Shown: one piece after another, positions 1 to 30,329 of the stretch
Position numbering within the stretch: position 1 is the first letter of the stretch
How the letters are laid out: each line of letters begins with the position of its first letter
IMG/VR virus record: IMGVR_UViG_3300025102_000172
Location: 1 to 30,329 of that record
DNA from: a virus
Reading direction: 5' to 3' (one strand)
DNA: 30,329 nucleotides
Notes under the pieces: model-generated
Database searches by the model: none
Told to the model about the DNA's origin: nothing
The model's input: only the letters and a program-made list of their open reading frames with translations
Translations under genes and position numbers: made by a program

Positions 1-501
1 ATGGAATATTTATTTGAACCACCAATACCAAAACCGGGATTTACTTCCTTATTTTCTAATGCTACTAAATCAGATTTTTTATATAGTTTATTCGCACTCA
101 TCATTTTTCTACAAAAACTTCTTTTAGTTCCTGATTTATTAGTAAGTGAAGAATCTCTATCGTATTTATATCTTACTTTAAAAAATTTACTAACCTTTTT
201 ACTCCAACCATCTTGGTCATCTAATCCATCTCTATCAGATTTAGGTACCGTTGCAAGTTCTACTTTTCCTATTTCGTTTAATTCATTTTCAAAATCAAAA
301 TCTTGATGCTCATCACCTACCATTTCTTCATCCAATAAAGTATAACCTTCAGGCTCGTCTTCTCCAAATTCTTTAATAAATTTTGATAATTCTGTAGCTT
401 CAGAATGGTCTTTACAAGCCATATAAGCCGTTTTACCGTCTAATTCATGTTCGTGATACCCTTCACACCCTAAAGTCTTTGCGTGAGCTTCAGCTTCTTC
501 T
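1..501. repeat. Terminal direct repeat, left copy (genome join)
   Basis: These 501 bases recur at 29829-30329 at a constant offset of 29,828 with no indels. I count 10 substitutions (positions 15, 21, 36, 126, 144, 149, 191, 249, 316 and 374), so identity is about 98%. Both copies lie inside the portal coding region. Six changes are silent and four alter the protein, as expected of real strain variants rather than random read errors. The simplest reading is that the genome is circular or circularly permuted, about 29.83 kb, and that the contig ends overlap. Confidence 0.93.
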
Positions 502-1772
502 ATGGTACTAAAAACAGGCTTTCCGTCTACCATTCCAACTTTGCTAAAATCTTCTCTTACTTCAACGTCTAATGGCTCTAGTCCTAATTCATTTCTTATT
601 TCTTCTTCAGTCATTACTCCTTTTAAGTCTTCAGATGTAAATTCTAGAGTTATTGGTTTAAGTTGTACGAAGTTTACAGGCATATCCATTAGATTAACTT
701 GGAATATTTTCCTTAACTGTTTTACCAAATGGTCTTGGAATGGTTTTACAACAGTATTTAAATAGAAATTTCCACTTGAGTTAAGTTCATCTACATTTGA
801 ACCTAAACCTGTATCATTTTTAATTCCCATTAACATTGGACTAGTTACACGGTGTCCACTCAAAATATTTTGGGTGAGCAGTTCTTGCAATGCCAAATAT
901 TGCTTATCCAAATCTGATGGGCTTATAGATTGTATTTCAGGAGTTCTAGTTTTATCGTCACTAAATGTGAGTACGAAATTACCCGCATTTTTCTGACCAG
1001 TAAATTTGTCAGTAATACTTTGTTCTATCTGACGACGTTCTTCAGCGGTTGGAATCCCGTTTGAAAAATTAACCATAAAAGAACCCGAAAAACCGCTACT
1101 TATGTTGTTGAGATGATATTCGCTGATTCTACCATCTATAAGTGCCCAGTTAGAACAAGAGACCCAATCTGGAGTATAATAACTGTTCATATTCGGGGAA
1201 TACAAACCTGAATACATAATTTGATTAGCACAACTTCTATCGTTTGCATTAAAAGCAGAAACGTAATAAGGTTTGTTTTGTCTAGTATTTGACCAATCTG
1301 CTGAAATATAATAACCTGTAGTTTTTCCAAAAGCATCAGGTCTAGCACAACGTATTTTAGAAACATCCACGTGATAAATTTCTGCAATTTGCGTCCTGTC
1401 CTTAGACCACACAATGTTGATTGCGAACGCTCCCTGTAATTTAAAGTCAAAAGCTAATTTCTTTATAACTTCGTGTAGGCTTTCATTACTGTTAGCTCTA
1501 TTCATAAAGTTCTGCAGCTTTATTTTAGCTTCCATATCCCTATCATCTTCATCTTCTATGATAAGGTTTTCTCCTGCAATCATTTCCGAAGTAGAATTGA
1601 CAATCGCAGCAGTTATTGAACTAGAATAATAAAGGTCTATCAGGAACTGAGGGTAGAGGTTTCTCCACTCGCCATTAGCATCGCCGTACTCAATATAGTC
1701 TTTTCCACGTACTTCCTGAATTACAGGAGCTGTGCTCGTTTCCAAATTGATGTTGATTATGTTATCTTTCAT
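1..1772 (-). CDS. Portal protein, N-terminal 590 residues (continues across the genome join)
   Basis: The frame opens at ATG 1772 and stays open to the window edge; the rest of the gene is at 29828-29612, giving 662 residues. Portal proteins form the twelve-membered ring at the capsid vertex through which DNA enters and to which the tail attaches. The middle of the protein has portal-like features: an aromatic/polar N-terminal half and a helix-rich SNVDELNSSGNFYLNTVV segment near residues 315-335. Residues 436-456 hold C436, H440, H442, C453 and H456, a possible metal-binding cluster. An acidic linker follows, then an extra basic C-terminal domain. The gene lies 10 bases after the lectin-fold gene. 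The portal call rests on length, character and the adjacent connector gene; I could not run a search. Confidence 0.75.
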   Translation of the reverse strand, partial: MKDNIININLETSTAPVIQEVRGKDYIEYGDANGEWRNLYPQFLIDLYYSSSITAAIVNSTSEMIAGENLIIEDEDDRDMEAKIKLQNFMNRANSNESLHEVIKKLAFDFKLQGAFAINIVWSKDRTQIAEIYHVDVSKIRCARPDAFGKTTGYYISADWSNTRQNKPYYVSAFNANDRSCANQIMYSGLYSPNMNSYYTPDWVSCSNWALIDGRISEYHLNNISSGFSGSFMVNFSNGIPTAEERRQIEQSITDKFTGQKNAGNFVLTFSDDKTRTPEIQSISPSDLDKQYLALQELLTQNILSGHRVTSPMLMGIKNDTGLGSNVDELNSSGNFYLNTVVKPFQDHLVKQLRKIFQVNLMDMPVNFVQLKPITLEFTSEDLKGVMTEEEIRNELGLEPLDVEVREDFSKVGMVDGKPVFSTIEEAEAHAKTLGCEGYHEHELDGKTAYMACKDHSEATELSKFIKEFGEDEPEGYTLLDEEMVGDEHQDFDFENELNEIGKVELATVPKSDRDGLDDQDGWSKKVSKFFKVRYKYDRDSSLTNKSGTKRSFCRKMMSANKLYKKSDLVALENKEVNPGFGIGGSNKYS

Positions 1773-1782
1773 ATTTTATTTT

Positions 1783-2475
1783 TTATAGAGTTGACAACCT
1801 ATTACCTACATTTGTTGACAAGGTATCATTTGCTGAAGAGTAAATCTGTATTTCTCTTATTGTTCCATCAAATGGATTTTGATTTGTTTTTCTTACACCT
1901 ATTGAATCAATATTAGCTGTTCCTGTCATAGCTGCTGAAGATGCTTGTAACACGCCATTCCAATATAATTTTAAATCACCACTACCACCTGTTCTTGTTA
2001 TTACCATATAAGACTCACTTTCTAATAAACTTCCGCTGTCTAATTGGAGGTCTACTCTTGTCTGATTATCTATTCTAACAGCAATTTTATTGTTTGAAAA
2101 TACTTTAACTAACTCGCCATCTTCTGTATTATCACCAACGATTATTCCACCTGTTGCTGCTATATTTAATCTTACACCTATTGTAAAGTCATTTGGTAAC
2201 GTTATTTCGTCTCCAGATACAGAAAGAAAACTAGGTGCTGAAGGGTCAAAAGTTAGAACACCTGCTGAAAATGCAGGTTGATTTGCTGCTGTACCTTGAA
2301 GCATATCTAGCCCTTTAGTACCTGAATCGCGCCACGCCCTAACATCAGAACCTGTTAATCCAATTCCTGTGTTAAATTTATACCAAGATACTAGACTTGA
2401 CTCTAAAATAGGTGACCACTCATTACTTCTTCTACCAATAGTAACTAAGCTCAATGCTTGTTTTAGTGCTAACAT
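1783..2475 (-). CDS. LamG / concanavalin A-like lectin-fold virion protein
   Basis: This 230-residue protein looks like a single laminin-G/concanavalin A-like jelly roll. After about 20 residues it has the typical SLVSWYKFNTG entry strand, then VRAWRDSG, and near the end LKLYWNGVLQAS and GTIREIQIYSS, which match the later strands of this fold. Such domains bind glycans or act as decoration modules. There is no signal peptide, so it probably sits on the virion, either decorating the head or aiding adsorption. It lies between small structural genes and the portal, 3 bases after 2479-2754. The fold is well supported; its place in the particle is inference. Confidence 0.7.
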   Translation of the reverse strand: MLALKQALSLVTIGRRSNEWSPILESSLVSWYKFNTGIGLTGSDVRAWRDSGTKGLDMLQGTAANQPAFSAGVLTFDPSAPSFLSVSGDEITLPNDFTIGVRLNIAATGGIIVGDNTEDGELVKVFSNNKIAVRIDNQTRVDLQLDSGSLLESESYMVITRTGGSGDLKLYWNGVLQASSAAMTGTANIDSIGVRKTNQNPFDGTIREIQIYSSANDTLSTNVGNRLSTL

Positions 2476-2478
2476 ATT

Positions 2479-2754
2479 TTATGTTGTTATACCTTCGTAG
2501 TAACCGATACCAACACCACTCGTGAGGGTAATTGCCGTCACGTTCATAAAAAGAGTTGTCCCCGCTGGTAGTGTCGTTTGTAAAGCTGCTTCACCTGTTG
2601 CGTCTGCTACTGTTATAGCACTTACTACACTAGTCACAGGAAAGTAAACACAATACCAATCTTTACTTGTTTGAGCTGCCGTAGTAAAAATTTCTGTGCT
2701 ACCATTTTTCCCTAATTGCTCTGTTAAAAGCTGTTGTACATTTTCTATTGCCAT
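2479..2754 (-). CDS. Small structural protein, unknown role
   Basis: Ninety-one residues with a short helical start (IENVQQLLTEQLGKNG), then strands rich in T, V and G, ending in GVGIGYYEGITT. This looks like a small beta-sandwich with an N-terminal helix, as seen in capsid decoration or fibre-base proteins. It lies between a 159-residue structural protein and the lectin-fold protein in the head gene block, with gaps of 3 and 13 bases, so it is surely in the same transcript. I do not recognise a named family. Confidence 0.6.
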   Translation of the reverse strand: MAIENVQQLLTEQLGKNGSTEIFTTAAQTSKDWYCVYFPVTSVVSAITVADATGEAALQTTLPAGTTLFMNVTAITLTSGVGIGYYEGITT

Positions 2755-2767
2755 TTTTTATTTTATT

Positions 2768-3247
2768 TTATTGTCCGTAATATATATAATTTGTAGATGC
2801 AGGAGCTTCACGTTGTGTATATTGAACTTGCTCTGTTCCTGCTTTATCTGTCATATTTAAAATTCCTTTTGTAACTATTCCTTGTACTATACCATTTGCG
2901 TTGCTTACAGGTAGTATTGTGGTTTCCGTAGCAGGTGCAGTAGTTTCAGTTAATGTCGGAGTACCTATCCAACTTACTTCATAAACTTCATATTTGTAAT
3001 GACCTGAAGGAATTAACTTAACTTGATGTAAATACATATCAGGAGTTGCACTATATTTAATACTTAAATGTGTAGTTCTTGGATATACACTTATTACTTC
3101 AGGATAAACATAATAAATAGAACCATCCATATCATTAGTTATCTTAAAAAGATATCTCAACTTACTTGTAACAACTGAAGTGTCAATACGATTATCTTCT
3201 GTTGTAATGTAAGCTGAAAAAGTGGTTTCTGTTGTTCCTTGTATCAT
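2768..3247 (-). CDS. Conserved phage structural protein, unknown role
   Basis: A 159-residue protein with alternating beta strands in residues 1-95 (SKLRYLFKITNDMDG, then SGHYKYEVYEVSW) and a Thr/Ala-rich linker before a short C-terminal segment ending in YIYYGQ. The KYEVYEVSW-type strand is familiar from structural proteins of Bacteroidota phages, but I know no assigned function. It is the first gene after a hairpin terminator (3287-3316), and a CTATTATATA motif lies just upstream of its ATG. It may therefore head its own short transcript with the next two genes and the portal. Confidence 0.6.
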   Translation of the reverse strand: MIQGTTETTFSAYITTEDNRIDTSVVTSKLRYLFKITNDMDGSIYYVYPEVISVYPRTTHLSIKYSATPDMYLHQVKLIPSGHYKYEVYEVSWIGTPTLTETTAPATETTILPVSNANGIVQGIVTKGILNMTDKAGTEQVQYTQREAPASTNYIYYGQ

Positions 3248-3252
3248 TATAC

Positions 3253-3262
3253 TATATAATAG
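3253..3262 (-). promoter_or_regulatory. CTATTATATA motif upstream of the 3247 start
   Basis: On the minus strand the bases read CTATTATATA, preceded by TTTTT and followed by GTATA and then ATG. It is one of five exact copies in the window, all on the gene strand and all close upstream of a start codon. It follows the terminator at 3287-3316, as a restart promoter would. Its role as promoter, operator or translation signal is not settled by sequence. Confidence 0.45.
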
Positions 3263-3286
3263 AAAAACTTTGATTCTGTTTGGATT

Positions 3287-3316
3287 AAAAAAGAAAAGAG
3301 GGCTAAAAAGCCCCCT
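3287..3316 (-). terminator. Intrinsic terminator after the tail-tube-like gene
   Basis: Read on the minus strand, a 5-bp stem (GGGCT/AGCCC at 3313-3309 and 3304-3300) closes a 4-base loop, with further C-rich and G-rich flanks. It is followed by the T-rich run TCTTTTCTTTTTT. It lies 33 bases after the stop codon at 3349, before the next gene at 3247. Stem plus T tract in the gene direction is the standard Rho-independent form. Confidence 0.75.
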
Positions 3317-3348
3317 AAACTAAGAATATATGAAAACTACTAATTATT

Positions 3349-3930
3349 TTAAGAAGTTGTTGGGAAATCTCCTGCTTCATTAATAAATCCACTTTGGTCC
3401 CAAGGAATTGTAGTATAATCTTCTAACATTGCAAATGGTAATGGTTCTAAACCGCTGAAGGTCAACGTATATCCGTTTCTGTCTCCGAATGCCGCGCCAC
3501 TATCCATAGTACCTGTATTTAATTCCATTCCATTAGACATTCCTAATGCTATAAATACATCATGTCCATTAGCTAGTTGTTGATTAAGTTGTGCAAAAAT
3601 TCTTACTTTACTTTTTCCTAAAAGTTTAATTTCATTTTGGTCTTCTTTCGTTAGTCTGTTAAGAATAACGTTTACGCTTGGAGTGTAAAAAATACTTCCA
3701 TTTTCGGTAGAGCCTGTAATAGTGTCTGTCACACTAGCTACTCCAAGAGGTGTTACATATTCATAAATAGTACTACCATTCCAATCTATTGCGTCAATTT
3801 CTAAAGGGTGTGTTGCGTCATAAGTATAAGAAACATTTGAATCATATACAGAGAAAAATATTTTTTTTACGCCCCCTGATATGCGGTTGCAGTCGAGACC
3901 TCTTCCGCGTGTTAAAGCTGTACATGCCAT
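3349..3930 (-). CDS. Probable major tail (tube) protein
   Basis: A 193-residue protein lying directly after the major capsid gene. Residues 75-175 carry the run PSVNVILNRLTKEDQNEIKL, then KVRIFAQLNQQ, AAFGDRNGYTLTFSGLEPLP. This pattern (a strand with an L-x-K-L helix, then G-D-x-N-G-Y-T-L-T-F-x-G) is what I know from tail tube proteins of Bacteroidota siphophages. Tube subunits stack as hexameric rings around the tape measure. It is flanked by hairpins on both sides (3949-3979 and 3287-3316), which fits a highly and separately expressed virion protein. An alternative is a head decoration protein. Confidence 0.55.
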   Translation of the reverse strand: MACTALTRGRGLDCNRISGGVKKIFFSVYDSNVSYTYDATHPLEIDAIDWNGSTIYEYVTPLGVASVTDTITGSTENGSIFYTPSVNVILNRLTKEDQNEIKLLGKSKVRIFAQLNQQLANGHDVFIALGMSNGMELNTGTMDSGAAFGDRNGYTLTFSGLEPLPFAMLEDYTTIPWDQSGFINEAGDFPTTS

Positions 3931-3948
3931 ATTATTTTATGTTTTAAG

Positions 3949-3979
3949 GGTTAAAAGATGGAGGGTTTTGACACCCTCC
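3949..3979 (-). terminator. Hairpin after the major capsid gene
   Basis: A perfect 7-bp stem (GGAGGGT with ACCCTCC, 3979-3973 and 3966-3960) closes a 6-base loop. On the minus strand it is followed by ATCTTTTAACCC, a weak T tract. It starts 18 bases after the capsid stop codon. It may act as a leaky terminator or as a 3' end that protects the abundant capsid mRNA. Confidence 0.6.
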
Positions 3980-3997
3980 TTCTCTGTTTTTATATTA

Positions 3998-4903
3998 TTA
4001 CGCCTGTCTTACGATATCAGCTCCTACTCCAGTTTGAACACCTGCTGAGTAACGAGCAACTAATCTCATGTTATCACTCCCGTCCAAAGCAGCCATATCC
4101 ATTAAAGTAATTCTCGTTGCATCCGAAATTAGGTCAGTTCCGAAAAATAAGTTAGATTTTTGAGCTATTACTAATTCGTTCTCTGCCATTCCGTTACAAA
4201 CAGCAATTTTATACCCTTCAAACATTGGTACGTAATCTCCATTCATATTGTAAGCATTTACATATCCTAAAGTAGATACTGCTGAAATGTAGTATTGGTA
4301 AGTTCTTTGACTCATATAGATGTGTAAATCTTCTTTACCTAAAGTTGAAGTTGGTATAGAAGCTACTGCACCTTGTAATTCAGCAATAATAGTTCCTGCA
4401 GTATAAGCACCTCCTGCTGCATCTTGAACAACTGTTCCATCAACTCCAGGAAGTAATAAACCAGTTACTGCTCCTAAGAAACCATTAAATTTCCCCGCTA
4501 CATCAGTTCCTGTCCAAATTGAATTTTCAGTTGCTTCTGCTATAATATCACCCATGTAAGAGATAACATAATCATCAAAAGATGCTGGAGGTGGTGCACC
4601 TGCTCCTGCTCTCATTTGTAACGCCTCCCATGAATCCAAAAGCGTAGATTTACACAAATCCAAATTGATTTGTAGATTTTTTGGTTCCAAAACCTTTTCG
4701 GTTAAAGCAAGAGTTCCTGCTCCATTAAAGTTGCACGTTGCATCCGCAACCACTCCTGAACCCGCCATTTGTTGGATATTAGATTTAAATTTCACGTTTT
4801 CTATCATAGTAAGATAGTCTAACGAGTTTGATGCTTTTAAAGCCGCAGAAATATAAAATCCTGCCGCCTTACCCGCAAAGTTTGATGTTGTAGTAAACGC
4901 CAT
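3998..4903 (-). CDS. Major capsid protein
   Basis: This 301-residue protein forms the icosahedral shell, probably with an HK97-type fold. It follows protease and scaffold genes, the standard capsid order. The C-terminal third (ENELVIAQKSNLFFGTDL, then a stretch ending GSDNMRLVARYSAGVQTGVG) resembles the end of HK97-fold capsid proteins of Bacteroidota phages, where the P domain returns to the shell. An Ala/Pro-rich loop (GAGAPPPA) lies near residue 100. The N-terminus shows no obvious propeptide; the separate scaffold protein would supply that role. A hairpin follows the gene. Confidence 0.75.
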   Translation of the reverse strand: MAFTTTSNFAGKAAGFYISAALKASNSLDYLTMIENVKFKSNIQQMAGSGVVADATCNFNGAGTLALTEKVLEPKNLQINLDLCKSTLLDSWEALQMRAGAGAPPPASFDDYVISYMGDIIAEATENSIWTGTDVAGKFNGFLGAVTGLLLPGVDGTVVQDAAGGAYTAGTIIAELQGAVASIPTSTLGKEDLHIYMSQRTYQYYISAVSTLGYVNAYNMNGDYVPMFEGYKIAVCNGMAENELVIAQKSNLFFGTDLISDATRITLMDMAALDGSDNMRLVARYSAGVQTGVGADIVRQA

Positions 4904-4924
4904 TTTTTTTTGTTTTTTTAGTTA

Positions 4925-5635
4925 TTAATATTTATTTAAGTTGTATAAGAATTTCTCCTGACTAGTCATTCTTTTGAAATCCTGTGCAGTTGGAGTTGGT
5001 CTTTCCGAACTAAATTTATTTGTATTTATTGGAGACTCAGCAGGAGTTTCTGCTAATTCTGTTTTTAATTTTTCGTTTTCAGCTTTTAATTTTTCTAACT
5101 CATCTTCTGCTGAAAATTCAACTACTTCTGTAGTTTTTATTGATTTTGGATTTGTTGAAGGCTCTTCAGTTGCTTCAGACATTTCTTCAACCTCGTCATC
5201 ACCACCTACTTTATCTCTTTTAAGGTCAGCAACGGCATCTTCTAAGTTTTGGATACGCTTTTCCATACCTTCCCAATCTCCAACATCTGCATATTTTTTT
5301 TCTTCTTCATCTTCAGGAGCTAATTCAACTGCTTCTTCTGATAATTCTTCTTCAGCAGTTTCAGATTCTTCCGTTTCGGATTCTATAACTTCAGCAACAA
5401 TCCCTTCCTCTTCTACCCTGAAAGAAACCCCAGTATCCGTTTTATAAGTACCGACAGGTAATAATATAGTCGTGCCATCTTCCGTTAATACCGAAATATC
5501 AACCCCAGCCTCTAGCTCTTCTGCTGTACTTACGAAAATAGTTCCATCTTCGCTTTTTGACTGCCAAGCTAACGTAACTTCTTTTTCTTTGTTGTCAAGA
5601 CCAAGAGCTACTAAAATTTGTTCTTTTAAATCCAT
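4925..5635 (-). CDS. Capsid scaffolding protein
   Basis: A 236-residue, very acidic protein. Residues 20-80 look like a small beta domain (repeated EDGT/VGTY/VEEEG elements). Next comes a long Glu-rich stretch, a coiled-coil-like section (KRIQNLEDAVADLKRD, later EDELEKLKAENEKLKTELAE), and a basic-aromatic C-terminal end (QEKFLYNLNKY) that could bind the shell. Position between protease and major capsid protein, high charge and coiled coil are the usual marks of a scaffold that fills the prohead and is then cut up by the protease. A strong antisense reading frame exists here but is a composition shadow. Confidence 0.7.
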   Translation of the reverse strand: MDLKEQILVALGLDNKEKEVTLAWQSKSEDGTIFVSTAEELEAGVDISVLTEDGTTILLPVGTYKTDTGVSFRVEEEGIVAEVIESETEESETAEEELSEEAVELAPEDEEEKKYADVGDWEGMEKRIQNLEDAVADLKRDKVGGDDEVEEMSEATEEPSTNPKSIKTTEVVEFSAEDELEKLKAENEKLKTELAETPAESPINTNKFSSERPTPTAQDFKRMTSQEKFLYNLNKY

Positions 5636-5662
5636 AATAGTTTTTTGTTAGTGTGAGTTTGT

Positions 5663-5672
5663 TATATAATAG
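5663..5672 (-). promoter_or_regulatory. CTATTATATA motif, 28 bases before the scaffold ATG
   Basis: The minus strand reads TTTCTATTATATAAC. The motif sits in the 46-base gap between protease and scaffold genes, 28 bases before the ATG at 5635. This is the one copy spaced like a promoter -10 element with room for a short leader. It would give extra transcription of the scaffold and capsid genes. Confidence 0.45.
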
Positions 5673-5681
5673 AAATATTTT

Positions 5682-6287
5682 CTATACGTTTGATTTTGTG
5701 ATTATTTCATTCAAAGCCTTCAGTATTTCTTCATTAGTTGGCTCTTGTTTTTGCATAGACTCAAATTTATTAGTAAAGTAACCTTCTATAGATAAGCCCT
5801 TCAATTCCCCTGCCTTAATTTTTTGCCAAAGTTCTTCATTTTCTATTTTCATTTTTACCATCCACGTTCCTTTTGGAAGTGAATAGCCATACAAAGTACT
5901 TTTATCTGTTTTAGTGTCTTCTATAATCCAAGACTCAACTGTTAAAACACCTGACACCCTATCTTGATGCTCATAGGTAGCTTTGTGATGATTGTTATGT
6001 TTTAAATAAAGTTCACTGGCTTTTCGCACCGTATCAGGACTAAAATAGACGTAGTAGTCTGAATCCGTATTCGGGTCATAACGAAAGATTTGCTTGTTAG
6101 GAATTAAAGCGGGAGAAACTAACATACGCTTTTCTTCATCTATTTTAGCAAAAGTCAAGTTGTTTTTCTCTTTTCCAAAGAATACAAAGTCTTGTTCTAT
6201 TGCAGGTGATGATACTAAACTAATAGCATCTATTGCTAACTCTTGTGAGCTATCATCTATTACTAATTCTACTATTTTAGTTTCCAT
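5682..6287 (-). CDS. XkdF-like prohead protease
   Basis: A 201-residue protein of the XkdF-like putative serine protease type. The entry motif SLVSSPAIEQDFVFF (residues 24-37) is characteristic. H107 (in YEHQDR) and S166 (in GLSIEGYF) fit the His/Ser catalytic pair of the capsid maturation proteases; GxSxEG is the usual serine motif. These enzymes remove the scaffold and trim capsid proteins during head maturation. The gene starts 2 bases after the preceding one and is followed by scaffold and capsid genes, the expected order. Confidence 0.8.
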   Translation of the reverse strand: METKIVELVIDDSSQELAIDAISLVSSPAIEQDFVFFGKEKNNLTFAKIDEEKRMLVSPALIPNKQIFRYDPNTDSDYYVYFSPDTVRKASELYLKHNNHHKATYEHQDRVSGVLTVESWIIEDTKTDKSTLYGYSLPKGTWMVKMKIENEELWQKIKAGELKGLSIEGYFTNKFESMQKQEPTNEEILKALNEIITKSNV

Positions 6288-6289
6288 AT

Positions 6290-6913
6290 TTAAAATGATT
6301 GACTAGGTCTTTGTGGTATGTTAACTCCATTATATGCTTTTTCAATAACATTATCAAAAGATTTTCCTTGAGCAGCTAATCTTTTAAAATCTGCTAAACC
6401 AGGAACATCTACACCCATATCCTTTGCAACAGTTGTTAATTCATTAGAAATTTTATCTAATTCTGCTACTGCATCTTTTAATTTTTGAGAAGTCATAAAT
6501 AAATCTCTTTTTTCTTCTCCAACAGCAGTTGAGGCGTTATCGAATTTTTTCAATTCTGTTTCTATATCCTTTCTCATTCCATTAATAACCTTTACTACAT
6601 CATTAGCTCTTCCTGAAAATTTAGTCAAATCAGCTATTTGGTCTTGTGCTTTTTTTATTTCAGCTTTGACTCTTTCACTTATTTTTTGTCCATCTTGAAG
6701 AATACCTAGTTCTACTTTTTTAACTTCTGAACTTAAGTTAAATTCTTTTAATTCTTTTGCGTATTCTTCATACGTTTTTTTCCCTAGTGGTGTTGGTCTC
6801 ATTTTATTATATTTTTTAGGATTAGCTTTTTCACAGGCTTCTTTAGTGGCGTATTTACACTCACCAGTGTTCCCCCATTTATAGTTTTCGTCTTTACATT
6901 TTTTACACGGCAT
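6290..6913 (-). CDS. CxxC-headed helical protein, unknown role
   Basis: A 207-residue protein. The first 30 residues carry four cysteines (MPCKKC, then GECKY and KEACEK), which may bind a metal; the remainder is charged and helical with heptad-like spacing. It lies between tape measure and prohead protease, so a virion assembly role is likely, for example an internal scaffold helper or minor head protein. I do not recognise the family. A CTATTATATA motif adjoins its start codon, so this gene may begin the head transcript. Confidence 0.55.
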   Translation of the reverse strand: MPCKKCKDENYKWGNTGECKYATKEACEKANPKKYNKMRPTPLGKKTYEEYAKELKEFNLSSEVKKVELGILQDGQKISERVKAEIKKAQDQIADLTKFSGRANDVVKVINGMRKDIETELKKFDNASTAVGEEKRDLFMTSQKLKDAVAELDKISNELTTVAKDMGVDVPGLADFKRLAAQGKSFDNVIEKAYNGVNIPQRPSQSF

Positions 6914-6915
6914 AT

Positions 6916-6925
6916 TATATAATAG
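6916..6925 (-). promoter_or_regulatory. CTATTATATA motif abutting the 6913 start
   Basis: The minus strand reads AATCTATTATATAATATG, the last ATG being the start of the 207-residue protein. The centre TATTATATAATA is a perfect 12-base palindrome. It lies in the gap between tape measure and head genes. It is too close to the ATG for an ordinary -10 box unless the true start or the transcript start differs. Confidence 0.4.
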
Positions 6926-6949
6926 ATTTTTAGTTAGTTTGTTTGATTT

Positions 6950-8671
6950 TTAAATTGTAGCTCTACGTCTTATGTCAGCCAATTGGTTTTGGCTCGATGT
7001 CATTTCGTCGGTTACGACAAACGCCTTGATAGGTTCTGGGGCTTCTAGTCCACCAATACTAAAGTCACCTGACATCATTTGTGGTGCTGGTGGTTGCGTT
7101 TCAGCTGTAGCAGGTGCTGATATACTTCCACCTCCTCCTCCTCCACCTCCTGCTGATGCGATAGCTTGAACATTCTTTAAACCACTGGCAATTGCTGCTG
7201 CTGCTGCAATACCACCAAGAACAGGACCAACTACTTGAATACCTGCCATTGCTTTAAAAGAAGATTGTGCTGCTGCGTATGTATCAATAGTAGCTTGAAC
7301 GATAGCTGCTGCTTTTCCTGCTGCTGTTGTTTCTCCTAATACCGTAGATAGATTCCCTGCTGTTTCTGCTGCTATATTCATTTTTTCATCAGCAGTCATC
7401 TCAGCCCATTTAATTTCATTTTTAGAAAGTTCTTCAATAGACCTTACTTCTTCTTTTTGATAGCCTTTTATGATATCACCTCTTTCTTTTTCATATTGTT
7501 CAGTAATAGCAGCAGTATCTGCTCCTGCTTTTCTAGCCATTTCTAATTTTAATTCATACGCTCTTTCTAGTTCGGTTAATTCTAAAGCTAATCCTTCTAA
7601 TCCTGCTAGAAGAACCTCATTTTGTACTTCTCCTAATTCTTTTTCTAACGATACTTGGTTTGTAAGCTGTTCTGACATAAAACCTGCAATTTGTGCCTTA
7701 ATTGCATCTTGCTCATTTAACGCTTCTTGAAGTTTTATTTTATTTTCATCACTTGCATTTATATCTTTTTGTGCTTGTGCATAATCTACTGCTGCTTGTG
7801 CATTAGCTAACATTAGCTTTTCTTGGTCTTCTAATATAGTTTTTAATTTTTCATTAGCTGTAATTCTTTCAGCAAAAGTCTTAGTTTCATCATCTCTAAT
7901 TTGCCTTTGCAATTCAGCTTCTCTATCTTTCTGTTCTATGATACCTTGATTTGTTACAGCTGCTAATTCCGCTGCCTTTCTCAATTCAATTGTTGCTTTA
8001 GCACTTTCAAATGTTTCTGTTGCGTAATCCTTAATTTTCCCTGCCGCATTAGTCATAGTGGTTGCAAGTTTATCTACACTATTGTCAACCCCTGTCCAAA
8101 TGTCTATACTTTCTTTTCCTGCATCTTTTACACTATCAAATGCTGCACCAAATTCTCCCTCCATTAAATGACCTAGAGCTTTTCCTAAATGTCCAAAAGT
8201 ATCTAATAGACTATTAAACCTTTCAATCAGATTGTCTTTAATAGCTGTTCCAAAATCTTTTACGCTTTGTGTTGGGTCTTCAAATATTGACTTAAAAAAT
8301 CCTGTTATTTTACCTATATTGCTCTCTATAAAACCAAATAAATCATTGAATGCTATACTTAGACTTTCCATAGCAACATCAAGAGCATCTACTACTCTTT
8401 GATTTTTTCCTAATATTTCTTGGAATGCTTCAAACGCTTTATTCAATAAAAATATAAAGCCTGTTGCTGTTGCTAAAGTCTTAAAACCTACAGTTAGTTT
8501 TTTAACTCCACTTACTGATTTTTCACTTGCATCACCAACATTTTCAGTTTCTTTTGCCAAACCTTTTGTTTCTTCTTTCGCACCTTTTACAGATTGAGCC
8601 ATTTCATCAGTATCTTTAGTTACTGATTTTATGTTTGACTTAACTTCCATTTCTAAAACCTCTTTTGCCAT
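6950..8671 (-). CDS. Tail tape measure protein
   Basis: A 573-residue protein that sets tail length and is expelled ahead of the DNA on infection. Residues 1-70 are charged and coiled. A hydrophobic segment follows (TLATATGFIFLLNKAF), then long helical Ala/Glu/Lys-rich stretches. Near residues 455-505 there is a second hydrophobic Ala/Gly-rich part (VGPLGG-like, IAAAAAIASGL), then eight consecutive glycines and a Pro-rich end. At about 0.15 nm per residue the tail would be near 85 nm. It is the longest coiled protein of the genome and follows the tail genes. It is well separated from the tail assembly chaperone, unlike the usual close order. Confidence 0.85.
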   Translation of the reverse strand: MAKEVLEMEVKSNIKSVTKDTDEMAQSVKGAKEETKGLAKETENVGDASEKSVSGVKKLTVGFKTLATATGFIFLLNKAFEAFQEILGKNQRVVDALDVAMESLSIAFNDLFGFIESNIGKITGFFKSIFEDPTQSVKDFGTAIKDNLIERFNSLLDTFGHLGKALGHLMEGEFGAAFDSVKDAGKESIDIWTGVDNSVDKLATTMTNAAGKIKDYATETFESAKATIELRKAAELAAVTNQGIIEQKDREAELQRQIRDDETKTFAERITANEKLKTILEDQEKLMLANAQAAVDYAQAQKDINASDENKIKLQEALNEQDAIKAQIAGFMSEQLTNQVSLEKELGEVQNEVLLAGLEGLALELTELERAYELKLEMARKAGADTAAITEQYEKERGDIIKGYQKEEVRSIEELSKNEIKWAEMTADEKMNIAAETAGNLSTVLGETTAAGKAAAIVQATIDTYAAAQSSFKAMAGIQVVGPVLGGIAAAAAIASGLKNVQAIASAGGGGGGGGSISAPATAETQPPAPQMMSGDFSIGGLEAPEPIKAFVVTDEMTSSQNQLADIRRRATI

Positions 8672-8675
8672 ATCT

Positions 8676-8879
8676 TTATTTCTTTATAAATTCTAAAATA
8701 ATGTCTATCTTTCTTTTTATCTCGTTCATATCTTCTGCGTTCTTTTCGTGATACCGAGAAAATTGGTTTTTTACTTCATATAAACTAAATACTAAAAACC
8801 TGTACAAAGCATACAATGCTCCTAATAATAATACTAATGGTAATCCATATCCTTCTATTAATGCTAGTATATCTGCCAT
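8676..8879 (-). CDS. Small membrane protein, BhlA/UviB holin-like
   Basis: Sixty-seven residues: an N-terminal transmembrane segment (LPLVLLLGALYALYRFLVF, about residues 13-31), then a charged amphipathic helix ending in IILEFIKK. This one-segment-plus-coiled-coil form is that of BhlA/UviB-type holin-like proteins. It is placed between the fibre-like gene and the tape measure rather than in the lysis cassette, so it may instead act in tail assembly or DNA entry at the membrane. Gaps of 2 and 4 bases tie it to its neighbours. Confidence 0.6.
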   Translation of the reverse strand: MADILALIEGYGLPLVLLLGALYALYRFLVFSLYEVKNQFSRYHEKNAEDMNEIKRKIDIILEFIKK

Positions 8880-8881
8880 TG

Positions 8882-9808
8882 TTATAAAGTTACGTTTGTT
8901 TTTATTTGTGTCATTCTAATTGTCGATGCCCATTCTAACGTCATATCTGCTTTGCCTGTTACTGTTTGTAAAAAGTATGTTCCTGACACTGAATTTACAG
9001 GACTCCAACTACCTGTTGACCCTGAATCAGCAGGTGATGTTCTACTCCTGTCAATACTAAGTGTTCCTGATTTATTTATAACTACACCCCTTTCAACCCA
9101 AGATTTGAAATCTCCGACTGCTCCTGCTCCTGCTGAACCACCTACTCTTACTGCTAAAGTTTCTGATTGAAAATATATAGCTGTATTTTCAGGTACTACA
9201 AAATAACTGTCATAAGGATTATTAGTAGTGGTGGCTGAATCAGCTACAGGCACTCTATTATTAAGATACGCATTGGTTGTAGTTCCATCTGTTGTTGTAA
9301 CTCCATACATAAAAGTCATTGTTTGCCTATTAGCTACATTATTGGTAATATCACTATTTAGGCTGTTACCCCCTAAGACAATTGAGTTATTAGCTGTAGC
9401 CTCACCTGAAGTACCATAAACACTAGCATTGTTAACGTATTCTGAAATAGAATTATTTGTACCTACTATTGTATTGTTTCTTGAAGAACCTATTATTGTA
9501 TTTTCTGAGCCTACAATTTGACAATTAGAAGTTCCTGAACCTGCAAAATTCTCTTGCCCTGATATTAGATTTGTTTCATTTCTAAAGCCTTTTTCTAATA
9601 ATGGGTTTGGTGTAAAAGCCCTACAAGTTCCTGTAGCCTTATGCCAAGTAAATCCATACGCTTCACATAAAGTCTGATTAGCCCCCACGGTGGTTGGCTC
9701 TGAACCTATTGGGCTTGAAGTAAAAACAACTATTCCTGCATCAGTAACTCTAACAGGTCTGGCTGTTGTGTTTGCTCTAAAAGCAGGACTTGTTGGGGGG
9801 AATGCCAT
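8882..9808 (-). CDS. Tail fibre-like protein with repeat beta-structure
   Basis: A 308-residue protein, probably a trimeric fibre or receptor-binding tip. Residues 85-150 show short tandem units of the form N-x-I-x-G-S/T (SENTIIGSSRNNTIVGTNN, then NNASVYGTSG and NNSIVLGGN). These resemble the left-handed beta-roll repeats of trimeric adhesin heads. Later parts are Ser/Thr/Gly-rich strands ending in a compact C-terminal domain. It lies just after the large tail protein and before the tape measure. Virion surface location is inferred from composition and position; the receptor cannot be read from sequence. Confidence 0.6.
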   Translation of the reverse strand: MAFPPTSPAFRANTTARPVRVTDAGIVVFTSSPIGSEPTTVGANQTLCEAYGFTWHKATGTCRAFTPNPLLEKGFRNETNLISGQENFAGSGTSNCQIVGSENTIIGSSRNNTIVGTNNSISEYVNNASVYGTSGEATANNSIVLGGNSLNSDITNNVANRQTMTFMYGVTTTDGTTTNAYLNNRVPVADSATTTNNPYDSYFVVPENTAIYFQSETLAVRVGGSAGAGAVGDFKSWVERGVVINKSGTLSIDRSRTSPADSGSTGSWSPVNSVSGTYFLQTVTGKADMTLEWASTIRMTQIKTNVTL

Positions 9809-9809
9809 A

Positions 9810-12557
9810 TTATATAAAATTTAAAAGGATTAATTCAACCGTAGACAAATCGTTAGGTTTGTAGTCTATTCTATTACATCTATAAGCTCTGTTCTTAATC
9901 ATTATATGGTCATTAAATTTAAATGCTGCAATATCTGCACCTGTCAGCTTAATTTTTAATGTAATAACTTTAGTGTTAGGGTTGTAAAGTTCAAAGTAAT
10001 ACGGAGCCCAATATAAATTAAATAAATTGTTTGCTGTAGGTGTCCAAGTTGGAGGTATTAAAGGACAAATACCAAAGTTTATATCTGGCGAAGTGAATGT
10101 GGGTGCAAAAGTGCTTGTATGAAAAGTATGACTAAATTGTAAGTATGAATCTTGAGCTGTTACAGCCGACCCCCCATTTTGAGCAGGTACATAATAAGTA
10201 AGTGAATTGAAATCTTTTCTGCCATTGTTAAACATAATTCTTGGTAAGTTGTCAATACCTTCAGTAAGACCCTCATCATTAAGCCCATAGACAGCAGGCG
10301 TTACAAGTTCTTGGTATTGTGGCATTAATGGTTTCATAACTGAAGCAGCAAAAGGTTCAGCTACTATTTCTTCTGTGCCTGACAAAAGATTCAAATCAGG
10401 TTCTGTTGCTTCTTTACTTCCATATAAAAATCCTGCTGAATCTCTTTTGTAAATCCTAAAGGCTGCATCATCTTCATCTTCTGCATACCTAAATACCATA
10501 TTTTTAGAGAGGTCTGATAAAATTTCTGACTTTATAGTTGATTCATCTATTTTGTCTGTCCAATCTTTAGTGATATTTCTAGCTGATAATGTTTTGCCTT
10601 TACTTATATTTTGGAATATCTCTTCATAAGTTTCAAAAATTATATTATCAGGGTCATCAGGGTCAGGAATTGCTACGAGATTAAACATAGTCATCAATCC
10701 TTTTAAGAACTGCCATTGGTTAATATCTGCTCTTGCTGAATCTAAAAGAGTATATACTTGTGATGCTTCATTTGAATAGGTAACATTTAGGTAACTATTA
10801 GTTCCATCAGACTCTTTTATTTTTGAATTACTATTATAAGTAGTTGCTTCAAGGGCTATGTATTCATTTGCTTGTAATACTGTTGAAAAAGTCCCTATAA
10901 GTGTACCGCTTCCACCTGGACTTATTTCAGGTCTTTCTTCATCAAATACTTCTAATACGACCCCTAGTTGATTAAATTTACAGACCCTCATTGTTGCACT
11001 CCAATTATTTATAGTTGCTGTACTCATTAATTGTATTCTGTAACTAACATCTACAGCTAGGTTATTTACATCAGAAACAAATCTATAAAGTGAGTTGTTC
11101 CATAAATCATCATTACTTGTACCATTAACTTGACTCAATCTTATTGTTGACCAAGAAGGGTGTTGAGCTATAATGTGGGCATTCAAACTACTTTTTCTAT
11201 TACAAGCGTCCATTCTGATAGGTGCTGCTCCTGTTGGTTCTGCACCCCAATTAAAATCTATATAAAGATGCTTCCAATCATTAGAATCAAATACTGAAGA
11301 TGTATAAGTAAATTCTGAATCTTGAAAAATTCTGCTAATCAAATAAGGTATGTTTATCCAAGGTCTAAATGCTTGTTCTAAATTCACAAGTCTAGGGTTT
11401 CCTGCTGTACCATAATTTCCATTATCTACAGGCATCTGATGATTCCAATCTACAAAAGGATATTTTAGCGTTCTGTGTGAAAGCCTATAACCTGAAGTGT
11501 TTGAATTAGTAAAAGTAATTCCTGCGCCACCTGTATTCCAACTATTACGAATATTAGTCCAAGTATAATCGTGTTCTAACTCTTCAAACCCTAAGTCAGA
11601 AAAAGTCCTATCTTTTAATGAATCTGCTAAAGCTGTTACTTCAGAGTAAATATTTACATTATAACTTATTTCACCATCTTTTTCTGAGATATCTAACATT
11701 CTCAAAAAGCCTTCAAATATTATGATTCCATCCTGTTTTAGTGTAGCGTGAGTTCTCCGTAAAGGATTAAAATTAGTGCCACTTACATATCTTGTTATCT
11801 CAAATATATTATCAAAGATTTTATTGTTTCTTTTTGTAGCAGGAAGGTTAAAAGCCTTAGAATATGATTGCACGCTTTCTGCTGCATTTTTAAAATTATC
11901 TGCACTAAAAGTTAAAGGTATATCTTCATCTTCATATAAGTCAACGATAACAGAGCCATTGCTTGTTTTTAAAGTAGGTGTTGTCGGTTTTCGTTTTACA
12001 CTTATACAGTTAATTGCTTTTAAATCATTAGGGTCTACATTTACATTATACACCATTATGATTGTGTTATTAACACTAGTTGCTGTAAAATCTCTGGTGA
12101 TAGTAGTAACATTGGTAGTTGCAACTGAAGCAAATACAAGCGTATTATTTTCATATACAGACATTCTTAAACCTGAACCAAAATTAAATGCTCCTGTAAT
12201 TTTAAACTCATAAGTTTGACCTACTATAAGCCCTTGTAATTTTTGCATAACACCACTTCCTGCTCCACCTGTACCTCCTTGTAACGTTGTTGTTACGATT
12301 GGCGGTGATGTTGCAAGGGAATCAATAGTTGAAGTTGGTCCATAAAATCCATACCATTGAAGAGGAGTCATTCCAATAGCTAACCTATTATTTATAGCAT
12401 TTACAGCTAATGTGCTATAAGTACCCAAAGTAAGTGATGAATTTGCTGTTGTCCGATTAGTAGCACAAGGACTAGTAACCTCTTCTGGTGCAGGTAGAGT
12501 GGGTGGGTTTAGAATACCATCAAACCATTGTGGAAAAACTTGTAATTGAATACTCAT
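9810..12557 (-). CDS. Large tail tip / baseplate hub protein
   Basis: A 915-residue protein, the largest of the genome. Residues 30-190 look like a carbohydrate-binding type beta-sandwich. From about 195 the sequence has the pattern VDLYEDEDIPLTFSADNF, SYSKAFNLPATKRNNKIFDN and GFLRMLDI, which is highly conserved in tail proteins of Bacteroidota phages. The C-terminal part carries more strands and ends in DLSTVELILLNFI. A role as tail tip hub, with an added adhesion domain at the front, is the best guess. Its ATG overlaps the preceding stop codon as TAATG, so translation is probably coupled. Confidence 0.65.
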   Translation of the reverse strand: MSIQLQVFPQWFDGILNPPTLPAPEEVTSPCATNRTTANSSLTLGTYSTLAVNAINNRLAIGMTPLQWYGFYGPTSTIDSLATSPPIVTTTLQGGTGGAGSGVMQKLQGLIVGQTYEFKITGAFNFGSGLRMSVYENNTLVFASVATTNVTTITRDFTATSVNNTIIMVYNVNVDPNDLKAINCISVKRKPTTPTLKTSNGSVIVDLYEDEDIPLTFSADNFKNAAESVQSYSKAFNLPATKRNNKIFDNIFEITRYVSGTNFNPLRRTHATLKQDGIIIFEGFLRMLDISEKDGEISYNVNIYSEVTALADSLKDRTFSDLGFEELEHDYTWTNIRNSWNTGGAGITFTNSNTSGYRLSHRTLKYPFVDWNHQMPVDNGNYGTAGNPRLVNLEQAFRPWINIPYLISRIFQDSEFTYTSSVFDSNDWKHLYIDFNWGAEPTGAAPIRMDACNRKSSLNAHIIAQHPSWSTIRLSQVNGTSNDDLWNNSLYRFVSDVNNLAVDVSYRIQLMSTATINNWSATMRVCKFNQLGVVLEVFDEERPEISPGGSGTLIGTFSTVLQANEYIALEATTYNSNSKIKESDGTNSYLNVTYSNEASQVYTLLDSARADINQWQFLKGLMTMFNLVAIPDPDDPDNIIFETYEEIFQNISKGKTLSARNITKDWTDKIDESTIKSEILSDLSKNMVFRYAEDEDDAAFRIYKRDSAGFLYGSKEATEPDLNLLSGTEEIVAEPFAASVMKPLMPQYQELVTPAVYGLNDEGLTEGIDNLPRIMFNNGRKDFNSLTYYVPAQNGGSAVTAQDSYLQFSHTFHTSTFAPTFTSPDINFGICPLIPPTWTPTANNLFNLYWAPYYFELYNPNTKVITLKIKLTGADIAAFKFNDHIMIKNRAYRCNRIDYKPNDLSTVELILLNFI

Positions 12558-14056
12558 TAGATTGTCTGAGTTTTAAGTTCCTTACTCTTTTCTACTTCAA
12601 ATGTATATTGAACAAGACCATCATTAGCCCTTGTCTTTTTAACTAAGCTTGTAGTTTTTAGTGTTACAGGTGTTACATATTCGTTCATAGTTGGCGCTAC
12701 GACAGGAGCTGAAAAGAAAAGAGGATAAGTTCTCGTTCCATATCTTTCACGTAATTGATAAACTTCAGGGCTATTTATAAGCTCTTCAAACCATTCTGAA
12801 TGTTCTTCTGTAACGTAATCTGTATTCATTTTTATTGTTTCAGTTGCATTAACTCTAAAGGTTTTTTTACCTCCCTTGTGACTAGCCCCTGATGGTGTGC
12901 TAAATTGCGAGTTCCATTGAATACTAGTTGGGCTATATGTAGTGCTTTTTGTTTTAATAGTTTTAATTGACTTTTGCATAAATGTATAATAGTCCCAAGT
13001 ACCCCATTGATTTAACCAAGTAAGGCGAATTGGCTCATAACCTTTATGGTCAGCACAAGCAATATTTACTATTTTAGTTTCTGATAATCTATCACCTTCT
13101 GCATTATAAGTCTCTACTGTATATGATAAAATATCTGTTCCAACCTTTGTGCTAAATGGTCCATCTATTGCTCTGATATTACCAGGAAATGCCCCAAAAT
13201 ATAACAAGGTGTCTGCTAGTATTGACAAATTTACAGAGGTGTTTCCATCAAAAGCACCATTACCTTTAGTTTTGTCTACTGTTGTTGAATGCACAATAGT
13301 ACCACCTGCATCATATTCAGGGTAGAATGTAAATTTATAATAACTTACATTATTATAGACAATTGCAGTATTAATATCAAACCCACCTATTTGAACATAC
13401 GACATAGTACCATAATCATTTGGTCTTGCCCATTGAGTAGTAGGCGAATTGCTTAGAAACTTTCCATAGTTCCCTTTTGCAAAATTTGCATTACTCATTT
13501 CAAACTTTTGCATATCATAACCCCCTCCATACTGAGCACCTGTAGTAAGATTAGATGTGAAAAATAATGGGTCATTATTTTTTATATAAGCGTTCATCAT
13601 AATAAAAAATGATGGAAATGGTGGTGGTGTTATTTGTTGTGTACCAGAACTATCTGTATATTCCACTTGACAATTTATCGTAAAGCCGTGTACAGCATTA
13701 CTATTTAAACTATACCTATCAATTATATGAATTGGCACAAGTTTCCCTCCATTTCCTTTACCCTTCCAAGTGGAGTTACTTTTGGACATATTATCAGCTC
13801 CAACATAACTACTCATAAGGTTACTAAGTTCCATCATTCCAACACCTGCATTATTTGGTGTAGTTTTGAACTGTCCGATTAAATCAACAGTAGCTAAGGT
13901 TGTTAAAACCTTATAACCACCAATAGTGAACACATACTTTACATTTAATTCATTTTGTACTGCATCAAGGCAACTATATACATAAATTAGTTCTTGCACT
14001 ACAGGTATCATTCTTTGCCCTGTAGGTGATTGTATTTTTATTACGTTATATGGCAT
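12557..14056 (-). CDS. Tail structural protein (distal-tail type)
   Basis: A 499-residue, strand-rich protein. The C-terminal half includes LTWLNQWGTWDYYTFMQKS and an EEHSEWFEELINSPEVYQL segment, both common in a tail protein that precedes the 915-residue hub in Bacteroidota siphophages. No catalytic motif is visible. Order (chaperone, small tail proteins, this gene, hub, fibre, tape measure) suggests a distal tail or baseplate component. Its stop codon overlaps the hub start. Confidence 0.55.
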   Translation of the reverse strand: MPYNVIKIQSPTGQRMIPVVQELIYVYSCLDAVQNELNVKYVFTIGGYKVLTTLATVDLIGQFKTTPNNAGVGMMELSNLMSSYVGADNMSKSNSTWKGKGNGGKLVPIHIIDRYSLNSNAVHGFTINCQVEYTDSSGTQQITPPPFPSFFIMMNAYIKNNDPLFFTSNLTTGAQYGGGYDMQKFEMSNANFAKGNYGKFLSNSPTTQWARPNDYGTMSYVQIGGFDINTAIVYNNVSYYKFTFYPEYDAGGTIVHSTTVDKTKGNGAFDGNTSVNLSILADTLLYFGAFPGNIRAIDGPFSTKVGTDILSYTVETYNAEGDRLSETKIVNIACADHKGYEPIRLTWLNQWGTWDYYTFMQKSIKTIKTKSTTYSPTSIQWNSQFSTPSGASHKGGKKTFRVNATETIKMNTDYVTEEHSEWFEELINSPEVYQLRERYGTRTYPLFFSAPVVAPTMNEYVTPVTLKTTSLVKKTRANDGLVQYTFEVEKSKELKTQTI

Positions 14057-14062
14057 CTTATG

Positions 14063-14608
14063 TTATTTTGGTCTGTAAAATGTTGTTAAATAGCTTTCTA
14101 TATCTTGTTTGAATATTTTTAAGAAATCGTCTTGTAATTTATCATACCATAATCCTAAAGGTTTTTGAAAGAAACTAAGACTTTTAATACCTCTTGTTTT
14201 AATCTTTTTGCTAATATAAATAGCTAAACCTGAAATATATCGACCTGTATTTTTATCTCTACCCTTTTTCATTCCGTGTCCTTTTATTCCTTTTTTCTTA
14301 ATCCACTTAGATAGTATGTCAATGGGTGGTCCTTTAGTTGTATAGCTGTAAGAGCTTTTTCTTGTTTTTCCTTTATAGTCAGTAAAAGATTGTGACTTTT
14401 TGTTTCCTGAAACTCCTTCATCTAAATAAGTTCCATAATCATACATATAGAATTTGGTACTAAAGCCATCTGCTGTTTTTTCAACTTCAAACCTGATTGA
14501 TTTGCCTAAAGCAGTGTTACCCTTTTCAGAATATAAGAGCTTTTCAGAATCGTCTACTACGTTCTGACCAAAGCTTTTTAAGTACCTTTCTATATTGGCT
14601 GTATCCAT
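14063..14608 (-). CDS. Minor tail / tail-completion protein (HK97 gp10-like?)
   Basis: A 181-residue basic protein with a helix at the start (IERYLKSFGQNVVDDSEKLL), a strand pair around MYDYGTYLDEGVSG, a Lys/Ser-rich middle and a long C-terminal helix. Length, charge and the YLDEGVSG segment followed by a loop and KGPP are compatible with HK97 gp10-like tail completion proteins, but the match is weak by eye. The gene follows the preceding one with no gap (TAAATG) and lies among tail genes. Confidence 0.45.
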   Translation of the reverse strand: MDTANIERYLKSFGQNVVDDSEKLLYSEKGNTALGKSIRFEVEKTADGFSTKFYMYDYGTYLDEGVSGNKKSQSFTDYKGKTRKSSYSYTTKGPPIDILSKWIKKKGIKGHGMKKGRDKNTGRYISGLAIYISKKIKTRGIKSLSFFQKPLGLWYDKLQDDFLKIFKQDIESYLTTFYRPK

Positions 14609-15058
14609 TTAGACAGCCGCTACAAATAGTTCTACATTTATATTGTTTGAAGTTGTTGGTCTTACTTCTAATTTAGCAAGGTCAGCTAATGCACCATAAC
14701 TTGGTACTGCATCTGCTTCTGCTATCATTACATCTTCTGCTCTTGCTAAGATATGAGAACTAGCTGCAGGTATTAAGATTGTGTAATTAGATGCTGCTCC
14801 ACCTACACCCAACTCAATATCATATTCTGCTGATAAGTTTGTTACTCTAATGTATCTTACATTTTCTCTATCTATTGCTCCTGCACTATCATAAACGTTC
14901 GAAGCAAATGTAGCTATGGTTGTAGTTGCACTATGTGGACAAGTTACTATCCTTTCAAATACATCATTTATACCTGCTACTGTAAGTGTATTACTCCCAC
15001 CTCTGACTGCGCCATTTAATTCTACTGAATCGCTTATTGTTACTGTTAAGTCTGCCAT
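14609..15058 (-). CDS. Small virion protein, beta-rich
   Basis: A 149-residue protein made of short strands: DLTVTISDSVELNG, then SNTLTVAGINDVFERIVTCP, RYIRVTNLSAEYDIELG and an Ala-rich end. This arrangement recurs in many marine phages as an unnamed structural protein. It sits with tail genes and probably belongs to the particle. A 66-base A/T-rich gap without other features precedes it. Confidence 0.55.
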   Translation of the reverse strand: MADLTVTISDSVELNGAVRGGSNTLTVAGINDVFERIVTCPHSATTTIATFASNVYDSAGAIDRENVRYIRVTNLSAEYDIELGVGGAASNYTILIPAASSHILARAEDVMIAEADAVPSYGALADLAKLEVRPTTSNNINVELFVAAV

Positions 15059-15124
15059 ATTATATTTTTATTGTTATTTTAAAAAACCCTATTATTATTC
15101 TATATTTTCCTATTTTAAATTTCA

Positions 15125-15691
15125 TTAGTACGCTGCTCCGTGACTACTAACAGGAATATTACAAGTTTGGAAATCATTCTGAACTAATACACCCATATTA
15201 AACACCCACCCACAACAAAGATTATCAAAACGCTCTTGAAATGGCTCTAAGTTAAATTGGTCTTCTGTAAAGTATAGGGGTTCATTAATATCGTCAACCC
15301 CTTTTAATGATTGTTGTTTTGAATGTCTAAGCATTCCAATAAAGTCTGTAGCAATTTGTAAAGTTTCACTGTAAACATCTTGCTCATTACTTAAAGTTTT
15401 GTAAAGTTTAGAGAAATTAGTTTCTCCTGTATATCTACTATCTGCATTGTTCTTAGTCCAATCAGCTTTTTCATCTACCATATCCATAATGAATATCTGA
15501 AAGTTGTAAGTTAGTGTAGCATCGCTTGTCTGTACTGAGATAGGATTAATATGTAGCAATGCAAACTTCTGCATTTTCTCAATATTAATTGACCAAATAT
15601 CTCCAACTGATGTTGTACTAATATTCTTATGGTACTCTGCCATTCTTAACAAAGTATTAACTACATTATTATAAGTTTTGTTGCTTACCAT
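15125..15691 (-). CDS. Tail-region protein, unknown (tail terminator candidate)
   Basis: A 188-residue protein of mixed helix and strand. The middle (SDATLTYNFQIFIMDMVDEK) and the end, which has two adjacent cysteines in NLCCGWVFNMGVLVQ, do not match a family I can name. It starts inside the last 23 bases of the frameshift extension of the tail assembly chaperone and is followed by small tail proteins. Size and position would suit a tail terminator or neck protein; this is inference only. Confidence 0.5.
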   Translation of the reverse strand: MVSNKTYNNVVNTLLRMAEYHKNISTTSVGDIWSINIEKMQKFALLHINPISVQTSDATLTYNFQIFIMDMVDEKADWTKNNADSRYTGETNFSKLYKTLSNEQDVYSETLQIATDFIGMLRHSKQQSLKGVDDINEPLYFTEDQFNLEPFQERFDNLCCGWVFNMGVLVQNDFQTCNIPVSSHGAAY

Positions 15692-16456
15692 TTAATTTCA
15701 TTTTTTGACTTTCATTCAAATCTGTTTCATAACTTAGCCAAGTTAAACATTCTAACAATTTTAGGTTTGTTATCCTTTCTAAGTTTACAATCTGTTCATT
15801 ACATAATCGGTGCATGACACCGAACCATCCCCACTTCTCTCCTACACTTTCGCTGACGATTGAGTCTTCATTTCCTTCATCTTCTTGGTCAAATATGATT
15901 CCGAAATCCCCGACAATACGCTGACGAAACTGTAAAAAAAAACCAGCGCACTTTGCACTTGTTCTGCTGACATCTTTTTCATCTGTTCGGCTCGTATAGT
16001 TAAATCTCCTCCATACGCTTCAATAGTATAAACCTCATTTTTCTTTTCAACTACAGGTCTATACAAAACTGCCATAATTTCTGGTAGGTGCTGCTCTACT
16101 CCCATTTTTATAAATGTTTCCAAATCGGCATACTCACCAAGAGTAATATCATCCAAATTCGGATGGAATCCATATTCAACTCCTTCTATTTCAATTATCT
16201 TTTTTAAAGAACTATTTTGCTCTGCTTGTAACTCTGCTATCTTTTCCATAATAACAGCTACATCTCTAAGACTAAGCTGATTAATCAATTGCTTAGACAT
16301 ATCTGACAAAGTTGCTATTGTTCCTTCTGCTTCTTGTGTCTTACTTCCCGTTTCAAATTCAATTAGTTTAATCCAAGTATCTAGATTTACATCTGACCAA
16401 TTGTTTATTAATTTGAAACTTTTAATCTTGCCATCCTTCTTGACCTTGACTTTCAT
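15669..16456 (-). CDS. Tail assembly chaperone, -1 frameshift fusion (gpGT-like)
   Basis: If the ribosome slips back one base in the T9 tract at 15942-15934, it leaves the 204-residue frame after residue 174. It then reads 88 more residues before stopping at 15669, giving 262 residues. The extension has no stop, carries EKWGWFGVMHRL and ERITNLKLLECLTWL, and fills what would otherwise be an unexplained 150-base gap. The pairing of a short and a frameshifted long chaperone (lambda gpG and gpGT) is conserved in long-tailed phages. The long form bridges tape measure and tube subunits during tail assembly. Confidence 0.75.
15842..16456 (-). CDS. Tail assembly chaperone, short form (gpG-like)
   Basis: A 204-residue, helix-rich protein that coats the tape measure in the growing tail. 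It starts at the ATG of a CTATTATATAATATG site. The core (NNWSDVNLDTWIKLIEF, GEYADLETFIKM, MAVLYRPV) is typical of these chaperones. The final 30 residues, after the slippery tract, are made only without frameshifting. It is the first gene after the large terminase and its hairpin. The long form is listed separately. Confidence 0.75.
   Translation of the reverse strand: MKVKVKKDGKIKSFKLINNWSDVNLDTWIKLIEFETGSKTQEAEGTIATLSDMSKQLINQLSLRDVAVIMEKIAELQAEQNSSLKKIIEIEGVEYGFHPNLDDITLGEYADLETFIKMGVEQHLPEIMAVLYRPVVEKKNEVYTIEAYGGDLTIRAEQMKKMSAEQVQSALVFFYSFVSVLSGISESYLTKKMKEMKTQSSAKV
15934..15942 (-). promoter_or_regulatory. -1 ribosomal frameshift site (T9 slippery tract)
   Basis: Nine consecutive T on the minus strand, read in frame as GTT TTT TTT TAC. 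This contains the heptamer T TTT TTT, on which both tRNAs can re-pair after slipping by -1. The -1 frame is open from there to 15669. I did not identify a clear downstream stimulating hairpin. Confidence 0.7.
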
Positions 16457-16458
16457 AT

Positions 16459-16468
16459 TATATAATAG
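16459..16468 (-). promoter_or_regulatory. CTATTATATA motif abutting the tail chaperone start
   Basis: The minus strand reads TTTTTCTATTATATAATATG, ending in the start codon at 16456. It lies after the terminase hairpin at the head of the tail gene block, where a new transcript would be expected. The palindrome TATTATATAATA is complete here. Confidence 0.45.
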
Positions 16469-16534
16469 AAAAAGTTAATATTTAGTTTAAAATTTGTATA
16501 TTTGCCAAGTTTTCTTCTGTTCTTAAGTTTGGTT

Positions 16535-16564
16535 AAGGGGTTGTAATGGGCAACCCCTTTTTTT
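16535..16564. terminator. Strong hairpin between large terminase and tail genes
   Basis: A perfect 9-bp stem (AAGGGGTTG/CAACCCCTT, 16535-16543 and 16551-16559) closes a 7-base loop. Read on the plus strand it is followed by seven T, a textbook intrinsic terminator facing against all genes. On the minus strand, the coding direction, the tail is TTAACC, without a T run, so ending there would be weak. It directly follows the terminase stop codon. Confidence 0.6.
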
Positions 16565-17768
16565 ATTGTACATAATACTTACCTGCATTTGGATTATCTA
16601 AGTGGTATATTACGTTATATCTTATGCCATCTATTGCATGGTTAAATGAATCTTGATATAATTTCGACCCTTTATCTGCATATACATAGTTATTTAATTC
16701 TTTAGCTATGTTTGTTGATTCTGGACTTACTATTAATTCATAATCTTGCATTCTTGTTATACCACTTTCAATAGTTCCTTTCTTGACTGATTTAATATTT
16801 ACACCTAAATGCTTCAGGTCGGCAATAAGTCTTGGTTCTGCTGAATCTGCTATAATTAATTTATTATCTACTTTATCTAATATAATCTGAGCTAGTTCTT
16901 GACTTTTTAAACCATTACGATATATATGTTCTTTAAGATATATCTTTTTATGCTTTTTGTCAATAGCTACTTCTGTAAGTGAGTCAGGGTCTATACTAAA
17001 ACCGAAATCCATTCCGCAAGATGTCTGTAAATTATCGGGATTAAAATCTCCAAATGACCAACGTTCAAACACAACTCCCTCTGCTTTATCTAACCAACCA
17101 CCAAGAATTTTGTGAGTGTATTTTTTAAAGTTAGTATGTTTTATGTTCTTAATGCGGTCTAGGAAGCTTTGTGAGAGGTTTTCAATGTTATCTAGGTATG
17201 TACTATGAATATAACATATATTGTCTTTAAAGCCATTAAAACCACCCTCTACGCCTTTGCTTTGAAAGAACCTATTGTATATCCAATGTTCTTTAGTAAC
17301 AGGATTCAATATTAATATAACTCTGTTCTGTATATTCTTTTCTCTAATACTAAGGTCTATTGTATCAAAAGTGTTTTCATCAATAAGCTCTTCAGCTTCA
17401 TCTAACACCCAACAACTAATACCTTGTAATGATTTTAAACTTGCTGTCTGGTTACCTGCTGATGTTTTTATACCTCTGAATAAAATATCACTTTTGCTTT
17501 TTGTGTTTATTACCTCAGCCTTATTAACATAAAAATCATCATCATCATAACCTAACAAACCTATTTTTTGTAAAAATTCAGGGATAATAGATAAATGAGC
17601 TGATACCATTGTGTACCTTGTAAACAATATTCTAATGCCACTTACCATTGTAAGCAATGTTAAAAATACTGTAACAGCGAATGACTTTCCAGAACCTCTA
17701 CCTCCTGTTATAATAAAATAACGGCAGTCAGATTCAAATAAAGGGTTATATTTATGATTCAGTCTCAG
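16563..17768 (-). CDS. terL: Terminase large subunit (TerL), non-AUG start
   Basis: The DNA-packaging motor: an ATPase that pumps DNA through the portal plus a nuclease that cuts the concatemer. Numbered from CTG 17768 (401 residues), Walker A is GGRGSGKS at 22-29 and Walker B is VLDEAEE with D123 and E124. The RNase H-like nuclease carries D254 (GMDFGF), D308 (IADSAEP) and D380 (HAIDGIRY). The frame is open from 17780 but has no ATG, GTG or TTG before Walker A. CTG at 17768 or 17762 are the nearest plausible starts, overlapping the terS end. The first ATG and TTG codons in frame come after Walker A and would give a dead ATPase. Function is firm, start is not. Confidence 0.88.
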   Translation of the reverse strand: MRLNHKYNPLFESDCRYFIITGGRGSGKSFAVTVFLTLLTMVSGIRILFTRYTMVSAHLSIIPEFLQKIGLLGYDDDDFYVNKAEVINTKSKSDILFRGIKTSAGNQTASLKSLQGISCWVLDEAEELIDENTFDTIDLSIREKNIQNRVILILNPVTKEHWIYNRFFQSKGVEGGFNGFKDNICYIHSTYLDNIENLSQSFLDRIKNIKHTNFKKYTHKILGGWLDKAEGVVFERWSFGDFNPDNLQTSCGMDFGFSIDPDSLTEVAIDKKHKKIYLKEHIYRNGLKSQELAQIILDKVDNKLIIADSAEPRLIADLKHLGVNIKSVKKGTIESGITRMQDYELIVSPESTNIAKELNNYVYADKGSKLYQDSFNHAIDGIRYNVIYHLDNPNAGKYYVQ

Positions 17769-18108
17769 TTTTGTAGAATGTTATTAGTGGCATATGTACA
17801 GGCTTATCTCCTGATGTTACATCTATTTTATTTGTTTCATTCATTCCTAAAATATTTTTTGCTCCATGTATTACTACTGAAGGCACTTTGTCTTTTATAC
17901 ATTCATAGAATTTTGATTTTACAAAATCTTTAGCTATTAAGTCGACATCTTTTACTGCTTGAGCAAAATCTTCATCTTCTTTTAGCCATTTATAATAATT
18001 TGTTCTTGATAAGTTTGTTGCCTTTAAAGCTGTTGTTACTACTCCTAAGCTTGACTCTAGTGCTTTTAACATTTGTTTCTTTGCGATTTGTGTTCTATTT
18101 TGTTCCAT
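17752..18108 (-). CDS. terS: Terminase small subunit
   Basis: A 118-residue protein with an N-terminal helix-turn-helix (LESSLGVVTTALKATNLSRTN, about residues 13-34) followed by YYKWLKEDEDFAQAVKDV and a helical oligomerisation part. The arrangement is that of phBC6A51-like small terminases, which bind the packaging site and present DNA to TerL. It overlaps the ABC/GNAT gene by 14 bases and the start of terL at its end, so the three are co-translated. Confidence 0.75.
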   Translation of the reverse strand: MEQNRTQIAKKQMLKALESSLGVVTTALKATNLSRTNYYKWLKEDEDFAQAVKDVDLIAKDFVKSKFYECIKDKVPSVVIHGAKNILGMNETNKIDVTSGDKPVHMPLITFYKTETES

Positions 18109-19162
18109 TTTTTATATATCTAAATGCTGTTGTTATTCTATTTTGTGAGCCTGAACCCATTTTATCTTTTGATACACTTCTTCCATGATGATAGCATTTC
18201 CAGTCAATATGTTTTTTCAATGCAAATATTAAACTTGGTGTTGATGTTGTAATGCTAAATGTATATCCTTCATCATTATATTTTTTTGCTATAAAATCTA
18301 ATAACCTTCCTCCTATTCCAATACCTTGATAGTCTGGCAATACAACTAATCTATGTACTCTTTTTAACTTAGGGTTTTTATTAGGCATATGTAATACACT
18401 ACAAAAACCTGCTATTTGATTATCTACAAATACAACATAGGTATGAGCTGCATTATTATGAGTGTGACTCAGATAGTGATGTTTAGCAAAGATTCTCCAT
18501 GCTGACTTATCTCTTGTATTGAATATTTCAAATTTAATTTCTGGTCTATTTTTTTTTTGACCTTTCATTGATTGAAAAGTCATACTATCTGTATTGAATA
18601 TCCAATCAGGCAGCAGCCAATCTTGTACGTCATGATGACAAGTTACTGCAATAAATTGTTTGTCTGATTTTCTTATTGCTTTTTGCATAGCATAAGAACC
18701 TATTCTTGCAACCGTCCTGTCTACTACAGAAGTAAATTCATCAAACACTATTAATTTGTCATCTCTTAAAAGTGCTGTTGCTAAATCAACTCTCATTTTT
18801 TGACCATTAGATAATACTGAATAGGGTTTTAACCAACTTGGTGGAGAACTGAATCCTACTGAATTAAATATTTGAGTTATTTCATTTACACTTTTATCTT
18901 TAGGCATATCATCTAAAATTGTTTCTGCTTTATATTCAAAGTTAGTAACATAAGCATCTTCAAACAATTCTTTTGCTATTGTGGTTTTACCTGTTCCACT
19001 ACTACCAACTACTATACCTATTTGCCAATCATTTGGCATATCTATATTTCCTTGAAAACGCTCTTTGATATGTTCTGTTTGCAAATCAAACTTACCCATA
19101 ACTGATGCAACTCTAAAAGTTTTTTCAGGTTTTGATTCTCTTAAAATGTCAAAAGTCGGCAT
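18095..19162 (-). CDS. ABC-type ATPase fused to GNAT acyltransferase (COG2401-like)
   Basis: A 355-residue soluble fusion. The ATPase half has Walker A GSSGTGKTT (53-61), an ABC signature LSNGQ (117-121, Asn for the usual Gly), Walker B LIVFDE (137-142) with a D-loop, and an H-loop at HH176-177. The second half is a GNAT domain: KHHYLSH at 227-233 and the acyl-CoA loop YQGIGIG at 278-284. There are no membrane segments, so it is not a transporter. Such fusions occur in phages and archaea, often next to a ParB-like gene, as here (22-base overlap). The GNAT half recalls Mom-type base acylating enzymes. A role in DNA base modification is likely but unproven; the substrate is unknown. Confidence 0.75.
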   Translation of the reverse strand: MPTFDILRESKPEKTFRVASVMGKFDLQTEHIKERFQGNIDMPNDWQIGIVVGSSGTGKTTIAKELFEDAYVTNFEYKAETILDDMPKDKSVNEITQIFNSVGFSSPPSWLKPYSVLSNGQKMRVDLATALLRDDKLIVFDEFTSVVDRTVARIGSYAMQKAIRKSDKQFIAVTCHHDVQDWLLPDWIFNTDSMTFQSMKGQKKNRPEIKFEIFNTRDKSAWRIFAKHHYLSHTHNNAAHTYVVFVDNQIAGFCSVLHMPNKNPKLKRVHRLVVLPDYQGIGIGGRLLDFIAKKYNDEGYTFSITTSTPSLIFALKKHIDWKCYHHGRSVSKDKMGSGSQNRITTAFRYIKNGTK

Positions 19163-19662
19163 GTATATCCTTTTTTAGTTAGTTCATTATATAATTCTTG
19201 TTGTTCATTTTCTGATTTTAATTCAATTTCTACTCTAAATTCTTCTCCTATGCTATCAGATATATCATTTACATCAGTATCAAATTTCTTGTCATCTTCA
19301 TTTTCCCATACATCTAAACCCCATTCTGCTAATTGTACGCTATCCCATTCATTAGCTAATAAATCCCATTCCCATTCTCCAAAACCAACATTGTCTTTTA
19401 CTATAAATTCTTTCTTTTGTTCTTCAGAAAGACCTTCAGCTACTTCTATCCATACTTCTTTTAGACCCGCATCTTTACTTGCTTTGAGTCGCATATTACC
19501 ACCAAGCACCATCATATCTTCATCAACTACTATTGGTCTTAGCTTTAGCATTTCAGGAAACTCTTGTATTGACTTTACTAACTTCTTAAATTTATCATTC
19601 TTTATGATTCTAGGATTGCTAGGGTTTCCTTTGACTTTGCTTATCTTAACTTGTTGTTTCAT
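19141..19662 (-). CDS. ParB/Srx-fold nuclease-like domain protein
   Basis: A 173-residue protein with the ParB N-terminal domain: NPSNPR at residues 13-18, the strand RPIVVDEDMMVLGGNMRL (42-59), then FIVKDNVGFGEWEWDLL. It lacks the DNA-binding and dimer domains of plasmid partition ParB. The acidic linker and the end (NEQQELYNELTKKGYTCRLL) match phage ParB-like proteins that accompany ABC/GNAT fusions. Its last 22 bases overlap that gene. It may deliver the modifying enzyme to DNA or use a nucleotide cofactor, as ParB-fold proteins can. Partitioning is unlikely in a lytic phage. Confidence 0.75.
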   Translation of the reverse strand: MKQQVKISKVKGNPSNPRIIKNDKFKKLVKSIQEFPEMLKLRPIVVDEDMMVLGGNMRLKASKDAGLKEVWIEVAEGLSEEQKKEFIVKDNVGFGEWEWDLLANEWDSVQLAEWGLDVWENEDDKKFDTDVNDISDSIGEEFRVEIELKSENEQQELYNELTKKGYTCRLLTF

Positions 19663-19664
19663 AG

Positions 19665-19674
19665 TATATAATAG
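19665..19674 (-). promoter_or_regulatory. CTATTATATA motif upstream of the ParB-like gene
   Basis: The minus strand reads TTCTATTATATACTATG, the last three bases being the start codon at 19662. It marks the beginning of the ParB-like, ABC/GNAT and terminase gene run, after a gap of 32 bases. Confidence 0.45.
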
Positions 19675-19694
19675 AATATTGAATTATTTGTTTT

Positions 19695-19895
19695 TTAATA
19701 TTTTGCTACTCTTCGTGATAAACTATTTTCACGTCTTTCTTTTAATGCTTTACTTATTATCTTTCCTACGCTTGTATGATTTATTTCAAATATATCTGCC
19801 ATTGTTCGTAGGTTTTTATCAGTATTATTATCAAAGTAATATTCTACTATTTGGTCTACAAGTTCTTTAGAGTATCGTTTATACTTTTGTCTCAT
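19695..19895 (-). CDS. Small helix-turn-helix protein
   Basis: Sixty-six basic residues. An HTH of the transposase/Trp-repressor-like type spans about residues 8-50 (SKELVDQIVEYYFDN, then MADIFEINHTSVGKIISKAL). It probably binds DNA as a regulator of phage genes or as part of packaging-site recognition. It lies directly after the zinc-ribbon gene without a gap and before the ParB-like gene. Confidence 0.6.
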   Translation of the reverse strand: MRQKYKRYSKELVDQIVEYYFDNNTDKNLRTMADIFEINHTSVGKIISKALKERRENSLSRRVAKY

Positions 19896-20147
19896 TTATT
19901 TAAAATCTTCATTAATACCACGCTCACCTATCAGCTTTTCCTTTGCTCCATCCCATAACATATCACGTCTTTTACTTAGTGATGGTTCTGTTCTTTTAAG
20001 GTTTGGCATTCCTTCTTTTGGTTCGCTATCCATATACTTACCACATCCACATTTAACATCAGTTACCCATTTTCCATCAACAAAGATAATCTTAGCTTTT
20101 GCCACTTCTTTTTCTTCTTTACCACATTTACAACTATATAGTGTCAT
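19896..20147 (-). CDS. Zinc-ribbon-like small protein
   Basis: Eighty-three residues with two cysteine pairs (YSCKCGKEE at 4-12, VKCGCGKYM at 31-39), spaced as in a zinc ribbon. The C-terminal half is charged (LKRTEPSLSKRRDMLWDGAK). The start overlaps the methyltransferase stop as ATGA, so the two are coupled. A helper role for the modification genes is possible only by position. Confidence 0.55.
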   Translation of the reverse strand: MTLYSCKCGKEEKEVAKAKIIFVDGKWVTDVKCGCGKYMDSEPKEGMPNLKRTEPSLSKRRDMLWDGAKEKLIGERGINEDFK

Positions 20148-20743
20148 ATTATTCTTAATTGTGAAGTATGATTATTAAGTCTTTCCATAGCTTCATTGTA
20201 ATATTCTTTGTCAAGTTCACAAGCTGTCAAGTCATATCCTAAATTATGACAAGCAATAGCAATACTACCACTTCCTAAGTGTGTGTCTAGTATCTTATCT
20301 CCCTCTTTTGCATAGTTCATTAATATCCATTCATACAATGAAATAGGCATCTCACAAGGATGAATTCCTGCTCTATCTTTTGCTGCAAAATTAGTCCAAG
20401 TTTGATTGTACATTTCAATCTTCTTATGTATAGAACAAGATGCAATAACACATTTTGAAAAATTGGGCATTGGTTGATTCTTTATCCATACAATTGCTCC
20501 TCCATTTTCTTCAAAACAATTATAGTAGTTTGCTCCAAAGATAATTCTGTTTCTTGATACTCTTTCTAATTCATTGAAATATGTTTCACTAGGAATGTTA
20601 TTATTCCATTCTACTTCAGAACCTCTATTGTTAGTTTGAACAAAGTTCCCAATTCCAAATGGAGGGTCAACTATTGCAAGGTCAAAATAATTATCTTCAT
20701 ACCTAGCCATCAACTCCATATTGTCTTCATTAGTTATTGTCAT
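20144..20743 (-). CDS. DNA methyltransferase, DPPF type (N6-adenine or N4-cytosine)
   Basis: A 199-residue SAM-dependent methyltransferase. The catalytic motif IV DPPF is at 26-29 and the SAM-binding motif I appears later as DTHLGSGS near 153-160. Catalysis before SAM-binding is the beta-class order. A HPCEMP element (usually HPTQKP) precedes motif I. No separate target-recognition domain fits in this length. No restriction nuclease is nearby, so it is an orphan enzyme, likely shielding phage DNA from host restriction. Its start overlaps the DUF3310 stop as ATGA. Confidence 0.85.
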   Translation of the reverse strand: MTITNEDNMELMARYEDNYFDLAIVDPPFGIGNFVQTNNRGSEVEWNNNIPSETYFNELERVSRNRIIFGANYYNCFEENGGAIVWIKNQPMPNFSKCVIASCSIHKKIEMYNQTWTNFAAKDRAGIHPCEMPISLYEWILMNYAKEGDKILDTHLGSGSIAIACHNLGYDLTACELDKEYYNEAMERLNNHTSQLRII

Positions 20744-21000
20744 TTTGCTAGTCCTCCTGTTTTAACCTCACTTTTCTTATACAGCTTGTCTAGTTCAAAG
20801 TGCAAATGGTTTATCGCTTTATGTATATCTTGTTCAGCAGGGTTTCCATCTTTTTTTCCTGCTCTTAGAAGGTAAGAAACTGCAACACCACAATTATAAG
20901 ATAAGTCAAAATCTTCGACTACTTTCCTAGCTGAATAACCATACTTTTTTCCTAAGTAGTAACTTGGCTCTGTTGTTTTTTTATAATCTATCGTCATCAT
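20740..21000 (-). CDS. DUF3310 (SaV-like) protein
   Basis: Eighty-six residues, with a second ATG immediately after the first. The core YNCGVAVSYLLRAGKKDGNP (about residues 35-54) followed by HKAINHLHFEL is the DUF3310 pattern, a small helical family common in phage nucleotide and replication regions. The biochemical function is not established. It overlaps the preceding membrane protein gene by 20 bases and the methyltransferase by 4. Confidence 0.7.
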   Translation of the reverse strand: MMTIDYKKTTEPSYYLGKKYGYSARKVVEDFDLSYNCGVAVSYLLRAGKKDGNPAEQDIHKAINHLHFELDKLYKKSEVKTGGLAK

Positions 21001-21121
21001 TTAAATTTTTTATGTTATTATATAACTCAGTATTGTTTTTTTTCTTAATTCTGTAATCTATATACAAAAGCAAAATTGCACTTATTGCAAATACTACAGC
21101 TATTAATATTAATATTTTCAT
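20981..21121 (-). CDS. Small single-span membrane protein
   Basis: A 46-residue reading frame: one transmembrane helix near the N-terminus (ILILIAVVFAISAILLLY, about residues 3-20), then a basic stretch RIKKKNN and an acidic end NDDDRL. The positive-after-membrane layout suggests the tail is inside the cell. It sits 25 bases after the Cys-rich gene and overlaps DUF3310 by 20 bases, filling an otherwise empty gap. Function unknown; superinfection exclusion or host takeover are possible. Confidence 0.55.
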   Translation of the reverse strand: MKILILIAVVFAISAILLLYIDYRIKKKNNTELYNNIKNLNDDDRL

Positions 21122-21146
21122 TTTTTAAAGGTTTTTAACTTGTAAT

Positions 21147-21548
21147 TTATTCATTGTATTTTTTATATAGTTTTTTTATTCCATCAAAGCAAGTTGATAT
21201 GCAAGAACCGCAATTTGTAGTAGGAGAATAGGAAGTCATAAAAATTGTATTATATGTTTCTATCATCCTCTTTTTAGCTTGAACATCTTTTGCTCTACCT
21301 GTCTTTAAGTCTTTCCACATATCTAAAATTTCATCTATTATTTCTTGCGGTAAATCATCAGGCGTTTCAACTTCTGTCGTTTTATCCCAATATTTTTGAG
21401 GACAAGCCATAGGAGCTATTCGTGCTTTAACTTTCATAAAACATTTACAAACGGAACAATTTCCAAGTAATTTTTTATAATAAACACAACTTTTGCATAT
21501 TGCTATTCTATCTTCATAGACTTCGTTAGGTACAAAAAACTTATTCAT
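21147..21548 (-). CDS. Cysteine-rich, probably zinc-binding protein
   Basis: A 133-residue protein. C18, C21, C31, C34, C36 and C49 form an N-terminal cluster (ICKSCVYY, GNCSVCKCFMKVKARI, ACPQKYW) that should bind one or two metal ions. C113, C116 and C120 form a second site near the end (NCGSCISTC). A helical linker joins them. The pattern is common in phages of Bacteroidota, without an assigned function. The gene overlaps the sigma-like gene by 8 bases, which suggests a linked regulatory or replication role. Confidence 0.6.
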   Translation of the reverse strand: MNKFFVPNEVYEDRIAICKSCVYYKKLLGNCSVCKCFMKVKARIAPMACPQKYWDKTTEVETPDDLPQEIIDEILDMWKDLKTGRAKDVQAKKRMIETYNTIFMTSYSPTTNCGSCISTCFDGIKKLYKKYNE

Positions 21549-22095
21549 TTAATTCTTTTTTAAGCATTGTCCTTACTTTGTCTATTGTTGTGAAAAGACT
21601 GTTGCGACTTATTCTTGTTTTTTTAGCTAATGAATTAAGTGTATTCGATTCACAATAATAAAGTTCAAACACCTTCTTATCATACCAAGTAAAATTAGAG
21701 TCTTCTAAAGCTTTGTCAATTTCTTCTAATTTTTCCCATTGATTATTTTCTAACTTTTCTTCTGGTAGATTGTAAATGCTTTTATGAAAATTATCTTTTG
21801 ATGTATTTGTCATATAAACTCCTACTAAATTTGTATAGTATTTCTGATACTTATAATAAAATGCACTTCTTGGACTTGTTAAAGAACGTCTTAAAGCTAC
21901 AGCTCCATATTTAATAACTCCTTGTATTCCATCTTTGTCGTAAATTTTCTTTAAAGTTTCTGGATTCATCTGGAGAAAATATAACATAAGTTCTTGAACA
22001 GCATCATCAATTTTATTTTTATCTGTTGTAATACCATAAGCCATCTTTCTAAACTTATTTGACAACTTTGATATTTCTGCATATATCTCAGTCAT
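21541..22095 (-). CDS. Phage sigma-70-like factor
   Basis: A 184-residue protein resembling a minimal sigma factor. Residues 12-75 look like region 2 (FRKMAYGITTDKNKIDDAVQ followed by ELMLYFLQ), the part that binds RNA polymerase and the -10 element. Residues 140-180 look like region 4 (DKKVFELYYCESNTLNSLAK, then RISRNSLFTTIDKVR, a helix-turn-helix). It would redirect host polymerase to phage promoters, presumably late ones. It sits at the end of the replication module. Sequence identity to known sigma factors is low, so a search should confirm it. Confidence 0.65.
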   Translation of the reverse strand: MTEIYAEISKLSNKFRKMAYGITTDKNKIDDAVQELMLYFLQMNPETLKKIYDKDGIQGVIKYGAVALRRSLTSPRSAFYYKYQKYYTNLVGVYMTNTSKDNFHKSIYNLPEEKLENNQWEKLEEIDKALEDSNFTWYDKKVFELYYCESNTLNSLAKKTRISRNSLFTTIDKVRTMLKKELNE

Positions 22096-22450
22096 CTTCA
22101 GGTTCTATTGAATCTATCTTGTCTACTGTTTCTTGCAATAGCTCATCAAGCACTACTTTATATGCTCTAAGGATTGCTCTATTCCCTTTAGTTTCTAATG
22201 CTGCAAAATAACCATTGGTTGCAACTGATACATTAATTGGTATTATCATCAACCAGTCGAAGAAGTTGTGTTCTTTTGTTCCTGTTCCGTAAGAGTTGTG
22301 ATATTCTAAAATCAAATCTATTACTTCTAAATAATTTTGGTATCTTACTTTAGTGCTTGTTTCTTTTACAAACTCTTTACACATTAACAAATAAGTTTCT
22401 ATTGCTTGTTTGTGTTTTTCGTTTGCATAAATCGTTTTCCGCATACGCAA
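22088..22450 (-). CDS. Hypothetical early protein
   Basis: A 120-residue, mainly helical protein with basic start (MRMRKTIYANEKHKQAIETY) and acidic end (DSIEPEDD). The middle has an NFFDWLMIIP segment that could be a buried helix. No family is recognised. It lies between the NinG-like and sigma-like genes, overlapping the latter by 8 bases. Confidence 0.5.
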   Translation of the reverse strand: MRMRKTIYANEKHKQAIETYLLMCKEFVKETSTKVRYQNYLEVIDLILEYHNSYGTGTKEHNFFDWLMIIPINVSVATNGYFAALETKGNRAILRAYKVVLDELLQETVDKIDSIEPEDD

Positions 22451-22465
22451 ACTTATAATAAAAGT

Positions 22466-22876
22466 TTACTCAATTCCCTTTTCTTTTTTTAACTTATTAA
22501 CAAGGTCTTTGTAATAAACTATCTTTTCTTCATAATCTATTCTAGTAAACTTGACTATTGACTTTGCTAAATATTGTAGCTCTTGTGCTTTTCCTTCACC
22601 ATATTTTGCATCTAAATATAATGAAAATTTATATTGTTCTCCCTGCTTGAACATATTACATCCAACACATTGTGGCTGGCAATTTTCTTCGTCGAATCTT
22701 GTAGCTAGAAAATTTCTTGATTGAAAATGACCACATTGCATACCTTTTTTATAATACTTTACAACCCCACAAGTGAAGCATTGTACAAGCCCTTCATCAG
22801 TTGCATCTCTTAACCTAATGAAAAGACTAAAAAATTTGTCTAGTTCTTTTTTAAGTTTGCTAATTGACTTTACCAA
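22466..22876 (-). CDS. ninG: NinG/Rap recombination nuclease
   Basis: A 136-residue protein of the lambda NinG (Rap) family. It has C33-x2-C36, then C48-G-H50, R60-F-D62, and C70-x2-C73, the zinc-finger and HNH-like layout of that family (MQCGHFQSR is diagnostic). Rap is a structure-specific endonuclease that cuts branched recombination intermediates. The C-terminal half is a helical basic extension. It fits with the annealing and SSB-like proteins encoded upstream. Seven bases overlap the preceding HTH gene. Confidence 0.85.
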   Translation of the reverse strand: MVKSISKLKKELDKFFSLFIRLRDATDEGLVQCFTCGVVKYYKKGMQCGHFQSRNFLATRFDEENCQPQCVGCNMFKQGEQYKFSLYLDAKYGEGKAQELQYLAKSIVKFTRIDYEEKIVYYKDLVNKLKKEKGIE

Positions 22877-23145
22877 AGCATTTCTTGTATTAATTCTTGA
22901 GGTGGTGCTGTATAGATATATTTGGCAATTGTAGTATTTCTACCAAATCTAGTTTTTTTAGTTAAAGGCACACTATCAATATCATATCCTTCTTTTCTAT
23001 GATTAAAGATAATGGCTGAAAGTCTTGTTGCTCCATATTCTTTTATAGCTTCATAGCTTGTTATACTTCCATAAGTTTTTAGATGCCAAAGTATTGCGTC
23101 AGATTGACTCTTTACTTGGCTTGATGTAATTGTAATTGTTTTCAT
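22870..23145 (-). CDS. Winged-helix DNA-binding protein (HTH_39-like)
   Basis: Ninety-one residues. The pattern ILWHLKTYGSITSYEAIKEY followed by GATRLSAIIFNHRKEGYDI matches the small phage winged-helix family HTH_39, with the recognition helix near residues 38-50. The last third is a beta wing and a hydrophobic tail. It could regulate early genes or help replication. It overlaps ninG by 7 bases. Confidence 0.7.
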   Translation of the reverse strand: MKTITITSSQVKSQSDAILWHLKTYGSITSYEAIKEYGATRLSAIIFNHRKEGYDIDSVPLTKKTRFGRNTTIAKYIYTAPPQELIQEMLW

Positions 23146-23260
23146 AGTTTGTAGGTTTTTTTCTTCTGTTGTTAGGCATGTAATTAGTTAGCTGGTCAAA
23201 TCCAAATTGCATCTTAAAGGAACTACACTTATCAGGATTGTAAAGTTTTTCTTTTGTCAT
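23099..23260 (-). CDS. Small hypothetical protein coupled by ATGA
   Basis: A 53-residue frame that begins at the ATGA overlap with the stop codon of the preceding gene and runs 47 bases into the HTH_39-like gene in another frame. It is Asn/Lys/Tyr-rich (LTNYMPNNRRKK, NYENNYNYIK). The coupled start and the otherwise empty gap favour a real gene. The long out-of-frame overlap and simple composition argue for caution. Confidence 0.45.
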   Translation of the reverse strand: MTKEKLYNPDKCSSFKMQFGFDQLTNYMPNNRRKKPTNYENNYNYIKPSKESI

Positions 23261-23619
23261 TTTAATAACTTAATTGGTGGTTGGTAATAAGGTACATTCT
23301 TTTGTTTTAAAGTTTCTACTTGATAAGTTGCATCATCTATTATTTTTTTATGGGCATAAACCCATTTGTAAAAAGTTCTGATATTTAAAAAAGGTTCATC
23401 TTTTCCAAATCTTACACCTAATCTAAAAGCATCTTGTATTTGGTTGAATGTCATTTTACCGAAGCTTTTCTCTTGGATTAAATCTGTTGCAAATATTTTA
23501 CTTAGACTAGCTAGAGTTTTTGCATCAGTTCTGTGACCTATTTCAACAGAAGTTAAAGCTATTAAATCTAATACTTTTTTAGTTAATTCTTGTAAATTTT
23601 CTGATGTTAGTGTTTTCAT
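23257..23619 (-). CDS. Hypothetical replication-region protein
   Basis: A 120-residue helical protein with FNQIQDAFRLGVRFGKDEPF and IRTFYKWVYAHKKII near residues 79-110, a segment I have seen in phage genes next to replication initiators. The end is proline-containing (PYYQPPIKLLK). It may be a helicase-loading or initiation helper by position. It starts inside the last 41 bases of the preceding gene. Confidence 0.5.
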   Translation of the reverse strand: MKTLTSENLQELTKKVLDLIALTSVEIGHRTDAKTLASLSKIFATDLIQEKSFGKMTFNQIQDAFRLGVRFGKDEPFLNIRTFYKWVYAHKKIIDDATYQVETLKQKNVPYYQPPIKLLK

Positions 23620-23872
23620 ATTTATGTTTATATCCTGTTCTTACTAATATATCCAAATTTACAATTTTTACATTAGATATGTATTGTGCATTTTTTTTAT
23701 CTATTTTATTTATAAACATAGAATATTTGACAACATCAATATTAGGATAATTATTATCATCATAATTTCTAGAAAATACAAAATTGTTTAATTGTTTTAA
23801 ATAAGTTCTTTTATTTCTTTTATATTCAACCTCTAAATTACAATATACTATTTCTCCTTTATCTATATTCAT
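23579..23872 (-). CDS. Hypothetical protein
   Basis: Ninety-seven residues, basic and Asn/Tyr-rich, with strand-like segments (EIVYCNLEVEYKRNKRTYL, NVKIVNLDILV). No family recognised. It starts at an ATGA overlap with the replication initiator gene. The last 41 bases overlap the next gene. Confidence 0.45.
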   Translation of the reverse strand: MNIDKGEIVYCNLEVEYKRNKRTYLKQLNNFVFSRNYDDNNYPNIDVVKYSMFINKIDKKNAQYISNVKIVNLDILVRTGYKHKYENTNIRKFTRIN

Positions 23873-24486
23873 AATAATTTTTTTGCTTGTTCATATTGAC
23901 TTAATTGTGCATCTAATTTAGACATTGTTGGTTTTTTATAGTTTCTTTTCTCCCAAGTTATAACTGCTTGTTTCCAATCTTTCATTTTATTTTTACCTAT
24001 CATCCAACCTTTAGATTCATAAAAAGCTATGAATGCTTCTGCATCTATATTATTTTTACGTAATATACAATAATTTTTAACTTCTAAAAGTCCTGGCTTT
24101 TTAAAGTATTTATTAATTATTTTTATTTCTTTATTCTTATTAATAGTTATTGAATTTTCAACTAACAAGTTGTTTAAAATTTGAAGAACTTGTTCTTCAT
24201 TTATTTTAAAGTATTGTTTTGCAGGTATCCCTTTTCTTTTTATTTCTATTAAGCCTTTTTCTTTAAGTTTTTTAATACATTTTCTTTGATGATATGGATT
24301 AAGTGTTGTGTCTTTTTCTATATTAGCTTCAGTATTAAAAAACCAACCATCAGTCATTCCATTAGCTATAAAATATTCTTCTTTACTAATTAGGTCAGCA
24401 AGTAGGACTGCCTCTTTTAATCCTACCTGCTTTGCTAGATTTTTATTTAATACTATAAATGCTGTACTACTTAAAAGGTGTTTCAT
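23869..24486 (-). CDS. Replication initiator / organiser protein (DnaD/O-like)
   Basis: A 205-residue protein. Residues 20-95 form a winged helix (KEAVLLADLISKEEYF, then YHQRKCIKKLKEKGLIEIKR and KGIPAKQYFKI), typical of phage initiator N-termini that bind the origin. The C-terminal part FIAFYESKGWMIGKNKMKDW (about 153-172) is the short helical motif shared by phage replication organisers, which contact host helicase or its loader. No helicase or polymerase is encoded, so host replication enzymes must be recruited. ATGA overlaps join it to both neighbours. Confidence 0.7.
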   Translation of the reverse strand: MKHLLSSTAFIVLNKNLAKQVGLKEAVLLADLISKEEYFIANGMTDGWFFNTEANIEKDTTLNPYHQRKCIKKLKEKGLIEIKRKGIPAKQYFKINEEQVLQILNNLLVENSITINKNKEIKIINKYFKKPGLLEVKNYCILRKNNIDAEAFIAFYESKGWMIGKNKMKDWKQAVITWEKRNYKKPTMSKLDAQLSQYEQAKKLL

Positions 24487-24998
24487 AAAATTTCTAAATT
24501 ATAATTACAATTTCTAAGGGCTAACTTACATAATTCTAATTGGTCGTAAAAATCTCTATAAGAAACTTTTACATCAACCCTTACTTTTCCTGATGCGATT
24601 CTAATTATAGTTTGTGGTTTTATACTATTTTTTACCCCTTGTTCTTTAAGATGAGCTCTTAAATGAAACATATCAGTAAAAGTTCTTTTTGTTCCTTGTA
24701 GATTTGTGTAGGCATTATATACTTTGTTGAAAGTATTTCTATATTTTTCCCAACTTGAATAATTAGATTGATGCATTTTCTCATAATGCCAAACAGATAC
24801 CCTATCTCTTTTAATTTCTTTAGCAATTATAGTAGGGTGTATATTATCTACCATTCGAGCAATAACCGAAGCCACTGCTCTTGGTACTTGTAATTCACTT
24901 TTCCTACTTTTATAGGCTAGTGAACCTTTACGTAACCCCATTAATGATGTTGTAAGGTTACATAAAGTTTTAAAGTTATTTTTAGGTTCATTTATCAT
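24483..24998 (-). CDS. DnaA domain IV-like DNA-binding protein
   Basis: A 171-residue basic protein. Residues 38-75 (PRAVASVIARMVDNIHPTII, then AKEIKRDRVSVWHYEKMH) resemble the DNA-binding domain IV of DnaA: a helix, a basic loop and a recognition helix with V-x-H-x-x. The AAA+ ATPase part of DnaA is absent. The rest is helical and unassigned. The gene lies between SSB-like and initiator genes, so origin binding is a reasonable role. Its start overlaps the SSB-like stop as TAATG. Confidence 0.55.
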   Translation of the reverse strand: MINEPKNNFKTLCNLTTSLMGLRKGSLAYKSRKSELQVPRAVASVIARMVDNIHPTIIAKEIKRDRVSVWHYEKMHQSNYSSWEKYRNTFNKVYNAYTNLQGTKRTFTDMFHLRAHLKEQGVKNSIKPQTIIRIASGKVRVDVKVSYRDFYDQLELCKLALRNCNYNLEIL

Positions 24999-25312
24999 TA
25001 GAAAGGCATATTTTCATCAGCAGTTCCTACTGTTTGTTCACCAAGTTTAGCTATAAACCAACCATCTATATTATGGTAGTATTTTCCATTGTATTCTCTT
25101 GAAGATAAGTTGATTGAAACGCTAACCTCTGAGCCTTCTTGAATATCTCTAAGGTTTTTAACCTTATCGCCAAAGAAACTAACTACGACTTCTTTGTTAT
25201 ATTCTGTTCCTGATTGTTCAATTAAGATTGATTGTTTCTCCCAAGCCTTTCCTGACTTAGATGTTCCTGTTTCTCTATCTAATTTTTTTGCTAATTTTCC
25301 TGTAATTTTCAT
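24998..25312 (-). CDS. DUF3127 single-stranded DNA-binding protein
   Basis: A 104-residue OB-fold protein of the Bacteroidota family DUF3127: ITGKLAKKLDRETGTSKSGK, then AWEKQSILIE, VVVSFFGDK and the SREYNGKYYHNIDGWFI strand. The last seven residues, ADENMPF, look like the acidic DDDIPF-type tip by which bacterial SSB recruits repair and replication enzymes. That supports an SSB role at the fork and in recombination. It follows the structured element at 25348-25419. Confidence 0.8.
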   Translation of the reverse strand: MKITGKLAKKLDRETGTSKSGKAWEKQSILIEQSGTEYNKEVVVSFFGDKVKNLRDIQEGSEVSVSINLSSREYNGKYYHNIDGWFIAKLGEQTVGTADENMPF

Positions 25313-25347
25313 TGTTTTTTTATTTATTTAATTATTAAAAAAAGGAA

Positions 25348-25419
25348 TTGAAAGAGGACTTGTAATTTATTACAAAGTATAACCGCTGAGTTATTAATTG
25401 AATTACTAACCCCTTTCAA
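25348..25419 (-). other. Structured non-coding element, three-stem fold before the SSB gene
   Basis: On the minus strand the first stem pairs TTGAAAGGGG (25419-25410) with CCTCTTTCAA (25357-25348), 10 bp with one G-U. Inside are two hairpins: TTAGTAATTCAATTAATAA (25409-25391, 8 bp around one mismatch) and TTGTAATAAATTACAA (25375-25360, 7 bp, 2-base loop). A TTCCTTTTTTT run follows the outer stem. It could be an attenuator, a small RNA or a replication origin structure. No gene lies here. Confidence 0.5.
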
Positions 25420-25427
25420 AACCTATG

Positions 25428-25817
25428 TTAGTTCTTTTTAAAGTCTTCTGATTCATCTTCTGAGAAAACCCCTAATTCATAAAATCCTGTTAATTTTAAA
25501 ACCGCTCTGCTCATAGCTCTTTTCTCTGCCATTTCCATTACGTACCAACTATTAGTATTACCATCTTTATATGTTTCTCCTTTGAGAGCTGAACCAAAAG
25601 TTTGAATTATTTTATCATCTCCATTATCTGCATCTGCTTTTACTACACAAAAATCTTTTTCACACTTTACAACTGTATAGTCTATATTGATTCCTTCAAT
25701 AGCTTGGATTTTCTCTATACCACTGCGTGTTATGATTAAATAGTGTTGGTGCTTGAAAATATCTTCTTTTTCTAATCCGTAATGGATATACTTTTCTTTG
25801 ATTTTTTCTGTTTTCAT
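25428..25817 (-). CDS. Putative single-strand annealing protein (Erf/Rad52-like)
   Basis: A 129-residue protein. The region NSWYVMEMAEKRAMSRAVLK (about 92-111) matches the conserved helix of Erf/Sak-type recombinases, in which E-M-A-E-x-R-A-x-x-R-A precedes a hydrophobic stretch (here LKLTGFYELGVF). Upstream strands (HYLIITRSGIEKI, TVVKCEKDFCVVKA) fit a Rad52-like sheet. It is shorter than most family members. Placement before an SSB-like gene and in the same set as ninG supports a recombination role. Confidence 0.55.
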   Translation of the reverse strand: MKTEKIKEKYIHYGLEKEDIFKHQHYLIITRSGIEKIQAIEGINIDYTVVKCEKDFCVVKADADNGDDKIIQTFGSALKGETYKDGNTNSWYVMEMAEKRAMSRAVLKLTGFYELGVFSEDESEDFKKN

Positions 25818-25868
25818 ATCTGTTTAGTTTAGTTAATAATTTTGTTAAAAATACAAAATTTATTTTAA

Positions 25869-26171
25869 TTAAAATTGTTGTATTATAAAAGAATCTCCAT
25901 TTCCAAAAGCCCAATAAAATGTTGCATCCATTATTGATTCTTCATCAGGATAGTCTTCTTTTTCATAGTCTTGCCAAAATTCTTCCATATCTTGATACTC
26001 TCTATATTCACAACAGAAAGCAATAGGGTCAAATTCTATTTCTTCACCTGTATCTTCTTCATAGCTTTTTAGCATCTCATAAAGCTCTAATCTTCCTATT
26101 GGACTAAAGTTATTTGGTCTGTGTTCTGCAAACCAATTTGCAAATTCATATTGATTAATAGATGTTTTCAT
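25869..26171 (-). CDS. Acidic conserved phage protein
   Basis: A 100-residue, strongly acidic protein (many D and E, for example EEDTGEEIEFDPIAFCCEYREY followed by a D/E-rich run). The NFSPIGRLELYEMLKSYEE start and the two adjacent cysteines occur in widespread unnamed phage and plasmid proteins. High negative charge could suit a DNA mimic that blocks host enzymes, but this is speculation. ATGA overlap links it to the gene before. Confidence 0.55.
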   Translation of the reverse strand: MKTSINQYEFANWFAEHRPNNFSPIGRLELYEMLKSYEEDTGEEIEFDPIAFCCEYREYQDMEEFWQDYEKEDYPDEESIMDATFYWAFGNGDSFIIQQF

Positions 26172-26482
26172 TTTGTTATTATGTATTTAGTTAATTGTTC
26201 TTTTATGTATTCTATTTGTTCTGTATCAATCCAATTTAGAAAGTCGTAAGAGTCAAAACAGATTTGAAAGTCTTTTCCATATTCATCTGTACCCCTTAAA
26301 TATACTTCGTTTTCGTGTGCTTGAAATGTATTAATATCATTCATTCTTTTGTGTATTAATTCAGGTAAGGGGTTCTCTTTGTCTATTTTATCCATTTCTT
26401 CTTGTCTTTTGTGAAATTGTTTAATTTCTTCATCTGCTAATTGAGATTCAGAAAAATGTTTTGCTAGTTGTTCGTTGTCCAT
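26168..26482 (-). CDS. Hypothetical early protein
   Basis: A 104-residue acidic protein, helical at first (EEIKQFHKRQEEMDKIDKEN), then a short strand region (EVYLRGTDEYGKDFQICFD) and a final helix. No family recognised. Its start overlaps the preceding stop as TAATG and its end overlaps the next start as ATGA, so it is within a tightly coupled early operon. Confidence 0.5.
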   Translation of the reverse strand: MDNEQLAKHFSESQLADEEIKQFHKRQEEMDKIDKENPLPELIHKRMNDINTFQAHENEVYLRGTDEYGKDFQICFDSYDFLNWIDTEQIEYIKEQLTKYIITK

Positions 26483-26856
26483 TATTTTAAGTTTAAAATT
26501 AAAGCTCTTTTATTTATTTTGTATGCTTCTTTATATTGCTTGAGCTTTTTATTCACAATATCGTTATACTCTTTTAGTGTTGGTTTATCTTTTCTAGTTT
26601 CACTAAATACTATTTCTTCCCAATAGCTGCCCTTCTTTTCTGTTTCGTAAGTAAAAGTTTCATCAAGATTAAGCCCTGTAATTGTACAGATGTCATCAAG
26701 AGCTGCATGTATTTGTTTTTGTGTGCCAAATATTCTAACTGCTGTGCTAATTTCGTGGCAATCATTATCAAAGCTGTAAAGTTGGCTATCCCATTTAGAA
26801 AATGTCTTGTATTGTCCATTAGGATAAAAGTAATAGTCTTCGCATTTTAATTCCAT
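26482..26856 (-). CDS. Hypothetical early protein
   Basis: A 124-residue protein with an aromatic, strand-rich start (EDYYFYPNGQYKTFSKWD), a helix around residues 48-62 and a Lys-rich C-terminal helix. No recognised family. It is coupled by TAATG overlaps on both sides. An overlapping shorter frame in the same strand is a shadow. Confidence 0.5.
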   Translation of the reverse strand: MELKCEDYYFYPNGQYKTFSKWDSQLYSFDNDCHEISTAVRIFGTQKQIHAALDDICTITGLNLDETFTYETEKKGSYWEEIVFSETRKDKPTLKEYNDIVNKKLKQYKEAYKINKRALILNLK

Positions 26857-27098
26857 TAGTAGTTAAGTTGTATGTGTAGCAATATAGACGCTAAGGTTAA
26901 TAATGTAAGAGATGTATATAAAAGCCAAGATGGTATCATATCTATTAATCTCTTTTCTGTATTTTCTATGTCATATTTCTTGTAGTCATTTTTAAATACA
27001 AATGTTGCTAGTTCTTGAGCATTCATAAATTGAACTACTTTAGTCAGCTTGTGAGTTACTTTGTAATCTGCTCCTGTTTTAATGTTTAGTGTTTTCAT
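26856..27098 (-). CDS. First early gene, small tail-anchored membrane protein
   Basis: Eighty residues: a soluble basic N-terminal part, then one C-terminal transmembrane helix (SWLLYTSLTLLTLASILLHI, about residues 57-76), so a tail-anchored protein. It is the first gene after the early promoter at 27124-27131, with about 25 bases of leader. First early genes of phages often act against the host or other phages at the membrane; no family is recognised. Confidence 0.6.
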   Translation of the reverse strand: MKTLNIKTGADYKVTHKLTKVVQFMNAQELATFVFKNDYKKYDIENTEKRLIDMIPSWLLYTSLTLLTLASILLHIQLNY

Positions 27099-27123
27099 TT
27101 TATTTATATTGATTAATGTTTGA

Positions 27124-27131
27124 CAAAATTA
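27124..27131 (-). promoter_or_regulatory. Bacteroidota-type promoter for the early genes
   Basis: The minus strand reads TAATTTTG, an exact fit to the Bacteroidota -7 box TAnnTTTG, 25 bases before the ATG at 27098. A TTG lies 12 bases further upstream, closer than the usual -33 spacing, so the upstream element is weak. It sits in the largest gene-free stretch (27099-27271). A second TAnnTTTG fit (TAACTTTG, 27182-27175) lies upstream. Confidence 0.6.
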
Positions 27132-27271
27132 CAGAAAAAAGACCAATTAATAAAGATATTAACATAATTACTTACAAAGTTATCAACATTTTAGATGTTG
27201 GTATCTAGGGCAAACTTTATAGCTTGTCTAGTATATAGGGGTTAAAAAGTTGTGAAAGTGCCTTAAAAGGC

Positions 27272-27358
27272 TTAATAGGTGTATAAACTAAGCAATAAAA
27301 CACCTAAGATTATAAGCATATACATTAAGTAAAGTTTTATGCTTGGATTTTCTTCCAT
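27272..27358 (-). CDS. 28-residue membrane micropeptide
   Basis: The ATG overlaps the phosphoesterase stop as TAATG. The 28 residues are a short acidic start (MEENPS) and one transmembrane helix (YLMYMLIILGVLLLSLYTY). The coupled start and clean membrane helix favour a true gene over chance. It is the last frame before the early promoter gap. Its role may be in lysis, together with the holin-like genes upstream. Confidence 0.45.
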   Translation of the reverse strand: MEENPSIKLYLMYMLIILGVLLLSLYTY

Positions 27359-28086
27359 TACAAAGGCATTAAAAGGTTTAAAGGGGTTTTACCATTGTTC
27401 AGTATTACAGCACAACCAACAGCAGGTCTTTTTCCATACTTAGCATAAGCCATAGCATAGGATTTATGATTTATTCCACAACCGACTTGAGTTCCATATA
27501 CTCTAAACTTCTTGCCGACATAATGCTCTGTATAGCATTGTGTATGAAGGTGTCCTTGCACGGTGTTCATCATATCAGCACGACATTTGGTTCTAGCCGT
27601 TCCACCTTCTCCGTGGATGTACTGAACCCCATCTTGTTCAAAGCGTTCTACAAAATCCCAATTAGGGGTTCCTAAAACCTCTTTGTAAGACTTAATCCAT
27701 TTACTAGGAATAGCTGAAGTCTGTGCTTTTCTCATTATAATTCTATCGTGATTGCCCACTATAACTTTTGTACCTTTTTCGTCAAAAGCGTTATACCACT
27801 TAGAAAGTTTTTCAATAGCTAGGTCTAATTCATCCGCTCCACCCATACCATCTGCTGACGTTTCGTGGTAGGAGCTATAATGATTATCTATGACATCTCC
27901 TATAAAGATTGTTTGAGTACAATTGTAGTATTCGTACTGCTCTAAACAAAAGTCAAGATATCCATCAAGACAAAATGGTTCGTGAAGGTCACCGATAACC
28001 AGAACATTTCTGGCTTCGGTTTCCCTCATCTTTTTTAATGCCACTATTTCGTGTGGCTTTAATCGATATCTGTTATCTTTTAGCAA
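27358..28086 (-). CDS. Calcineurin-like metallophosphoesterase
   Basis: A 242-residue enzyme with all family motifs: GDLHEP (D33, H35), GDVIDNH (D64), GNHD (N112, H113), H158 in IHGEGG, and GHLH (H179, H181). These bind two metal ions and act on phosphodiesters or phosphomonoesters. There is no signal peptide or nuclease partner, so it is cytosolic; the substrate cannot be told from sequence. Similar genes in phages are proposed to process DNA ends or host nucleotide signals. It overlaps the holin-like gene by 14 bases. Confidence 0.85.
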   Translation of the reverse strand: MLKDNRYRLKPHEIVALKKMRETEARNVLVIGDLHEPFCLDGYLDFCLEQYEYYNCTQTIFIGDVIDNHYSSYHETSADGMGGADELDLAIEKLSKWYNAFDEKGTKVIVGNHDRIIMRKAQTSAIPSKWIKSYKEVLGTPNWDFVERFEQDGVQYIHGEGGTARTKCRADMMNTVQGHLHTQCYTEHYVGKKFRVYGTQVGCGINHKSYAMAYAKYGKRPAVGCAVILNNGKTPLNLLMPL

Positions 28087-28264
28087 CGTCTGCTATTCCT
28101 TGTCCTACCACTAATGTAAGTAGAGCATAATAAAGGTTTGTAGCTGTAGTTTCATCTACACCTAAAAATGTTACAATTACAGGTACGACTACTGAACTCA
28201 CAGCGTACCAAAACTTCTTGGATTTGAACATCTGTCCGATTAAAAACTTTTCTAAAAATTTCAT
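28073..28264 (-). CDS. Probable holin
   Basis: Sixty-three residues with a basic start (FKSKKFWY) and two hydrophobic stretches (YAVSSVVVPVIVTFLGV, about 20-36; LYYALLTLVVGQGIADV, about 44-60), as in small class II holins. It directly follows DUF5675, which is the lysis-type enzyme candidate. A holin would make the membrane hole that starts lysis. Confidence 0.6.
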   Translation of the reverse strand: MKFLEKFLIGQMFKSKKFWYAVSSVVVPVIVTFLGVDETTATNLYYALLTLVVGQGIADVAKR

Positions 28265-28265
28265 A

Positions 28266-28748
28266 TTATTTATTTTTGATTATTAAATTAATGTTTGTGC
28301 CGCCTAAATTAAGTATTTCTTTGACTAATAAATCCATTGCAAATGTAGAGTTCTGAACAAAGTTCTGTTGGCTTCCTAATCCTACTAGTATGCAACCACG
28401 ACTATCACTTGCGGAATTTCCCCTATGAAATAATATCCAATCTCGGTTGGGTACATCTTGAACTAGAAGGTGTAAGTAGTCTCTTGTAGCGGATTCTCTT
28501 GCTAATCTTAGTCTAACCTTGTACTCACCTTCAGGGATACAAGATATACTTCTTTGATTGTCTTTCCACGGTAACTCTAAAGTATCACACATACGTTCTC
28601 CATTTAAGAACAATTCACCAATGGTAGATTTTTTAGTAAATGTATCTCTTATGATTAGGAGATTGATTGAAGCCAAATTACTTGGAATAGATTGCGTACA
28701 CTTTAACGCCCTTAACTTCTTGAATAAACTTCTTAACCACTTTATCAT
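28266..28748 (-). CDS. DUF5675 family protein, cell-wall enzyme candidate
   Basis: A 160-residue protein. After a basic amphipathic leader (residues 1-26), the DUF5675 core runs from about 28: GELFLNGERMCDTLELPW, CIPEGEYKVRL and ILFHRGNSASDSRGCILVG. H108, S116, R117, G118 and C119 recall the H...S-x-G-C signature of YkuD L,D-transpeptidases, with shorter spacing. DUF5675 genes usually lie in phage lysis regions. No other lysin is found in this genome, so this may be the cell-wall active part. Its start overlaps the 43-residue frame by 71 bases. Confidence 0.7.
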   Translation of the reverse strand: MIKWLRSLFKKLRALKCTQSIPSNLASINLLIIRDTFTKKSTIGELFLNGERMCDTLELPWKDNQRSISCIPEGEYKVRLRLARESATRDYLHLLVQDVPNRDWILFHRGNSASDSRGCILVGLGSQQNFVQNSTFAMDLLVKEILNLGGTNINLIIKNK

Positions 28749-28809
28749 CTTTTTTAATTTCAGGTTGATACTTAGGGTTCAAACTATTTAGCTTACGTTT
28801 TTTAGGCAT
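28678..28809 (-). CDS. Small basic protein in lysis region
   Basis: Forty-three residues, Lys-rich (MPKKRKLNSLNPKYQPEIKK, then VVKKFIQEVKG). It starts at a TAATG overlap with the preceding membrane protein and runs 71 bases into DUF5675 in another frame. The coupled start and protein-like sequence support it. Overlap and short length keep confidence low. Confidence 0.45.
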   Translation of the reverse strand: MPKKRKLNSLNPKYQPEIKKDDKVVKKFIQEVKGVKVYAIYSK

Positions 28810-28967
28810 TATTTCTTAGTGTTAAATTTAATGAATTTATATATCGTATATGATATAGCTAATACTAAAGAAATTAGCGTTAAAATTTCATTAGCTTCCA
28901 CTATGCTAAATGCGATTGCCGAGCCGTTAGCGACCGCTACTTGGATTGTGTCTTGTACCTCTTTCAT
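28809..28967 (-). CDS. Small holin-like membrane protein
   Basis: Fifty-two residues: a polar N-terminal half with small residues (VAVANGSAIAFSIVE) and a transmembrane helix (ILTLISLVLAISYTIYKF, about 28-45), ending in a basic tail (KFNTKK). A single span with a charged tail suits a pinholin or antiholin. It starts inside the previous small gene (41-base overlap) and its stop overlaps the next start as TAATG. A second holin-like gene follows at 28264. Confidence 0.55.
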   Translation of the reverse strand: MKEVQDTIQVAVANGSAIAFSIVEANEILTLISLVLAISYTIYKFIKFNTKK

Positions 28968-29049
28968 TTGTTTTATTTTTAGGCTTACTTTCCAAGTAGG
29001 ATTTGAGCTTAGTTATATTCTTTGGTTTTGTTTTGTAATGCTTTTTCAT
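28927..29049 (-). CDS. Small basic protein after the connector gene
   Basis: Forty residues, very Lys/Asn-rich (MKKHYKTKPKNITKLKSYLE). It begins at a TAATG overlap with the connector stop, so it is probably translated by reinitiation. It overlaps the small membrane protein by 41 bases. No family recognised. It may bind nucleic acid or the capsid. Confidence 0.45.
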   Translation of the reverse strand: MKKHYKTKPKNITKLKSYLESKPKNKTNERGTRHNPSSGR

Positions 29050-29609
29050 TATGTTAAATCAGGAGTTAAAAAATTCCTTAATGTAAGTTTAGTTCCTTGT
29101 CTTGGCTTTTCAAGGTTCATTCCGTTATAATAGTTTTCAGATGATGGAGAAACGTCAGAACCAGAATTTGTAGAAAAAGCAGGAAAGCTAGTTGTATTGT
29201 TTCTTATATAGTCTATCATTCTTTCTCTATAGTAAGAGGCAGTATTTAAAATTTCTTCTCTGAATGCTTGGGATTCTTCTGTAGTTAAGGCTGTTCCAGT
29301 TTCACTTGATTTGCTATATATGTTGCCATTTTCGATTTTGTGGCGTAGATATGGAATAGCGTGGTAAAGACTATATCCCGGCAACATATCGCCAATGTAT
29401 TCATCTACTAAAGTTTTGTCTGCTCCTGCTAAAGTACCTGCTATAATTTCATCTTTTAAATGTTGTGTAAGGTCAGTTCCTAGTGCTGTTTCAACATAAA
29501 GCTTTTGAGCTTCTTTTACAAATGGAAGAAGTAAATCGACACTTACGTTGAGGTTGATTGCGGTGCTGTCTTTCAGCTTCGTTTCTGATATGAAGAGTAC
29601 ATATGCCAT
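29049..29609 (-). CDS. Head-tail connector / adaptor (DUF6712-like)
   Basis: A 186-residue protein: an N-terminal part with FISETKLKDSTAINLNVSVD, then helices (LLLPFVKEAQKLYVETALG, DEYIGDMLPGYSLYHAIPYL, EILNTASYYRERMIDYI) and a flexible Ser/Asn-rich C-terminus. The helical core and position after portal fit gp6-like head-completion adaptors and the DUF6712 family of Bacteroidota phages. It would form the ring between portal and tail. Two bases separate it from the portal stop. Confidence 0.6.
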   Translation of the reverse strand: MAYVLFISETKLKDSTAINLNVSVDLLLPFVKEAQKLYVETALGTDLTQHLKDEIIAGTLAGADKTLVDEYIGDMLPGYSLYHAIPYLRHKIENGNIYSKSSETGTALTTEESQAFREEILNTASYYRERMIDYIRNNTTSFPAFSTNSGSDVSPSSENYYNGMNLEKPRQGTKLTLRNFLTPDLT

Positions 29610-29611
29610 AA

Positions 29612-30329
29612 TTAATTGTAATATCCGTTATTTTTCATTGTTCTAGGTGCTTGTGCTACTTTTTTGTTGTTTGGCTTAGGATAAAAACCTTGACTTCTAG
29701 CTTTAGCGGTAGAAATTAATTTTCCATATCTTGTAATGTCTTTTTCTTTCCAAGCATCTTCTAATTCCATTACATAAATTTTTCTGATAAACCGATGGAA
29801 ACATTGTGGTCCCCCCTTATAAAGCCAGATGGAATATTTATTCGAACCTCCAATACCAAAACCAGGATTTACTTCCTTATTTTCTAATGCTACTAAATCA
29901 GATTTTTTATATAGTTTATTCGCACTCATCATTTTTCTACAAAAACTTCTTTTGGTTCCTGATTTATTAGTTAGTGCAGAATCTCTATCGTATTTATATC
30001 TTACTTTAAAAAATTTACCAACCTTTTTACTCCAACCATCTTGGTCATCTAATCCATCTCTATCAGATTTAGGTACAGTTGCAAGTTCTACTTTTCCTAT
30101 TTCGTTTAATTCATTTTCAAAATCAAAATCTTGATGCTCATCATCTACCATTTCTTCATCCAATAAAGTATAACCTTCAGGCTCGTCTTCTCCAAATTCT
30201 TCAATAAATTTTGATAATTCTGTAGCTTCAGAATGGTCTTTACAAGCCATATAAGCCGTTTTACCGTCTAATTCATGTTCGTGATACCCTTCACACCCTA
30301 AAGTCTTTGCGTGAGCTTCAGCTTCTTCT
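29612..30329 (-). CDS. Portal protein, C-terminal part (same gene as 1-1772)
   Basis: This is the end of the gene whose start is at 1772. Bases 29829-30329 duplicate 1-501, and 29828-29612 supply the 3' end that is missing at the left edge. The domain after the acidic linker has SGTKRSFCRKMM and NPGFGIGG, then YKGGPQCFHRFIRKIY, that is a T-x-R-x-F-C site and a G-G-x-x-C-x-H-x-x-x-R site. This resembles the C-terminal domain of Mu F / SPP1 gp7 minor head proteins, here fused to the portal. Relative to the left copy, residues differ at four positions (K/E, G/D, S/G, S/A). Confidence 0.75.
   Translation of the reverse strand, partial: EEAEAHAKTLGCEGYHEHELDGKTAYMACKDHSEATELSKFIEEFGEDEPEGYTLLDEEMVDDEHQDFDFENELNEIGKVELATVPKSDRDGLDDQDGWSKKVGKFFKVRYKYDRDSALTNKSGTKRSFCRKMMSANKLYKKSDLVALENKEVNPGFGIGGSNKYSIWLYKGGPQCFHRFIRKIYVMELEDAWKEKDITRYGKLISTAKARSQGFYPKPNNKKVAQAPRTMKNNGYYN
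29829..30329. repeat. Terminal direct repeat, right copy
   Basis: Right copy of the repeat described at 1-501, offset 29,828. Removing it leaves a circle of 29,828 bp in which the portal gene is uninterrupted. Confidence 0.93.

Follow-up and report, generated by a model that had tools for sequence, protein, structure and literature searches.

A two-gene ParB-like and ABC ATPase-GNAT module of phages, predicted to modify DNA in the place of Mom

Five packed genes and a conserved pair

Just ahead of terS, the window (the whole 30,329-nucleotide stretch of viral DNA that was analysed) contains five tightly packed genes, and these raise the question of which among them act together, and on what. 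An earlier note had read all five as one candidate DNA base-modification module. A check of the open reading frames in the window placed all five on the minus strand, in agreement with that note: a methyltransferase (20743-20144; Pfam N6_N4_Mtase, 3e-16), a Zn-ribbon gene (20147-19896) called as an open reading frame and without a match in the Pfam scan, an HTH gene (19895-19695) with a weak Pfam match, a ParB-like adaptor of 173 aa (19141..19662), and a 355-aa fusion of an ABC ATPase with a GNAT domain, here termed ABC-GNAT (18095..19162), which is directly followed on the same strand by terS (18108-17752). The methyltransferase and Zn-ribbon genes overlap by 4 nt, ABC-GNAT and terS by 14 nt, and the end of the ParB-like gene and the start of ABC-GNAT by 22 nt (19141..19162, minus strand; ATGCCGACTTTTGACATTTTAA). 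The packing and the motifs are real, in that reading frames, overlaps, Pfam matches and an alignment of 62 homologues agree; neither PADLOC nor NCBIfam returned an equivalog.

The ABC-GNAT family is widespread, with matches in hundreds of viral contigs and in 468 genome loci; phages in culture that carry it include Lactococcus P335 and Leptospira biflexa LE3/LE4. The 22-nt overlap is identical in 77 of 80 relatives from IMG/VR, is found in Pseudoalteromonas and Streptococcus phages as well, and is kept across phyla. The methyltransferase recurs in one other locus and is missing from 79 of the 80 related loci, while the HTH gene is present in 5 and the Zn-ribbon gene in 24; in L001, whose ABC-GNAT is 94% identical, there is no methyltransferase and the flanking genes abut. 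Adjacency well above chance was observed only for the ParB-like and ABC-GNAT genes, and the conserved module consists of these two (19662-19141 and 19162-18095). The methyltransferase is a neighbour specific to this lineage, and its membership in the module, together with that of the Zn-ribbon and HTH genes, is rejected on co-occurrence over the 80 loci. Co-occurrence with ParB-like genes, on which the earlier note had staked its proposal, holds in nearly every relative; the exceptions are T4-like phages and a few distant phages, and neither ParB nor its C-terminal domain was found in the T4-like, Nonlabens and pT24 relatives.

Architecture of the two proteins

The match of the adaptor to Pfam ParB_N (1.5e-5, 25.4 bits) lies slightly under the cut-off of 26.3 bits, and the protein also matches phrog_620 and phrog_498. 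Its structure model aligns with that of ParB in complex with CTPgammaS (7bnr) with a Z score of 13.3 and an rmsd of 2.3 over 92 residues, which identifies the N-terminal domain (residues 1–96; 19375..19662, minus strand) as a CTP-binding ParB fold. On the central HTH and C-terminal dimer domain of a true partition ParB the comparison says little, the model being barely covered by it past residue 116; the region 124–138 is unstructured, and the tail (residues 139–173; 19144..19248, minus strand) forms a partner domain that is specific to ABC-GNAT systems and that in Mu-like phages stands alone as a mini-protein (phrog_28816). Detection of partner domains and mini-partner reading frames with an HMM found them in 80 of 80 near loci, 80 of 80 Mu-like loci and 75 of 78 genome loci. 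The ParB N-domain is a companion of methyltransferases and of Mom too, and it is the C-terminal ~35 residues that track ABC-GNAT. Natural fusions of ParB, ABC and GNAT in a single reading frame occur at two loci (L284, at 3278-5113, and L244). The separable partner domain, like the slippery linker and the com/mom locus described below, is absent from the earlier note.

ABC-GNAT belongs to phrog_11143 (E 6.3e-96), and Pfam recognises in it both GNAT (1.5e-10) and ABC_tran (4.7e-9). The AF2 model has a pLDDT of 89. The ABC ATPase half (residues 1–198; 18569..19162, minus strand) retains Walker A, the LSNGQ signature, Walker B and the H-loop, and matches many ABC ATPases with Z scores of about 15, whereas the GNAT half (residues 211–349; 18116..18532, minus strand), delimited by Pfam, the alignment and the AF2 model, contains an HHYL motif and the acyl-CoA loop QGIGIG. 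Across the 62 homologues these ABC motifs and the Q-G-x-G-x-G loop of the GNAT half are invariant or nearly so, the invariant residues being G53–K59, L117-S118-G120, D141-E142, H176 and Q279-G280-G282-G284, so that the ABC and acyl-CoA motifs are intact. A sequence search of the PDB with the fusion gave ABC domains only among the matches listed, and the Foldseek list against the PDB was likewise occupied by ABC ATPases. The top GNAT match of the GNAT half among the solved structures listed, most places being taken up by ABC domains, was the protein acetyltransferase RimI (Z 15.2); given how generic the fold of GNATs is, this likeness is not decisive. Mom was absent among the 50 viral structure matches listed, which has no bearing on Mom likeness. 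As a candidate Mom homologue the GNAT half was rejected, since there was no profile signal with either 30 close or 5 diverse Mom sequences (hhalign probability 0.4–3.6%, compared with 79–88% for the SSU5 GNAT), and Mom (PF25680) did not appear in the Pfam scan of the window proteins at E<=0.1.

The A10 linker and predicted recoding

The ABC and GNAT halves are joined through CAA-AAA-AAA-AAT-AG (18546..18559, minus strand), in which a run of ten adenines (A10; 18558-18549), the longest A/T run in the whole window, is followed by UAG in the -1 frame (18548-18546). Such a stop, UAG or UAA, comes directly after the A10 in all 95 close homologues, 94 of them having CAA10TAG and the remaining one CAA10TAA, and from the frame a -1 shift at this point is predicted to yield an ABC-only protein of 205 residues. 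The linker is the most codon-conserved stretch of the gene: four successive codons are invariant in 26 homologues of at most 85% mutual identity, and codon identity is 0.99, against a mean of 0.73 for other five-codon windows with conserved amino acids. Where the two halves lie in different frames, the relation is -1 in 35 lineages and +1 in 5, counted after redundancy removal. An A/T run of at least 7 is found at the junction in 20 of the 35, against 13 of 402 control windows (p 7e-17); the other 15 have no such run, and Mu-like and SL25-like members, which are fused, have none either. There is no stable RNA structure downstream of the slip site, the next 70 nt folding like shuffled sequences; transcriptional slippage requires no such structure. 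Taken together, the conserved A10, the -1 stop and the mostly -1 split frames predict dnaX-like recoding of the gene into two proteins, one short and one long.

The run could instead be a phase-variable (contingency) tract, with replication slippage toggling the GNAT half between phage generations rather than giving two products per infection. Relatives do vary in tract length (A9, A10, A11) and frame, and L418 has an out-of-frame A11 where its 92% relative has A10. We regard this as quite unlikely, since the loci sharing the downstream TAGA comprise 142 fused ones with A10 and a single out-of-frame one with A11, and since the -1 relation is kept in split lineages with T7, T9, A9 and other runs, which suits a fixed recoding signal better. 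The composition of close relatives (29% GC, with 85% of lysines encoded by AAA) would also allow A10 to be a functionless accident of A+T-rich codon use in the conserved QKKNRP linker; the invariant codons and the codon identity given above, the survival of the -1 stop through codon change (TAG with AGG, TAA in L017) and the frame split that other lineages show at this position make this very improbable. Recoding of the dnaX kind is the reading that we prefer.

Exchange with Mom, proposed function and known systems

The same slot holds ParB and Mom in the Arthrobacter phage Wyborn and ParB and ABC-GNAT in the Arthrobacter phage EastWest. The flanks are 67, 71 and 54% identical and the ParB N-domains 62% identical, whereas the ParB C-terminal tails differ, with a Zn-ribbon accompanying Mom and the partner tail accompanying ABC-GNAT. 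In the Microbacterium phage Antuna the ParB gene overlaps the Mom gene. Com is the translational activator of Mom, and in Mu-like phages Com (PF10122, 5.6e-21) is followed by the mini-partner and ABC-GNAT in place of mom, often with a formyltransferase; Mu Com alone recovers about 69 of the 80 loci. Pseudomonas GEC_PNG14 has Com and Mom, and 206 nt of upstream DNA are shared there at 70% identity. Wherever a transposase was detectable in the Mu-like contigs that were checked, ABC-GNAT sits towards the other end, as in Mu. The late locus behind Com belongs to these Mu-like relatives and is not a feature of the window itself. The gene orders indicate that ABC-GNAT replaces Mom independently in two phage groups.

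With the pair in Mom's place in other phages and an A10 seam that predicts two products, the pair probably marks phage DNA: the ParB-like protein and ABC-GNAT would form a DNA base-modification complex that does Mom's job and is not a Mom, with an ABC-only form arising at A10. Pair conservation, the partner domain, the slot replacement and the conserved slip site can be read from the sequences themselves, and beyond these we infer a DNA substrate, acyl chemistry, ATP-driven base exposure, a stoichiometry of the complex and recoding in vivo. The CTP-binding N-domain of ParB may act as the DNA-side adaptor, its last ~35 residues holding ABC-GNAT; the ABC ATPase would dimerise on DNA and expose a base, and the GNAT half would acylate an exocyclic amine with acyl-CoA as the donor. 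Through slippage at A10 some of the product would end at 205 aa; ABC and ABC-GNAT would then be co-produced and might pair into an asymmetric ABC dimer that has a single catalytic arm. The gene position just ahead of the terminase would fit late action, with DNA protected before packaging. Whether recoded ABC-only and ABC-GNAT, joined to the ParB adaptor through the mini-domain, make up an asymmetric clamp on DNA, which puts an acyl mark of a new kind on the phage genome and replaces Mom in several lineages, seems to us evenly balanced.

It is unlikely that the GNAT instead acetylates a host protein (RNA polymerase or a ribosomal protein) or a small molecule, with ParB and ABC merely targeting or regulating it. 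The alignment with RimI and the known action of phage GNATs on RNA polymerase (PMC7824862) would agree with this, but a RimI-like fold is generic among GNATs, and three things all point to DNA: two unrelated groups of phages have exchanged Mom and ABC-GNAT, Com is retained, and the ParB adaptor is common to methyltransferases and Mom. A single multi-step base-modification pathway of all five genes, as the earlier note had it, would account for their tight packing around a genuine N6_N4_Mtase and is scarcely credible given the rarity of the methyltransferase, HTH and Zn-ribbon genes in related loci and the lack of the first even in L001. What stands of that DNA-modification reading is the ParB-like/ABC-GNAT pair, favoured by the two Mom replacements, the ParB and Com companions and the fusions; it falls for the other three genes.

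The idea of base acylation is not new. An ABC ATPase-coupled GNAT was predicted to be an acyl modifier of DNA bases by Iyer et al. in 2013, and PMC7824862 and PMC8056088 restate this; Aeromonas PX29p085 and Tenacibaculum pT24 are examples. No test of the 2013 prediction was found in the literature, and a literature search for COG2401 gave no result. Which genes to co-express, and which signals to look for, follows from the two-gene unit, its mini-partner, its interchange with Mom and the short and long products that are predicted. If true, ATP-driven, ParB-guided DNA marking would join the anti-restriction repertoire of phages, and dnaX-like recoding would occur in a DNA-modifying enzyme.

PX29p085 (34% identity over 93% of the query) and pT24 (35% over 78%) are homologous to the ABC-GNAT of the window over nearly their full length, with the two domains in like order and the same predicted role; the window type differs in having a ParB adaptor, an overlap of exactly 22 nt and the A10 slip site, though part of this may already be in Iyer 2013. 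With Mom of Mu, whose late locus behind its activator Com and whose Arthrobacter slot are occupied by ABC-GNAT in relatives, the similarity lies in the GNAT superfamily and the presumed acylation of a base amine, whereas ABC-GNAT has no significant profile similarity to Mom, adds an ABC ATPase and uses the partner domain where the ParB linked to Mom ends in a zinc ribbon. Phage ParB-methyltransferase fusions (phrog_498) share the PHROGs of the ParB N-domain and also have a base-modifying partner, and CmoX, a proven base modifier, has ParBc genes on its flanks (PMC12783734); there catalysis falls to a methyl or carboxymethyl transferase and not to ABC-GNAT, and the ParB matches stop short of the ABC-GNAT-specific tail. 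The tau and gamma products of dnaX arise by a -1 frameshift in E. coli and by slippage at a 9-base run in Thermus (PMC5009743). ABC-GNAT is a different gene, with no downstream stem-loop seen and with products that are predicted only, but as in dnaX a slippery run of A's marks a domain boundary, a -1 stop comes right after it, the short form consists of the ATPase without the C-terminal domain, and the long form occurs in frame 0 or in the -1 frame, both arrangements being found.

Conservation of the ParB/ABC-GNAT pair

The five open reading frames that the earlier note had grouped as a base-modification module beside terminase were all found on the minus strand where it had placed them, and the last of them, the ABC ATPase-acetyltransferase fusion (ABC-GNAT, 355 residues, 19162–18095), overlaps terS as described there. 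ABC-GNAT gives ABC_tran and GNAT domain matches and is assigned to phrog_11143, a family of unknown function (E = 6.3e-96). The ParB-like protein (173 residues, 19662–19141) matches ParB_N slightly below the cut-off and the methyltransferase (20743–20144) matches N6_N4_Mtase, while domain matches for the HTH and Zn-ribbon genes are weak or absent.

Co-occurrence of the two proteins in related phages was checked in 80 IMG/VR loci with ABC-GNAT identities of 66–94%, and the ParB and ABC-GNAT genes overlap by exactly the same 22 nt in 77 of them; the remaining three look like broken frames. An identical overlap is present in Pseudoalteromonas SL25 at 46% identity and at about 50% identity in Streptococcus, Lactococcus and Oenococcus phages; in actinobacterial phages the two genes overlap by 4 nt, and in Pasteurella and Leptospira phages by 19 nt. 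The methyltransferase gene occurs in one other locus of the 80, the HTH gene in five and the Zn-ribbon gene in 24. In a near relative with an ABC-GNAT 94% identical to that of the window, the genes flanking the place of the methyltransferase directly abut. Because the overlap is conserved and these three genes are mostly absent from relatives, sequence comparison indicates that the functional unit is ParB plus ABC-GNAT, mostly located immediately upstream of terminase, so that of the proposed module the pair is retained and the other three members are not. In two bacterial genome loci examined the pair adjoins terminase or portal genes and therefore sits in prophages.

The large terminase frame is open ahead of its first ATG/GTG/TTG (17657–17762, minus strand) and encodes the Walker A motif TGGRGSGKS there, so translation probably begins close to a CTG at 17762, giving an overlap with terS. 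The window also shows an imperfect terminal repetition (1 to about 500 versus 29829–30329, with bases 201–240 found again at about 30028). Since the first-ORF region is repeated near the right end, the contig is probably a complete genome, terminally redundant or circular, with an assembly discrepancy.

The partner domain of the ParB protein

The predicted structure of the ParB N-domain matches CTP-bound ParB with a Z of 13.3. The final 35 or so residues (FRVEIELKSENEQQELYNELTKKGYTCRLLTF; residues 139–173, the partner domain) form an independent unit. In Mu-like phages a protein of 40–60 residues (phrog_28816, the mini-partner) overlaps the start of ABC-GNAT and matches only the C-terminal part of ParB. 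A partner-domain profile matched all 80 near loci, all 80 Mu-like loci, 52 of 53 other viral loci and 75 of 78 genome loci, with no match in the T4-like, Nonlabens, pT24, Enterococcus 9184, Thomasclavelia and SSU5 types. Most ParB proteins fused or adjacent to a methyltransferase match window ParB only up to about residue 150. In two planctomycete loci (L284 and L244) ParB, partner domain, ABC and GNAT form a single reading frame; in L284, amidoligase-like and glutamine amidotransferase-like genes (5707–7773) adjoin this natural fusion.

Putative recoding at the ABC/GNAT linker

The linker reads CAA AAA AAA AAT AGA (18559–18545, minus strand), and its A10 run (18558–18549) is the longest A/T run of the 30.3 kb window. 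CAA plus A10 is present in 95 of 95 close homologues, followed by TAG in 94 and TAA in one, which places a stop in the -1 frame. Among 26 homologues of at most 85% mutual identity, four successive linker codons are invariant, and codon conservation within the gene peaks here (0.99, with comparable windows averaging 0.73); AAA makes up only 85% of lysine codons in these genes. A -1 shift, or one A added in the mRNA, is predicted to yield a 205-residue ABC-only protein. No RNA structure was seen downstream of the slip site.

In several lineages (Firmicutes phages, Spirosoma, Gilliamella, Alistipes, Alicyclobacillus and Dojkabacteria) the ABC frame closes by itself and GNAT lies in the -1 frame, with an overlap of about 100 nt. 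Of the loci compared, 172 are fused, 48 are at -1, 6 at +1 and one has an in-frame stop; with redundancy removed, -1 and +1 number 35 versus 5 (p = 1.4e-6). A junction A/T run of at least 7 is present in 20 of these 35 versus 13/402 control windows from the same genes (p = 7e-17, ignoring kinship below 80% identity). We regard recoding at the linker as probable on these sequence patterns. In SSU5-type phage-plasmids ABC and GNAT are separate genes adjoined by two ParB genes, an arrangement consistent with a benefit from having a free ABC subunit. Nine-A or nine-T runs cause efficient slippage in bacteria, and dnaX of E. coli and Thermus uses the same recoding device, with the arrangement reversed in other bacteria (PMC5009743). 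Both arrangements also occur among ABC-GNAT loci, where recoding is predicted.

Salmonella phage SSU5 itself (L099, 2626–5770) has the order ParB-ParB-ABC-small ORF-GNAT. As the ABC half matches about 890 plasmid records, mainly from Klebsiella, Escherichia and Acinetobacter, laboratory-accessible E. coli elements probably carry a version of the system. Tenacibaculum phage pT24 has an in-frame TGA within the GNAT half (L096, 4619–4621), after which GNAT coding clearly resumes in the same frame.

Exchange with Mom and the proposed activity

In the Arthrobacter phages Wyborn and EastWest the flanking genes are 67, 71 and 54% identical and the ParB N-domains 62% identical over 118 residues, and the gene after ParB is Mom in Wyborn and ABC-GNAT in EastWest. 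The ParB C-terminus is exchanged too: next to Mom it is a zinc ribbon (CPNCG), next to ABC-GNAT it is the partner domain. In Microbacterium Antuna, ParB overlaps Mom. In Mu, Com activates translation of mom; in Mu-like phages its gene immediately precedes the mini-partner and ABC-GNAT (PF10122, E = 5.6e-21), and Mu Com as sole query finds matches in about 69 of 80 Mu-like loci. Pseudomonas phage GEC_PNG14 has Com and Mom at that position, and the 206 nt upstream are 70% identical to those of the ABC-GNAT phage Komp_PAO1_1. In the Mu-like contigs checked that have a detectable transposase, ABC-GNAT lies toward the opposite end, like mom in Mu. These three tests (Arthrobacter slot, Com link and Mu-like position) put ABC-GNAT in Mom's place. 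A formyltransferase-fold gene (PF00551, phrog_9240) follows ABC-GNAT in many Mu-like loci (e.g. L092, L084, L155–L234) and may have a part in providing or processing the group that is transferred. Aeromonas phage PX29 (L091) has a separate Mom-like gene besides ABC-GNAT.

An ABC ATPase-coupled GNAT was, according to PMC7824862, predicted earlier (Iyer 2013) to make an uncharacterised acyl modification on a nucleobase, and PX29p085, a homologue of window ABC-GNAT, is listed as such (PMC8056088); ParBc genes accompany CmoX, a base modifier proven by experiment (PMC12783734). A literature search of partial coverage found no report of recoding, the partner domain or a com link. It is likely that the ParB and ABC-GNAT complex modifies DNA, and DNA as the substrate is well supported by context. 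A CTP-binding ParB adaptor would deliver the ABC-ATPase clamp to DNA, where the GNAT arm would acylate an exposed base late in infection, shielding the DNA from restriction; the acyl donor, base, use of ATP and stoichiometry of the complex are elements that we infer. Profile comparison of the GNAT half with Mom gave no significant similarity. Relatives of ABC-GNAT share with Mom the late Com-linked and ParB-linked places and differ from it in sequence profile, and ABC-GNAT appears to act like Mom yet to fall outside the Mom family.
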